Position numbers and translations under genes: made by a program. The notes below the pieces were generated by a model, which made no database searches, was not told where the DNA came from, and was given only the letters and a program-made list of their open reading frames with translations. From an uncultured Bacteroidia bacterium (GTDB lineage: Bacteria; Bacteroidota; Bacteroidia; Bacteroidales; UBA932), in NCBI GenBank assembly GCA_902791945.1, contig CADAXR010000010.1:1-55946 (forward strand): 55,946 nt of DNA, in the 5' to 3' direction. The stretch's first letter is position 1. Each line of letters opens with the position of its first letter. Of the stretch, positions 1-55,946 are shown piece by piece.

Positions 1-35
1 AACTGGTCAATGGATATAAGACCAAGAAGAAATAA
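1..35 (+). CDS. C-terminal end of an upstream gene (partial)
   Basis: From base 3 the sequence reads LVNGYKTKKK and then TAA at 33-35. The lysine-rich tail and in-frame stop look like the last codons of a gene that starts before the window. Only ten codons are present, so no function can be assigned, and the call rests mainly on position before the next promoter. Confidence 0.4.
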   Translation, partial: LVNGYKTKKK

Positions 36-64
36 TCACCCGACAATCATTCGGAATCTATTGC

Positions 65-72
65 TATATTTG
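65..72 (+). promoter_or_regulatory. Bacteroidetes -7 box TATATTTG close to the start codon
   Basis: TATATTTG matches the TAnnTTTG consensus. Only seven bases separate it from the ATG at 80, so the predicted transcript would be leaderless or nearly so. No good TTG -33 element sits at the expected spacing, so this is a half-site call. Confidence 0.55.
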
Positions 73-79
73 TAGCATT

Positions 80-754
80 ATGAGAAAAACGTTGTTTATA
101 GCCCTGGCGGTGGCGGTCGCGATGGCGGGGTGCGGGAATCAGAACAATCAACAAAACACCGAGGATAATATGAGCACTGAAGAACTCAAGGAGGTTGAAG
201 GACGGAAGAATTTCGGCCCGAACCATGCGCTGGTCACGACGCCCCAGCCGTGCGTGATGGTGGCTACGTGGGATAAGGACCGCGTCCCTGACGTGATGAT
301 GGCCGCCTGGGCCGGGCAGTATGACCACAACCAGATTGTCATCTCAATGTCCAAGCACAAGACAACTGAGAATCTGGAGCTTACCGGCGCCTTTACCGTC
401 TCCTTCGCGGACATCCGCACGGTGGCCGAATCCGACTACTTCGGCCTCGTGAGCGGCAACCAGGTGCCGGACAAGGTCGCGAAAGCGGGCTTTACCGTTA
501 CTCCGAGCCCCAATGTCAACGCTCCTATCATCAATGAATACCCTCTTACGCTCGAGTGCAAGGTGGTAAGCTGGGCGGACGGCATCCTTATCGGCGAAGT
601 CGTGAACCAGAGCGCCGACGAGAGCATCCTGACCGACGGCAAGGTGGACCTTGCCAAGCTCCAGCCCATAGTCTTCGACGCCGCAGGGATGTGCTACCGT
701 GCCATCGGCGATGTCGTCGGCGGAGCCTGGGACGCAGGAAAGAAGTTCAAGTAA
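80..754 (+). CDS. Flavin-reductase-like FMN-binding protein, lipoprotein form
   Basis: The 224-residue protein resembles the flavin reductase / flavoredoxin FMN-binding split-barrel family. This shows in the VTTPQPCVMVATWD start of the barrel, the MMAAWAGQ strand and the KHKTTENLELTGAFTVSF segment. Such proteins bind FMN and pass electrons in small redox reactions. Unusually, it begins with a lipoprotein signal (MRKTLFIALAVAVAMAGC, Cys18), which would put the domain in the periplasm or outer membrane. An internal ATG at 170 (MSTEELKEVEG) would give a soluble cytoplasmic form. Start 80 is preferred because of the lipobox and the -7 box just upstream. The next gene, also a lipoprotein, starts 4 nt after the stop, so the two probably share a transcript. 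Confidence 0.8.
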   Translation: MRKTLFIALAVAVAMAGCGNQNNQQNTEDNMSTEELKEVEGRKNFGPNHALVTTPQPCVMVATWDKDRVPDVMMAAWAGQYDHNQIVISMSKHKTTENLELTGAFTVSFADIRTVAESDYFGLVSGNQVPDKVAKAGFTVTPSPNVNAPIINEYPLTLECKVVSWADGILIGEVVNQSADESILTDGKVDLAKLQPIVFDAAGMCYRAIGDVVGGAWDAGKKFK

Positions 755-758
755 AAAA

Positions 759-1331
759 ATGAGAAAACATCTTGGCCTCATAGTGGCCGGCATGATTGCC
801 GCGGCCTCCTGCGGCGACGGATCCGGCTGGACTCCTGCCGAAAAAGCCGTCATCGACGGCCCGGAGGTGATGTACGTCTGCACCATGCCGGCGGACAGCG
901 CAGTTCTGAGGGCAGAAAGCGTAGATATCAGCGAGAAGATGTCCAAACTTCGCAAGACCGTAACCGACCCGTCCCAGGACGGGGTCGGCATCGCTGCGCC
1001 GCAGGTCGGGATCAACCGGCGCATCATCTGCGTCCAGCGTTTCGACAAGGAAGGCGAGCCCTTCGAATGCTATGTCAACATCCGCATCGACAGTCTCCTC
1101 GGCGAGACTGTCCGCGGCCGCGAAGGCTGCCTTTCCATCCCCGGCAAGCGCGGCATCGTCCCCCGCAGCTCCAGGATTTGCATCCGTTACGCCGACCTTG
1201 AAAGCGCATCCCCGGTCGAGGTCACGGAGTCCGTCGAAGGCTTCACCGCCGTCATTTTCCAGCACGAGTGCGACCACCTCGACGGCATCCTCTACACCGA
1301 CCGCGCCGACTCCGTCTACGTCGCAGAGTAA
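759..1331 (+). CDS. Peptide-deformylase-family lipoprotein
   Basis: All three deformylase motifs are present: GVGIAAPQVG, EGCLS and QHECDHLDG. The Cys and two His are the usual metal ligands and the Glu the catalytic base. In the family this enzyme removes formyl groups from nascent proteins in the cytoplasm. Here the start at 759, 4 nt after the previous stop, gives MRKHLGLIVAGMIAAASC with a convincing lipobox (Cys18), so the mature enzyme should lie outside the inner membrane. Upstream in-frame starts (for example 699) overlap the preceding gene and would bury the signal peptide. It is unlikely to be the sole cellular deformylase. A periplasmic substrate or a divergent amidase role is possible; neither can be shown from sequence. 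Confidence 0.85.
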   Translation: MRKHLGLIVAGMIAAASCGDGSGWTPAEKAVIDGPEVMYVCTMPADSAVLRAESVDISEKMSKLRKTVTDPSQDGVGIAAPQVGINRRIICVQRFDKEGEPFECYVNIRIDSLLGETVRGREGCLSIPGKRGIVPRSSRICIRYADLESASPVEVTESVEGFTAVIFQHECDHLDGILYTDRADSVYVAE

Positions 1332-1343
1332 CCGGCCTGGTCC

Positions 1344-1398
1344 TTAATCTTTGCGGCCGGAGACTATCTTAAAAAATTTTATTATCTTTGCAGCCGGA
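1344..1398 (+). promoter_or_regulatory. Tandem promoter-like repeat with -7 box at 1383-1390
   Basis: Two near copies lie 37-38 nt apart: TTAATCTTTGCGGCCGGA at 1344-1361 and TTATCTTTGCAGCCGGA at 1382-1398. The second contains TATCTTTG (1383-1390), a full match to TAnnTTTG. The first has AATCTTTG, one base off. The second box is the likely promoter of the pre-ORF and fimbrillin genes. A -33 TTG at standard spacing was not found. Confidence 0.5.
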
Positions 1399-1459
1399 AT
1401 GACAGCCATAGTCCGGTAAACGGACTGTAAACCTACCTAAACCCTTAAAAGACTGTCAT
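1399..1459 (+). promoter_or_regulatory. Structured 5' leader of the fimbrillin operon
   Basis: ATGACAG (1399-1405) pairs with CTGTCAT (1453-1459), and flanking GG/CC can extend the stem past one bulged A. Inside it, AGTCCG (1410-1415) and CGGACT (1421-1426) form a perfect hairpin with a 5-nt loop. The nested stems end 13 nt before the pre-ORF start, so the structure could affect translation or attenuation. The pairing is visible; the function is inferred. Confidence 0.5.
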
Positions 1460-1472
1460 CCAGTTAGTAGTG

Positions 1473-1604
1473 ATGAAAAACAACGTGTACGCCGTACCAT
1501 GTTGCGAGTTGTTGCAACTGGAAACGGAAGCCTTATGCACCAGCATCCAGGACGGTTCGACCAGCGGATATGGGTATAACGACGACTATGATGAAATGGA
1601 GTAA
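1473..1604 (+). CDS. 43-residue pre-ORF before a fimbrillin-like gene
   Basis: The ORF begins MKNNVYAVPCCELLQLETEA and ends in an acidic Tyr/Asp-rich tail. It has no signal peptide or membrane segment. Its TAA (1602-1604) is 4 nt before the ATG of the fimbrillin-like gene, suggesting translational coupling. Short ORFs of the form M-K-x-x-Y-x-x-P-x-x-E-x-x-x-L-E/T-x-E are common in Bacteroidales next to surface-lipoprotein genes, as I recall. A second one occurs at 32368-32493. Biochemical role unknown. Confidence 0.6.
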   Translation: MKNNVYAVPCCELLQLETEALCTSIQDGSTSGYGYNDDYDEME

Positions 1605-1608
1605 GGCT

Positions 1609-3501
1609 ATGAAAAAGATCTATTGTCTGACAGCGCTTCTTCTTGCTGTCCTTTCCTGTTCAAAAGAGAATAATCCGGAGCCGGTCAGCGGACCCGCTCT
1701 TATGCATGTTGAAATCGCCGCCTCCAAAGCGGCTACAAGGACCGTTATGGCCGACCTCGAAGGCCAGTCGGTCCTATGGTCGGAAGGTGATGAAATCTCC
1801 GTTTTCGACACCGACGGCACCTGCGCCGGCCACAGGTTTACAAGCAAACTGAACGACCAGGATGCCTCCCGCGCCTCCTTCACCGGCGACGTCCACGAAG
1901 GGACCACGACCATTCATGCACTATACCCGTACGACGCCTTGAGCAGCATCTCGAATGGTGTCATTACCAGCACGTTACCCTCAACTCAGGATGCGACTTC
2001 CGGTTCGTTTGCAAACGGGGCCGCGCTCGCTGTCGCTAGCGGGACGGTAGACGAAGACGGCATTGCCACAGGGATGACGTTCAACAACCTCTGCGCAGTC
2101 ATCGCCTTCAAGACCCCTTCATACCTGAGCAATGCACGCAGCGTAGTGATTGCCTCCAAGTCCGGCACTCCGATGTCCGGAACGGTGACCATCGACTGCG
2201 TAAGCGGCGCTATCACATCCGTAAGCGGATCGTCCAGTGTCACGATAGGAGTCAGCGCACTTGAGGACGGGGCGACCTATTTCGCCGCCGTAGCTCCTGG
2301 TACATATACCGACGGCTTCACTTTCACCGTCACAACCAGCGGAGGAAACACCTACACGGCACAGACAACCAGGACAATACCTGCCATGGCAGGAGAGATT
2401 TACATGCTCGGCACCGTGGGTCTGGTACTCGACGGATATACTCCTGCCGTTACCCTGCAGCACGCCTATTCCGGAGGTGTACTGACCGGCACCGATGCAT
2501 CCGTCTCCATTGCCGGACTCGCAGGTGAGCTTGCCCGCATGGCATCCTGGGACATCCAGTTGAAAAACGGCAACGGCGTCCTTGTGCGTTCCCTCAATAC
2601 GGCAACCGGAACAATGCAGGTCGAGAACGGGTACACCTATCTTCCACAGGGCACCTACTATTTAACCTGTTCCTATTCGCTGAACAACAACGGCTCGATA
2701 AAAACAAGACAGCTGCCGGGCAGCCAGGCGGTCTCCCCCGCCCCAAGCGTTGCCGTAACCCTTGGAGGATACACGAGTTACGACTGCTATAAGGGGACAA
2801 ATGGCCAGAGCGCCAGCGCAAGTACGGCCAACAGCAAAAACGGATCGACAATCTATGACCTGTCCGTGAGTGTCAACATAGCCCCTGACATCCTTCACGA
2901 CAGCAAGTATTCCTCCGCCGGAACCTACTCCTTCAACGGAGCCTCAGCGCAGACACTTGTCTTCTCTTCCGGCAGCCGGACCCACTCCATCGGTACTCTT
3001 AACAACCAAAGCTGGAAGACACACACTCTCGACGCCTCCTTCACCTTCGACGGCGTCACTGTAAACGCCACCCAGCGCCGCATGCACGTCACCGGCCTTC
3101 CCCATATAGCCAACCCTCCTACAAACTCAGGCGATCATAAATGGGAGAAAATGGAAGGAACCATAACCTGGAATTCTGACCACGTAGAACTTTATTACAG
3201 TGCGGCAAACTACCCTCGAATCAAAAGTCCTGCCTTCTACTGTCCCGAGGATATAAAAGTAACCATTAACCCCAGAATCGTCAGGAACAACTCGCTTCTT
3301 CCTTATAAATCCGACCTGGTAATATCGCTGTCAAGCGATCAACATATTATCAAAACGGTTTCTATGGAAAAGGGAGACGTTTTTGAGTCAAGTTTTACTG
3401 CAACGATGAATTCAAGCCTGAATGTCTGGAGAATTCAATATAAGTATCTTGCCGCAGGTCCCAGGACCAACGTCTATAAATTCAATATTCTATACCAATA
3501 G
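1609..3501 (+). CDS. Fimbrillin-like surface lipoprotein
   Basis: The start at 1609 gives MKKIYCLTALLLAVLSC, a lipoprotein signal with Cys17. The N-terminal half has hallmarks of fimbrillin-like (Mfa/FimA-type) Bacteroidales proteins: the TRTVMADLEGQSVLWSEGDEISVF pattern shortly after the lipobox, a FTGDVHEGTTTIHALYPY strand, and a NNLCAVIAFKT strand. These proteins are exported as lipoproteins, and some are processed into fimbriae. The C-terminal part (from about residue 300) is beta-rich and unrecognised. An ORF start at 1570 exists but hides the signal peptide and overlaps the pre-ORF. The final ~380 bases look more AT-rich than the rest. Whether this is a pilus subunit or a simple surface adhesin is not decidable here. 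Confidence 0.8.
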   Translation: MKKIYCLTALLLAVLSCSKENNPEPVSGPALMHVEIAASKAATRTVMADLEGQSVLWSEGDEISVFDTDGTCAGHRFTSKLNDQDASRASFTGDVHEGTTTIHALYPYDALSSISNGVITSTLPSTQDATSGSFANGAALAVASGTVDEDGIATGMTFNNLCAVIAFKTPSYLSNARSVVIASKSGTPMSGTVTIDCVSGAITSVSGSSSVTIGVSALEDGATYFAAVAPGTYTDGFTFTVTTSGGNTYTAQTTRTIPAMAGEIYMLGTVGLVLDGYTPAVTLQHAYSGGVLTGTDASVSIAGLAGELARMASWDIQLKNGNGVLVRSLNTATGTMQVENGYTYLPQGTYYLTCSYSLNNNGSIKTRQLPGSQAVSPAPSVAVTLGGYTSYDCYKGTNGQSASASTANSKNGSTIYDLSVSVNIAPDILHDSKYSSAGTYSFNGASAQTLVFSSGSRTHSIGTLNNQSWKTHTLDASFTFDGVTVNATQRRMHVTGLPHIANPPTNSGDHKWEKMEGTITWNSDHVELYYSAANYPRIKSPAFYCPEDIKVTINPRIVRNNSLLPYKSDLVISLSSDQHIIKTVSMEKGDVFESSFTATMNSSLNVWRIQYKYLAAGPRTNVYKFNILYQ

Positions 3502-3510
3502 TTAATCGTA

Positions 3511-5679
3511 TTAACCGATAGTTGAGCCGTCGGCGGCATCTGACGGGGCGACGAGCTTAAGGGAGCCGTCGCCCTGTTTTGCCATAAGGATCATGCCGCG
3601 GGACTCGATGCCGCGGATGGTGCGCGGGGCGAGATTCGCGAGGATGCATATCTTCTTGCCGACCATATCCTCGGGCGAATAGTACTCTGCTATACCGGAG
3701 ACGATGGTCCTCTCGTCGAGGCCGGTCGAGATCCTGAGTTTGAGAAGCTTGTCCGTCTTGGGGACGCGCTCCGCTTCGAGAACCGTGGCCGAACGGATAT
3801 CCATGCGGGAGAAGTCGTCGAAGGAGACTTCCTCTTTTGCAGGCTCAACCTTCTTCAGGGCCTCTTCGCGGGCTTTCTCCTCGGCGGCCGCAGCCTGGGC
3901 GGCGGCGGTCGCTTCAAGACGGGCGACCTGCGCATCGATTTCGCTGTCCTCTATCTTCCTGAACAGCAACTCGGCTTCCCCGAGCTCGTGGCCTTCAGGA
4001 AGGATATCACCGGAACCTATCATATCCCAGCGGAGGACGATGTCCTCTGCGGGCTTGATGCCGGTGTGGAGAGCCCTGCCGTCGCCTTCGGAATAGAAAT
4101 TCTCCGTCGGGGAGCCCTCGCCGAGGCGGTGGTCGAAACCGGCGTCGATGCCTACGCGGAGCATCCTGCGGAGCTTTTCAGCGGCAAACGGAGTGAACGG
4201 CTCGAACGCGACAGCGAGGGAAGCGCTGATCTGGAGGCAGGTATAAAGGATTGAAGCCGTGCGCTCCGGGTCGGTCTTGAAGACCTTCCACGGCTCAGCG
4301 TCGGAGATGTATTTGTTTCCTATACGGGCTATATTCATGGCCTCCTTGAGCGCCTCGCGGAAATGGAAGGTCGAGAGATACTTCTCGAGAGCCTCCCTGC
4401 AGGGGCCGATCTCGGCGATGGCTTCAGCATCGACCGGAGCGGGCTTGAGGTTTCCGGGGACTTTGCCGCCGAAATATTTGCCCGCGAGCACTACAGCCCT
4501 GTTGACAAAGTTGCCGAAGACGGCGACCAGCTCGCTGTTGCAGCGGGCCTGGAAGTCCTTCCAGGTGAAGTCGTTGTCTTTGGTCTCGGGAGCGTTGGCG
4601 CAGAGGACGTAACGGAGCGCGTCCTCCTGGCCCGGGAAGTCACGTAGATACTCGTGGAGCCAGACGGCCCAGTTCTTCGAAGTGGAGAGCTTGCGACCCT
4701 CAAGATTGAGGAACTCGTTGGAAGGGACGTTGTCGGGAAGGATATACTCCCCGTGGCCCTTGCACATCGAAGGGAACACGATGCAGTGGAAGACGATGTT
4801 GTCCTTGCCGATGAAGTGGACAAGCCTCGTCGAAGAATCCTTCCACCACTTCTCCCAGCTTTCGGGGAGAAGTTCCTTTGTGTTGGATATGTAGCCTATA
4901 GGGGCGTCGAACCAGACATAGAGGACCTTGCCCTCGCCTCCCTCGATAGGGAGCGGGATGCCCCAGTCGAGGTCGCGGCTGACGGCGCGGGGCTGAAGCC
5001 CGCCGTCGAGCCAGGACTTGCACTGGCCATAGACGTTGGTCTTCCACTCCTTGTGCTGCTCGAGTATCCACTCGCGGAGCCAGGGCTCGTATTCATTGAG
5101 AGGGAGATACCAGTGCTTGGTCTTTTTCTTGACCGGAGCGCTGCCGCTGAGGGCGGAGCGCGGGTCTATGAGCTCCTCCGGCGAGAGGGTGCTGCCGCAC
5201 TTCTCGCACTGGTCTCCATAGGCCTCTGGATTCCCGCACTTAGGGCAGGTCCCGATGATGTAGCGGTCTGCGAGAAAGGTCTTAGCTTCCTCGTCATAGT
5301 ACTGCTCGCTCTCCTTTGTGACGAACTTGCCCTCGTCGTAAAGCTTCCGGAAAAACTCCGACGCAAGCTCCGAGTGGACCTTGGAGGTCGTCCTCGAATA
5401 GATGTCGAAATTGATTCCGAGACCGGAGAACGACTCCTTAATTATCTTATTGTACTCATCGACCACGTCCTGGGGCGTGCATCCTCTCTGCTTCGCCTTA
5501 ATCGTAATCGGCACTCCGTGCTCGTCGGAGCCGCAGATATAGAGGACGTCCTCTCCGCGGAGGCGGAGGTAACGGACATAGATATCCGCCGGGACATAGA
5601 CCCCGGCGAGGTGTCCTATATGGACCGGCCCGTTGGCATACGGAAGGGCGCAGGTAACGAGTGTGCGTGTAAATTTCAT
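3511..5679 (-). CDS. metG: Methionyl-tRNA synthetase with C-terminal tRNA-binding domain
   Basis: This 722-residue class I synthetase charges tRNA-Met with methionine. The HIGH signature is at residues 20-23 (VHIGHL). The zinc knuckle is [18 protein letters not shown], and the KMSKS-type loop is KLSTSKN near residue 330, the form usual in Bacteroidetes. The last ~110 residues, from [20 protein letters not shown], are a Trbp111-like OB-fold tRNA-binding domain. This gives the long, dimer-forming bacterial version. It is the last gene of the DUF308-dnaG-metG run. If the dnaG reading frame is corrected, only 3 nt separate dnaG's stop from this start. Confidence 0.97.
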
Positions 5680-5732
5680 CTTCTAATTTTCTTTATCTTT
5701 TCCAAGTCGGAGCGCAATGCGCCGTTTTGTGT

Positions 5733-7610
5733 TCATAAGGGAGGACATCTCCTTGAGGATGGAGGTCGCCGCTCCAGCAGACGCACCTCGACGACCTTTT
5801 CCTGATAGGAGAGGATAGCCATCGGCACGCTCCTGGCGAGCCACGAATCTGTCGCGGTGAGGGATGCCGCATAGTTTTTCACGGTCAGCCGGTGAGGGGG
5901 CTCCGCGAGGCGGGAGGCCACGAGGGCGACCGTCCTGTCTTCGCCGTTGAGCATGTCCATCACTATCCTGTCGCCGGACTTTCCTTCGTCGTAGAGGGCG
6001 AAATATCTGTCATAGACAGCCTTGTAGGCGGGATTCTGGAACGGGGTGTGCTCCGCATCCACTCCTTCTGAGATAAACTCCGCCACCGTGAACGGCTCGT
6101 CGCTGAAATAGGGCGAGTCGCTCTCGAAATGGAGGAAGTCGCTGCCGTGACGTATAAGGAGCGAGAGCAGCTCCTCCTCGGAAGGGGCGGTCACGGGGTT
6201 CTCTATCAACGGATCCTTTGCGGAAGGGGTATAGGACACTTCCGGCGTGCGGACCGTCTCCTGGACGTTCCGCGCCTGGCGCTCCTTCTCCCGGCGTATC
6301 TCCCCCGCAGTCCTCTCGCGGGTCACGCGGACCCTGTCGTAGAGGATGTCTTCGCTGATACCGAACTTCGACGCACAGTCGGAGATGTACATTGCCCGCT
6401 TGACTGCGTCGGGAATCTCCGCCACCGTGTCGGCGATGTCGTTGATGAGGTTCGCCCTTTTCAGCGGGTCGGAGCCGGCCTCCTCCAGGAGGAGGTCCGT
6501 CTTGAAGCCGATGAAATCGCGCTCCGCCTCCGCTATGAAGGCCTTCACCTCTTCGAGGGTGTGCTTACGCGCGAAGGAATCAGGATCGTCGCCGTCCGGC
6601 AGGAGGACTATCCTTACGTTCATCCCTTCGCGGAGAATCATGTTGATGCCGCGGAGGGCGGCGTGGATGCCTGCGGAGTCGCCGTCGTACATGATCGTGA
6701 CGTTCTCCGTGAAGCGCTTGATGAGGAGTATCTGCCCCTCTGTCAGCGAAGTGCCGCTGGAGGCGACGACGTTGAGGATACCCAGCTGGTGCATCGACAG
6801 CACGTCCAGGTAGCCCTCGACGAGGTAGCACCTGTCCTCCTTCGAAATCTCGTTTTTGGCGAAATAGAGGCCGTAGAGGATACGGTTCTTGATATAGATC
6901 TCCGTCTCCGGGGAATTGACGTATTTTGCTACTGTCTTGTCCGAGCGGAGCGTCCTGCCGCCGAAGCCGACGATACGGCCGCCGACGGTGTGGAACGGGA
7001 ACATCACCCTTTCGAAGAAACGGTCGTAGAGGCTGCCGTCGTCGCGCTTTATAGAGAGGCCGCTGTCCACGAGGTATTCGTCTTTGTAGCCCTCCTTGAC
7101 GGCTATGTCGGTAAACGCATGCCGGCTGGACGGGGACCAGCCGAGGCCGTATTTTTCTATGGTCTCGTCTTCGAGACCGCGGGAGCGGAAATACTGGTAG
7201 CCGAGCGAACGGCCTTCCGTCGTCTTCAACGACTCCACGAAAAACTTTTCGGCCCTGTCGCAGATGAGGTGGAGACTCTCGGAGCGCTCTCGGGCGGCAA
7301 TCTCCTCCGCCGTCTCTTCCTTCTCCTGTATTTCTATATTGTATTTGCGGGCGAGGGTACGGAGCGCCTCCGGGTAGGTCTGGTGCTCGTATTCCATGAT
7401 AAAGCCCACGGCGGAGCCGGCCTTGCCGCAGCCGAAGCACTTGTATATCCCCTTCGACGGGGACACATAGAACGACGGCGTCTTTTCGTTATGGAAGGGA
7501 CAGCAGGCCACGAAGTTGCCGCCGCGGCGCTTTAGCGTCACGTAGTCGCCGACAACCTCCTCGACCTTGGCGGTGTCGAGGATCAGGTCCACTGTCTCTT
7601 TCGGGATCAT
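5733..7610 (-). CDS. dnaG: DNA primase, C-terminus apparently frameshifted
   Basis: Primase makes RNA primers at the replication fork. The CHC2 zinc finger is intact (C37, H40, C58, C61, around CCPFHNEKTPSF). The catalytic core follows with the TOPRIM segment (YLVEGYLDVLSMHQLG and YDGDSAGIHAALRG), and the C-terminal DnaB-binding region comes last. The 625-residue ORF ends in an odd RRPPSSRRCPPL. Shifting frame near 5770 instead continues as ILKEMSSLMNTKRRIALRLG and stops at 5683-5685, 3 nt before metG. One inserted G near 5770 would restore LLEAATSILKEM. The start shares a 4-nt ATGA overlap with the DUF308 gene. Real mutation versus sequencing error cannot be told from here. Confidence 0.93.
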   Translation of the reverse strand: MIPKETVDLILDTAKVEEVVGDYVTLKRRGGNFVACCPFHNEKTPSFYVSPSKGIYKCFGCGKAGSAVGFIMEYEHQTYPEALRTLARKYNIEIQEKEETAEEIAARERSESLHLICDRAEKFFVESLKTTEGRSLGYQYFRSRGLEDETIEKYGLGWSPSSRHAFTDIAVKEGYKDEYLVDSGLSIKRDDGSLYDRFFERVMFPFHTVGGRIVGFGGRTLRSDKTVAKYVNSPETEIYIKNRILYGLYFAKNEISKEDRCYLVEGYLDVLSMHQLGILNVVASSGTSLTEGQILLIKRFTENVTIMYDGDSAGIHAALRGINMILREGMNVRIVLLPDGDDPDSFARKHTLEEVKAFIAEAERDFIGFKTDLLLEEAGSDPLKRANLINDIADTVAEIPDAVKRAMYISDCASKFGISEDILYDRVRVTRERTAGEIRREKERQARNVQETVRTPEVSYTPSAKDPLIENPVTAPSEEELLSLLIRHGSDFLHFESDSPYFSDEPFTVAEFISEGVDAEHTPFQNPAYKAVYDRYFALYDEGKSGDRIVMDMLNGEDRTVALVASRLAEPPHRLTVKNYAASLTATDSWLARSVPMAILSYQEKVVEVRLLERRPPSSRRCPPL

Positions 7611-8104
7611 TCGTCTTTCTTATAATCTACTTCCTTGGCGTTGAGGAGGGTGTCGTCGGAGACGCGGAAGGAGCCGTCGTCAGCGGGCTGGTCCTCCGGC
7701 TTCTTCTCATAGCGTATCTCATATTCGTCCATGGCCTGGTGGACCTTCCACAGGGAAATGAAGTCCGCTATGGCGTACCAGATAAGGGCGATACCGGCCA
7801 GAAGGCCGAGGGTCCTTATGCCGAAATCACTGAATATGAGGGATATGCCGAGGAGCACGACGATGCCGTCGAAGAGGAACGTCAGGAAGCCCATCCCGAC
7901 AAGCGACATCGCGCCCACGGCGGCGATGAGCTGCAGGATGCCGAGGAGGGCGAGGATGACGCCGAGGATTTTGACGAGGGCGCCGGTAAGGAATGTGTCC
8001 GGAAAAAAGACGAACAGCACTCCGAGGGCAAGGGCTATGAGGTCGCGGACGATGCATGCGCCCTTGCTTTTATATCCCAGGGTAAAAGGTTTTCTTACTC
8101 GCAT
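7607..8104 (-). CDS. DUF308 / HdeD-family small membrane protein
   Basis: The 165-residue protein has about five hydrophobic segments between residues 17 and 120, in the repeated Gly/Leu-rich pattern of the DUF308 (HdeD-like) family. A polar, acidic C-terminal tail follows (about residues 125-165). It should sit in the inner membrane. HdeD is linked to acid resistance in E. coli, but that role cannot be assumed here. It is the first gene of the set, with a 4-nt overlap into dnaG. Confidence 0.75.
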   Translation of the reverse strand: MRVRKPFTLGYKSKGACIVRDLIALALGVLFVFFPDTFLTGALVKILGVILALLGILQLIAAVGAMSLVGMGFLTFLFDGIVVLLGISLIFSDFGIRTLGLLAGIALIWYAIADFISLWKVHQAMDEYEIRYEKKPEDQPADDGSFRVSDDTLLNAKEVDYKKDE

Positions 8105-8145
8105 AGTAATTTCTTTTGTGAACCGCGAAATTACAAATAATTTTG

Positions 8146-10371
<2,226 letters not shown>

Positions 10372-10433
10372 GGCTCTCCGCCGTGATTTCCCTCTAATTT
10401 AATCAACTTTCGCATTCTTTCCAAATTTTTCAC

Positions 10434-10553
10434 AAAAATCGGCACCTTGTTTTCTCCACACTTCGATTCCTTCGGAATCTCGTCCCTCCCATCTTGATGG
10501 GCCCCTCCCTCTCACCGAGGGTGGCACGTTGCGAAAACAAGGTGCCGATTTTT
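10434..10553. repeat. Cloverleaf-like structured element, copy 1
   Basis: A perfect 21-bp outer stem (10434-10454 with 10533-10553) encloses three hairpins. These are GATTCC-TTC-GGAATC, CCCATC-TT-GATGGG, and CCCTC-TCACC-GAGGG. The connecting sequence TCCCTCCC before the second hairpin and CCCCTCCC after it recur in the element at 55762-55882, although the outer stem there is unrelated. It lies between divergent recQ and FKBP genes, so it is not a simple terminator for either, although the stem ends in an A/T tract on both sides. Confidence 0.75.
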
Positions 10554-10576
10554 TAGTATTATTCAAAAAAAATAAC

Positions 10577-10584
10577 GATATTTG
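10577..10584 (+). promoter_or_regulatory. Probable -7 box of the FKBP operon
   Basis: GATATTTG differs from TAnnTTTG by one base and lies about 70 nt before the FKBP start. No consensus -33 element is seen. The call is tentative. Confidence 0.35.
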
Positions 10585-10653
10585 TAGGACTTTGACCTAA
10601 TGGGATAGAAGGTCGAAGAGAAATGAACGTAAAATTTTAAAACATAAACAGTT

Positions 10654-11421
10654 ATGAAACTCTCAAAGATTCTCACAATCGCCGCGGCGGCGCTCGCAAT
10701 CGTCGCTTGCGGCCCCAAGGTTGAAGGCAGCAAGGAAGTTGTCGACCTTCTCCCCAAGGCTTCCCAGGTTGATTCCGCCAGCTACCTCATCGGTATCAAC
10801 TTCGGTTCCTGGATCAAGGGCAACAATTTCGGTGAGCTCAACTACTCCAAGGTTATCGAAGGCATCAAGGACTTCATGAAGGCCGAAGGTGACCAGCGCG
10901 ACACCAACTTCGTCAAGCAGTTCAAGATCAACCCCATGGAGATGCAGGAGATCCTCGACAGCTACCTCTCCAAGAGGCGTGACTACACTGCCGCTCTCAA
11001 CAAGGAGAAAGCCGAGGCTTTCTTCGCCGAGAACGCAGCCAAGGACAGCATCCAGGTGACCGAGAGCGGCCTCCAGTACAAGATCATCGAGGCCGGCGGC
11101 GAACTCAAGCCCGTCAATGACAAGGACACCGTCTGGGTCAACTACAAAGGCACCCTCCTTAACGGCGACGTCTTCGACGAGAGCAACGGCGAGCCCGTCC
11201 GCTTCACGCTCAACCGCGTTGTCAAGGGCTGGGGCGAAGGCCTCAAGCTCATCGGCGAAGGTGGCAAGATCAAGCTTTTCATTCCTGCTGACCTCGGCTA
11301 CGGCGAGTACGGCACCCGTGGCATCGAGCCCAACTCCGCCCTTATCTTCGACGTCGAGCTGACCAAGGTCGGCACCTTTGTCGAGAAGCCCGAAGAACCC
11401 GCTAAAGGCAAGAAGAAATAA
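10654..11421 (+). CDS. FKBP-type peptidyl-prolyl isomerase lipoprotein
   Basis: The 255-residue protein starts with a lipoprotein signal (MKLSKILTIAAAALAIVAC, Cys19). An N-terminal helical dimerisation-like region (about residues 40-130, FkpA/Mip style) is followed by a C-terminal FKBP domain. That domain runs from DTVWVNYKGTLLNGDVFDES through FTLNRVVKGWGEGLKLIGEG to LGYGEYGTRGIEPNSALIF and holds the usual active-site aromatics. It probably acts as a proline isomerase and chaperone in the periplasm. There is no Shine-Dalgarno; the start is preceded by an A-rich leader. The next gene follows after 2 nt. A Lys-rich tail closes the protein. Confidence 0.92.
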   Translation: MKLSKILTIAAAALAIVACGPKVEGSKEVVDLLPKASQVDSASYLIGINFGSWIKGNNFGELNYSKVIEGIKDFMKAEGDQRDTNFVKQFKINPMEMQEILDSYLSKRRDYTAALNKEKAEAFFAENAAKDSIQVTESGLQYKIIEAGGELKPVNDKDTVWVNYKGTLLNGDVFDESNGEPVRFTLNRVVKGWGEGLKLIGEGGKIKLFIPADLGYGEYGTRGIEPNSALIFDVELTKVGTFVEKPEEPAKGKKK

Positions 11422-11423
11422 TC

Positions 11424-11891
11424 ATGTCAGCCCTTACGCTCGAAGGAAAGATTTCCGCCAAGCTCGCTCCGCAGTCGGGTCAGTCCGCCCGCGGAGCCTG
11501 GGCGCGGCAGGACTTCGTCCTTGAATACCCGGACGGCAACTTTACATCCAGCGCCTGCTTCACGGCATGGGGCCAGGACAAGGTTGCCGAGCTGGACAAA
11601 TTCCGTGTAGGCGACCCGGTGAAGGTTTCCTTCAACGTGCGTGCACGCGAGTACTCGGGCCGCTGGTACAACGATCTCCGCATCTGGAAGATCGAGCCCG
11701 CCGGCGCCCCTGAAGCCCCCCAGACCAGCCCCCAGGGCTATCCGGGCGGCAACCAGGGCTTCTCCGGCAGCGCCCCCCAGGGCTTCGCGTCCCCTTCAGG
11801 CGTTCCCCAGCCCCCGGCATTCTCCGCCCCGGCACCGACCGTCGAAGACATGCCCGGCGCCGACGTCCCCGAGGACGACCTGCCGTTCTGA
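11424..11891 (+). CDS. DUF3127 protein (OB-fold-like, SSB-like layout)
   Basis: The first ~95 residues match the DUF3127 family, common in Bacteroidetes (LEGKISAKLAPQSGQSARGAW, then a RQDFVLEY strand and SGRWYNDLRIWKIE). The rest is a Pro/Gly/Gln-rich linker ending in an acidic tip, DVPEDDLPF. That layout of a small beta-barrel, a disordered linker and an acidic DLPF end resembles single-stranded DNA-binding protein. DNA binding is an inference from the layout only. It is co-transcribed with the FKBP gene. Confidence 0.8.
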   Translation: MSALTLEGKISAKLAPQSGQSARGAWARQDFVLEYPDGNFTSSACFTAWGQDKVAELDKFRVGDPVKVSFNVRAREYSGRWYNDLRIWKIEPAGAPEAPQTSPQGYPGGNQGFSGSAPQGFASPSGVPQPPAFSAPAPTVEDMPGADVPEDDLPF

Positions 11892-11934
11892 GAACGGGGG
11901 GCCTCCCCTCGGCAGCCCCCGGCGGCCACTTTAT

Positions 11935-11966
11935 AAAAAATTCCCGGTTCACGCCGGGATTTTTTT
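11935..11966 (+). terminator. Intrinsic terminator after the FKBP-DUF3127 operon
   Basis: TCCCGG and CCGGGA pair around a 6-nt loop. The 5' side is A-rich and the 3' side is a run of T, so it may work in both directions. Confidence 0.8.
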
Positions 11967-11979
11967 ATATATCCGCAAG

Positions 11980-12108
11980 CCTGGCCACGGCACCCATCAA
12001 CAGAAGGCCATCCAATAGGATTTGGCGTGGCCATCCCCACCTTACGACCTGGGCTTAGCCACACTAACCCCGTCTGAGCGCGATCCTTTGAGGGGTACCG
12101 TGGCCGGG
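11980..12108. repeat. Intergenic inverted repeat with a 97-nt interior
   Basis: CCTGGCCACGGCACCC (11980-11995) pairs with GGGTACCGTGGCCGGG (12093-12108), with two imperfect positions. On the minus strand one of them becomes a G-U pair. The interior contains GGCCATCC twice (12007-12036) and no convincing ORF. It lies just past the DUF1015 stop, so it may be a structured 3' UTR or an unannotated RNA. No known RNA family was recognised. Confidence 0.45.
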
Positions 12109-12134
12109 GGGTCGGGGGAGTGCGCCACCCTATA

Positions 12135-13382
12135 TCAGAACGTGTGGATTGCGAGGCCGGAGCGGAGCTTGGGCTCAAACCAGGTGGTCTTGGGAGGCAT
12201 GATGTTGCCGGTGTCGGCGATGTCGATGAGCTGATGCATCGAGACGGGGTAGAGGGCGAAGGCGACGGCCATCTCGCCGCTGTCTACGCGGCGGGAGAGC
12301 TCGCCGAGGCCGCGGATGCCGCCGATGAAGGCGATGCGGTTGTCCGTGCGGAGGTCCTTTATGCCGAGTATTCTGTCAAGCACAAGATTGGAAAGCACTG
12401 TCACGTCGAGGACGCCGATGGGGTCGCTGTCGTCGTAGCGCCCAGGACGGGCGTCGAGACGGTACCACTTGCCGCCAAGGTACATCGAGAACTGGTGAAG
12501 CTTTTGCGGCGCGACCGCATCCCCTCCGGCAGCGGACAAAGGTGTCACCTCGAAATCCTTCGACAGGGCCGCGAGAAATTCCTCCGGGGAAAGACCGGCC
12601 AGATCCTTCACTACACGGTTGTAGTCGAGGATGCGGAGCTGACTCTCGGGGAAGCAGACCGCCATGAAGAAGTTGTACTCCTCGTCGCCGGTGTGGGCGG
12701 GGTTCTGAGCGCGACGCTCGGCGCCGACGCGAGCGGCCGCAGCGGTGCGATGGTGGCCGTCGGCGACGTAGAAAGCATCGACGGAGCCGGTGAACAGCTC
12801 AGTGATGCGGGCGACAGTCGGCCTGTCGGAAATCACCCAGAAGGAATGTCCGAAGCCGTTCTCGTCAGTAAACGAATATTCAGGCTCTCCGGCCGCGACG
12901 GAAGCCACGATGGCTCCCAGCTCCGCGTTGTCCTTGAAGGCGAAAAAGACCGGCTCTATGTTCGCACTCTGGATACGGACATGGACCATGCGGTCGTCTT
13001 CCTTGTCCTTGCGGGTGAGCTCGTGCTTTTTGATAATTCCGGACGCGTAGTCGTCGGTGTGGGCGCAAAGCACTATGCCGTACTGCGTCCTCTCCCCCAT
13101 CGTCTGGGCATAGACATAGTAGTTCTCGGAGGCGTCACGGACAAGCCACCCGTTTTGCTGCCACTTCCTGAAGTTCTCGACAGCCTTTGCATAAGTCCTG
13201 TCCTCGTGCTCTCCTGCGAGAGGCTCGAAGTCTATTTCAGGCTTTGTGATGTGGAGGAGCGACTTCTCCCCCGCCAGGGCTTTAGCCTCGGCTGAATCGA
13301 GAACATCATAGGGCGGGGCCGACACCTCGGGTGCCAGCTCCTTCGGCGGCCGCAGCGCCGCAAAAGGTTTGACGCGTACCAT
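12135..13382 (-). CDS. DUF1015 family protein of the serine operon
   Basis: The 415-residue protein matches the DUF1015 family: the N-terminal RVKPFAALRPPKELAPEVSA with APPYDVL, a GIVLCAH strand, and the conserved DGHHRTAAA motif. Its activity is not settled. In Bacteroidetes and other bacteria the gene commonly sits beside serA and serC, as it does here (1 nt after serA), which links it to serine or phosphoserine metabolism. It is the last gene of the operon. The long plus-strand ORF over the same bases is a GC-driven shadow. Confidence 0.85.
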   Translation of the reverse strand: MVRVKPFAALRPPKELAPEVSAPPYDVLDSAEAKALAGEKSLLHITKPEIDFEPLAGEHEDRTYAKAVENFRKWQQNGWLVRDASENYYVYAQTMGERTQYGIVLCAHTDDYASGIIKKHELTRKDKEDDRMVHVRIQSANIEPVFFAFKDNAELGAIVASVAAGEPEYSFTDENGFGHSFWVISDRPTVARITELFTGSVDAFYVADGHHRTAAAARVGAERRAQNPAHTGDEEYNFFMAVCFPESQLRILDYNRVVKDLAGLSPEEFLAALSKDFEVTPLSAAGGDAVAPQKLHQFSMYLGGKWYRLDARPGRYDDSDPIGVLDVTVLSNLVLDRILGIKDLRTDNRIAFIGGIRGLGELSRRVDSGEMAVAFALYPVSMHQLIDIADTGNIMPPKTTWFEPKLRSGLAIHTF

Positions 13383-13383
13383 A

Positions 13384-14304
13384 TTATTTATTTACTTGGA
13401 ACCTGGTGTTGCCGGTGGCGAAAAAGTCGGCGATCTGCCTGGCGGCTGCAAGGCCGGCGTTGATGTTGGCCTCCGAGGTCTGGGCGCCCATCTTCTTGGG
13501 CGTCGCGAAGACCCTGAGGCCGAACTCTTCGCGGAGGGCCTCATAGCAGTCCGGAGCGACATCCGCCGCATACTTCAGGTCCGGACGCTCGCGGAGAGCC
13601 TTTGCAAGGCCTTCCTCGTCGATGACCTCCTTACGGGCGGTGTTGATGAGAGTAGCTCCCTTGGGCATGGAACTGATAAGCTCATAGCCGATGGAGCCGA
13701 TCGTCTCCGGCAGGGCCGGGATGTGAATCGACAGGTAGTCGGATCCGGCATACAGCGCCTCGAGCGAAGCCGCGGGAACGGCGCCGCCGGCGATAATCTT
13801 CTCGTCCGGAAGGAACGGATCGATAGCGCTTACCTCCATCCCGAGGGCCTTCGCCTTGGCGCCGACCAGCCGGCCGACGTTCCCGAAGGCCTGGATGCCC
13901 AGGCGCTTGCCCTCAATCTCCGAGCCTGTCGCAGGAGTAAACTGAGTGCGGGCCATATAAATCATAAGCCCGATCGCGAGCTCCGCCACGGCGTTGCTGT
14001 TCTGTCCCGGGGTGTTCATGACGACGACCCCGGCGGCAGAAGCGGCGGCGAGGTCCACGTTGTCGACCCCTGCGCCGGCGCGGACGACAATCTTCAGGGA
14101 AGGCGCGGCCGCGATGACCTCCGCGGTCACCTTGTCCGAGCGGATGATAAGCGCCTCCGCATCGGCGACGGCCGACACGAGGTCTTCCTGCGCAGGATAT
14201 TTCTCAAGGAGTGCCACGCTGTGGCCGGCTCCCTCGAGGATTTCACGGATTCCTTTCACCGCGACGGGGGCGAAAGGCTTCTGGGTTGCTACAAGTATTT
14301 TCAT
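13384..14304 (-). CDS. serA: D-3-phosphoglycerate dehydrogenase
   Basis: This 306-residue short-form enzyme oxidises 3-phosphoglycerate with NAD, the first step of serine synthesis. The N-terminal substrate domain contains [13 protein letters not shown] and [19 protein letters not shown]. The NAD-binding Rossmann motif is [22 protein letters not shown] catalytic His is expected near the C-terminal end, but the residues read [23 protein letters not shown], so this position deviates from the usual TPHIGA form. There is no ACT domain, so serine feedback is not evident. The start overlaps the end of serC by 4 nt. Confidence 0.93.
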
Positions 14305-15374
14305 GCGTACTGCTTTTCAAATTCTTTCATGCATGCGACAAGCGCCTCCACGTCTGCGATGGAGCAGGCGTTGTAGAGCGACGCGCGGAAGCCGCCGACG
14401 CTGCGGTGGCCCTTGATGCCGACCATTCCCCTTTCCTTGGCGAAGGAGAGGAAGGTGTCCTGGAGTTCTTCGCGCCCGGGGGCCATGACGAAGCAGACAT
14501 TCATGATCGAACGGTCTTCGACCGCCGCCGTCCCGGTGAAAAGCGGGTTGCGGTCGATCTCCGAATAGAGGATACGGGCTTTTTCCAGGTTTATCTTATG
14601 GATTGCCTCGACTCCGCCTATGGACTTGATCCATTTGAGCGTCTCATTCATAACGAAGATGGAGAACACCGGAGGAGTGTTGAACATCGACAGCTTGTCG
14701 ATGTGGGTCCTGTAGTCCAGCATCGTCGGGATGTAGCGCGACACGCGGCCGAGGGAATCCTTGCGGATGATGGCGAAGATGACGCCGGCGGGGCCGACGT
14801 TCTTCTGCGCTCCGCCGTAGATCAGGTCGTATTTCGAGACGTCGACAGGGCGGGACATAATGTCGGAAGACATATCCGCGATGAGCGGGACGGGGCAGTC
14901 CATGTCCTCCTTGATCTCGGTGCCGTAGATCGTGTTGTTGGTCGTGATATGGAGGTAATCCAGGTCCGTCGGGATCTCGAATCCCTTGGGGATATAGCTG
15001 AAGTTCCTGTCCTTCGAACTGGCGATTGCATAGGCTTCGCCTATCCCTTTCGCCTCCTTGAGGGCCTTTCCGGCCCATACTCCCGTCTCCAGATACGCCG
15101 CCTTCTTCTCAAGGTAGTTCATCGCGACATAGAGGAACTGCAGCGACGCGCCGCCGCCGAGGAACACTACCTCGTGGGTCTCGGGGATGTGGAGGAGCTC
15201 ACGCCAGAGGGCGCGGCACTCGTCCATAGTCTCATCCCATTCCTTCGTCCTGTGTGATATGGAAATGACCGACACGCCCGTGCCCTTGAAATCCTTCAGG
15301 GCGGCTATGGCGTTGTCGATGGCCACCTGCGGCAAAAGGCAGGGGCCGGCATTGAATACGTGAACTTCTTTCAT
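14301..15374 (-). CDS. serC: Phosphoserine aminotransferase
   Basis: This 357-residue PLP enzyme moves an amino group from glutamate to 3-phosphohydroxypyruvate, the second step of serine synthesis. Seen are the start [27 protein letters not shown], the [10 protein letters not shown] phosphate-binding stretch, and the PLP lysine in [14 protein letters not shown]. The C-terminal [15 protein letters not shown] is also typical. It heads the serC-serA-DUF1015 operon. No phosphoserine phosphatase gene is in the window. Confidence 0.97.
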
Positions 15375-15412
15375 ATATAATTATTCAAATAGGATTGTAA
15401 ATATACTTCATT

Positions 15413-16015
15413 TTACTGAAAAACGCAATCGGCTATGCGGCCTGTCCTCGCCTTGAAATCTTCCACCGCAGTAAGCCTTACGCGGGTCGAGAGGACACAT
15501 CTCTCGCCGCACTCAAGTGATAAACTCGGAAGAGACAGGTCTTTAAGCACCTTCATCACGTCGTTCATCGACAGGTATCCGAACGAAAGGGTAAAAGGCA
15601 CCTCGGCCGTCTTTTCTATCTCCACTGCCGCCGCCAGGGCTTCCTCGGTAGACTCCCGGTAGGCCCTGATGAGCCCCGGGACACCGAGTTTGATCCCCCC
15701 GAACCAGCGGACCACCACGACAAGGACGTCGCTGAGCCCTCTGGACTCCAGACGCCCGAGAATCTGCTTCCCGGCGCTTCCGGAAGGCTCGCCGTCGTCC
15801 GATGAACGGAACGACGCTCCGCCGAGTCCGAGCCGCCAGGCGTAGCAGTGGTGACGCGCATCATGGTATTTTGCCTTGAGAGACTGGACTATGTCCTTTA
15901 TTTCTTCTTCGGAGGAAACAGGGTATGCGAGGGCGAGAAAACGGGACCCGCGGTCTTTGAAGACGCCCTCGGAGGGCGCCGCTATGCTCCTGTATTTATC
16001 TTCGAGAGCGGCCAT
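15413..16015 (-). CDS. yigZ: YigZ / IMPACT family protein
   Basis: The 200-residue protein has the UPF0029 (IMPACT) N-terminal fold: FKDRGSRFLALAYPV, DARHHCYAWRLG and DDGEPSGSAGKQIL. A ferredoxin-like C-terminal half (FTLSFGYLSMNDVMKVL) follows. The family's role is unclear; the eukaryotic relative IMPACT regulates translation. The ATG at 16015 lies 7 nt from a -7 box (16023-16030), so its mRNA may lack a leader. It diverges from the gene at 16104. Confidence 0.9.
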   Translation of the reverse strand: MAALEDKYRSIAAPSEGVFKDRGSRFLALAYPVSSEEEIKDIVQSLKAKYHDARHHCYAWRLGLGGASFRSSDDGEPSGSAGKQILGRLESRGLSDVLVVVVRWFGGIKLGVPGLIRAYRESTEEALAAAVEIEKTAEVPFTLSFGYLSMNDVMKVLKDLSLPSLSLECGERCVLSTRVRLTAVEDFKARTGRIADCVFQ

Positions 16016-16022
16016 TGCAGTT

Positions 16023-16053
16023 CAAAATTAAAGATTTTTGCCCTAACAAGCAA
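16023..16053 (-). promoter_or_regulatory. Promoter of yigZ, leaderless spacing
   Basis: On the minus strand TTG (16053-16051) is followed after 20 nt by TAATTTTG (16030-16023), a good Bacteroidetes promoter. The start codon follows 7 nt later. Confidence 0.7.
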
Positions 16054-16073
16054 CATCGGTCGAAAAAATACAG

Positions 16074-16081
16074 TATATTTG
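16074..16081 (+). promoter_or_regulatory. -7 box of the gene at 16104
   Basis: TATATTTG is an exact TAnnTTTG match, 22 nt before the ATG. It faces away from the yigZ promoter. No -33 TTG was found at normal distance. Confidence 0.5.
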
Positions 16082-16103
16082 GGTTTAGAAAACAACAAGA
16101 CCA

Positions 16104-16652
16104 ATGGCAGTCAGACTGAAAATCACGCTCCCCGGCATAAAAGGCTTCCTGCGACTTTACAGCGCAGGAGCCGAAACGACCCTCTACACCGTCCACAACA
16201 AGCTCCGCGCAGACCTCGAGTTCCCGCAGGACCAGCTCATCCTTTTCAAGGCGCTGGGCGCCACGGAGAACGTCGTGGCCCGCTGGGGCCTCTTCGACAT
16301 CGGCGACGGCGCAGTTGAGGACATATCCCTCCGCGCCGCGCTGGACAAGGGCGTGACCCACTTTGTCTATTTCTACGACGTCTCCAACAAAAAGAGCGTC
16401 CTTATCGACATCTTCGAGGACGACTCCCCCGCCCTCCGGGCCGGCAAGATTCTCCTTGTCGAGACCAAAGGCCCCGTTCCCCAGGAGTTCGAGAACGGCT
16501 ATGTCGCGCTCGAAGACCTCCCCGTCGAGAAGCAGAAGCTTCCTTCCGAGGACGACTTCGACCTCGACGACGAGGACTTCGACGACGAAGATGATGAAGA
16601 CGAGGACGGCGCCGACGAAGACGGCGAAGAAATCTTCGACGAGAACGAATAA
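16104..16652 (+). CDS. Plasmid pRiA4b ORF-3-like protein with acidic tail
   Basis: Residues 1-130 match the PF07929-type fold, often labelled IS1096 passenger TnpR-like. Typical stretches are LPGIKGFLRLYSAGAETTLY, EFPQDQLILFKALG and FVYFYDVSNKKSVLIDIFE. The remaining ~40 residues are almost all Asp and Glu. No transposase, inverted repeats or other transposon parts are nearby, so I treat it as a resident chromosomal gene. The acidic tail may mimic nucleic acid or keep the protein soluble; this is inference. Confidence 0.75.
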   Translation: MAVRLKITLPGIKGFLRLYSAGAETTLYTVHNKLRADLEFPQDQLILFKALGATENVVARWGLFDIGDGAVEDISLRAALDKGVTHFVYFYDVSNKKSVLIDIFEDDSPALRAGKILLVETKGPVPQEFENGYVALEDLPVEKQKLPSEDDFDLDDEDFDDEDDEDEDGADEDGEEIFDENE

Positions 16653-16654
16653 AA

Positions 16655-16687
16655 AAGACGGCCCTTTGCGGGGCCGCCTTCCTTTTT
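16655..16687. terminator. Bidirectional terminator between convergent genes
   Basis: AAGACGGCCC and GGGCCGCCTT pair around TTTGCG with one internal mismatch. T-runs occur on both sides. It separates the gene at 16104 from the oppositely oriented ROK kinase. Confidence 0.8.
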
Positions 16688-16699
16688 AAGGCATTCCTT

Positions 16700-17659
16700 C
16701 TACAGCTCCCATGCGAGGGCCGATGCGCCAAGGATGGCGGCGTCAGATTCCTTGAGCTGGGAATAGACGAGTTTGACCTTGCCCTTCCAGAGAGCGAGGA
16801 CATTTTCGTTCATGGCCCTTTCGATGGGCTCCGTGAGGAACTCCTTGGCCCTTGCGAGGCCGCCGAAGAGGACTATGGCCTCCGGCGCGGAGAATGCGAT
16901 GAAATCAGCAAGTTTCTCGCCGAGGATGCGTCCCGTGAACTCGAAGACCTTGAGGGCGAGTTTGTCGCCTTCCTTGGCAGCCTCATAGACATCCTTGGAA
17001 GTGATGTCCGCGACTGTGCGCAGGAGGGACGGTTCGTCGCTCATCGCCAGCCACTCACGGGCCGTACGGGCGACGCCTATCGCGGAGCAATAAGCCTCGA
17101 GACACCCGCACCTGCCGCAGCCGCAGAGGCGGCCGTTGTGGCGGACGGCGGTCGTGTGGCCGAGCTCTCCGGCGAAGCCGTCGCTGCCATAGACCACCTT
17201 GCCGTCGATGACGATGCCGCTGCCGACTCCGGTGCCGAGGGTAATCATGATGAAGTTCTTCATACCCCTCGCGGCGCCGTAGGTCATTTCACCCACAGCC
17301 GCGGCGTTGGCGTCGTTGGTCAGCGAGACGGGGATGCCGTCGATTGCCTCCGAAAGCATCTTTGCGAACTCGATGGAGCCGTTGGCGGCCCATGAGAGGT
17401 TCGGTGCGAACGCTATCGTGCCGGTGTAGTAGTTGCCGTTGGGAGCGCCGACGCCGACGCCCCTGATCTGGCCTTCCTTGCCGGACTCCCTGACGATGTC
17501 GCGGACCGCCTGGGCGATCTCTGACACGACCACTTCGGCGGAAGGGTCGCTGCTGGTCTTGATGACTTTCTGGGCGAGAACCTCGCCGCGCGCATCGACG
17601 ACGCCGAGCTTGATGGTCTGCCCGCCGACGTCAATACCGACTACATAATCCTTTGCCAT
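16700..17659 (-). CDS. ROK-family sugar kinase (glucokinase-like)
   Basis: The 319-residue protein has the phosphate-binding start VVGIDVGGQTIKLGVVDARG, a second ATP loop ITLGTGVGSGIVIDG, and the ROK zinc motif CGCGRCGCLEAYCS. The His ligand is in GELGHTTA. It phosphorylates glucose or a related sugar in the cytoplasm. It lies 3 nt after an FucP-type sugar importer, so uptake and phosphorylation look coupled. The exact sugar cannot be fixed from sequence; glucose is the most common substrate for this pairing. Confidence 0.9.
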   Translation of the reverse strand: MAKDYVVGIDVGGQTIKLGVVDARGEVLAQKVIKTSSDPSAEVVVSEIAQAVRDIVRESGKEGQIRGVGVGAPNGNYYTGTIAFAPNLSWAANGSIEFAKMLSEAIDGIPVSLTNDANAAAVGEMTYGAARGMKNFIMITLGTGVGSGIVIDGKVVYGSDGFAGELGHTTAVRHNGRLCGCGRCGCLEAYCSAIGVARTAREWLAMSDEPSLLRTVADITSKDVYEAAKEGDKLALKVFEFTGRILGEKLADFIAFSAPEAIVLFGGLARAKEFLTEPIERAMNENVLALWKGKVKLVYSQLKESDAAILGASALAWEL

Positions 17660-17662
17660 ATC

Positions 17663-18928
17663 TTACTTAGCTTTTTTGATTTTCGATCCGAAGAGGGCGA
17701 ACCAAAGGATATAGACCACGCCCGCAATGACGACGAGGTAGCTCATAAGGTAGGAGGTGGCGTCCGCCACTGCACCCTGGATGAGCGGGAGGATACCGCC
17801 GCCGCAGACCATGACCATGAAGAGGCCGGAGGCGATGGCGGTGTATTTGCCGAGTCCCTCGACAGCGAGGTTGAAGATAGCGCCCCACATAACAGAGGTG
17901 CAGAGACCGCAGAGGACGAAGAACACGACTCCGATAGGAATTGTCTCAAGCGAGAAGTGGAGGTCCTTGAAGGCCGGGAAGGGCACCTGTGCGCTGTCGC
18001 CGAGCACCATGCCGAGCACAAGAAGAAGGATTGCAAGGCTGGAGACCGACACCATCATCGCACGGCTGGACACTTTGCCTCCGATGGATGCACCGATAAG
18101 ACGGCCACAGAGCATCAGGAACCAGTACATACCGACGATAGTTCCTGCCACACCCGCGGCGATGCCGACGGCGGAAGAGGTCATATAGAGGTTCATGAAG
18201 TTGGGGATACCGACCTCGACACCCACATAGAGGAAAATGGCGATGGCGCCGAACACGAAGTGACGGAAGGAGAGAGCGCCCTTGATGGTGTCGGCGGTCT
18301 TCTCCGGGGCTTCCTTGGCAGCCTCCGCGAGCTCCGGCTCGGGGATCTTCGAGAAGAGGATAATCACGAACGCCAGGGCGAAGATGCCCATCGCGATGTA
18401 GAGAGCGGGGTTGGCGTCGGAAATCCTGGCGTTCATAGCGTCACCGATGAGGTAACCGACCAGCACAGGGCAGATGGTCGCCGCAAGGGAGTTGCATGAG
18501 CCGCCGAACTGGATCAGCTGGTTGCCCTTGTTGCCGCCGCCGCCGAGGGTGTTGAGCATAGGGTTGACCACGGTGTTGAGCATGCACATCGAGAAACCGG
18601 AGATGAAAGCGCCGAGAAGATAGACCCCGAAGCTTTCGACGACACCGGAAAGGAATGTGATGCCGACGCCGATGAAGCCGACGAGAACGGATGCCAGTGC
18701 CGTGAACTTATAGCCTTTCTTCGAAAGGATAAATCCGGCCGGGAGGCCCATCACCGCATAGGCGATGAAGTTGGCGGCGTTTCCAAGCTGCGAAAGGAAG
18801 TTGGATGCGCCGAACTGGCTCTTGACAATGATGCCGAAAGGATTCTGCAGACCTGTCACGAAGGAAATCATCGCAAACAGGAAGAACATAATGGCAATCG
18901 CGAGAACGTTGCCTTTTTTGTTGGCCAT
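17663..18928 (-). CDS. FucP-type MFS sugar transporter
   Basis: The 421-residue protein has 12 hydrophobic segments of the major facilitator superfamily, FHS subfamily. The N-terminus has IMFFLFAMISFVTGLQNPF and the first half has GLPAGFILSKKGYKFTAL and NTVVNPMLNTLGG. It should import a hexose, probably by proton symport, across the inner membrane. It is transcribed before the ROK kinase in the same operon. Confidence 0.9.
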   Translation of the reverse strand: MANKKGNVLAIAIMFFLFAMISFVTGLQNPFGIIVKSQFGASNFLSQLGNAANFIAYAVMGLPAGFILSKKGYKFTALASVLVGFIGVGITFLSGVVESFGVYLLGAFISGFSMCMLNTVVNPMLNTLGGGGNKGNQLIQFGGSCNSLAATICPVLVGYLIGDAMNARISDANPALYIAMGIFALAFVIILFSKIPEPELAEAAKEAPEKTADTIKGALSFRHFVFGAIAIFLYVGVEVGIPNFMNLYMTSSAVGIAAGVAGTIVGMYWFLMLCGRLIGASIGGKVSSRAMMVSVSSLAILLLVLGMVLGDSAQVPFPAFKDLHFSLETIPIGVVFFVLCGLCTSVMWGAIFNLAVEGLGKYTAIASGLFMVMVCGGGILPLIQGAVADATSYLMSYLVVIAGVVYILWFALFGSKIKKAK

Positions 18929-18943
18929 AATTAATTAAAAGGT

Positions 18944-19444
18944 TTAGTTGTTAATAATTTTCAGTTCGACACGTCTGTTCTGCTGACGGCCCGCGTCGGT
19001 GGAGTTGTCAGCAATAGGTTCCAACTTGCCGTAGCCCTTGTAGGACAGGCGGCTCTTGTTGACGCCGTGCTCGACGAAGTAGTTATAGACCGCCTTGGCG
19101 CGCTGCTCGGAGAGTTTCTGGTTGTACTCCTGGGAGCCGATGCCGTCGGTGTGGCCGCCGATCTCGACGTTGACCTTCGGGTTGGCCACAAGCCAGTCGA
19201 CGACTTCGTCGAGGTAGCCGCGGGCCTTGGTGCCGAGGTTGAACTTGTTGAACTCGAACAGGGTGTTGGAAAGATCCCTCATGGTCTGCTGGATCTCCAC
19301 AGGGATTTCCTTGATGATGGTGACGGTGTCACGCACGACCACGGTGTTGGTCACGGTGTCGCGGACGACCACCGTGTTCTGGACCGTGTCACGAACGACC
19401 ACCGTGTTCTGCACGGTGTCACGCACATAGACGATCTTGGTCAC
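18944..19444 (-). pseudogene. OmpA copy A, C-terminal half (split by frameshift)
   Basis: This holds the RDTVQNTVVV-type repeats and the peptidoglycan-binding OmpA domain (TLFEFNKFNL, GGHTDGIGSQEYNQKLSEQRA, GRQQNRRVELKI). The domain's Asp and Arg contacts are conserved. It lacks a signal peptide, so by itself it would not be exported. The only start is GTG at 19444, overlapping the stop of the barrel half as GTGA. Compared with the three intact paralogs, a 40-nt segment is missing at 19461/19462, which causes the split. Confidence 0.85.
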
Positions 19445-20736
19445 AGTGTCAGGCTTCGGGAGGCGAGCTTCAGCTTGAGGCCCGCGCCGAGAGTGTGGGC
19501 CCTTACGGTAGGATTCAGGGGGTCGTACATATACTTACGCTTAGGGTCTGTTGTCGCAGTCGCCTCCTCCTCCTTTATCCGGACACCGGGAGTCGTCTGG
19601 GTGTTCATTATGGAATGAGGCTCATAGTCCGGTTTCTTGGAATCCTGCTCCCAGCCATACATTCCTTCGTAGCCTGTCATCAAGGCAACGTTCATTTTCT
19701 TGTTGACAGGAAGGATGCCGAAGTCGCAGTAGAGACCGGTGTAGAGGCCCCAGCCCTTGCCGAGTCCCCAGCGGAAACCGATTTCCGCAGAAGCCATCAC
19801 GTTGACAAGTTTGGCGCCCCATTTGCCGCTCGGCTGGAAAGGGTGCTCCTCATCTTCTCCATCATGCCATATTAAATCCTGCGTATGTTCATCCTCCGTG
19901 TAATATCCGCCCTTCCACCAAGGGAAGTTCCCTTCCGGCTCCCAGTTGTCCCCACCATCGAAATCGGTATAAAAACCGGGGTCGGGAAGCTGAGGATTGT
20001 CCACCCAAGTAGGGGAGTAAGGCAGCCAGCCTCTACCATATGAGGAGAATAACATAGCTCCCTTACCCTTGTATTGGTTCCATACGCCGAATCCTATGCG
20101 GGCACCGAGAGCCGCATAGAAATGGTTGTTGCCACGGCCCATGGGAGCCATAAACTGGAACATGATCGGAATCTGGAGGGCAAGATATTTCTGCATTTCA
20201 GTGTAATCCCGCACGCCGTAGGTCACAAGATACTTCTCGACATACTTTTCACCCTCTTTCTCCTCGATCTCATCCACAACATAGGAGGTAAAGAACGGAC
20301 GGTCGCTGTAGTATGGTTCCCTGCCATCGAACCTCTGGGCTCCGCAGATATTCCTGATGCCGCTGCTGTAGTAGGCGACGTCAATACCTGTCATAAGGCC
20401 GACGTTCGGGTGGAAGTGCCAGATGTAACCGAAGCCGCCGCCACCGCCGATGCCGGTAGGGTGGAAAGGCTCGTTGGAGAAATTGACGATGTCGGCCTTC
20501 TGATAACGAAGGGGCGGAACCATACCTACCTCACTGGGCTCGTCATAGCCAAGATTCGCCTTGTAGAGCATCGTGCTCATACCTCCGAAGCCGTTGATGA
20601 GAAACTCGTGCTCAGGGACAACCTGGTAGAACTTTTCAGCTTTCGAGCCGGGGGCGGCGTTTTTGGCGCCCTGGCCGAAAGCGGTCGACACGACCGCGAC
20701 GGCGGCCAGTGCGACTAAAAGCAGTTTCTTTGACAT
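19441..20736 (-). pseudogene. OmpA copy A, N-terminal barrel half (split by frameshift)
   Basis: The 431-residue part has the signal peptide MSKKLLLVALAAVAVVSTAFG and a beta-barrel with the shared stretches FYQVVPEHEFLINGFGGMST and FGYIWHFHPNVGLMTGIDVA. It ends abruptly LKLKLASRSLTL where the paralogs read LAFGKV followed by a Pro-rich hinge and LPKPDTV. Adding back 40 nt would give one protein of about 610 residues, matching copy B (607). It could still insert as a barrel without the peptidoglycan anchor, or the locus may simply be decaying. It lies 10 nt after copy B. Confidence 0.85.
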
Positions 20737-20746
20737 ATAGTTAAGG

Positions 20747-22570
20747 TTAATTGTTGATAATTTTCAGTTCGACACGCCTGTTCTGCTGACGGCCAGCCTC
20801 GGTGGAGTTGTCCGCAATAGGCTCGGACTTGCCGTAGCCCTTGTAGGACAGGCGGTTCTTGTTGACGCCGTGCTCCACGAAGTAGTTGTAGACCGTCTTC
20901 GCACGGTTCTCCGAAAGCTTCTGGTTGTACTCCTGGCTTCCGATGCCGTCGGTGTGGCCGCCGATCTCGACGTTGACCTTCGGATTGGCGACGAGCCAGT
21001 CGACGATCTCGTCGAGGTAGCCGCGGGCTTTCTCGCCGAGGTTGAACTTATTGAACTCGAAGAGGGTACTGGAAAGATCCCTCATAGTCTGCTGGATCTC
21101 GACGGGAATCTCCTTGATGATGGTGACGGTGTCGCGGACGACGACGGTGTTCGTCACCGTGTCGCGCACGACGACTGTATTCTGGACGGTGTCACGCACG
21201 ACAACCGTGTTCTGGACGGTGTCGCGCACGTAGACGATTCTGGTCACTGTGTCGGGCTTCGGGAGAATCGGAACCACCGGAGCGATAGCGGAGACCTTAC
21301 CGAAGGCGAACTTCAGCTTGAGACCTGCCGCGAGCGTGTGGGCATTGGCAAGAGGCTTGAGCGACTCATACTTATACCTGCCGTTATTATTGCCGTGGGT
21401 AGAGGCGCCGTTTTCATACGCTTCCGTAGTGCCATATGGAGCATTCTGGGCGTTGAGAACTGAATGAGTCTCATACGGGCCATAAGAAGGAGCACCTGTG
21501 GCAGATTTTTCGTGATCATATCCGGTGATGAGGGCGACATTCTCTTTCTTGTTGACGGTCATGACGCCGTAATCGGCATAAAGGGCCGTGTAAAGGCCGA
21601 AACCATAATTATTGGCCGAACGGCCGAGGTTCCAGCGGAAACCGAGCTCGGCGGAGACCATAACGTTGACTATCTTGGCGCCCCATTTGCCGCTGGGCTC
21701 ATAGGAGGATTTGGGATCCGACGTCGGCGTTGCCTCGCTGACCACCTTCCATGGATATTTTTCAGGATTCTCAAGATAATCTCCGGGGCCGTCCCAATTG
21801 TCTATTGGCAGCACAAAATTCCCGCTGTCATAGACTAAACAGTCGCGCCAGCTGGTCGTGTATCCCCAATGGTAAGGTTCGTATGACGAGCCCATTTCTC
21901 CACCCTTGCCCTTATAATTATTCCATACGCCGAAACCGATCCTGGCACCGACGGCAGCATAGAAATGATGGTTGCCCTGCCCCATTGGTGCCATAAACTG
22001 GAACATCACGGGAATCTGGAGGGCAAGGTACTTCTGCATCTCAGAATAGTTCTCCACGCCATAACCCATCAGATATTTTTCTCCATCTTCGGTCACGAGG
22101 TAAGCCGATGCTAACGGAACCGTATGAATATCACCACCATCATACGTCTTCACCTTGTAAGTACCCAGATTCCTGATGCCACCGCTGTAATAAGCGATAT
22201 CAACGCCGGTCATCAAGCCGACATTGGGGTGGAAGTGCCAGATGTAGCCAAAACCACCGCCACCACCGAGACCGGTCGGATGGAAGGGACCGTTGCTGAA
22301 GTTGACGAGATCGGACTTGATGGCAGGAGCCTGACCGAAAATCTTGTGCTCTACCTGTTGACTGTCATATTCATAAAATAGATAATAACTCCCATCAACC
22401 TTGTACATCAGCGTGCTCATACCGCCGAAGCCGTTGATCGTGAACTCGTGCTTAGGCACGACCTGGTAGAATTTCTCAGCCTTCGACAGGGGGGCTGATT
22501 CCGCCTGTGCGAAAGCTGCCGCAGAGACCGTTAACGCGGCCGCTGCGACAAGAAGAAGTTTTCTGGACAT
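20747..22570 (-). CDS. OmpA-family outer membrane protein, copy B
   Basis: The 607-residue protein has a signal peptide (MSRKLLLVAAAALTVSAAAFA) and a beta-barrel to about residue 430. Next come a short Pro hinge (IAPVVPILPKPD) and 10-residue repeats VRDTVQNTVV. The C-terminal OmpA domain is intact with NVEIGGHTDGIGSQEY and GRQQNRRVELKI. The barrel sits in the outer membrane and the C-terminal domain binds peptidoglycan. The repeats form a periplasmic spacer. The C-terminal ~170 residues are almost identical to the paralogs, whereas the barrel loops differ strongly. Confidence 0.92.
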   Translation of the reverse strand: MSRKLLLVAAAALTVSAAAFAQAESAPLSKAEKFYQVVPKHEFTINGFGGMSTLMYKVDGSYYLFYEYDSQQVEHKIFGQAPAIKSDLVNFSNGPFHPTGLGGGGGFGYIWHFHPNVGLMTGVDIAYYSGGIRNLGTYKVKTYDGGDIHTVPLASAYLVTEDGEKYLMGYGVENYSEMQKYLALQIPVMFQFMAPMGQGNHHFYAAVGARIGFGVWNNYKGKGGEMGSSYEPYHWGYTTSWRDCLVYDSGNFVLPIDNWDGPGDYLENPEKYPWKVVSEATPTSDPKSSYEPSGKWGAKIVNVMVSAELGFRWNLGRSANNYGFGLYTALYADYGVMTVNKKENVALITGYDHEKSATGAPSYGPYETHSVLNAQNAPYGTTEAYENGASTHGNNNGRYKYESLKPLANAHTLAAGLKLKFAFGKVSAIAPVVPILPKPDTVTRIVYVRDTVQNTVVVRDTVQNTVVVRDTVTNTVVVRDTVTIIKEIPVEIQQTMRDLSSTLFEFNKFNLGEKARGYLDEIVDWLVANPKVNVEIGGHTDGIGSQEYNQKLSENRAKTVYNYFVEHGVNKNRLSYKGYGKSEPIADNSTEAGRQQNRRVELKIINN

Positions 22571-22582
22571 AAATATTGATGG

Positions 22583-24277
22583 TTAGTCGTTAATAATCTT
22601 CAGTTCTACACGCCTGTTCTGCTGGCGGCCCGATTCTGTGGAGTTGTCCGCAATGGGCTCGAGTTTGCCGTAGCCCTTGTAGGACAGGCGGTTCTTGTTG
22701 ACGCCGTGCTCCACGAAATAGTTGTAGACGGTCTTGGCGCGCTGCTCGGAAAGCTTCTGGTTGTACTCCTGGCTTCCGATGCCGTCGGTGTGGCCGCCGA
22801 TCTCGACGTTGACCTTCGGATTCTCGACGAGCCAGTCGACGATCTCGTCGAGATAGCCGCGGGCTTTCTCGCCGACGTTGAACTTGTTGAACTCGAACAG
22901 GGTGTTGGAGAGGTCCCTCATCGTCTGCTGGATTTCGACCGGGACTTCCTTGATAATCGTGACAGTGTCGCGGACGACGACGGTGTTCGTCACGGTGTCA
23001 CGGACGACGACAGTGTTCTGGACAGTGTCACGCACGACCACCGTGTTCTGGACGGTGTCACGCATAATGATGGTCCTTATCACCGTGTCGGGCTTCGGAA
23101 GGATGGGGACAACAGGAGCCACCGGAAGTACCTTGCCGAAGGCGAGCTTCAGTTTGAGGCCGACTCCGAGAGGGTTTGCACTTTTGACGGTCCTGTCATA
23201 CTTCTCAAGGGTCTCAAAGCTGTAACCTTGAATCTGATGGTTCTCCTCCACCTTGACATAGGGTGCGGAATGGGTGTTGAGGATAGAATGAGGGGTGTTG
23301 GGGCCGTGCATTTCAAGGTCCGGCTCTTCAGGACTGATCGTCAGGCCGTGGAGGGCATATCCGGAATCCTTGTTGACTCCGAGGATGCCATAATCGACAT
23401 AGAAGCCGGTATAGAGGCCGCAGCCCCGGCCAAGGTTCCAGCGGAAACCGAGCTCGGCACTGGCGATGGCGTTGAGCCTCTTGAATTCGAAAGACTCCTT
23501 TCTGTACTTATCGTCGCTTTCGTGAAAGTCTTCCTCCAGATACGGACTGGTTACGGCCTCATAGTAAGGATAGGTGCCGGGCTCACCGGCGAAACCGTAG
23601 GGGTCATAATCATGGCCTGCCCAGGTGTGGGTATATAAATTGCCGGCGCCCTTATACTTTCCTACCACATTGATGCCAAGCTTTGCACCGAGGGCGGCGT
23701 AGAAATGATTGTTGCCCCTCCCCATCGGAGCCATGAACTGGAACATCACGGGGATCTGGACTGTCATAAGCTTCTGGACCTCATAGTATGACGACGGATT
23801 ATCAGCGCTGTTGTTAACTACTGAAATAAGCGTTGATCTCTCATTTTCCGTAGAGACATTCTCAGAGGTAATGATAGTCCTGCCTTCGCTATCGCTTGCA
23901 AAGTCAATCCCGCCGTTATAGACGGCGAACTCGGCGCCGAGCAATAGGCCTACGTTGGGGTGGAAGTGCCAGACGTAGCCGAAACCGCCGCCGTAGCCGA
24001 TGCCGACAGGATTTTTCAGCGTGAGAAGATCGCCTGCCTTCCAAGGCCACAGGACCGAGCCGACTTTCACGGCTTTCATATCACCGTTCAAGGCGTTCGC
24101 CTTGTACATCAAAGGGCCGAAACCGCCGAAGCCCTCGAAGAAGAACTCGTGCTCAGGGACGACCTGATAGAACTTTTCAGCTTTGGAACCGGGGGCTGCA
24201 TTCTTCGCTCCCTGGGCGAAGGCCGTCACGGACACCGCAACCGCGGCCGCTGCGACAAGAAGAATTTTTCCGGACAT
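22583..24277 (-). CDS. OmpA-family outer membrane protein, copy C
   Basis: The 564-residue protein has the same plan as copy B: signal peptide MSGKILLVAAAAVAVSVTAFA, barrel, VAPVVPILPKPD hinge, VRDT repeats and OmpA domain. The barrel has shorter loops and its own loop sequences (for example the acidic EEDFHESDDKYRKES loop). A barrel start near FFFEGFGGFGPLMYKANAL is shared with copy D, so C and D are the closest pair. A 12-nt gap separates it from copy B. Confidence 0.92.
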   Translation of the reverse strand: MSGKILLVAAAAVAVSVTAFAQGAKNAAPGSKAEKFYQVVPEHEFFFEGFGGFGPLMYKANALNGDMKAVKVGSVLWPWKAGDLLTLKNPVGIGYGGGFGYVWHFHPNVGLLLGAEFAVYNGGIDFASDSEGRTIITSENVSTENERSTLISVVNNSADNPSSYYEVQKLMTVQIPVMFQFMAPMGRGNNHFYAALGAKLGINVVGKYKGAGNLYTHTWAGHDYDPYGFAGEPGTYPYYEAVTSPYLEEDFHESDDKYRKESFEFKRLNAIASAELGFRWNLGRGCGLYTGFYVDYGILGVNKDSGYALHGLTISPEEPDLEMHGPNTPHSILNTHSAPYVKVEENHQIQGYSFETLEKYDRTVKSANPLGVGLKLKLAFGKVLPVAPVVPILPKPDTVIRTIIMRDTVQNTVVVRDTVQNTVVVRDTVTNTVVVRDTVTIIKEVPVEIQQTMRDLSNTLFEFNKFNVGEKARGYLDEIVDWLVENPKVNVEIGGHTDGIGSQEYNQKLSEQRAKTVYNYFVEHGVNKNRLSYKGYGKLEPIADNSTESGRQQNRRVELKIIND

Positions 24278-24293
24278 AAATATTGCTGGTTAG

Positions 24294-25937
24294 TTACTGA
24301 ATAATCTTCAGTTCAACACGCCTGTTCTGCTGACGCCCGGCTTCAGTGGAGTTGTCCGCAATAGGCTCGGTCTTGCCGTAGCCCTTGTATGACAGGCGGT
24401 TCTTGTTGACGCCGTGCTCCACGAAATAGTTGTAAACCGTCTTCGCTCGCTGCTCGGAGAGCTTCTGGTTGTACTCCTGAGAGCCGATGCCGTCGGTGTG
24501 GCCGCCGATCTCGACGTTGACCTTCGGATTCTCGACGAGCCAGTCGACGATCTCGTCGAGATAGCCGCGGGCCTTCTCGCCGACGTTAAACTTGTTAAAC
24601 TCGAACAGGGTGTTGGAAAGATCCCTCATAGTCTTCTGGATCTCCACCGGGACTTCCTTGATGATGGTGACGGTGTCGCGGACGACGACGGTGTTAGTTA
24701 CCGTGTCGCGGACCACGACAGTGTTCTGCACGGTGTCGCGCACGACCACCGTGTTCTGGACGGTGTCACGCATTATGATGGTCCTTATCACCGTGTCGGG
24801 CTTCGGAAGCACCGGAGGTGCAGGAGGAGGAGTCGGCATGACCTTGCCGAACGCCAGCTTCATCTTGAAGCCGAAGCCGAGAGGGTGGACTGGGGTAACG
24901 GCAGCCTTGGGTTTTTCTATCGCGTAATCCACACGGCCCTGTATATCAGAGTTCTCGTAGAAAGTAACATCCGGAGCATGCTGGGAGTTGATTATCGGAT
25001 TGTAGCAGTTGGCATCGTGATGGGCAAGGTCCGGCTCAGTCGGATCAATGTCGATCCCGTAGACACCCTTGTTCAAAGTCTTATTGACGCCAAGGCAGCC
25101 GTAGTCCACATAAAGACCGGTGTAAAGGCCCACATTCTGGGCGAGTTTCCAGCGGAAACCGAGCTCGGCGGAAACGATGGCGTTGAGACGCCTGAATGCA
25201 AAATCACCCTCGTTTGTAAAGTCCACTCCGTCGTCACCATAGAAGGTGGCGCGCTCGACCACTGATTCATCGAAAGTATAAGTCCCCACGTGGCCATCCC
25301 AACTAATCTCCGGGAACCAGGAAAAATCCTGGTTCTTCCCGCCGCCGCTGAATTTTCCGAGCACATTGATGCCGAGTTTGGCACCGACGGCCGCATAGAA
25401 GTGGTTGTTGCCGCGACCCATAGGAGCCATAAACTGGAACATCACGGGAATCTGCACGGTCATGAGCTTCTGGACTTCCCAGTAATCCTCCACGACTGAA
25501 TACAGATCGCTCGACTCATTGTTGGTCCTGGCGGTCTCCATGGAGAAGAACTTATTGCCGGCCAGGTCGATCCCGCCGTTGTACACGGCGAACTCGGCGC
25601 CGACAAGGAGACCCACATTGGGATGGAAGTGCCAGATGTAGCCGAGGCCGCCGCCGTAGCCGGTGCCGACCGGATACTTGAGCGACATTATGTCACCGGC
25701 TTTCCAGGGCCAGACGGTCGAACTTACTGCCGGAACGCTGGTTTTGTAAAGGAGCGGCCCGAAGCCCGCGAAGCCCTCAATGAAGAACTCGTGCTTAGGG
25801 ACGGTCTGGTAAAATTTTTCCGATTTGGAGATAGGTGCCGCCCCACTTTCCGGAGCTGTCGCTTCCTGGGCAGAAATGCTGGCGGAGGCCACCAGAGCGG
25901 CCATCGCAGCGATGAATAATTTCTTTATCATAGACAC
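24294..25937 (-). CDS. OmpA-family outer membrane protein, copy D (first in operon)
   Basis: The 547-residue protein has the signal peptide MSMIKKLFIAAMAALVASASISAQ, a barrel, a variant hinge (PTPPPAPPVLPKPD), VRDT repeats, and an OmpA domain ending VELKIIQ. It is the promoter-proximal gene of the array and the only one with a strong promoter just upstream (25968-25998). It lies 16 nt before copy C. Surface loops are again unlike those of the other copies. Confidence 0.92.
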   Translation of the reverse strand: MSMIKKLFIAAMAALVASASISAQEATAPESGAAPISKSEKFYQTVPKHEFFIEGFAGFGPLLYKTSVPAVSSTVWPWKAGDIMSLKYPVGTGYGGGLGYIWHFHPNVGLLVGAEFAVYNGGIDLAGNKFFSMETARTNNESSDLYSVVEDYWEVQKLMTVQIPVMFQFMAPMGRGNNHFYAAVGAKLGINVLGKFSGGGKNQDFSWFPEISWDGHVGTYTFDESVVERATFYGDDGVDFTNEGDFAFRRLNAIVSAELGFRWKLAQNVGLYTGLYVDYGCLGVNKTLNKGVYGIDIDPTEPDLAHHDANCYNPIINSQHAPDVTFYENSDIQGRVDYAIEKPKAAVTPVHPLGFGFKMKLAFGKVMPTPPPAPPVLPKPDTVIRTIIMRDTVQNTVVVRDTVQNTVVVRDTVTNTVVVRDTVTIIKEVPVEIQKTMRDLSNTLFEFNKFNVGEKARGYLDEIVDWLVENPKVNVEIGGHTDGIGSQEYNQKLSEQRAKTVYNYFVEHGVNKNRLSYKGYGKTEPIADNSTEAGRQQNRRVELKIIQ

Positions 25938-25967
25938 AAATATTGTTTTAGCCTATTATATGGCATA

Positions 25968-25998
25968 CAAATATACAATTTCCGCTTAAAAAATCAAA
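25968..25998 (-). promoter_or_regulatory. Promoter of the four-gene OmpA array
   Basis: On the minus strand TTTG (25998-25995) is followed by exactly 19 nt and TATATTTG (25975-25968). This is a consensus promoter about 30 nt before the copy D start. Gaps of 10-16 nt between the copies suggest one transcript. Confidence 0.85.
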
Positions 25999-26029
25999 GC
26001 GGGCGCTGCATATTGTTTTTTGCGGAAAA

Positions 26030-26884
26030 TTACAGGCTAAATGCGCGTGGGAAGCCGGAAGGGCGCAGGATTACGCCGAGACGCAGGTACGGCACGGCCC
26101 TCTCGCCGTCGAAGCAGTCGCAGAGCGCCTCGTCGAAGCCGTAGTGGAACTGGAGGAAGAGATAGGCGCCGACGGCGGGCGGCGAGATGCGGCAGCCGAA
26201 TTCGGCCGTCGCGTTTGTCCCGAGGGGTGAAAAGCGCGGCGTCACGGACGCCATCGCGTAGAGCCGCCCCTTCGGCGAGTCGTAGCCGGCCGTGAAGGTC
26301 GCGTAGCCGAGATAGCGGTAGAACATCCTCTGGTCCATATCGTCTTCATAGTAGGCCAGGCCGCCCCTCAGGTTGGCCTGCAGGGTCAGTCCGAAGGGGA
26401 AGACGTGGCTGTATTCGGCGAAAAGGTAGTTGACGCTGCGGGAGCGGCCGTCCTTCGGGGCGCCGCCGTGAGGCCTCCCGTTCGAACGGTGCTCGAACCC
26501 GGCGAGGAGGAAATCCTCCCCTCCCTTGAACGGGACGTTGAAATAGATCCCGGGGATGTACATATTGTCCTTGAACGGGGCCGATTCGCCGTAGAGCTGC
26601 CAGATGGAACGCTGGGTGTAGCCTATGCTGAGGGCCATGCCCTCGCGGCCCGCGATATTCCTCCAAAGGTCGAGTTTGACGCTTACCTGGAACTTAACGT
26701 CGGCCGTCGACCGCGTCACGTGACCGGAAAGAGGGATGCCCGTCGTGAGGTAATTTGGACGGAAGAGGCCGAATGCGGAGGCATAGATACTCCTGCCGGA
26801 GACGGCGGAAGAGTCCCTCTCCGAAGCCGCCTCGGCGGCGACGGAAAGAAACGAGGCCAGAAGTATCAGAAACGCCTTTTTCAT
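26030..26884 (-). CDS. pldA: Outer membrane phospholipase A1
   Basis: The start at 26884 gives MKKAFLILLASFLSVAAEA, a clear signal peptide; the longer ORF from 26971 would hide it. The mature barrel has the OMPLA motifs YTQRSIWQLY and GFEHRSNGR, in which His and Ser are the catalytic pair. A NYLTTGIP-type start is also typical. The enzyme hydrolyses phospholipids that reach the outer leaflet of the outer membrane. A TATTTTTG -7 box at 26901-26894 lies 10 nt upstream. It diverges from the beta-barrel gene at 26995. Confidence 0.88.
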   Translation of the reverse strand: MKKAFLILLASFLSVAAEAASERDSSAVSGRSIYASAFGLFRPNYLTTGIPLSGHVTRSTADVKFQVSVKLDLWRNIAGREGMALSIGYTQRSIWQLYGESAPFKDNMYIPGIYFNVPFKGGEDFLLAGFEHRSNGRPHGGAPKDGRSRSVNYLFAEYSHVFPFGLTLQANLRGGLAYYEDDMDQRMFYRYLGYATFTAGYDSPKGRLYAMASVTPRFSPLGTNATAEFGCRISPPAVGAYLFLQFHYGFDEALCDCFDGERAVPYLRLGVILRPSGFPRAFSL

Positions 26885-26893
26885 AAGCCGCTG

Positions 26894-26901
26894 CAAAAAT
26901 A
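26894..26901 (-). promoter_or_regulatory. -7 box of pldA
   Basis: TATTTTTG on the minus strand matches TAnnTTTG and lies 9 nt before the chosen start codon, supporting that start. No clear -33 element is seen. Confidence 0.45.
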
Positions 26902-26918
26902 CCAAAAATCGCGGACAT

Positions 26919-26949
26919 TTTGACTTATTGCGAAGTTTTACTATTTTTG
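26919..26949 (+). promoter_or_regulatory. Consensus promoter of the gene at 26995
   Basis: TTTG (26919-26922), 19 nt, then TATTTTTG (26942-26949). It is an exact Bacteroidetes promoter with a leader of about 40 nt. Confidence 0.88.
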
Positions 26950-26994
26950 ATGCCGTAAACCGTCTTTTCAAGAGGACAAAATCTTATCGATATT

Positions 26995-28080
26995 ATGAAA
27001 AAATTCTTCATTCTGGCAGCGACGCTGCTCCTTTTCGCCTCAGCGGCAACCGCCCAGGAGGTCACGGTAGCAAAGAAGGGCAACAAGATGACACCATCCA
27101 AGGGAGACTTCTCCATCGGTTTCACCTTCAACCCCGTAGCACTCTCCAAAAAGATCTCATATCAGCCGGGCATCGGCACCTTCGCAGGCGACTGGGTCGG
27201 ATCCCAGGCCGAATACCCCCACCAGATGTTCTTCCTTTCGACCGAGCCTCTTGCCTCGTTCATGCTCAAGTACCGTTTCACCGACCACTGGGGCATCCGC
27301 GGAAGCCTCGGCTTCACCGGCAGCCGCACCAATTACAAGGAATACGTCAAGGACGACTTCGCTATGCACCGTCTGGAGAAAAGTGCCGGCAAGTACACTG
27401 AGAACCTTGCGGTAGATGTCATCTCCGCAAAGCTCAACGCCTTCACCATCGGCATTTCTGCCGAGTACACCAAAAACTTCGGCGCCCTTTCCTTCATCGC
27501 CGGCTTCGGCATCCAGTACGCCGTCGGCGGCGGCTCGATGAGCTTCAAATACGGCAACGACTACATCAACTACGAAGATGACGGGCAGAGATGGATTAAC
27601 TATAACCCGACGACCACGGCATACACGCAAATGAAAACCACTGAGCTCGAGCAAGGTAAACTGAACGGATATGATTCATCAGAAAAAGAAAAATATGGTT
27701 ATCACGGGTTCAATCTCAATCAGCTTTCCAACAACTCAACAATAAGGCCCACCGACAGGTACAACATCGGCTACTGCAACGGTATCGGTTTCACCTGCGA
27801 CATGGGTATAGAGTGGTTCTTCGCCGGCAAAATGTCCCTCACCGCCGCAATCACCTTCACCCCGCTCATGATAATGTTCCAGCCCCAGACCTACGCCACT
27901 TTCGAGGGTATTCAGGATAAAGACATCACGTGGAATAATGGGAGCGCCAATACGCAAAACCGCACTAAAGATCAATACGAAGTCGTCGAATTCTCCCACC
28001 TTGTCAGCCCCGGCAGCACCGCCCTCCTCTACGGCACCGAGAACCTCGGCTTCCGCATCGGCTTCAACTACTACCTATAG
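26995..28080 (+). CDS. Outer membrane beta-barrel protein, family not named
   Basis: The 361-residue protein has a signal peptide (MKKFFILAATLLLFASAATAQ), alternating strands typical of a transmembrane barrel, and an aromatic last strand ending GFRIGFNYYL. Segments such as FSIGFTFNPVAL, LASFMLKYRFTDHWGIRGSLGFTG and SFIAGFGIQY fit outer-membrane strands. There is no OmpA domain. It shares a general look, but not the repeats, with the OmpA array across the divergent pldA gene. Specific function unknown. Confidence 0.8.
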   Translation: MKKFFILAATLLLFASAATAQEVTVAKKGNKMTPSKGDFSIGFTFNPVALSKKISYQPGIGTFAGDWVGSQAEYPHQMFFLSTEPLASFMLKYRFTDHWGIRGSLGFTGSRTNYKEYVKDDFAMHRLEKSAGKYTENLAVDVISAKLNAFTIGISAEYTKNFGALSFIAGFGIQYAVGGGSMSFKYGNDYINYEDDGQRWINYNPTTTAYTQMKTTELEQGKLNGYDSSEKEKYGYHGFNLNQLSNNSTIRPTDRYNIGYCNGIGFTCDMGIEWFFAGKMSLTAAITFTPLMIMFQPQTYATFEGIQDKDITWNNGSANTQNRTKDQYEVVEFSHLVSPGSTALLYGTENLGFRIGFNYYL

Positions 28081-28081
28081 T

Positions 28082-28112
28082 TTTGCATTTTCAAATAAAC
28101 GTTATATCTTTG
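28082..28112 (+). promoter_or_regulatory. Consensus promoter of tRNA-Ser
   Basis: TTTG (28082-28085), 19 nt, then TATCTTTG (28105-28112). The tRNA begins 38 nt after the box. Confidence 0.85.
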
Positions 28113-28150
28113 CAGTCCCCCGCCCCGCGTGGGGGACTCTTTTATTCCCC

Positions 28151-28235
28151 GGAGGAATGGCCGAGTGGTCGATGGCGGCAGTCTTGAAAACTGTTGTGCG
28201 GCAACGCACCGGGGGTTCGAATCCCTCTTCCTCCG
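28151..28235 (+). tRNA. tRNA-Ser (anticodon TGA)
   Basis: The 85-nt class II tRNA has acceptor stem GGAGGAA/TTCCTCC, anticodon TGA at 28185-28187 in loop CTTGAAA, a long variable arm (TTGTGCGGCAACGCA region) and a GGTTCGAATCC T-arm. CCA is not encoded. Its 3' end is the left boundary of the island at 28237-30237. Confidence 0.96.
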
Positions 28236-28236
28236 C
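28224..28236 (+). repeat. Left 13-bp direct repeat (attL-like) in tRNA-Ser 3' end
   Basis: CCTCTTCCTCCGC is repeated exactly at 30225-30237. A tRNA 3' end is a classic target of tyrosine integrases. Confidence 0.65.
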
Positions 28237-28247
28237 AGAAAGGTAGC

Positions 28248-28284
28248 AAAAAGTCCAGACAAGCTTGCTTGATCTGGACTTTTT
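28248..28284 (+). terminator. Terminator after tRNA-Ser
   Basis: AAAAAGTCCAGA and TCTGGACTTTTT form a 12-bp stem, extended inside by CAAGC-TT-GCTTG. It is strong and symmetrical. Confidence 0.85.
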
Positions 28285-28301
28285 GTTAGCTTTATGCATC
28301 G

Positions 28302-28343
28302 CCCGCCGCAGGCGGGGAGGGATGCCGGCGAAGCCGGAATCCC
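28302..28343 (-). repeat. Structured repeat core, small copy
   Basis: On the minus strand a hairpin GGGATTCCGGC-TTC-GCCGGCATCCC is followed by TC and a second hairpin CCCGCC-TGC-GGCGGG. The order is a hairpin with a TTC loop, CCCTCCC at the joint, then CCCnnn/nnnGGG. This matches the elements at 10434 and 55762, with different but still complementary stem bases. Confidence 0.6.
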
Positions 28344-28344
28344 T

Positions 28345-28359
28345 GGAGGAAGAGGGATT
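28345..28359 (-). repeat. Inverted copy of the tRNA-Ser 3' end
   Basis: Fifteen bases are the exact reverse complement of tRNA-Ser positions 28220-28234. They touch the stop codon of the gene at 28358. This may be a recombination scar of the integrated element. Confidence 0.5.
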
Positions 28360-28867
28360 ACTTTTGACTGGAAATGGTTTCGAAATTATTCAGAACCTCC
28401 TTTCTCAAAAGCTCAACCAGCGGAAGATGTCTGTCTCTGACAAGAAAATGAGCATACATTTCAAGCAGCGGCTCCTGTGACCTCAATATAACTTCTATAT
28501 CAGACCAATGTTCCGATGCTTTTTCGCAATACCGTTGAAATAGAAGTTTAAAAAGATAATTCCGATACTCATGAGAAGGGATATCTCTTCCCATTCTCGG
28601 ATGTGGTATACCCTCCACAATATCACAAAAGTAGAAAAGAATCGTGGTTGGATTATCTTCTGCAATAGAAACCAGAATATCGGCTATCCTTCCAAAGACC
28701 TCGACTTTTATAGGACCGTTTCCTTTCTCTCGGATAATACTGACTTCAACGAGCTCAAACTCTTGAGATTGAGCGGGGAATATGTCTTTAAGATAAGGAT
28801 ATGAAGAAGAGAGGGAGACAACCACCTTGTCCCCCTCTTGAGTATTGATGTCGAACGACAGATTCAT
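28358..28867 (-). CDS. Unrecognised 169-residue protein in the tRNA-Ser island
   Basis: I do not recognise the family. The protein has no signal peptide or membrane segment. The N-terminal half is beta-rich (SFDINTQEGDKVVVSLSSSY, ELVEVSIIREKGNGPIKVEVFG), and the C-terminal half is helical (RNYLFKLLFQRYCEKASEHW to VELLRKEVLNNFETISSQK). Codon use is AT-richer than the neighbours, in keeping with transfer. Its ATG overlaps the TAA of the 47-residue gene by one base (TAATG), so the two form a tight bicistron. The layout would suit a toxin-antitoxin or immunity pair, but no motif supports that. Confidence 0.7.
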   Translation of the reverse strand: MNLSFDINTQEGDKVVVSLSSSYPYLKDIFPAQSQEFELVEVSIIREKGNGPIKVEVFGRIADILVSIAEDNPTTILFYFCDIVEGIPHPRMGRDIPSHEYRNYLFKLLFQRYCEKASEHWSDIEVILRSQEPLLEMYAHFLVRDRHLPLVELLRKEVLNNFETISSQK

Positions 28868-29010
28868 TAAATCTGAATGCTGAATGTGTGTTCTTTTTTC
28901 TCAAGAAGGTGTTTCCGGGCTTCTTCCTTTTCCTTCTGAACCTTCATAACAAAATCAAGGACCTTCTTCGGAGGGTTCTCGATAATAATTCTATTCTTGG
29001 TCTTTTCCAT
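28867..29010 (-). CDS. 47-residue charged protein, first gene of a bicistron
   Basis: This short gene begins MEKTKNRIIIENPPKKVLDF and ends HTFSIQI. It has a strongly charged helical middle (KVQKEKEEARKHLLEKKE). A consensus promoter lies just upstream, and the stop is fused to the next start (TAATG), so it is very probably expressed. The family is not recognised. Size and charge would suit an antitoxin or small regulator. Confidence 0.65.
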   Translation of the reverse strand: MEKTKNRIIIENPPKKVLDFVMKVQKEKEEARKHLLEKKEHTFSIQI

Positions 29011-29028
29011 AAGCCTTGACCTTTTCTG

Positions 29029-29060
29029 CAAATGTAAGCTCTTTAATACTAAAAAACAAA
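29029..29060 (-). promoter_or_regulatory. Promoter of the 47-aa/169-aa bicistron
   Basis: On the minus strand TTTG (29060-29057), 20 nt, then TACATTTG (29036-29029), 18 nt before the start codon. Confidence 0.8.
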
Positions 29061-29068
29061 TTTAACGG

Positions 29069-29998
29069 TTACTTCCCGTACTTCGTATAAAAGGCTTCGA
29101 CACGTTCCTTGAAATCCGGGATGTATTGCCGCAGGTCTTTCTCCGACTTCAGATATTTCACATACTTTCCGGAAGCATACTTTTCCCGCACGTCCCGGAC
29201 ATACGCCAGGCATTCGGCCTTCTTCCCGTCGAAATCATCCAGCAGCCATCGGCCATTGGCCCGTTTCAGCATAACCACATACTCTTTGGGATTCTCTTTA
29301 GGGTCGATAACCCCTTCCCAGCTTTGCCGTACCGTAATGACGGCCCGGGCGGAGTCCTTTGACGTAAGAGAAACAGATTTCACTCCATAGACCGGCTCAC
29401 TGCCACCGTTTCCGGTTACAAAATACCAGAGCCACTCGTTGTCCCCAATCTCCATATAATCGGCAACGGGGGCATCGAAGGCCTCCGACAGAGCGTGGAA
29501 GAATTCCGGAGTCATGGCCTCCTTGGCCTCCGGCTTCAAAACATGGTCGGGGATATACCGGCAGAGCTCTAATACCCTGTAAGCGAGATCCTCTTCTGAC
29601 AGTTTAAAAATAACCGGGAAAGTGTACGTTACATCTATCGGCTCACCTTGACGCTCACCAGGTTTCCAGTTTTGAGGCGCCGATTCAATTACGCGGATGG
29701 CCTCTTCGTCAAGAAGAGGGTGAACACCCCGGAGGATTCTCGCGTTGATGAGTTTTCCCTCTTTTGTAATGGTGAATTGAGTCGTTACCCTCCCTTCTAT
29801 TCCTGCTATTATTGCCTCTTCTGGGTAGTGCTTATGCTCATTGACCCATTTTGAGAATGAATTGGCGTCACCTCCATTGAAGCCTGGTTTATTTTCTTGA
29901 TAACAGATAAGAATTGCCTCCCTGTCGTCTTCTTGAGCCATAGCCGGAACAAGTGGAAGCAAGAAATAGATTGACAGTATAATAGCACGGAATTTCAT
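29069..29998 (-). CDS. TonB C-terminal-domain protein with extra C-terminal domain
   Basis: The 309-residue protein has a cleavable-looking signal peptide (MKFRAIILSIYFLLPLVPAMA). A TonB C-terminal domain follows (about residues 45-130: HYPEEAIIAGIEGRVTTQF, LINARILRGVHPLLDEEAIR, WKPGERQGEPIDVTYTFPV). The second half (about 140-309) resembles small periplasmic proteins of the DUF3828 type (DSARAVITVRQSWEG, RWLLDDFDG). Usual TonB is anchored in the inner membrane. Here a secreted TonB domain is fused to another domain, so energy coupling is doubtful. The gene lies inside the tRNA-Ser island and is AT-richer than the core genes. Confidence 0.75.
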   Translation of the reverse strand: MKFRAIILSIYFLLPLVPAMAQEDDREAILICYQENKPGFNGGDANSFSKWVNEHKHYPEEAIIAGIEGRVTTQFTITKEGKLINARILRGVHPLLDEEAIRVIESAPQNWKPGERQGEPIDVTYTFPVIFKLSEEDLAYRVLELCRYIPDHVLKPEAKEAMTPEFFHALSEAFDAPVADYMEIGDNEWLWYFVTGNGGSEPVYGVKSVSLTSKDSARAVITVRQSWEGVIDPKENPKEYVVMLKRANGRWLLDDFDGKKAECLAYVRDVREKYASGKYVKYLKSEKDLRQYIPDFKERVEAFYTKYGK

Positions 29999-30188
29999 AT
30001 GTCCTAAGGTCCTGCAATTATAATGCCGATAGTCATTTTGTTTGAATGGCTATACCATCTGGATTAATTGATAAACCGGCAAAAAAATTAAGATGGTACT
30101 TGATATATCCAAAACAGTATCCCATATTTACAGTGGCATTCTTTGACAAAGTTGTAAGTTGTTGATACAGAGATAGGGAAACTAAAAA

Positions 30189-30206
30189 TGTCTACAAAAT
30201 GTCTAC
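30189..30206 (+). repeat. Direct repeat TGTCTAC-AAAA-TGTCTAC at the island edge
   Basis: Two 7-bp repeats spaced 11 nt apart sit 19 bases before the right 13-bp repeat. They could be arm-type integrase binding sites left from the lost element. Confidence 0.4.
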
Positions 30207-30224
30207 TCGGAAAATTGCGCGGAA

Positions 30225-30237
30225 CCTCTTCCTCCGC
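30225..30237 (+). repeat. Right 13-bp direct repeat (attR-like)
   Basis: CCTCTTCCTCCGC is identical to 28224-28236 in tRNA-Ser. No other tRNA part is present here, so this is a duplicated 3' end rather than a gene. Confidence 0.65.
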
Positions 30238-30239
30238 TC

Positions 30240-30263
30240 AAAGCTGGCTCACGCCAGCTTTTT
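30240..30263 (+). terminator. Terminator hairpin, probably the original tRNA-Ser terminator
   Basis: AAAGCTGGC and GCCAGCTTT pair around TCAC and end in T. It follows the right repeat by two bases, the place expected for the tRNA terminator before the island was inserted. Confidence 0.7.
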
Positions 30264-30284
30264 CGCGTAAGAAGAGGGATTCCC

Positions 30285-32366
30285 CTACTCTTCCACCAGC
30301 ACCGGCGGGGGGAGGGGCGGCATGATGGGGGCGACGGCGGAAGAGGTGCGGTAGGAAGGATTCATCACCGGAGATGAAGCCACGTCCCTCAGCGGGTCGA
30401 CCGGATTGTCAAGGGCGAGGAAGTCCGAAAGGGAGAACGTGGCTCCTGCGAGGGACATTATCCTCTTGACAATGAGCTCTCTCTGCCAGACGGAGAAGTA
30501 GAAGCGGTTGTCGATCATGCAGCTGATCTTCTCGCAGCGCCAGCGGTTGAGCGGGGAGACATCACCGCCCTGGAAGGTGCCGAGCCGCTCATAGAGAGGG
30601 TTCGATGAGACCAGCGAGGCGCGGCGGGAAAGAAGGTCGCTGCTCCACGGCGTGGACGAGTATTTTGCCGAAATATTGAGGCTCATGGGAACCGGCCAGT
30701 TGTGGGCGGAAATAGCCGAGACTGCACCCTTCACATCGTCGTACCAGTACTCGTCGCCGAGGCGGCCGAAGGCATGCCCGCCGAACTCGTGGACAAGGGT
30801 GTTGCGCCAGTCGCCGTAACTGAGGCCAAGTTCCGTCATTTCCTCCTGAGTCACGTCCCTCACACCGGCGGAAGGATCGCTGTCACTAACCGCCGTTTGG
30901 GAGGGGTATCCCCATCCAAGCATCCCTCCGCTGTAGGTAAACGGAGCCTGGCAGTAAGCCTTGCCGTTGAAATAACTGTGGCAGATCCCCCCGTAGCGGC
31001 TGTCGTTGATAATGACAAGCACCGGCGTCTCGTTCACCGAGTGGCTCCGGTCAGCCAGGTCAGGACAGTTTGTCGTCACGAAATCATACAGCACGGACTC
31101 ATTCAAATCCATATCTCCATAATTCTCCTCTCCCCACTTGGAGCCGAAATAGCAGTTGCGGGCGGTGGTGATGTTGCCGTGTCCGTCGGTGATGTTCGCG
31201 CCGGACTCCGCCGACGCCACGGAGAGCACCCAGACATTGAAATAGTTCCTGTAGGTCCTGAACGGCTCGGTGTTGAAGAGAGCGTCTATGCCCGAATGGG
31301 CAAGGAGCTTGTAGTCTGACCGTTCGCCCTCTGTAAACCCGTCAGGGACCACCACGATGGTCACGGGTTTTGACGCCGGGGCCGTGGCCTTCATATAAAG
31401 TTCCGCCACTTCTCCCGAAGGATCATCCGTGAAGGAAGACCCGAGGTTTATGGTGCCGAAATCCACGATATGGCCTCTCTGGAAATCGACGGCCTTGAAT
31501 ACCGTCTTCGTCGTTGAATGGCCGGAGCCATCAGAGAAGACAAGGGTAAGCCCGGCCTGCTGCCCGGCGCCGAGGACGACGTAATAGTCCTTTCCGGCGA
31601 CAAAATCGCCGCTCAGGGTCACTGTGCGGGAGGCCTCATAATAGGAGTCGAACTCCGACCATGGCGTCCCGTCGCTTTCGAATCCCAGGATGAAATCGCC
31701 GGCAAGCAGCGACAGGCCTCGGACAGAAACGGACTTCACGGAAGATACTATATCCCCGCCGAGCCTGAATTTAAGGAACGAAGTCGCGCTCCGGAAGAAA
31801 AGATTTTCCGAAGGCGAGGAAGAGAGGGAGACGGAGACGTCGGCTTCCGGATCCGGACTGCCTATGGTCGCCGCCTGCGACACAGGAATGTTTGTCAGGA
31901 AAATAACGCCAAGACCCTGTGACGTGAGGTCACCATAACCGCTTACCTCGCTTGTAAAACAGTAATAATTGTCAACCTCAGGAAGACCATAGGTAGTCGT
32001 AAACACCGCACTCTCACCGCCTTCGGCCGTAGTATAGGGGCTGTAATACATACCGTCCTCGGGATCCAGCGCATACATATCGAAAGAATCGCCGGCGTCC
32101 CAGATGACGCTGGCGTAATCGCCCTCAGGATTCATCTCCAGATGTGAACGGGTGTCGTCTCCGGCGAAACCGGCGGTAACGCTCCCGCCACCGGGAAGCC
32201 CCCGGTGGAAATCCCGGGACATATTTAACCGGTGAACCACATTCTTAGTTGAAAAAATAGTGTTGTCCTGAGCCGTTTCAACTGATGGTGCCGGCATCTC
32301 GCTCCTTGAGCAGGCCGCGAACGCGGCGGCAGCGGCAAGGGCCGCAAAAATAACTCGCGTACGCAT
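30285..32366 (-). CDS. M64-family metallopeptidase lipoprotein
   Basis: The start at 32366 gives MRTRVIFAALAAAAAFAAC, a lipoprotein signal with Cys19. It lies one base after the pre-ORF stop; the ORF itself reaches 32390. The N-terminal region (to about residue 330) is beta-rich. The peptidase part contains TIVVVPDGFTEGERSDY and the zinc motif LVHEFGGHAFGRLGDEYW, matching the HExxHxxGxxD pattern of M64 (IgA peptidase-like) enzymes. It ends in a proline-rich tail. It is probably a cell-surface zinc peptidase that cleaves host or dietary proteins; the substrate is unknown. Confidence 0.88.
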   Translation of the reverse strand: MRTRVIFAALAAAAAFAACSRSEMPAPSVETAQDNTIFSTKNVVHRLNMSRDFHRGLPGGGSVTAGFAGDDTRSHLEMNPEGDYASVIWDAGDSFDMYALDPEDGMYYSPYTTAEGGESAVFTTTYGLPEVDNYYCFTSEVSGYGDLTSQGLGVIFLTNIPVSQAATIGSPDPEADVSVSLSSSPSENLFFRSATSFLKFRLGGDIVSSVKSVSVRGLSLLAGDFILGFESDGTPWSEFDSYYEASRTVTLSGDFVAGKDYYVVLGAGQQAGLTLVFSDGSGHSTTKTVFKAVDFQRGHIVDFGTINLGSSFTDDPSGEVAELYMKATAPASKPVTIVVVPDGFTEGERSDYKLLAHSGIDALFNTEPFRTYRNYFNVWVLSVASAESGANITDGHGNITTARNCYFGSKWGEENYGDMDLNESVLYDFVTTNCPDLADRSHSVNETPVLVIINDSRYGGICHSYFNGKAYCQAPFTYSGGMLGWGYPSQTAVSDSDPSAGVRDVTQEEMTELGLSYGDWRNTLVHEFGGHAFGRLGDEYWYDDVKGAVSAISAHNWPVPMSLNISAKYSSTPWSSDLLSRRASLVSSNPLYERLGTFQGGDVSPLNRWRCEKISCMIDNRFYFSVWQRELIVKRIMSLAGATFSLSDFLALDNPVDPLRDVASSPVMNPSYRTSSAVAPIMPPLPPPVLVEE

Positions 32367-32367
32367 A

Positions 32368-32493
32368 CTAACCATTGATTTCGGGGTCAAACGGATCGAC
32401 CGGGTAGCCCTCGTGGCTTGCCGTCAGGACGTTCTCGATGAACTTTCCGGCGTAAATTCTGACAGCAGGGGCGGTGTAGAGATTTTTCTCCAT
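32368..32493 (-). CDS. 41-residue pre-ORF before the M64 peptidase
   Basis: It begins MEKNLYTAPAVRIYAGKFIE and ends PFDPEING. The TAG stop at 32370-32368 is one base before the M64 ATG, so ribosomes finishing here could restart directly on the peptidase gene. The layout resembles the 43-residue pre-ORF at 1473-1604: MxxNxYxxP start, an Ile/Leu-rich middle, an LxxS element, and an Asp-rich end. It has its own consensus promoter. Confidence 0.6.
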   Translation of the reverse strand: MEKNLYTAPAVRIYAGKFIENVLTASHEGYPVDPFDPEING

Positions 32494-32523
32494 AACTGGC
32501 CTTGATTATAAATCTGTAAGATA

Positions 32524-32554
32524 CAAAAATAGAATTATTTTTTTACCTTTGCAA
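32524..32554 (-). promoter_or_regulatory. Promoter of the pre-ORF and M64 operon
   Basis: On the minus strand TTG (32554-32552), 20 nt, then TATTTTTG (32531-32524). It overlaps the -7 box of tmRNA on the other strand. Confidence 0.75.
32544..32551 (+). promoter_or_regulatory. -7 box of tmRNA
   Basis: TACCTTTG matches TAnnTTTG exactly and ends 10 nt before the tmRNA 5' end. A -33 TTG was not found at 17-23 nt. Confidence 0.6.
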
Positions 32555-32561
32555 TCCATTC

Positions 32562-32956
32562 GGGGATGTTCTGGTTTTGACAGCACTGACCTCGGACGGT
32601 AAGCACGCCGGGCGTTGGAGCCTTGCCCGTAAATCTCAGACTCCGAACAACAGTTGCCAAAAACAACTACGCACTCGCTGCCTAATCAGACTTAGTCGGT
32701 TAGCTTAATCCGCGGAGCCAAGGCTGCCCCGCCGACGAGTATCCCCCGGACTTCACGCCGGTCATGTTCCGACCAGGGGGTATCATTCAGACCGGATGCA
32801 CGGAGGGACTCCCTTAAACTCCGCCAAGACCCAAGGGATAAGGTCGCCCCAAGCCCGCCTTCCGGCGTGGACGGCCCGACAGCCAAAGGAAGGATAAGCG
32901 TGTAGAAAGCCGCCTGTAGCGGTGTTTGGACGGCGGTTCGAGTCCGCCCATCTCCA
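32562..32956 (+). ncRNA. ssrA: tmRNA (ssrA)
   Basis: This 395-nt transfer-messenger RNA rescues stalled ribosomes. The 5' end GGGGATG pairs with CATCTCC (32949-32955), and the T-arm reads GGCGGTTCGAGTCCGCC. The tag frame at 32656-32685 encodes AKNNYALAA followed by TAA, with the degradation end typical of the group. CCA is not encoded. Two bases after the 3' end, the next gene begins. An ORF start at 32926 runs through the T-arm and should be ignored. Confidence 0.97.
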
Positions 32957-32958
32957 CG

Positions 32959-33810
32959 ATGAGGACCATCATTTGTGAAGCCGGAGCCACGAAGGCGGAC
33001 TGGCGGCTCGTCGAGGACGGCCGGCAGGCCGCCCGTGTTCTTACAGGCGGGACCAATGTCTCCGCAATGAAAATGGATGCGGTCGAAGCCGTAATCCGGG
33101 AGGCCGCCGGATCTCTGAAAGAGGCCGCCGGAAAGGTTGACGCCGTGTATTACTACACCGCCGGCGTTATCACGGATCCCATACGAAAGGACATGGAAGC
33201 AATCCTGCGGAGCTGCTTCGGCGCCTCCGTCCTTGACATCCAGACGGACCTCATAGCGTCGGCAAGGGCCGCCTGCGGCCACGAGCCCGGCATCGCCGCC
33301 ATCCTCGGCACCGGCTCCAACTCATGCCAGTGGGACGGAGAGAAAATAGTGAAGCACGTCAACTGCGGCGGCTTCATCATCGGTGATGAAGGCTCCGCCT
33401 CAGTCCTCGGGAAGCTTTTCATATCGGACTACATCAAGGGGCTTGTGCCGGAGGAGATTGCTGCGGACTATGCCGCACGCTTTCCCTCCACCTATCCGGA
33501 AATCGTGGACGCCGTCTACCACAACCCGGCCTCCCCTTCAGGGTGGCTCGGCAGCCTCTCCCCCTTCATCGTCTCGTGGTACTCCCACCCCTATGTCAAG
33601 GCGATGGTGGACGGCAATTTCCGATCTTTCGTTGAAAGGTGCCTGAGCCTGTACGAGATTGACAAATACCCGGTCGGCATCGTCGGCGGATTCGCCGACG
33701 CCCTCAAAGACATAGTGAGGCCCATATTCGAAGAGGCCGGCATACGCATCAGGGCATTCATCCCGACCCCTATCGAAGGGCTTGTCAGTTATCACTCTTC
33801 GGATCGCTGA
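32959..33810 (+). CDS. BadF/BadG/BcrA/BcrD-type kinase (N-acetylglucosamine kinase-like)
   Basis: The 283-residue protein starts MRTIICEAGATKADWRL, the ATP-phosphate loop of this family. It continues with AILGTGSNSCQWDG and the GGFIIGDEGSASVLGK motif. Relatives phosphorylate amino sugars such as N-acetylglucosamine. The start is set by the tmRNA: it is only 2 nt after the mature 3' end, with no room for promoter or ribosome-binding site. Translation therefore depends on a read-through tmRNA precursor and 3' processing. The 3' end overlaps the converging upxY by 26 nt. Confidence 0.85.
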   Translation: MRTIICEAGATKADWRLVEDGRQAARVLTGGTNVSAMKMDAVEAVIREAAGSLKEAAGKVDAVYYYTAGVITDPIRKDMEAILRSCFGASVLDIQTDLIASARAACGHEPGIAAILGTGSNSCQWDGEKIVKHVNCGGFIIGDEGSASVLGKLFISDYIKGLVPEEIAADYAARFPSTYPEIVDAVYHNPASPSGWLGSLSPFIVSWYSHPYVKAMVDGNFRSFVERCLSLYEIDKYPVGIVGGFADALKDIVRPIFEEAGIRIRAFIPTPIEGLVSYHSSDR

Positions 33811-34432
33811 CTTTCTCCAGGTATTTCGGAGCGATGAAAGAGGTCGCCACTGCAACGAAGCCTTCGATGGCGACGAGCAGGCGGCGATCTTTTTTTATGC
33901 GTTTGATATAGCCTTCAACGCCGTTCAGGGGGCCTTCCATCGTGACCCGGACCCTGTCCCCCTGCTTGAAGGAGACGATGCTCTCGTCGGAGAAGAACTC
34001 AAGCCCGTCCATCCCTGATTCGCAGACCATCCGGAACATCTTCATCTGACTGTCCGGAATAAGCGCAGGGGCCTTTTTATCCACGGTCATATAGAGCATC
34101 GCCTGCAGAAGGTTTCCACCGGAAGAGACCATCAGCATCCTCTCGAAATCCGACTTGACCTGCAGTGCGTCCTGAACCGTACCGCGGAAGAAAAGAAGGG
34201 AGGCGACGATGGTCTTCCGTTTATATATATACGGCCCTTCGACGATGTATTTGCGGTCGTTCCTGGTGTCGTCAGGAACGGCGAGACGGCGCTTGACACG
34301 AAGGAACTCCTCTCCCTTGAGCTGCTCGCGGGTCACGGGGATGAAGGTCTCCAGACCGCGGCCGGAAAGGATTTCCTCAACTTCGAAAACCCTGTTGTAG
34401 AATACCTTGAGTGCGAACCAGTGCTGATCCAT
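33785..34432 (-). CDS. UpxY-family transcription antiterminator (NusG-like)
   Basis: The 215-residue protein has a NusG N-terminal domain (HWFALKVFYNRVFEVEEILSGRG) and a KOW segment near the C-terminus (FKQGDRVRVTMEGPLNGVEGYIKRIKKDRRLLVAIEGF). In Bacteroides, UpxY proteins are first genes of capsule operons and stop early termination there. Here it is the last gene after alr, 4 nt downstream. No polysaccharide genes follow, so it looks orphaned or acts in trans. The tail overlaps the kinase gene. Confidence 0.85.
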   Translation of the reverse strand: MDQHWFALKVFYNRVFEVEEILSGRGLETFIPVTREQLKGEEFLRVKRRLAVPDDTRNDRKYIVEGPYIYKRKTIVASLLFFRGTVQDALQVKSDFERMLMVSSGGNLLQAMLYMTVDKKAPALIPDSQMKMFRMVCESGMDGLEFFSDESIVSFKQGDRVRVTMEGPLNGVEGYIKRIKKDRRLLVAIEGFVAVATSFIAPKYLEKVSDPKSDN

Positions 34433-34436
34433 GGCA

Positions 34437-35546
34437 CTACCGGACTATGACCCTGTCAATCCTGCGGGGAATGCTCGTCATCACCTCATAAGGGATGGTG
34501 CCGAGGATGGAGGCGAGCTCGTCGACCGTCGGGTCTTCACCGAAGACCGTCACTGTGTCACCGACCTCGACATCCACTCCGGTCACGTCCAGCATGCACA
34601 TATCCATACAGATATTGCCGATCGTGGGGACTCTCCTGCCCCGTACCGAGAACGATGCGTTGCCGCGGCCGAGACGGCGGTCGATGCCGTCCGCATAGCC
34701 GACGGGGATGGTCGCGATAGTCGTCCCCTCCGGGGCGACGTGTCCGAACCTGCCGTAGCCTATGTCTCCGTCCTCCGGCCCCAGGCGCTTGATCTGAAGC
34801 ACCTTGCACTTGAGGGAAGCGACGGGCTTCAGGCGCACCTCCGGGCGCGCGCTGATGCCGTAGATGCCGATTCCGAGCCGGACCATGTCGAACTGGTACT
34901 GCGGGAACCGCTGTATGCCTGCAGAATTGAGTATGTGCCGCATCGGACGGTACCCAAGACGGGAAATGAGCCTCCCGGAATTGCGCTCGAAAAGCGCGAT
35001 CTGGCCAAGGGTAAAGTTGTCCTGCTCAGGGTCTTCGGCAACTGAAAGGTGCGAAAAGACGGAACGCACTTTCACCTCCGGGCAGTTTTCGAGGAAGGCG
35101 GAAAGGGCATCCAGCTCACCGGACATAAAGCCGAGACGGTGCATCCCGGTGTCGAGCTTTATGTGGACGGGGAAATCCTTTATTCCGCGGGCGCGAAGCA
35201 CGGCCACCAGCTTTTCGAGGGACTCGAGATTGGGGATGCTGGGCTCGAGGCGGGAGTCGATTATCTCCTCGAAAAAATCTGTCCCCGCCGTGAGTACGAG
35301 GATCGGGAGGGCGATACCGCTCCGGCGCAGCTCCATCCCCTCGACGGGGTATGCCACGGCGAGATAATCGGCCCCTTCGCTTCGCATCAGGGAAGCGAAT
35401 TCCACGGCTCCGTGCCCGTAGGCGTTGGCCTTCACGAGCACAAGCAGCTTTGTCTCCGGCTCCAGGAGGGACCGGAAATACCTGTAGTTCTCCCTGCAGG
35501 CGGGGAGGCTCAGCTCAAGTCGTGAAAATTCGTCTTCTCTTTTCAT
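34437..35546 (-). CDS. alr: Alanine racemase
   Basis: The 369-residue PLP enzyme makes D-alanine for peptidoglycan. The PLP lysine is in VLVKANAYGHGAVEFA. The C-terminal domain has VGYADGIDRRLGRG and IGNICMDMCMLD with the expected catalytic neighbourhood. The longer ORF to 35621 adds residues that do not fit the family. The ATG at 35546 is 12 nt from a TAGATTTG box (35566-35559). It is first in the alr-upxY pair and diverges from the zinc peptidase. Confidence 0.94.
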   Translation of the reverse strand: MKREDEFSRLELSLPACRENYRYFRSLLEPETKLLVLVKANAYGHGAVEFASLMRSEGADYLAVAYPVEGMELRRSGIALPILVLTAGTDFFEEIIDSRLEPSIPNLESLEKLVAVLRARGIKDFPVHIKLDTGMHRLGFMSGELDALSAFLENCPEVKVRSVFSHLSVAEDPEQDNFTLGQIALFERNSGRLISRLGYRPMRHILNSAGIQRFPQYQFDMVRLGIGIYGISARPEVRLKPVASLKCKVLQIKRLGPEDGDIGYGRFGHVAPEGTTIATIPVGYADGIDRRLGRGNASFSVRGRRVPTIGNICMDMCMLDVTGVDVEVGDTVTVFGEDPTVDELASILGTIPYEVMTSIPRRIDRVIVR

Positions 35547-35558
35547 TGCAAGGGAGTG

Positions 35559-35566
35559 CAAATCTA
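35559..35566 (-). promoter_or_regulatory. -7 box of alr
   Basis: TAGATTTG on the minus strand is a TAnnTTTG match 12 nt before the chosen start. The facing box TAATTTTG at 35580-35587 serves the plus-strand gene. Confidence 0.5.
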
Positions 35567-35579
35567 CATATTTTTTCCG

Positions 35580-35587
35580 TAATTTTG
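35580..35587 (+). promoter_or_regulatory. -7 box of the zinc peptidase gene
   Basis: TAATTTTG matches the consensus and lies 24 nt before the ATG at 35612, supporting that start over an upstream ORF start at 35351. Confidence 0.5.
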
Positions 35588-35611
35588 CACTCGGACCAAT
35601 TTTTAGAGGCA

Positions 35612-36292
35612 ATGGATGCAACTACAATTCTGATATGGGTAATAATGGCGGTCGTAATGTTCGCCAGCATGTTTGTCCAAAAGAAACTCACTTCAAGGAT
35701 CGCGCAGTACTCCCAGGTCGGAGCTCCCCTCACAGGAGCCCAGATCGCGGAAAAGATGCTCGCGGAGAACGGTATCCGTGACGTCAAGATCGTCTCCATA
35801 GAAGGGACCCTCACGGACCATTACAACCCGACCAATAAAACTGTAAACCTCTCCCACGACGTCTATTACGGGCAGAACATCGCGGCCTGCGCCGTCGCCG
35901 CCCACGAGTGCGGCCACGTCCTCCAGCACGCCGGCGGCTACTTCCCCCTCCGCATCCGTTCCGCCCTCGTCCCCGTGGTCAACTTCTCCAACAAAGTGGT
36001 CCCGTGGGTCCTTCTCGCGGGCGTCCTGCTCGTCCAGGTGGTACCCCAGCTGCTCTGGCTCGGCATAGGACTCTTCGCTATGACGACCCTCTTCAGCATC
36101 GTCACCCTCCCCGTCGAGATCAACGCCAGCTCCCGCGCCGTCAAGTACCTCGAAATGACCGGCGTCGCGACCTACCAGACCAAGGAGATGGCGGCCGACG
36201 CCCTCAAATGGGCGGCCTACACATACGTAATAGCAGCGCTGAGTTCCCTCGCAACGCTGCTATACTATGTCTCTATGGCAAGAAGGAACTAG
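35612..36292 (+). CDS. YugP-type membrane zinc metallopeptidase
   Basis: The 226-residue protein has an N-terminal membrane helix (TILIWVIMAVVMFASMFV), the zinc motif AVAAHECGHVLQHA, and hydrophobic segments after residue 130. This is the family PF04298 layout. It is probably an inner-membrane peptidase; the substrate is unknown. The start follows a -7 box; the long ORF upstream overlaps alr on the other strand and is not supported. Confidence 0.88.
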   Translation: MDATTILIWVIMAVVMFASMFVQKKLTSRIAQYSQVGAPLTGAQIAEKMLAENGIRDVKIVSIEGTLTDHYNPTNKTVNLSHDVYYGQNIAACAVAAHECGHVLQHAGGYFPLRIRSALVPVVNFSNKVVPWVLLAGVLLVQVVPQLLWLGIGLFAMTTLFSIVTLPVEINASSRAVKYLEMTGVATYQTKEMAADALKWAAYTYVIAALSSLATLLYYVSMARRN

Positions 36293-36301
36293 TCCTCCGG
36301 A

Positions 36302-36535
36302 TCAGAACAATGTAGGATGGTTCTCATCGAGCGCGGTGAGGACCTTGTCCATGATTGCCTCACGGAATAGCGCGGCGCGGGACTTCACTCCGAAACGGTC
36401 GCAGAACTCATCTATCGCGGCCTTCTCACGGTCGTTGATGTGGAAGGTCTTGCGGTGACGGCGGCGAAGCGCCTGCTTCTGACGCTCGAGGAAATCTGGA
36501 TCGACTCCCTGAAGCTGCTCTTTTTTCTTCTTCAT
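36302..36535 (-). CDS. Small ribbon-helix-helix-like protein
   Basis: The 77-residue protein has a basic N-terminus (KQALRRRHRKTFHINDREK) and a helix pair (AAIDEFCDRFGVKSRAALFREAIM) with the look of a CopG/Arc-type DNA-binding fold. It ends ALDENHPTLF. Its start overlaps the DJ-1 stop by 4 nt, so it is the third product of the tRNA-Gln transcript. Regulation of its own operon is possible but not shown. Confidence 0.7.
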   Translation of the reverse strand: MKKKKEQLQGVDPDFLERQKQALRRRHRKTFHINDREKAAIDEFCDRFGVKSRAALFREAIMDKVLTALDENHPTLF

Positions 36536-37101
36536 AGCAACAATCCTTTTCTTACGCCATCCGCAGCGTCTTCGCCCGCGAGACGGGCTAGGACAGCGAG
36601 GCCGAATTCCATTGCGAGACCGGGGCCGCGCCCGGTGATGAGATTACCGTCCTGCTCCACCGATGCGCCTGTGCAGACGGCGCCTTTCGAGACAGGGATA
36701 TCCTCACATCCGGGATAGCAGGTAAAGCGCCTCCCCTCCTGCCCGGGCAGCTGCGAAGTCACAAGACCGGGAGCCGCGCAGATCGACGCGACAAGCCCGC
36801 CCTCGCCCGCGTGGCGGACCATCACGGCGATCAGCTCTTTCTTTTCGGCAAGATACTTCGACCCGGGAAGACCTCCGGGGAAGATAAGCGCTTCGGCGCC
36901 TTCAGAGGCGAATTCGGGCTCGAATTCAGGGAAATTCATGTCGGCTTCGACGACGACGCCGTGGGAACTTTCGACCGACCAGCGGTCTTCATAGATGGAT
37001 ACCGTCTTCACAGGCACTCCGCCCCTTCTCAGGATATCCACGGTGCAGAGGGCTTCCATATCCTCGAAGCCGTCAGCAAGAAAGATATACGATGCCTTCA
37101 T
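36532..37101 (-). CDS. DJ-1/PfpI family protein
   Basis: The 189-residue protein has the start SYIFLADGFEDMEALCTVDILRRGG, IFPGGLPGSKYLAEK, and the nucleophile elbow VASICAAPGLV with the conserved Cys. Relatives are deglycase, chaperone or thiazole-associated proteins. The ATG at 37101 cannot move far without breaking the family's first strand. It lies 4 nt after the mature 3' end of tRNA-Gln, leaving no space for its own promoter. Confidence 0.88.
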   Translation of the reverse strand: MKASYIFLADGFEDMEALCTVDILRRGGVPVKTVSIYEDRWSVESSHGVVVEADMNFPEFEPEFASEGAEALIFPGGLPGSKYLAEKKELIAVMVRHAGEGGLVASICAAPGLVTSQLPGQEGRRFTCYPGCEDIPVSKGAVCTGASVEQDGNLITGRGPGLAMEFGLAVLARLAGEDAADGVRKGLLL

Positions 37102-37105
37102 AGTG

Positions 37106-37176
37106 TTGAGGTAAGAGGATTCGAACCTCTACTGAGGGAACCAAAATCCCTAGTGCTACCATTACACCATACCTCA
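37106..37176 (-). tRNA. tRNA-Gln (anticodon TTG)
   Basis: A 71-nt cloverleaf: acceptor TGAGGTA/TACCTCA, discriminator A, anticodon TTG (plus-strand CAA at 37142-37144) in loop TTTTGGT, and T-arm AGAGGTTCGAATCCTCT. CCA is not encoded. The precursor would continue directly into DJ-1. Confidence 0.96.
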
Positions 37177-37205
37177 AGATTTTGCGGGGCTTTGCCCCAA
37201 AATCT
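37177..37205 (-). other. Hairpin flush with the 5' end of tRNA-Gln
   Basis: AGATTTT and AAAATCT pair, then GGGGC/GCCCC around a 3-nt loop with a two-base bulge. On the minus strand it ends exactly where the tRNA begins. It may guide 5' processing or be the end of another structured repeat. Confidence 0.5.
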
Positions 37206-37241
37206 TTCGCTTATTGTCCGTAATGGAGCCGTCTAACCCCC

Positions 37242-37354
37242 TGTCGCTTCGCGACATCCCCCTGTCAGGGGGAATGCGACCTCCGTTTCACTCCGGTCGG
37301 TGCCTCCGGTCGTCGCATACGCTCCTCAACTCCGGCACGGCGGCTGATGCCGCC
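37242..37354. repeat. Cluster of hairpins in the tRNA-Gln/tadA spacer
   Basis: Seen in order: TGTCGC-TTC-GCGACA (37242-37256), CCCCCTG-T-CAGGGGG (37258-37272), an outer pair ATGCGAC/GTCGCAT (37274-37280, 37312-37318), and GGCGGC-TGAT-GCCGCC (37339-37354). The first two follow the TTC-loop then C-rich/G-rich order of the elements at 10434, 28302 and 55762. No ORF is convincing in this 240-base spacer. A minus-strand TAAATTTG box lies at 37383-37376. Confidence 0.5.
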
Positions 37355-37420
37355 CCAATAAGCTGATATCGACGACAAATTTAGGATTTTTTATTATATT
37401 TCGGAAATTGTAAATGGAAA

Positions 37421-37864
37421 ATGGACTCAGAGAAGGATGAAAAATACATTCGCGAGGCGCTGAAGGAAGCGAGGGTGGCGGCGGATGAGGGGGAGGTGCC
37501 GATCGGGGCGGTGGTGGTGTGGAAGGACAGGATTATCGGGAAGGGGCACAACATGACTGAAAAGCTTTCCGATGCGACGGCCCATGCGGAGATGATCGCC
37601 ATCACAGCGGCGACGGAGGCGCTGGGAGGGAAATACCTGACCGGCTGCACGCTCTACGTGACCGTGGAGCCGTGTCCGATGTGCGCCGGGGCGCTGGCAT
37701 GGTCGCAGGTGGACCGCATCGTTTATGGCGCGCCCGACCCGCGGCGGGGCTATTCCCTGTTCTCCCCTTCCCTGCTGCATCCGGCGACGACAGTGAGAGG
37801 CGGCGTCCTCCTCGACGAATGTTCCACCCTTATGGTTGAGTTCTTCAAATCAAAGAGGAAATAA
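37421..37864 (+). CDS. tadA: tRNA-adenosine deaminase (TadA-type)
   Basis: The 147-residue zinc deaminase converts the wobble adenosine of tRNA-Arg(ACG) to inosine in most bacteria. The catalytic site is HAEMIAI and PCPMCAGAL (zinc ligands His, Cys, Cys; Glu as proton shuttle). DEGEVPIGAVVV and GAPDPRRG are also typical. A near-consensus TATATTTC box lies at 37395-37402. Some close relatives are guanine deaminases, so the substrate is likely but not certain. Confidence 0.9.
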   Translation: MDSEKDEKYIREALKEARVAADEGEVPIGAVVVWKDRIIGKGHNMTEKLSDATAHAEMIAITAATEALGGKYLTGCTLYVTVEPCPMCAGALAWSQVDRIVYGAPDPRRGYSLFSPSLLHPATTVRGGVLLDECSTLMVEFFKSKRK

Positions 37865-37879
37865 AAATTTCAAAAAAAA

Positions 37880-37910
37880 TTTGGAAACAGAAAAAAAAAG
37901 ACTACCTTTG
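37880..37910 (+). promoter_or_regulatory. Consensus promoter of tRNA-Asp
   Basis: TTTG (37880-37883), 19 nt, TACCTTTG (37903-37910). A small leader hairpin AAAGC-GGCCA-GCTTT lies between it and the tRNA. Confidence 0.85.
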
Positions 37911-37950
37911 TAGCCCGCAAATGAAAGCGGCCAGCTTTATCGCTGAAATT

Positions 37951-38024
37951 GGTGCGGTAGTTCAGCTGGTTAGAATGCCGGCCTGTCACGCCGGAGGTCG
38001 AGGGTTCGAGTCCCTTCCGCACCG
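37951..38024 (+). tRNA. tRNA-Asp (anticodon GTC)
   Basis: A 74-nt cloverleaf: acceptor GGTGCGG/CCGCACC, discriminator G, anticodon GTC at 37985-37987, T-arm AGGGTTCGAGTCCCT. CCA is not encoded. A short ORF over the tRNA (37921-38124) is spurious. Confidence 0.97.
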
Positions 38025-38044
38025 CAAAACACTCTGTGTTTATA

Positions 38045-38077
38045 AGCTCCAGAGATCAGTCTTTGGAGCTTTTTTTA
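38045..38077 (+). terminator. Terminator after tRNA-Asp
   Basis: AGCTCCA and TGGAGCT pair and are followed by seven T. Confidence 0.85.
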
Positions 38078-38081
38078 TTTA

Positions 38082-39338
38082 CTATCTTTCACTTATATAC
38101 TTTTTAACGTCATCCCACTTATAATAGGGACCTGAGAAGGCCTTCAGTTCAGGGATCATGGTTTCCTCCTCGTTGGCGAGGAACTTGACCAGCACCTCAC
38201 CTTTGCGGTTCTTGTAGAACACTATCTGGAGGTTTGTGGCGAAGGGGCAGAGCTTTACGCCGTTCCAGTTCCGGTAGGCCTCTTCGGCCGTGAGCCTGGG
38301 ATAACCGTAGCCTTCCAGCCCAAAATAGGAACAAAGGGCCAGGAACGGCAGGTCGTGCCCGAAGATTAGGTTCGCCGCAACGGGAGCTCCGGCGATGGCC
38401 TCATCGGCCTTGCGGACGATTTCCATCACAAGGGGTTCGGCGCGGGGCATACGCTCGTCGCCAAAAGGCACGGAATTACAGTTCCCGAGGTAGAAATTGA
38501 GGGCGTGACGGGCATAGGCGGTTTCAACCGCATCCCAAGGCAGGAAGCCGAAACGGTTCTCATCTATATCATAGGCCTCTGCAAACTGGGCGAGAGTGAA
38601 GATTGCGGAAATGAAACTTTTGGGCTTTTCACCAACCAGTTCCTTTCCCCGGACCGGATCCTTGAAGTACCTGGCGAAAATTGCCATAGTGTCTATAGGA
38701 ATGGCCGTCAAAGGCCCTCTGACAACTTCCCGGGCTTTATCCTTTATGGCAGTGCCGCTGCCGCTGGCTATAAAACGCTGGAACTTGACGCCGCAGTCCC
38801 ATGTCATGACGAGGTCCTTCTTGCAGGCCCTGAGCGAGGATGTGAAAGCCGCCATACTCACAAGGCAGCGCTGCACATTCGATGAAATGGCATGAACTTC
38901 CCCACGGCGGAACACCTGCGGATAGCGGTTATACATCCTCTCGGCAAGCATTTCATGCTCCCTCGCGCCTCTTGGCGTAAGGCGCCCGTCCATGCCGTCA
39001 TGAAGCTGAATCATCTGCTCTGCGCAGACAAGAAGCGAATCGCCCGAAGGAGTATTGATTCCCTCGTCGGCTGCCGCCTGCAGGCAATTCCTGAGCAGCA
39101 CATAGGGCTCATCGGAGGAGTGGGAACGGGAGCCGTGCCTGCCGTAGTGGCTTATATAGAAGGGTTTGAAACCCCTTGGAGCGGGGGTATCTTTCAGCGG
39201 ATGGAACTCGTAAGCGTGGATGTTGAATGCAGCACGCTGCGGGAATTCCCGCAGATAGGCGTCCATCCGGGGAGAAAGCTGGGCGTGGGAAGCCACAGCC
39301 AGGGTCAAAAGAAATAAACTTATGAGCAGTCTTTTCAC
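38082..39338 (-). CDS. Secreted histidine-type phosphatase
   Basis: The 418-residue protein has a signal peptide (MKRLLISLFLLTLAVASHA) and the histidine acid phosphatase motif YGRHGSRSH. The distal pair is FGHDLPFLALCSYF (His-Asp). Relatives include phytases and the MINPP-like phosphatases of gut Bacteroidetes, which release phosphate from inositol phosphates. It probably acts in the periplasm or at the cell surface. A TATATTTG box lies at 39391-39384. Confidence 0.85.
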   Translation of the reverse strand: MKRLLISLFLLTLAVASHAQLSPRMDAYLREFPQRAAFNIHAYEFHPLKDTPAPRGFKPFYISHYGRHGSRSHSSDEPYVLLRNCLQAAADEGINTPSGDSLLVCAEQMIQLHDGMDGRLTPRGAREHEMLAERMYNRYPQVFRRGEVHAISSNVQRCLVSMAAFTSSLRACKKDLVMTWDCGVKFQRFIASGSGTAIKDKAREVVRGPLTAIPIDTMAIFARYFKDPVRGKELVGEKPKSFISAIFTLAQFAEAYDIDENRFGFLPWDAVETAYARHALNFYLGNCNSVPFGDERMPRAEPLVMEIVRKADEAIAGAPVAANLIFGHDLPFLALCSYFGLEGYGYPRLTAEEAYRNWNGVKLCPFATNLQIVFYKNRKGEVLVKFLANEEETMIPELKAFSGPYYKWDDVKKYISER

Positions 39339-39383
39339 AGGCTAAAACTTAAGAGGACAAATAGTGGCTTTCCACACTCCTTG

Positions 39384-39391
39384 CAAATATA
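39384..39391 (-). promoter_or_regulatory. -7 box of the histidine phosphatase gene
   Basis: TATATTTG on the minus strand is a full TAnnTTTG match about 45 nt before the start. No -33 element was found. Confidence 0.45.
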
Positions 39392-39459
39392 CTGATTTTT
39401 CGTATATTGGTCTCCGCCAGCATAATTTTTGCTATATTGCGGTGTAAAAAGAACCGGTC

Positions 39460-39873
39460 ATGCTACGTAAAATCATCATTATTATGGCTTCTATGCTACT
39501 CGGGGGCGCTTTCGCGGCGTCCGCCCAGACGATAAAGGACTCCGGGTACGCGACCGTTGCGCACATCAAGTCTGACGGGACGATCCAGGACGGATCTTAC
39601 CGCACTATCGGACACATCAAGTCCGACGGTACCGTCCAGGACGGTTCCTACCGCACCATCGGGCACATCAAGTCCGACGGCACCGTCCAGGACGGTTCCT
39701 ACCGCACTGTCGGACACATCAAATCCGACGGCACTGTCCAGGACGGCTCCTACCGCACTATCGGGCACATCAAGTCCGACGGCACCGTCCAGGACGGCTC
39801 CTACCGCACCATCGGGCATGCCGGCGGCATCCCGATGAAGTGGGCGGCGATGTATTTCTTCTTTATGAACTAA
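39460..39873 (+). CDS. Secreted five-repeat beta-flower-type protein
   Basis: The 137-residue protein has a signal peptide (MLRKIIIIMASMLLGGAFAASA) and five 17-residue repeats of the pattern HIKSDGTVQDGSYRTIG. It resembles the 5-fold beta-flower proteins annotated in Bacteroidetes. Each repeat would form one blade or petal of a closed ring. The function is unknown. The end GIPMKWAAMYFFFMN is hydrophobic and may close or anchor the fold. The 3' end overlaps the converging symporter gene by 4 nt. Confidence 0.8.
   Translation: MLRKIIIIMASMLLGGAFAASAQTIKDSGYATVAHIKSDGTIQDGSYRTIGHIKSDGTVQDGSYRTIGHIKSDGTVQDGSYRTVGHIKSDGTVQDGSYRTIGHIKSDGTVQDGSYRTIGHAGGIPMKWAAMYFFFMN
39562..39816 (+). repeat. Five tandem 51-bp coding repeats
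   Basis: Units start at 39562, 39613, 39664, 39715 and 39766. They differ mostly at third codon positions, so the protein repeat is kept while the DNA drifts slightly. Copy number could change by slippage in steps of 17 codons without a frameshift. Confidence 0.9.
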
Positions 39874-41321
39874 TCCTTACCCCACGCTTCGTGGGCGGGA
39901 TCCGCGGGGACGAAGTCAGGGTCTTTCTCCCCGCCCTTCAAGCGCTTTTCGTAGTCACGGAGAGCGCTTATTGCTTTCGGACAGAGGATGAGAAGGGCGA
40001 TCACGTTGACCCAGGCGAGAAGGCCAACGCCTATGTCGCCGAGCTGCCAGATGACGTTGGTCTCCTTGACGGCTCCGAAGACGGCGGCCCCGAGGATGGC
40101 GAAACGGAACACCCAGACGAGGGCCGTCTCCCACTTTCCGTGGAGGCGGAAGATGTACATTATGCTGGACTCGGCGTAGAAATAATAGGCCATCACCGTC
40201 GTGAACACGAAAAAGACCAGTGCAATGCTGACGAACTGTCCGCCGAAACCGTTGATGACGGAATCGACGGCGGCCTGGGTATAGCCGACGTAGTTGTCGG
40301 CGAGCTCCGGCGCGTTGGTCACTAGGGCCTCCCCCGTCTTTGCGTCGAAGATATTGTAGGTCCCTGAGCAGAGGATCATGAAGGCCGTCGCCGTACAGAC
40401 GAGAAGGGTGTCGACATAAACCGAAAACGACTGCGCGAGGCCCTGTTTCACAGGGTGCGGCACTTCGGCGGAGGCGGAGACGATGGCGCCGCCGCCCTGT
40501 CCGGCCTCGTTGGAGAATATTCCCCTCTTGACTCCCATCATGATGGTCGAGCCGAGGATGCCGCCGGCGACCGGCTTTATCCCGAAGGCTCCGGTCACTA
40601 TCGACGAGAGCACGGCCGGCACCTGGTCTATATGGAGGCAGATTATAACAATGGATATTATTATATAACCGACTGCCATAAAAGGAGTCACCAGCGACGC
40701 CACACGCGCTATGCTTTTCACGCCGCCGATGATTACGACTCCGAGGACAAGGGCGAGGACCACTCCGGAGATCCACGGACTCACGCCGTAGGAATTGGCC
40801 ATCGCGGAGCCGACGCCGTTGGCCTGGACCGTCGTAAGGAACAGGCCGTAGCCCACTATCGTGAAAACGGCGAAAAGGATACCCATCCAGCGCTGCCCGA
40901 GGCCTTTTTCGATATAGCTCGCGGGGCCTCCGCGGAAGCCTGTCCTGTGGTGGAATTTATAAATCTGGGCGAGGGTGGACTCGACGAATGCGGTGGAAGC
41001 GCCGAAAAAGGCTATTATCCACATCCAGAACACTGCTCCCGGGCCGCCGAGGGCGATGGCTGTCGCAACGCCGACGATGTTTCCGGTCCCCACCCTGCCG
41101 GAAAGGGCCACGCAGAAGGCCTCGAAGGAGGAAATTCCCTTCTTCCCGCCGCTGCCGTCATCCTTTCGCCGGGAGAAGAGCGAACGGACCATCAGCCCGA
41201 AGCGTCTGACCTGCACGAACCGGGTCCTGACCGAGAAATATATGCCTGCGAAGATAAGGAGACCCACCAGCAGCGGGCTCCACACCACGTCGTTGACAAC
41301 CTGGACTATCTTCGCGAACAT
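39870..41321 (-). CDS. Sodium:alanine symporter family (AGCS) amino-acid carrier
   Basis: The 483-residue protein has about ten membrane segments and AGCS signatures GRVGTGNIVGVATAIALGGPG and FFGASTAFVESTLAQIYK. EAGQGGGAIVSASAEV is also typical. It should import alanine or glycine with sodium. It follows the aquaglyceroporin gene by 7 nt in one operon. The N-terminal VWSPLLVGLLIFAGIYFSVRT is the first helix. Confidence 0.93.
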   Translation of the reverse strand: MFAKIVQVVNDVVWSPLLVGLLIFAGIYFSVRTRFVQVRRFGLMVRSLFSRRKDDGSGGKKGISSFEAFCVALSGRVGTGNIVGVATAIALGGPGAVFWMWIIAFFGASTAFVESTLAQIYKFHHRTGFRGGPASYIEKGLGQRWMGILFAVFTIVGYGLFLTTVQANGVGSAMANSYGVSPWISGVVLALVLGVVIIGGVKSIARVASLVTPFMAVGYIIISIVIICLHIDQVPAVLSSIVTGAFGIKPVAGGILGSTIMMGVKRGIFSNEAGQGGGAIVSASAEVPHPVKQGLAQSFSVYVDTLLVCTATAFMILCSGTYNIFDAKTGEALVTNAPELADNYVGYTQAAVDSVINGFGGQFVSIALVFFVFTTVMAYYFYAESSIMYIFRLHGKWETALVWVFRFAILGAAVFGAVKETNVIWQLGDIGVGLLAWVNVIALLILCPKAISALRDYEKRLKGGEKDPDFVPADPAHEAWGKD

Positions 41322-41328
41322 CAGAGTA

Positions 41329-42054
41329 TTATATCAGTATGAAACAGGCTGCTGCGAGAGCCGCGCCGGCAAGAGGGCCGGCCACAGGGACCCAGCTGTA
41401 AGCCCAGCCGCTGTCGCGCCTGAAGATTATCTGGTGGACAAGACGGGGGGAAAGGTCCCTGGCCGGGTTGAGGGCGTAGCCCGTCGCACCGCCGAGGGAC
41501 ATACCTATCGCCATAATGAGCGCCGTCACGGGGAAGGCGCCGATTGCGCCCGTCTGGGCGGCAGAGCCGCCTATCATGAAGGCGTTTCCGGAGCCACCGA
41601 TGCAGAGGATTACGAAAACCAGCACCCAGGTCGCGATGAGCTCGCAGACGAAGTTCTGGGCCTTGTGGTCTATTGCAGGCATTGTGCAGAAGACGCCGAG
41701 CACGTCGCCTTCAGTCGCCTTGAAATGATCTCTCCAGAACACATAGACGAGAAGTCCGCCGAGGAAACCTCCGATCATCTGGGCGGCCATATACGGCGCC
41801 ACGTCGGCCCAGGGGAAACTTCCCGCAACGGCGAGCCCGAGGGTCACCGCCGGGTTGAGGTGGGCGCCGGAATAGGGACCGGCGATAAGAACGCCGACCA
41901 TCACGGCAAATCCCCACGCAAGGGTAATTACAACCCATCCCGCACCAAAACTCTTTGATTTTGAAAGCGAGCACGCTGCGCACACGCCGTCGCCGAGCAG
42001 GATCATCACCATCGTCCCGACCAGCTCGAATATACATTTTGTTAGAAGTGACAT
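41329..42054 (-). CDS. glpF: Aquaglyceroporin (GlpF-like glycerol facilitator)
   Basis: The start at 42054 (MSLLTKCIFELVGTMVMILLG) gives the normal family length of 241; the ORF to 42261 adds a non-family extension. Both NPA boxes are present: SGAHLNPAVTLG and ALNPARDLSPR. The Asp after the second NPAR is typical of glycerol-conducting members. It should pass glycerol or small solutes through the inner membrane. No glycerol kinase is nearby. Confidence 0.9.
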   Translation of the reverse strand: MSLLTKCIFELVGTMVMILLGDGVCAACSLSKSKSFGAGWVVITLAWGFAVMVGVLIAGPYSGAHLNPAVTLGLAVAGSFPWADVAPYMAAQMIGGFLGGLLVYVFWRDHFKATEGDVLGVFCTMPAIDHKAQNFVCELIATWVLVFVILCIGGSGNAFMIGGSAAQTGAIGAFPVTALIMAIGMSLGGATGYALNPARDLSPRLVHQIIFRRDSGWAYSWVPVAGPLAGAALAAACFILI

Positions 42055-42097
42055 AATTGTAGCTGTGTTTTTTTGAATTGTAAATATACCCAATAGT

Positions 42098-42128
42098 TTT
42101 GAATTCATCAAAATTACCTTTAGATTTG
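42098..42128 (+). promoter_or_regulatory. Consensus promoter with leaderless spacing, NigD-like gene
   Basis: TTTG (42098-42101), 19 nt, TAGATTTG (42121-42128). The ATG follows five bases later at 42134, so transcription should start at or next to the start codon. Confidence 0.85.
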
Positions 42129-42133
42129 CGTCT

Positions 42134-42832
42134 ATGAAACGAATCATTATTATTGCGGCAGCAGCCGTTCTCGCCATCCTGGCGGCATCTTCATGCAAGA
42201 AAGACCCGGTGCTCATGTACAACGTCGTGACATTCGGAAACATCGACGGCAGCACCTTCACTACCGACCGCGGTGTCGTCTATCACATAACCGAGCAGAC
42301 CTGCGAAGGTTCAATGGAAGGCCAGACAAGGTGGCTCATCGTCTGCGACGTACTCAAGAAGCTCTCCGAAGGCGAATATAACATCCGCCTCGTGGACTTC
42401 GTCAAGCCCGTCGTCAAGGACCCTGTCGACAATGGTCAAGTACCCGAAGAGGAAGCCGGCGACAACCCCCTCAACATCGGCACAGGCTGGATCGGCGGAG
42501 GACACCTCAACATCCAGGCCCTCTTCTACTTCAAGCAGACCGACGGCGCAAAGCACTATATCAATCTTATGAGGGACGAGGGCCCGTTCCCGGACGACAC
42601 CCTCTATTACAGGCTCTACCACAACGCTAACGGCGAATACCCCGGCGGAGAAGTCAGCATGGACGATATGGTCTACGGCTTCTGCTACTGCTGTTTCCCC
42701 ATCCAGGACGACCTTCCTGAAGACAAGGACGCAATGCCGGTCAAAGTGACCTGGCGCACGCTGGCCGAGGGCACGGAAGAGGATCCGTACCCTACAAAAC
42801 TGTTCTTCTCGACAGTTACTCTTACGAGGTGA
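42134..42832 (+). CDS. NigD-like lipoprotein
   Basis: The 232-residue protein has a lipoprotein signal (MKRIIIIAAAAVLAILAASSC, Cys21). It has the two-part beta-rich fold typical of NigD-like proteins of Bacteroidales, with DGSTFTTDRGVVYHI, NIQALFYFKQTDGAKHYINL and VKVTWRTL. NigD was named for a bacteriocin-linked gene in Prevotella; most relatives have no known role. It is probably an outer-membrane lipoprotein. The mRNA is predicted leaderless. The gene ends directly against the converging LysM gene. Confidence 0.8.
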   Translation: MKRIIIIAAAAVLAILAASSCKKDPVLMYNVVTFGNIDGSTFTTDRGVVYHITEQTCEGSMEGQTRWLIVCDVLKKLSEGEYNIRLVDFVKPVVKDPVDNGQVPEEEAGDNPLNIGTGWIGGGHLNIQALFYFKQTDGAKHYINLMRDEGPFPDDTLYYRLYHNANGEYPGGEVSMDDMVYGFCYCCFPIQDDLPEDKDAMPVKVTWRTLAEGTEEDPYPTKLFFSTVTLTR

Positions 42833-44506
42833 TTATTCGGCGGCGACCGTAGTAAAGTCGCTCTTGTAGATGCTGCGCCTTACGGCCGAATTGACAAGAG
42901 AACCGTTTTCGCACTGCTCCATGAGGAAATCCGACTGGAGCAGTTTTACTTTCTCCGCCGTCGGGAGATACTCTTTCCACCTGTCGCCGTAACGGGCACA
43001 CATAGTGACGAAATACATCGTGGTGTCGTAGCCCTGGAAGGCGAAACGGCTGGGCTCACCCTTGTAAAGGGCCCTGAACGCCTTCACGAACTTGGAGACG
43101 TCTTTCGACGAGTAATCGATGTAGGAGGATGAGGAGACGTGGGTCTCGGCCTTGTGGAGGGACTCGAGGTCTACGGTGTCGAAGGAACGGACCTTGGAAA
43201 GGGCGTAGGCCGCGACGGGATAGCCCTTGGAGGAAAGGATGCCGAGAGTGCGGATGACGTCGGCCACGAACGCCTCCCTCTCGGAAGCTATGATAATCCT
43301 GCCGAGGGAGGACTTGGTGATGTGCTGCGTCACGGTTGCGGGGACGCTGCGCCCCTCGATCATAGAGTGGGCCACCCTGGTGTAGGGGACGCCGGCTTCA
43401 TCGAGCGCCGCGGCAAGTTCCTCTGCAATGTTGTGCTTCGGAGCCTTCTCGGTAAGGAGGATGACCTTGTCCGAGGCTGAATACTCGGAGGCTATCCAGG
43501 CTGCGATGTCGTCGTACTGATCCCCCTGCGGGGTCCTTGCCTGGATGAAATTGGGATAGACGGCAAGAAGCGAATCGGCCTTGGGCTCGAGGGGAGATAT
43601 AACTGTCACGGCGCCTTCAGTCAGGTCTATCACCTTTTCCAGCTCGGAATTCTTCACGGGACCGAGGATGAAATCCTGGCCCTGAAGCTGGTATTTTTCA
43701 GGATAGACGTCGCCCGCGACGTCGTAGACATTGACTATTGTGGAAATGCCGGCGGCTTCAAGGTCCTTAACGGCAAGGAGCGCTCCGGCGTAGAAATCCA
43801 TATTCAAACCCTTCGAACGCGAAGAAGCGTTGAAAGGGAGCATAAGCGAGAAGGACACAGTGGACTTTCCGGTGTAGTCGGAAGGGAGATAATCGGGAGT
43901 TTCTGCTGAAAGGGTGTCTTCCTGGACGGCAGGAGCGTCCGCGACCTCAACAGCGGGGGCCTCAACCTCCGGATCCTCGTGAAGGACCACATCCGAAGTC
44001 TCCTGCTCCACCCCCTTGAAGGGTATCTTCAGGACCTGGCGGCGCTCGACCTTCTTGGAGCTCATCCCGTTGTAATCCATTATCTCCTTAGCGCTGACGC
44101 CGTAAAGCGCGGCGATGTCGTCAAGGTCCTCATACCACTTGACTATGTGCTCCCTGTAGGCCGGAAGCTTGACGTCCTGCTCTTCCGGAGGGGTCTGCAC
44201 CACGGCGGCGGGCTCCCCTTCCCCCCTGACCGGAATAAGGATGATGGCGTTCTTCTGAAGGCCTGTGCCGTCGGCCGAAATGCCGGCGTTGGCCCCGACG
44301 ATGTCGTCGATGGACACGCCGTAAGCTTTAGCAATCGACCAGAGCGTCTGGCGCTCGAGGACGATGTGGGAATAGTAGAGGTTACCGTTCATCTTGACCT
44401 TTTCGGTCGAGACCGTCACCGGAGTCGGGACGTATGTCTGCGCAAAGGCGGCTCCGGGGAGAAGGAGTAGCAGCGAGACCACGGCGGATATGAGTCTTCT
44501 TTCCAT
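42833..44506 (-). CDS. LysM protein with periplasmic-binding-protein-like domain
   Basis: The start at 44506 (MERRLISAVVSLLLLLPGAAFA) avoids overlap with the preceding glycosyltransferase gene; the ORF reaches 44536. Two LysM segments (HIVLERQTLWSIAKAYGVS and HIVKWYEDLDDIAALYGVS) bind peptidoglycan. They are followed by a Glu/Val/Ala-rich linker and a C-terminal domain of the receptor-binding / PBP1 type (VSFSLMLPFNASSRSKGLN, DFYAGALLAVKDLE, ILGPVKNSELEKVI). This fusion is common in Bacteroidetes, and its ligand is unknown. It is the last gene of the ompH-GT4-LysM run. Confidence 0.85.
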   Translation of the reverse strand: MERRLISAVVSLLLLLPGAAFAQTYVPTPVTVSTEKVKMNGNLYYSHIVLERQTLWSIAKAYGVSIDDIVGANAGISADGTGLQKNAIILIPVRGEGEPAAVVQTPPEEQDVKLPAYREHIVKWYEDLDDIAALYGVSAKEIMDYNGMSSKKVERRQVLKIPFKGVEQETSDVVLHEDPEVEAPAVEVADAPAVQEDTLSAETPDYLPSDYTGKSTVSFSLMLPFNASSRSKGLNMDFYAGALLAVKDLEAAGISTIVNVYDVAGDVYPEKYQLQGQDFILGPVKNSELEKVIDLTEGAVTVISPLEPKADSLLAVYPNFIQARTPQGDQYDDIAAWIASEYSASDKVILLTEKAPKHNIAEELAAALDEAGVPYTRVAHSMIEGRSVPATVTQHITKSSLGRIIIASEREAFVADVIRTLGILSSKGYPVAAYALSKVRSFDTVDLESLHKAETHVSSSSYIDYSSKDVSKFVKAFRALYKGEPSRFAFQGYDTTMYFVTMCARYGDRWKEYLPTAEKVKLLQSDFLMEQCENGSLVNSAVRRSIYKSDFTTVAAE

Positions 44507-44510
44507 AATA

Positions 44511-45629
44511 TCAAATACTTGCGGCGAAATCGACAAGGGAGTTGCAGAAATTCTTCCACGACAGGCGCTCCTTTTCGGCCGCTATCGCAGCCTTGCAGGA
44601 GTCAGCGACCCCTTCCTCGTCGAAATATCGCCCGATCGCACCCGCCACCGCGGCGGGATCGCACGGGGGAACTGCAATCCCCGTGCCCGCCTCCTGGACG
44701 GCGCAGCCGATGCTGCCCGTGAGGGTCGTGACGAGGGGGACGTCGAAGTGGTAGGAAATCGCGGCTATGCCGCTCTGTGTGGCACTTTTGTAAGGGAGGA
44801 CGACAAGGTCCGCGGCGGAGAAAAATATCTTGACGTCGGAGTCCTTGATGTAGTCGGTGCGAAGAAGGATGCGGTCCTTGCCGGGGAGGGTCCGGATAAT
44901 AGCTTCGTACTTGTCGAAACTGCCATACGGCTCGCCGGCTACGATGAGGCGGTAACGCTCATCGAGGCCGCGGAACGCTTCAAGAAGGACGTCCAGACCT
45001 TTATAATCGCGTATGAGACCGAAAAACAGGAGATTGCGGGGGCCGTGGGAGAGGCCGAGCCTCTCCTCGGCTTCCTCCTTCGGGATACGGCTGCCGAAAT
45101 GGGTGTAAAGAGGATGCGGAATCTCGTCGAAACGGGCGTCCGGAACCATCTCCAGAAGCTCGGCGGAGACGCTCGGAGACATCGTGACGAACCCGTCGCA
45201 CGCCTTGAAGAACCACTTTGCCAGAGGCTTGTCGAAAAAATGTCTCTCATGGGGCAGGGCGTTGTCAATGAGCGCGATGACTTTCGAGGCGCCGCAGTGG
45301 CGCGCGATGTATCCTAGAGCCGGGGCGAACCAAGACATCCAGTAGCGGAGGATCACGACGTCCGGCTTCCACTCACGGATCCTGCGGGCCGTCTTCCTGA
45401 ACGAAAAAGGGTTCAGGGTATCGACGAGCGGCTCGGCGTCAACCTTTACCGCCTCGTCGTCCGAGCCGACGTACTGCGTCCTGCCCGGAAAGAGGATGGA
45501 GGGATACTGTCTCGAATAGGTGAAGGCCTTGACAGAGTGGGACTTGCCCAGCTCCTCGAGCATAGCTGCGCTGAACTGGGCAATACCACCCCTCAAGGGG
45601 TAAAAACTTGACAGTATCGCGATCCTCAC
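44511..45629 (-). CDS. Glycosyltransferase family 4
   Basis: The 372-residue protein has a GT-B fold. Typical are the N-terminal PLRGGIAQFSAAMLEELG and the nucleotide-sugar motif NLLFFGLIRDYKGLDVLLEAF. Donor-binding VLPYKSATQSGIAAISYHFD is also seen. It adds a sugar to an envelope or capsule glycan; donor and acceptor are unknown. It lies 9 nt after the OmpH-like gene and 4 nt before the LysM gene, but no other sugar genes are near. Confidence 0.88.
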   Translation of the reverse strand: MRIAILSSFYPLRGGIAQFSAAMLEELGKSHSVKAFTYSRQYPSILFPGRTQYVGSDDEAVKVDAEPLVDTLNPFSFRKTARRIREWKPDVVILRYWMSWFAPALGYIARHCGASKVIALIDNALPHERHFFDKPLAKWFFKACDGFVTMSPSVSAELLEMVPDARFDEIPHPLYTHFGSRIPKEEAEERLGLSHGPRNLLFFGLIRDYKGLDVLLEAFRGLDERYRLIVAGEPYGSFDKYEAIIRTLPGKDRILLRTDYIKDSDVKIFFSAADLVVLPYKSATQSGIAAISYHFDVPLVTTLTGSIGCAVQEAGTGIAVPPCDPAAVAGAIGRYFDEEGVADSCKAAIAAEKERLSWKNFCNSLVDFAASI

Positions 45630-45638
45630 GGCTGTCTT

Positions 45639-46286
45639 TTATTCTTCGGATGCAGGCTCCTCGGCGATGCCGCCCTTGTCCTTGGACTTGACGTACTCGT
45701 CGTTGAGGCCTTCGAGGATCTCGGCTGTGATGTCGAGGACATCGTCGCCGACGACGACAGGGGCGGGAAGGATGGCTCCCTGGGTCGCGAGTATCATGGA
45801 ATACTGCCTGTCGATGTTGTACTCATCGACGTAGGTCTTGATGGCGTCGAGGATCTGGTTCATCATGACGGACTGCTCCTCGGCCATTTCGTTCTGCTTC
45901 TTCATGACGAAGTTCTGGTAGTCGGCCTGCTGCTGCTGAAGCTTCTTCTGCTGCGACTCGGCGACGGAAGGAAGGAGGAGTCCCTTGCTGATCTTGTCCT
46001 GGAATGTGTTGACGTCTTTCTGGAGCTTGTTGCCGCGGCGGTCGATCTCGGACTGGATGCCCTGGATCTTGTTTTCGACGACGGAACGGAGGTCGTTGGC
46101 CATGTCATAGCCTTCGATGATCTCGTCGATGTTGAAGTAAACGATGCTGCCGGCTACCGCTGTCGAATCTCCCTTCGCAACGGGAGAAACCTTCTTGCTT
46201 CCTCCGTTGGAGGTAAGGGAAAGAACGCCGAAAACCACACTCGCGACAAGCGCGATGATGCTGAGAATAAGGGGTGTCTGTTTCAT
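45639..46286 (-). CDS. OmpH/Skp-like periplasmic chaperone, N-terminally anchored
   Basis: The 215-residue protein starts with an uncleaved-looking hydrophobic segment (TPLILSIIALVASVVFGVLSL). A long coiled coil rich in Gln, Lys and Glu follows (SVAESQQKKLQQQQADYQNF, VMKKQNEMAEEQ), with YFNIDEII and YSMILATQGAILPAP as in Skp. It likely helps unfolded outer-membrane proteins cross the periplasm. A second, signal-peptide-bearing copy is at 51294. An independent promoter lies at 46342-46375. Confidence 0.85.
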   Translation of the reverse strand: MKQTPLILSIIALVASVVFGVLSLTSNGGSKKVSPVAKGDSTAVAGSIVYFNIDEIIEGYDMANDLRSVVENKIQGIQSEIDRRGNKLQKDVNTFQDKISKGLLLPSVAESQQKKLQQQQADYQNFVMKKQNEMAEEQSVMMNQILDAIKTYVDEYNIDRQYSMILATQGAILPAPVVVGDDVLDITAEILEGLNDEYVKSKDKGGIAEEPASEE

Positions 46287-46341
46287 TTATTTTGTTGTTT
46301 TGTTACTAATCTTTACGCGCCGCTCATACGGGGCCGAATTG

Positions 46342-46375
46342 CAAAATTAATCAAATTTTCCGTATTTCATACAAA
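46342..46375 (-). promoter_or_regulatory. Promoter of the OmpH-like gene
   Basis: On the minus strand TTTG (46375-46372), 22 nt, TAATTTTG (46349-46342). Part of it lies inside the 3' end of pdxJ. Confidence 0.6.
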
Positions 46376-47064
46376 TAAGCCGCTATTGTCTTCTCCAGCC
46401 CCATATAGAGGGCGTCCGAGATAAGGGCGTGGCCGATAGAGACTTCATCGGTCCACGGGATGGTCCTGATGAAGAAATTGAGGTTCCGGAGGGAAAGGTC
46501 ATGGCCGGCGTTGAGACCGAGTCCGCAGCGGCGGGCCTCCTTCGCCGTCTCAAGGTAAGGAGCTATAGCATCCGGGGAAGGATACTGCTCCGCATAGCCG
46601 GCCGTGTAAAGCTCCACGCGGTCGGCCCCGCAGCGGGCGGCGCCTTCCGCCATAGCCGGATCCGGGTCGATGAAAATCGACGTCCGGATGCCTTTGGAAG
46701 AGAATTCCGCGCAGATTTCGCTGAGGAATTCCCTGTTACGGACAGTGTCCCAGCCGGCATTCGAAGTAAGTGCGTCGGGGCCGTCCGGGACCAGGGTCAC
46801 CTGGTCGGGGACCACCTCGAGGACGAGGTCGCAGAACGAAGGGATGGGGTTGCCCTCAATGTTGAATTCGGTCTTGATAAGGGGACGGATTTCGCGGACG
46901 TCCGCATAGCGGATGTGACGCTCGTCGGGCCTCGGGTGGACGGTGATGCCTTCCGCGCCGAAGCGCTCTATGTCCAGGGCGGCCTTGCAGACGTCCGGGA
47001 CATTGCCGCCGCGGGCGTTACGGATGGTCGCGATCTTGTTTATATTGACGCTGAGCCTTGTCAT
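46351..47064 (-). CDS. pdxJ: Pyridoxine 5'-phosphate synthase
   Basis: The 237-residue TIM-barrel enzyme forms pyridoxine 5'-phosphate from 1-deoxyxylulose 5-phosphate and aminoacetone phosphate. Seen are [57 protein letters not shown] and the C-terminal [11 protein letters not shown] with [13 protein letters not shown]. Residues match the usual length. It diverges from nadK with overlapping promoters. Confidence 0.96.
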
Positions 47065-47088
47065 TTTTCGTGTAAAATTTTATTCAAC

Positions 47089-47119
47089 TTGCAAACTTAA
47101 CAAATAAAGGTTAATTTTG
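47089..47119 (+). promoter_or_regulatory. Promoter of nadK
   Basis: TTG (47089-47091), 20 nt, TAATTTTG (47112-47119). It lies downstream of a possible ATG at 47117, ruling out that start. Confidence 0.7.
47092..47099 (-). promoter_or_regulatory. -7 box of pdxJ
   Basis: TAAGTTTG on the minus strand matches the consensus and touches the nadK -33 element on the other strand. No -33 element for pdxJ was found. Confidence 0.45.
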
Positions 47120-47137
47120 GCACTCTTTTACGCACGT

Positions 47138-47962
47138 ATGATGAAACTTGCTATATATACGAAAGACGGCAGCCTCCTCTCGCAGGAGCGTTTCGTCGCT
47201 TTCGAAAAGGCGCTGAGGGCCTCCGGAAACGATGTTTACCGCATCTCGTCCGGCGAAGACCTGGCCCCGGAGACCGAAATGATCCTCTCCGTCGGCGGAG
47301 ACGGGACCTTCCTTTCCGCCGCCAAAAGGGCCGGCGGCAGCGGGATCCCGGTCCTCGGAGTCAACTTCGGCCGTCTCGGCTTCCTTTCGGAGAACTCTCC
47401 GGAGGACGTCCTCGCCGCGCTTTCCGCCGGCGACTGGGTCGTCGAGGAAAGGGAAATTCTCCGTCTTGCCGGGGCCGACGTCCCGGAAGGGATGTATCCC
47501 TACGTCCTCAACGAGATTGCGGTCCACCGGAGAGGCGCCGCGATGCTCGGCATCAAGGTCGCCGTGGACGGCACCGCCCTCCCGACCTACTGGGCCGACG
47601 GTCTTCTCGTCGCGACCAGTTCCGGCTCGACGGCCTATTCACTCTCCGTCGGAGGTCCCATCTGCACCCCCGAGTCAAAGGTGCTGATCATAGCCCCTAT
47701 CGCGCCCCACAATATGAATGTACGCCCGCTGATCGTGCCGGACAGCACGGTCGTGACGGTCAGCACGATCTCCCGTGACGGCGAAATAATGCTGTCGGCG
47801 GACAACCGCAGCGCCGCGGTCCCCTCCGGAGGAGAATTTACCGTCTCGCTGGCACAGTTTTCGCTCAAACGGGTCCGGCTCGGAGGATCGAGTTTCGTCA
47901 AGGCACTCACAAGCAAGCTCTACTGGGGCGGAGATGTAAGGAATTCCGAAGAGTCAAAGTAA
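47138..47962 (+). CDS. nadK: NAD kinase
   Basis: The protein (274 or 275 residues) phosphorylates NAD to NADP. The signature GGDGTFLSAAKR is present, with LGVNFGRLGFLSE, the NE motif in VLNEIAVHRR, and WADGLLVATSSGSTAYSLS. The start is ATG 47138 or 47141 (MMKLAIYTKDGS); the ORF start at 47117 overlaps the -7 box. It is first in the row nadK-uppS. Confidence 0.95.
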   Translation: MMKLAIYTKDGSLLSQERFVAFEKALRASGNDVYRISSGEDLAPETEMILSVGGDGTFLSAAKRAGGSGIPVLGVNFGRLGFLSENSPEDVLAALSAGDWVVEEREILRLAGADVPEGMYPYVLNEIAVHRRGAAMLGIKVAVDGTALPTYWADGLLVATSSGSTAYSLSVGGPICTPESKVLIIAPIAPHNMNVRPLIVPDSTVVTVSTISRDGEIMLSADNRSAAVPSGGEFTVSLAQFSLKRVRLGGSSFVKALTSKLYWGGDVRNSEESK

Positions 47963-47975
47963 AAAAGACTATCCG

Positions 47976-48653
47976 ATGCACGTAGCCATTATAATGGACG
48001 GAAACGGCCGCTGGGCCAAAGAGAGAGGCCTCGAAAGGGTCGAAGGCCACAGGGAAGGTGCCGAAAGCGTCCGCGCCTGCATTGAGGCGGCAGTCGAAGA
48101 CAAGATCGACCAGCTGTCCCTTTTCGCCTTTTCCGAGGAGAACTGGGGCAGGCCCGCCGACGAAGTGGGCACCCTCATGAAGCTCATGATGAAATCCATT
48201 CAGGAAGAGACCGAGAACCTCCTCTCCCACGACGTACGCTTCCGCGTGCTCGGAGACCTGGAGAAGGTCCCGGGGCTCCTCCGGACCGCGATTTCGACCC
48301 TTGAGGATATAACAGCCTCCTGCAAGGGGCTTCAGCTCAATATTTTCCTCAGCTACAGCGGCCGCTGGGACATCCTCCAGGCGGCAAAGCGCTTCGCGGA
48401 GAACGAAAGCAACCCCTCAGGCGCCTCTGCAGCGGATTTCGAAAAATATCTCGTGACCGCCGGGATCCCCGAGCCGGATCTTCTGATCCGCACCTCCGGC
48501 GAGCAGAGGATAAGCAATTTCCTGCTCTGGCAGTGCGCTTACACCGAGTTCTATTTCACTCCCGTTCTCTGGCCCGATTTCAGGAAGCCGGAGTTCCGTG
48601 CGGCGATCAGTGAATTCTCCCGCAGGGACAGAAGGTATGGAAAAGTCAAATAA
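47976..48653 (+). CDS. uppS: Undecaprenyl diphosphate synthase (isoprenyl transferase)
   Basis: The 225-residue cis-prenyltransferase builds the C55 lipid carrier for cell-wall precursors. Motifs: HVAIIMDGNGRWAKERGLER with the catalytic Asp, GHREGAESVR, LSLFAFSEENWGRP, NIFLSYSGRWDI, and the end PEPDLLIRTSGEQRISNFLLWQ. It lies 13 nt after nadK and 32 nt before bamA. Confidence 0.96.
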   Translation: MHVAIIMDGNGRWAKERGLERVEGHREGAESVRACIEAAVEDKIDQLSLFAFSEENWGRPADEVGTLMKLMMKSIQEETENLLSHDVRFRVLGDLEKVPGLLRTAISTLEDITASCKGLQLNIFLSYSGRWDILQAAKRFAENESNPSGASAADFEKYLVTAGIPEPDLLIRTSGEQRISNFLLWQCAYTEFYFTPVLWPDFRKPEFRAAISEFSRRDRRYGKVK

Positions 48654-48657
48654 TTGT

Positions 48658-48665
48658 TATCTTTG
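48658..48665 (+). promoter_or_regulatory. -7 box of bamA
   Basis: TATCTTTG is a full match, 20 nt before the bamA start, in the short gap after uppS. It suggests bamA and the genes behind it have a separate transcript start. Confidence 0.5.
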
Positions 48666-48685
48666 TAGGATTTTTCCATTTTAGA

Positions 48686-51268
48686 ATGAGATTACTCAAA
48701 ATCATACTGCCTCTCATCTCACTCGCACTCCCCCTCGCGGCATCAGCCCAGGGAGGGTTCGAGGTCGACTACGCGAACCCTAAAAAATACGTCATAGGCG
48801 GGATGAAGGTCGAAGGCAACAGCTATTTCTCCGACCAGCAGATCCTCCAGCAGACAGGGCTCCGCGCCGGGATGTCGGTCAATATCCCCGGAGAGGAAAT
48901 CTCCGGCATAGTCAGCAGGCTGTGGCACCAGCGCTACTTCGAGGACGTTGCGGTGAGCCTCGACTCCCTCAGCGCTTCGAAGGACACAGCGTGGCTCAAG
49001 ATAGCCATCGTCGAGAGGCCCCGCGTCTCCCGGTGGACATACACCGGAGTCAAGTCCGGCGAGAAGAAGGACCTCCAGGAGCGCCTCAACCTCCGCCCGG
49101 GCCGTGAATTCTCCGAATACGTCAAGACGACCTCCGTCGACATCATCAAGCGCTACTACAAAGAAAAAGGCTTCCTCCTCTGCGACGTCGACGTCCAGGT
49201 CAGGAAAGACAGCGTCATCCGCAGCGCCATCAGGGTCAACTTCGACGTCAAGAAGGGCGAAAAGGTCAGGATCAAGACCATCAACTTCATAGGCAGGGAC
49301 GAGATCAAGGCCTTCAAGCTCGCAAGGAGCATGAAAAAGACCAAGGCGGGAGACAAGATCTACAACCTCTTCTCCTCCAAGAAATTCAACGAGAAGGAAT
49401 ACGTCACCGACAAGAAGTCGGCCGTCGAAGTCTTCAACGAAGCCGGATACCGTGACGCCCGCCTTATCCGCGACTCCATCTACTACGTAAAGCCGAACCG
49501 CCTCGGCATAGACCTCGAGTTCGACAAGGGCGAAAAGTACTACTTCCGCAACATCACGTGGACAGGCAACTCCGTCTACCCGACCGAGACCCTCAACGAG
49601 ATACTCAACATCGAGCCCGGAGACGTCTATGACGTCGTTACGATGAACAAGCGCCTCTTCGGCGGCGGCAAGCAGAACGAATACGACGTGTCCAAGCTCT
49701 ACCGCGACAACGGATACCTCTTCTTCAACGTGACCCCCGTCGAGCTCAACATCCAGAACGACTCCGTCGACGTCGAGCTCCGCATCGCCGAAGGCAAGCC
49801 CGCGACCATCAACAACATCATCATCAACGGCAACGACCTGACCAACGAGAGGGTCGTCCGCCGCCAGGTCATGACCCGTCCGGGCTACCTGTTCTCCCAG
49901 ACCGACTTCGAAAGGTCCATCAGGGAGATCGCCTCCCTCGGTCAGTTCGACCCTGAAGCCATCATGGACGGCACCAAGGGCTACTCCATCATCCCCAACC
50001 AGCTCAACAACACTGTCGACATCGTCTACAACGTGACGGAGAAGCCGTCCTCGCAGCTCGAGCTCTCCGGCGGATGGGGCGGCAACACTTTCGTCGCGAC
50101 CGCCGGCGTCAGCTTCAACAACTTCTCCACGAGGCGTTTCTTCGACAAGACCGCCTGGAGGCCCGTCCCGCTCGGCGACGCGCAGAACCTCTCGTTCCGT
50201 TTCCAGACCAACGGCCGTTACTACACCGCCGTCAGCGCCTCCTTCCTCGAGCCCTGGCTCTTCGGAAAGAAGCCTACGTCCTTCTCGCTGTCCGGCTACT
50301 ACACCAGGATGACCAACTCCCTCCTCTCGATAGGCCTCCTGTCCAACGACAAGGTCTACGAGGTGTTCGGTTTCAACATGGGACTCGGCAAGAGGCTCAA
50401 GTGGCCCGACAACTACTTCGTCCTCTACAACTCCCTGAGCTGGCAGACCTACAAGCTGACCAACTGGACCTCCAGCTACTCCTACTTCATGTTCGACAAC
50501 GGTACGTCCAACAACGTCAGCTACACCCTTTCCCTCTCGAGAAACTCGACAGACCAGCAGATCTACCCCCGCCAGGGATCGGAATTCTCCATTTCCGTCC
50601 AGCTGACCCCTCCCTACTCGCTGTTCCGCAAGCACACCTTTGACGCCGACGGCAACAGGGTCCCGGTCGCCAGCTGGAGAGACATCGACTACAGCACCTG
50701 GACCTCCCAGCAGCGCTACCGCTGGGTCGAGTACCACAAGTGGAAGTTCAGCGGCGCCGTCTATGTCAAGCTCGTGGACAACCTCGTCCTCATGGCGAAG
50801 GCGCAGTTCGGCTACCTCGGCTACTACAACCGCAACTGGGGCTACTCCCCCTTCGAGTACTTCGAAGTCGGCGGCGACGGTATGTCCGGCTACAACACCT
50901 ACGGTTCCGAAGTCATCGCACTCCGTGGCTACGAGAACTACTCCCTCACCCCGACCGTGGCAACCCCCTACAGCCAGCAGGGCTATTCCCGCCAGGGAAA
51001 TGTCTACGACAAGTTCACGATCGAACTCCGTTACCCCGTCATCCTGCAGCCGCAGTCGACGATATTCGTCCTCGCCTTCCTCGAAGGCGGCAACTGCTGG
51101 TACGACATTAGAGATTTCAACCCGTTCCAGATCAAGCGCTCCGCAGGCGTCGGCGTGAGGGTCTTCCTCCCGATGATCGGTCTGCTCGGCATTGACTGGG
51201 GATATGGTTTCGACGACAAGGTCAACGGCGGAAGCCAGTTCCACTTCGTCATCGGACAGCAATTCTAA
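48686..51268 (+). CDS. bamA: Outer membrane assembly factor BamA
   Basis: The 860-residue protein inserts beta-barrels into the outer membrane. It has a signal peptide (MRLLKIILPLISLALPLAASA), five POTRA repeats to about residue 450 (for example KVEGNSYFSDQQILQQTGL, ITWTGNSVYPTETLNEIL, IINGNDLTNERVVRR), then the Omp85 barrel. ELSGGWGGNTFVATAGVSF starts the barrel, and the end GIDWGYGFDDKVNGGSQFHF carries the final barrel strand with aromatic F last. No Shine-Dalgarno is seen. An antisense 941-codon ORF is a shadow of low stop-codon density. Confidence 0.97.
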   Translation: MRLLKIILPLISLALPLAASAQGGFEVDYANPKKYVIGGMKVEGNSYFSDQQILQQTGLRAGMSVNIPGEEISGIVSRLWHQRYFEDVAVSLDSLSASKDTAWLKIAIVERPRVSRWTYTGVKSGEKKDLQERLNLRPGREFSEYVKTTSVDIIKRYYKEKGFLLCDVDVQVRKDSVIRSAIRVNFDVKKGEKVRIKTINFIGRDEIKAFKLARSMKKTKAGDKIYNLFSSKKFNEKEYVTDKKSAVEVFNEAGYRDARLIRDSIYYVKPNRLGIDLEFDKGEKYYFRNITWTGNSVYPTETLNEILNIEPGDVYDVVTMNKRLFGGGKQNEYDVSKLYRDNGYLFFNVTPVELNIQNDSVDVELRIAEGKPATINNIIINGNDLTNERVVRRQVMTRPGYLFSQTDFERSIREIASLGQFDPEAIMDGTKGYSIIPNQLNNTVDIVYNVTEKPSSQLELSGGWGGNTFVATAGVSFNNFSTRRFFDKTAWRPVPLGDAQNLSFRFQTNGRYYTAVSASFLEPWLFGKKPTSFSLSGYYTRMTNSLLSIGLLSNDKVYEVFGFNMGLGKRLKWPDNYFVLYNSLSWQTYKLTNWTSSYSYFMFDNGTSNNVSYTLSLSRNSTDQQIYPRQGSEFSISVQLTPPYSLFRKHTFDADGNRVPVASWRDIDYSTWTSQQRYRWVEYHKWKFSGAVYVKLVDNLVLMAKAQFGYLGYYNRNWGYSPFEYFEVGGDGMSGYNTYGSEVIALRGYENYSLTPTVATPYSQQGYSRQGNVYDKFTIELRYPVILQPQSTIFVLAFLEGGNCWYDIRDFNPFQIKRSAGVGVRVFLPMIGLLGIDWGYGFDDKVNGGSQFHFVIGQQF

Positions 51269-51293
51269 TACTGACAAATCAAAATTCAAGACT

Positions 51294-51863
51294 ATGAAAA
51301 AGATTCTGATGTTTGCCTCAATGGCCCTTCTTTCCGTCTGCGCATTCGCCCAGTCGAAGATCGCCCACGTCAACTTCACCGAAATCGTCCAGCTCGCCCC
51401 CGAGGCCGACGCCGCGAGGGAGACCATGAAAGCCTCCCAGAAGGAAGCCGAGAGTGAGTTCCAGAGCATGTACGAGGAGTACCAGACCAAGGCGAACCAG
51501 TACAACCAGAAGAAAGACACCTGGACCCCCGCCATCCGCGAGGCCAAGGAGAAAGAGCTCGGTGACATCCAGCAGCGTCTCCAGGAGTTCCAGCAGCAGA
51601 TTTCTCAGGAACTCCAGCAGCAGCAGGCCCAGCTCTTCGCCCCCATCTATGAGAAGGCACAGGAAGCCATCAACAAGATCGCGAAGGACAAAGGTCTCAC
51701 CATCGTTCTGGATTCCCAGTCCGCCCTCTACTTCGACGCGGCGGCGACCAGCGACATCACCGCTGACGCCCGCAAGGCCATGAACATTCCCGACAGCCGT
51801 ACTCTCGAGCAGCTCCAGCAGGAGCTTGCCGCCGAGCAGCAGGCAACTGCAGCTCAGCAGTAA
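51294..51863 (+). CDS. skp: OmpH/Skp periplasmic chaperone
   Basis: The 189-residue protein has a signal peptide (MKKILMFASMALLSVCAFAQ), the start KIAHVNFTEIVQLAPEADAA, a central coiled coil (AKEKELGDIQQRLQEFQQQI), the region KDKGLTIVLDSQSALYFDAA and a Gln-rich tail. It carries unfolded outer-membrane proteins to BamA, encoded 25 nt upstream. Its stop overlaps the trxB start by one base (TAATG). Confidence 0.93.
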   Translation: MKKILMFASMALLSVCAFAQSKIAHVNFTEIVQLAPEADAARETMKASQKEAESEFQSMYEEYQTKANQYNQKKDTWTPAIREAKEKELGDIQQRLQEFQQQISQELQQQQAQLFAPIYEKAQEAINKIAKDKGLTIVLDSQSALYFDAAATSDITADARKAMNIPDSRTLEQLQQELAAEQQATAAQQ

Positions 51864-52789
51864 TGGCTAAGGTAAGATGCCTCATACTCGGCGGCGGCCC
51901 CGCCGGTTACACCGCGGCGATCTATGCGTCGCGGGCAGGGCTTGAGCCCGTCCTCTACGAGGGGATGGAACCGGGAGGCCAGCTCACGACTACGACCGTC
52001 GTCGAGAACTTCCCCGGTTTCCCCGGCGGGATTGACGCCAACTCCCTTATGGACGGAATGCGGAAGCAGGCCGGTTCCTTCGGGGCGTCCATCCGCCGCG
52101 GCACGGCGACCTCCGTCGATCTTTCCGAAAGGCCTTTCAAGGTCACGATCGACGGGAAGGAGACGCTCGAAGCCGAGACGCTCATCGTAGCGACAGGAGC
52201 GACAGCAAAGTACCTGGGACTTCCCTCCGAAGAGAAGTTCCGGGGACTTGGCGTTTCCGCCTGCGCGACCTGCGACGGCTTTTTCTATCGCGGAAAAGAC
52301 GTCGCCGTCGTAGGCGGCGGAGACACCGCATGTGAAGAGGCTCTCTACCTTGCAGGGCTCTGCAGGAAGGTCTATATGATCGTTCGCAGGGATGTATTCC
52401 GCGCCAGCAAGGCGATGCAGGAGAAAGTTTTCGGTGCGTCCAACATAGAGGTTCTCTGGAAATGCCAGACCCGCGAGGTCCTCGGCGATGACTCCGGAGT
52501 GACCGGGGTCAGGCTCGTCCGCGAAAGCGGCGAAGTCTTCGACATTCCTGTCGACGGCTTCTTCCTCGCAATCGGACACCACCCCAACTCAGATCTCTTC
52601 GCCCCCTGGCTCGAGACCGACGAGAAGGGCTACATAGTGACATCCGGCAAGACGCAGGAGACTTCCGTTCCGGGAGTCTTCGCGGCCGGTGATGTCCAGG
52701 ATCCCGTCTACCGCCAGGCCATTACAGCCGCGGCGACGGGATGCCGTGCGGCCCGTGACGCCGAACGTTTCCTCCTCGAAAACGACTGA
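51863..52789 (+). CDS. trxB: Thioredoxin reductase
   Basis: The 308-residue flavoprotein uses NADPH to reduce thioredoxin. It has the FAD motif CLILGGGPAGYTAAIYASRA, the redox pair CATCDGFFYRG, the NADPH motif VVGGGDTACEEALYL and the end GVFAAGDVQDPVYRQAITAAATG. It is translationally coupled to skp (TAATG) and 2 nt from bamD. Its place in an envelope-assembly run may help keep periplasmic or cytosolic thiols reduced. Confidence 0.96.
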   Translation: MAKVRCLILGGGPAGYTAAIYASRAGLEPVLYEGMEPGGQLTTTTVVENFPGFPGGIDANSLMDGMRKQAGSFGASIRRGTATSVDLSERPFKVTIDGKETLEAETLIVATGATAKYLGLPSEEKFRGLGVSACATCDGFFYRGKDVAVVGGGDTACEEALYLAGLCRKVYMIVRRDVFRASKAMQEKVFGASNIEVLWKCQTREVLGDDSGVTGVRLVRESGEVFDIPVDGFFLAIGHHPNSDLFAPWLETDEKGYIVTSGKTQETSVPGVFAAGDVQDPVYRQAITAAATGCRAARDAERFLLEND

Positions 52790-52791
52790 AG

Positions 52792-53760
52792 ATGAAAAGA
52801 GCGAGCATAGCATTTCTGGCCCTGGCCCTTCTCGCCCTCTCTTCCTGCAAGGGAGAGTACGAGGCACTGCTGGCCAGCGGCGACGCCGATGCCAAGTACC
52901 AAGCTGCGTTCAAGTATTTCGAGAACAAAAAATACAACAAGGCCGCCCAGCTGTTCGAGTCCCTTTCCGTCCTCACCAGCGGGACCGAGCGTGACGACAC
53001 AGTCCAGTTCTACTGGGGCCTGAGCAACTACAAGTTCAAGGACTACTACACCGCCGAGACGAATTTTACACGTCACATCGAGAACTTCCCGCTCAGCCCG
53101 TTCACGGAAGAGTCCCGTTTCCTCCGTATCGACTGCCTCTACCGCAGTACGCTCCGCTACGAACTCGACCAGTCGAGGACCTACGCGGCAATCGGGGCCA
53201 TCGAGCAGTACATGGACAATTACGGCACCCACAACACCAAGAAGCAGGAGTGCCTCGACATGCTCGCCGAACTCAACGGCCGCCTGGACCGCAAGGCCTA
53301 CGAGGCCGCGCGCCTTTATTATAAGATGGAGGACTACAAGGCCTCCCGCGTCGCTTTCAGGAACGTCCTGAAGGACAAGGCCGAGAACATCTACCGTGAA
53401 GACATACTATATTATATAGCCATGTCCTCCTACCGCTACGCCTACCTCAGCGTCCGTTCGAAGCAGAAGGACCGCTACATGACCTTCATCGACGACTACT
53501 TCAATTTCATCGGCGAGGTCCCGGAGTCCCCCTATCGCAAGGAGCTCGACATAATGTACAAGAGGGCGCAGAAAGCTCTCGGACGGTACTCAGGCACCGA
53601 CGCCGAACTCGAGGCGAAGAACCGCGAATTCGAAAGGACCTACCGCAAGATAGAAAGCGAGAAGGAAAAGTCGGCCCGCAAGAGCGCAAGGGAGAAAGCG
53701 AAGGCGAAGAAACTCGCCGAATCGAAAAAAAATGAAACTGCGGAAGAAAAAGCGCAGTAA
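52792..53760 (+). CDS. bamD: Outer membrane assembly lipoprotein BamD
   Basis: The 322-residue protein has a lipoprotein signal (MKRASIAFLALALLALSSC, Cys19) and five TPR-like helix pairs, such as KYQAAFKYFENKKYNKAAQL and FYWGLSNYKFKDYYTAETNF. A Lys/Glu-rich coiled tail follows (KIESEKEKSARKSAREKAK), longer than in E. coli BamD. It partners BamA in barrel assembly at the inner face of the outer membrane. Confidence 0.93.
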   Translation: MKRASIAFLALALLALSSCKGEYEALLASGDADAKYQAAFKYFENKKYNKAAQLFESLSVLTSGTERDDTVQFYWGLSNYKFKDYYTAETNFTRHIENFPLSPFTEESRFLRIDCLYRSTLRYELDQSRTYAAIGAIEQYMDNYGTHNTKKQECLDMLAELNGRLDRKAYEAARLYYKMEDYKASRVAFRNVLKDKAENIYREDILYYIAMSSYRYAYLSVRSKQKDRYMTFIDDYFNFIGEVPESPYRKELDIMYKRAQKALGRYSGTDAELEAKNREFERTYRKIESEKEKSARKSAREKAKAKKLAESKKNETAEEKAQ

Positions 53761-53783
53761 TACTATAGATAATACATATAGAA

Positions 53784-54101
53784 ATGGAAAATAAGAAAGT
53801 ACCCACAAACACTATCACGAGGGACATCAAGGACCTTGCAGCCCCCACAGGCAACATCTATGAGACTGTCGTCATCCTCTCCAAGAGGGCGAACCAGATA
53901 GCCCTCGCCGAGAAGAAAGAGCTCACCAAGAAGCTCGAAGACTTCCGCGGAGAGCGCGACACGATGGACGAAGTGTTTGAAAACAAGGAGCAGATCGAAA
54001 TCTCCAAATACTACGAGCGCCTTCCCAAACCCGACCTCGTGGCCATCTCAGAGTTCGAGAACGGAGAGCTCGAATACAAGACCGTCGAAGACGGCCAGTA
54101 G
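53784..54101 (+). CDS. rpoZ: RNA polymerase omega subunit, Bacteroidetes type
   Basis: The 105-residue protein matches Bacteroidetes omega: TRDIKDLAAPTGNIYETVVILSKRANQIALAEKKEL and then an acidic C-terminal part. It stabilises the polymerase core. It follows bamD by 23 nt, an arrangement seen often in Bacteroidales, and precedes recN by 3 nt. Confidence 0.9.
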   Translation: MENKKVPTNTITRDIKDLAAPTGNIYETVVILSKRANQIALAEKKELTKKLEDFRGERDTMDEVFENKEQIEISKYYERLPKPDLVAISEFENGELEYKTVEDGQ

Positions 54102-54104
54102 AAG

Positions 54105-55763
54105 ATGCTCCGCTCCCTTCACGTTTCGAATTACATTCTGATAGACTCCCTGGATGTTGAATTCCCCGGGGGTCTTGTCATTATTACCGGGCAGACCGGA
54201 GCCGGCAAGTCAATCCTTGTCGGTGCTCTCGGGCTTCTGCTCGGAGGGAGGGCCGACTCCTCCCTTATCGGCCCGAGAGGCGAGAACTGCGTCCTCGAGG
54301 CCGAATTCGACGTGAGCGGAGATGAAACGGTCCGTGCCGCCGTCGAGGCTGAAGACCTCGACTGGAACGGCGGGCTTCTTACCATCCGAAGGACGTTTTC
54401 ACGCAGCGGACGCTCCCGCAGTTTTTTCTGCGATGAGCCCGTGGGCCTCCAGACGCTGTCGGCACTCGCCCCTCACCTAATTGACATCCACTCCCAGCAC
54501 AGGAACCTTCTGCTCTCCGACCGTGACTTCCAGATGGAAGCCCTGGACCTCTACGCAGGGGCTGTCCCTTCGAGAAAGGCAGTCGGGGAGCTCTGGAAAG
54601 AGCTTTCCGGCCTCAAGGCTTCCCTTGAAGAAGCCGAGGAGAAACTCCGCCGCCTTTCCGGCGAGAGGGATTACAACGAGGCCAGGTTCGAACGCCTGGA
54701 CAGGGCGAACCTTCGTGACGGCGAGCTGGAAGAGCTGGAAGAAGAGTTGAAGAAACTTTCCAACGTAGGGCAGATCAAGGATGCGTTCTCCGGAGTGGAG
54801 GCGCTTGCATCGCCGGAAGAGGGTCTCTCCCCTTCCGCCGCTCTCAAGGAAGCGGGCAAGCTGCTCTCCAGGATGTCCGGATTCGTTCCGGAGGCGGGAA
54901 AACTTTCCGAAAGGCTGGAGTCCGCAAGGCTGGAAATTGAAGATGTCTTTGAAGAAGTCAGTTCCCTGTCGGAAGGAATCGACGCCTCGCCGGAGAGGCT
55001 CGCCTGGGTCGAGGAGCGCCTTTCCCTGCTCTACGACCTGATGAAGCGCCACTCCTGCAGCGACATAGCAACCCTTATCAAAGAAAGGGACGCCCTTGCG
55101 GAAGCCCTCTACGACACCGACTCGATAGAGTTTGCAATAGCGGACCTCAGGAAAGCCATTGCAGCCAAGCAAGGCGAGTACGACAGAGCTGCGGAAGGGC
55201 TTTCAAAGCTCCGCAAAGATGCCGCGCCTCGATTCAGCGAGGCCGTAGCAGGGTCGCTGGATTTTCTCCAGCTGGAGAAAGCAGTTTTCAAAGTCTCGGT
55301 GACGGACGCCCCGGCCGGCCCTTCCGGCAAGGACCGCATCACCTTCCTTTTCTCTTCGACAGGAAAAGATCCGGAAGATCTGCGCAAATGCGCTTCCGGC
55401 GGCGAAATGTCGAGAATAATGCTGAGCCTCAAGGCGATGATGGCGCGCTTCGGGAGTCTCCCGACAATCGTCTTCGACGAGATTGACTCCGGCGTCTCCG
55501 GCAGTGTTGCAGACAGGATGGGTGAGATGATCTGCACTCTCGGAGACAGCATGCAGGTCTTCGCCATCACCCACCTCCCCCAGGTAGCCGCCAAAGGCAG
55601 GGCCCATTTTATCGTGGAGAAAACTTCCACCGACGACGGCGCAGTCTCGACCGTCCGCCGCATCGACGGCGAGGAGCGTACGCTCGAAATCGCCCGCATG
55701 CTCTCCGGCTCCACCGTCACCCCCGCCGCCATCGCCAACGCGAAATCCCTTTTAAATATATAG
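54105..55763 (+). CDS. recN: DNA repair protein RecN
   Basis: The 552-residue SMC-like ATPase helps repair double-strand breaks. It has Walker A GQTGAGKSILVGAL, two coiled-coil arms (for example LKASLEEAEEKLRRLSGERD), the ABC signature CASGGEMSRIMLSLKAM, Walker B TIVFDEIDSGVSG and the His switch AITHLPQVA. It is the last gene of the nadK-to-recN run. The stop is directly followed by the cloverleaf-like element. Confidence 0.96.
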   Translation: MLRSLHVSNYILIDSLDVEFPGGLVIITGQTGAGKSILVGALGLLLGGRADSSLIGPRGENCVLEAEFDVSGDETVRAAVEAEDLDWNGGLLTIRRTFSRSGRSRSFFCDEPVGLQTLSALAPHLIDIHSQHRNLLLSDRDFQMEALDLYAGAVPSRKAVGELWKELSGLKASLEEAEEKLRRLSGERDYNEARFERLDRANLRDGELEELEEELKKLSNVGQIKDAFSGVEALASPEEGLSPSAALKEAGKLLSRMSGFVPEAGKLSERLESARLEIEDVFEEVSSLSEGIDASPERLAWVEERLSLLYDLMKRHSCSDIATLIKERDALAEALYDTDSIEFAIADLRKAIAAKQGEYDRAAEGLSKLRKDAAPRFSEAVAGSLDFLQLEKAVFKVSVTDAPAGPSGKDRITFLFSSTGKDPEDLRKCASGGEMSRIMLSLKAMMARFGSLPTIVFDEIDSGVSGSVADRMGEMICTLGDSMQVFAITHLPQVAAKGRAHFIVEKTSTDDGAVSTVRRIDGEERTLEIARMLSGSTVTPAAIANAKSLLNI

Positions 55764-55882
55764 AACAAGACACTCAGGTCTGAAGACTACGGCCTTAGGC
55801 CTATCCCTCCCATCTTCGATGGGCCCCTCCCACTCACGATTGCGTGGGCGCAAACGGTCTTAAGACCTGAGTGTCTTGTTCT
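55762..55882. repeat. Cloverleaf-like structured element, copy 2
   Basis: A 20-bp outer stem (55762-55781 with 55863-55882) continues inward past one G-A mismatch as AAGAC/GTCTT. It encloses GGCC-TTA-GGCC, CCCATC-TTC-GATGGG, and CCCAC/GTGGG hairpins. The CCCTCCC linker and the CCCCTCCC stretch are the same as in copy 1 at 10434-10553, but the outer stem has no similarity. The third hairpin changed CCCTC/GAGGG to CCCAC/GTGGG, a compensatory change. Confidence 0.75.
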
Positions 55883-55891
55883 TATTATAAA

Positions 55892-55923
55892 AAAAAGCGA
55901 GACCGGAAACGATCTCGCTTTTT
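55892..55923. terminator. Terminator after recN, with GAAA loop
   Basis: AAAAAGCGAGA and TCTCGCTTTTT form the stem; the inside is CG-GAAA-CG, a GNRA tetraloop. It is symmetrical and could act in both directions. Confidence 0.9.
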
Positions 55924-55929
55924 AATAAG

Positions 55930-55943
55930 CCGTCATCAGACGG
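55930..55943. other. Small hairpin at the window end
   Basis: CCGTC-ATCA-GACGG is a 5-bp hairpin cut close to the window edge; it may belong to a further terminator outside. Confidence 0.4.
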
Positions 55944-55946
55944 TCA

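Follow-up and report, generated by a model that had tools for sequence, protein, structure and literature searches.

In the window (the whole 55,946-nucleotide stretch of DNA analysed here), the coding sequence of a BadF-type kinase begins two nucleotides behind the mature 3' end of tmRNA. We lean towards the explanation that ssrA, the tmRNA gene, captured a promoterless kinase gene, whose message, made by read-through and released when the tmRNA 3' end is processed, would be nearly leaderless. The capture looks real and is probably of recent date, and read-through combined with tmRNA 3' processing is the most likely route of kinase expression.

Two predictors and the letters themselves agree on the tmRNA. 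ARAGORN, run on the window, placed a tmRNA with the tag AKNNYALAA at 32562-32957, an end that includes the first C behind the discriminator, and Rfam RF00023 matched 32562-32959, scoring 137 bits (gathering score 47). The junction reads CATCTCC, discriminator A at 32956, C at 32957, G at 32958 and ATG at 32959-32961, and the absence of an encoded CCA was read directly. Thus, the earlier note had placed the tmRNA end correctly at 32956, with CCA not encoded, and was also right that the 2 nt before the kinase ATG offer no space for a promoter. A spacer of two bases is likewise too short for a terminator, so the kinase is a same-strand gene directly downstream of ssrA without an intervening terminator, and the arrangement is probably a variant of the known stable RNA-mRNA units. 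Several congeners have tmRNA tags ending in SYAC and not ALAA (e.g., L052, L058 and L064; ARAGORN).

Table 1. Coordinates of the features in the window and of genes close behind ssrA in congeners
Feature	Position	Strand	Basis
TACCTTTG, Bacteroidetes-type -7 motif, presumed ssrA promoter	32544-32551	+	Motif scan
ssrA, tmRNA up to discriminator A	32562-32956	+	ARAGORN, Rfam RF00023
Spacer CG; would be the whole kinase leader if RNase Z cuts behind 32956	32957-32958	+	Read directly
BadF-type kinase, MurNAc/GlcNAc kinase-like, 283 aa	32959-33810	+	PF01869, PDB relatives, aligned start
UpxY-type antiterminator, convergent, 26-nt overlap with kinase 3' end; right edge of replaced stretch	33785-34432	-	NF033644 104.5 bits; syntenic in G275, G375
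DJ-1/PfpI family gene	36532-37101	-	TIGR01383 144.8 bits, above cut-off
4-nt spacer CACT, tRNA-Gln to DJ-1 gene	37102-37105	-	CACT in G275, CAAT in G375
tRNA-Gln up to discriminator	37106-37176	-	Rfam RF00005 37106-37176; ARAGORN 37105-37176
RmuC family gene, 3 nt behind ssrA discriminator	L260:268-1503 (G244)		
Anaerobic sulfatase maturase, 5 nt behind ssrA	L090:703-1992 (G050)		
Anaerobic sulfatase maturase, 10 nt behind ssrA	L250:214-1503 (G241)		

The kinase frame opened by this ATG is 283 codons long, with the last base of the stop codon at 33810. Its product matches PF01869 (BcrAD_BadFG) barely above the cut-off (31.9 versus 31.5 bits) and six PDB entries (best E 8.9e-54), of which three carry the name GlcNAc or MurNAc kinase, one is called an ATPase and two are hypothetical, and the match to the NCBIfam GlcNAc-kinase NF046058 is far below its cut-off (19.1 versus 370). 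The PF01869 match and the similarity to solved members place the protein among the BadF-type kinases of the MurNAc/GlcNAc type, with a predicted substrate. The N-terminus is collinear, residue for residue, with those of the homologs in relatives G419 and G201 (MRTIICEAGATKADW, MKFVICEAGATKADW and MKKIICEAGATKADW), and the G032 homolog is two residues shorter at this end. The alignment with G419 and G201 confirms the claim that the ATG at 32959 is the family's homologous start. The tmRNA also contains an in-frame TTG (32926), which we rejected as the start because it would add 11 residues that have no counterpart in the aligned homologs. Compared with the nearest homolog (G419, 74% amino acid identity), dN is 0.18 and dS 1.74, the latter saturated, and changes on the branch of the window kinase show no clear excess (12 versus 8). 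The frame is intact, and these comparisons indicate selective constraint.

The pairing of ssrA with the kinase is confined to the window in our data. A tmRNA search gave a match above the cut-off in 120 of 150 genomes. We compared the tmRNA locus of the window with 97 loci of relatives (98 in all, with downstream flanks mostly of about 1.5 kb, some ended by the contig), and a kinase homolog follows tmRNA in the window alone. When 400 genus genomes were searched with 32900-33320 (421 bases), tmRNA and kinase were joined only in the window among the matches listed, which reach down to E 2e-14. Several ssrA-side matches extend up to 23 bases beyond the tmRNA (e.g., G404, G395 and G177), and a kinase homolog is absent from the fetched stretch at seven listed loci (six longer ssrA-side matches and G357). 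We therefore rejected a conserved ssrA-kinase operon, which would show the same linkage in relatives, and the ssrA-kinase spacing, which the earlier note had proposed to look for in related genomes, is not conserved.

The kinase itself was found by protein search in 121 of 150 relatives, and the homologs examined lie in other settings. The Bacteroidetes-type -7 promoter motif has the consensus TAnnTTTG, and an exact match lies within 90 nt upstream of the start in 16 of 32 distinct kinase upstream regions; these include the window's own, which is motif-less, and come from 35 loci after two duplicates and one start outside its locus were set aside. In L156 and L162, a murQ-type etherase (NCBIfam) lies directly upstream of the kinase, in L163 and G201 a similar protein occupies this place, and the G419 kinase starts 4 nt behind an MFS-type transporter gene. 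The accessible part of PMC5790795 places MurK of Tannerella forsythia in a murTKQ operon; like it, the window kinase belongs to PF01869 and has several homologs directly behind murQ-type genes, whereas the window kinase stands alone behind ssrA and its substrate is a prediction. The suggestion that kinase expression is tied to tmRNA maturation thus finds no support in these comparisons, in which the juxtaposition occurs in one genome, relatives carry other DNA and homologs follow other promoter motifs or genes. A genuine regulatory circuit linking MurNAc/GlcNAc kinase output to tmRNA maturation has the juxtaposition itself in its favor, but the restriction of the pairing to a single genome, and congener genes at the same position that are unrelated to one another, make it extremely improbable.

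Syntenic relatives differ from the window in the content of this locus. G275 has gene order in common with the window on both sides of ssrA, whereas in G375 this holds for the right side alone. Directly behind ssrA, G275 has an intrinsic terminator (identified by eye), then a serpin gene and the convergent UpxY gene. Between ssrA and UpxY, G375 carries a serpin gene and a gene of 548 aa that matches no Pfam family. The serpin genes of relatives in this interval are at L247:5933-7192 and L243:4754-6028. The window holds nothing but the kinase coding sequence between ssrA and UpxY, the sequence becomes similar to that of the relatives again near the kinase stop codon, and a search for a serpin remnant in the window found none (best E 0.76). 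We suggest that the DNA found here in relatives (in G275, the ssrA terminator and serpin gene) was exchanged for a kinase coding sequence alone, which would have placed the kinase ATG 2 nt behind the tmRNA. The window belongs to a draft genome of 187 contigs, and this, with the lack of a second junction among the matches listed from the 400 genus genomes, could point to an assembly error in which ssrA and the kinase were falsely joined. Such an error is very unlikely, however, since the synteny of both insert flanks with G275 means that a misassembly would take two false joins. Moreover, no second copy of the ssrA 3' end exists at fewer than 3 mismatches and a genome search with the kinase gave a single match, so no repeat is seen that could cause a misjoin. 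The same lack of a second copy of the 20-base ssrA 3' piece led us to reject a recent phage or ICE attachment at ssrA; two 3-mismatch matches to this piece fall in tRNA genes, and an old event of this kind is possible.

Kinase transcription is most simply explained by read-through from the ssrA promoter. TACCTTTG at 32544 is the sole exact TAnnTTTG in the stretches scanned (32440-32561 and 32562-32966), in a consensus scan that does not amount to a promoter test, and TACCTTTGC is identical in G275 and G375. A sigma-70 scan, a method ill-suited to the phylum, gave no sites, and terminator-like sites in the same scan numbered 2 versus 2.2 expected. With its ATG two bases behind ssrA, the kinase is probably transcribed as a tail of the tmRNA and freed by trimming. 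Alternatively, a kinase promoter could lie inside the tmRNA gene and give an ordinary leader of tmRNA sequence that requires no processing. Partial motifs occur there, such as TGGTTTTG at 32572 (1 mismatch) and GGTGTTTG at 32921 (2 mismatches), and half of the kinase homologs have a promoter motif of their own upstream. We regard an internal promoter as unlikely, because the tmRNA stretch 32562-32966 holds no exact match, its matches all having 1 or 2 mismatches, and because G375 has the same 58 bases ahead of the spacer G (32900-32957) without a coding start directly behind them. By this identity, no kinase-specific promoter seems to have arisen in these bases.

The genome encodes an RNase Z homolog (TIGR02651, 256.5, below the cut-off of 292.95) and a member of the CCA-adding enzyme family, and these genes, the ssrA promoter motif and the lack of space for a terminator make a tmRNA-processing model plausible. 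In the model, the ssrA promoter would drive read-through into the kinase, and RNase Z would cut behind the discriminator A32956 to yield pre-CCA tmRNA and a kinase mRNA starting with CGAUG, which would be translated as a near-leaderless message. The tmRNA link would then be a by-product of promoter capture rather than an old regulatory circuit. In mitochondrial tRNA punctuation, excision of a neighbouring tRNA-like RNA makes mRNA 5' ends, and leaders are near zero. The start codons of the kinase and of the DJ-1 gene likewise lie a few nucleotides (2 and 4 nt) from a mature 3' end. The window case resembles punctuation in its start next to a tRNA-like RNA and, with the presumed cut, in a near-zero leader; unlike punctuation, it is bacterial and concerns one gene, with tmRNA in place of a tRNA. 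If the cut is confirmed, the arrangement would work like tRNA punctuation.

Several points count against expression by this route, among them the sub-threshold score of the RNase Z homolog and the lack of conservation of the juxtaposition. A monophosphate-ended message might be short-lived. Folding predictions for the 42 nt at the 5' end of the presumed kinase mRNA (-7.1 kcal/mol overall) put the AUG within a 4-bp stem, and start-region structure reduced expression in Prevotella bryantii, according to the available part of PMC3155529. 5' UTRs shorter than 10 nt make up only about 3.7% in B. thetaiotaomicron in the accessible text of PMC7366714. Both the stem and the rarity of short leaders would also fit read-through that yields little or no kinase protein, with the tail degraded after 3' processing and the gene a poorly expressed passenger. 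This outcome is unlikely given a frame that is intact, constrained and free of a clear excess of changes on its branch, an argument that is weak because the move may be too recent for visible decay. The lack of room for a ribosome-binding site, to which the earlier note had drawn attention, is real; it is no anomaly, as Bacteroidetes generally lack Shine-Dalgarno sequences (PMC3155529, in the part available).

The recurrent feature is the position behind ssrA, which unrelated genes fill in congeners. A pattern search found an ATG 1-11 nt behind the ssrA discriminator in 48 of 400 genus genomes; because the pattern fixes letters of the T-arm and acceptor, it passes over diverged ssrA genes. Among 47 distinct sequences examined with an ATG within 13 nt, five open a frame of at least 250 aa, one of them discounted; an ATG near the ssrA 3' end is common, and one that opens a long frame is rare. 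Besides the kinase, the five are RmuC, the two sulfatase maturases (Table 1) and, in G273, a CDF transporter that starts at 6 nt. The G244 tmRNA was not called by ARAGORN because the contig ends inside it. The CDF transporter was discounted, as a hairpin with pyrimidines after it has the first ATG at its base and the real start is probably about 45 nt away. The G002 (L067) metallophosphoesterase frame was also rejected: its TTG is at 7 nt, but the true start probably lies farther downstream. At about 15 nt lie a Y-family polymerase (G074) and an NlpC/P60 protein (G089). A 157-aa frame in G075 was left outside the identified genes, and short frames (L056, 99 aa; L069, 90 aa; L110, 146 aa) and GTG/TTG frames were not counted as genes. 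Terminator-like structure follows ssrA in 63 of the 90 loci, out of 98, that yielded a tmRNA for this count, by a crude rule that fires inside coding DNA too.

A comparable case is the DJ-1 gene of the window, which starts 4 nt behind tRNA-Gln with the spacing kept in G275 and G375. This three-genome spacing is the best evidence that the clade has long tolerated so short a leader. Among more distant relatives the spacing varies, and most of 30 DJ-1 loci have no same-strand tRNA-Gln directly upstream. The tRNA-Gln pattern occurs in 14 of 400 genomes; the spacers there are 4 nt or longer, and the downstream genes were identified in part. It is conceivable, though we would not yet bet on it, that across the genus 3' maturation of tmRNA and some tRNAs generally makes near-leaderless mRNAs, with recurrent capture of promoterless genes at a distance of 2 to 5 nt from ssrA or a tRNA gene upstream and a Shine-Dalgarno-independent ribosome tolerating the missing leader. 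Such a maturation route would give bacteria a counterpart of mitochondrial tRNA punctuation: ssrA and some tRNA genes would donate promoter and 5' end to unrelated genes, and a single maturation cut would give a working tmRNA plus a translatable mRNA. It would explain how a gene survives a move without its own promoter and leader, and would make the Shine-Dalgarno-independent Bacteroidetes a natural test system for near-leaderless translation.

Among the matches listed in our literature search (titles and abstract openings, with few subscription papers), we recognised no description of a protein gene that begins right after ssrA and has almost no leader. In Nanoarchaeum equitans, RNase Z cuts a tRNA-Val/sRNA8 precursor, according to the accessible part of PMC3491384; unlike the window case, the organism is archaeal and the downstream RNA is a C/D box sRNA. 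Our survey of the window's own genome covered 43 ARAGORN genes and took ATG/GTG/TTG frames of at least 80 aa. Six stable-RNA genes have such a frame starting within 6 nt, and two were kept (tmRNA and tRNA-Gln). The others were set aside: the tRNA-Arg case, whose ATG lies in a terminator-like hairpin, a TTG frame behind tRNA-Leu, a doubtful tRNA-Pro prediction, and the tRNA-Thr case, whose TTG lies upstream of a frame reading MAKE..., which we take to be EF-Tu. Bacterial tRNA-mRNA read-through units exist, for example tRNA-tufB. In the window's own genome (L028, L011 and L029), tRNA-Thr lies about 15 nt upstream of the gene of a PCMD-domain protein, tRNA-Val about 19 nt upstream of EF-P and tRNA-Glu 22 nt upstream of ribosomal protein S20, with no terminator seen between. 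The ssrA-kinase arrangement resembles tRNA-tufB, tRNA-Val/EF-P and tRNA-Glu/S20 in that a protein gene comes after a stable RNA and no terminator is seen between the two, but spacers in these tRNA-mRNA units are about 19 nt or more, whereas the window has 2 nt and the stable RNA is tmRNA.
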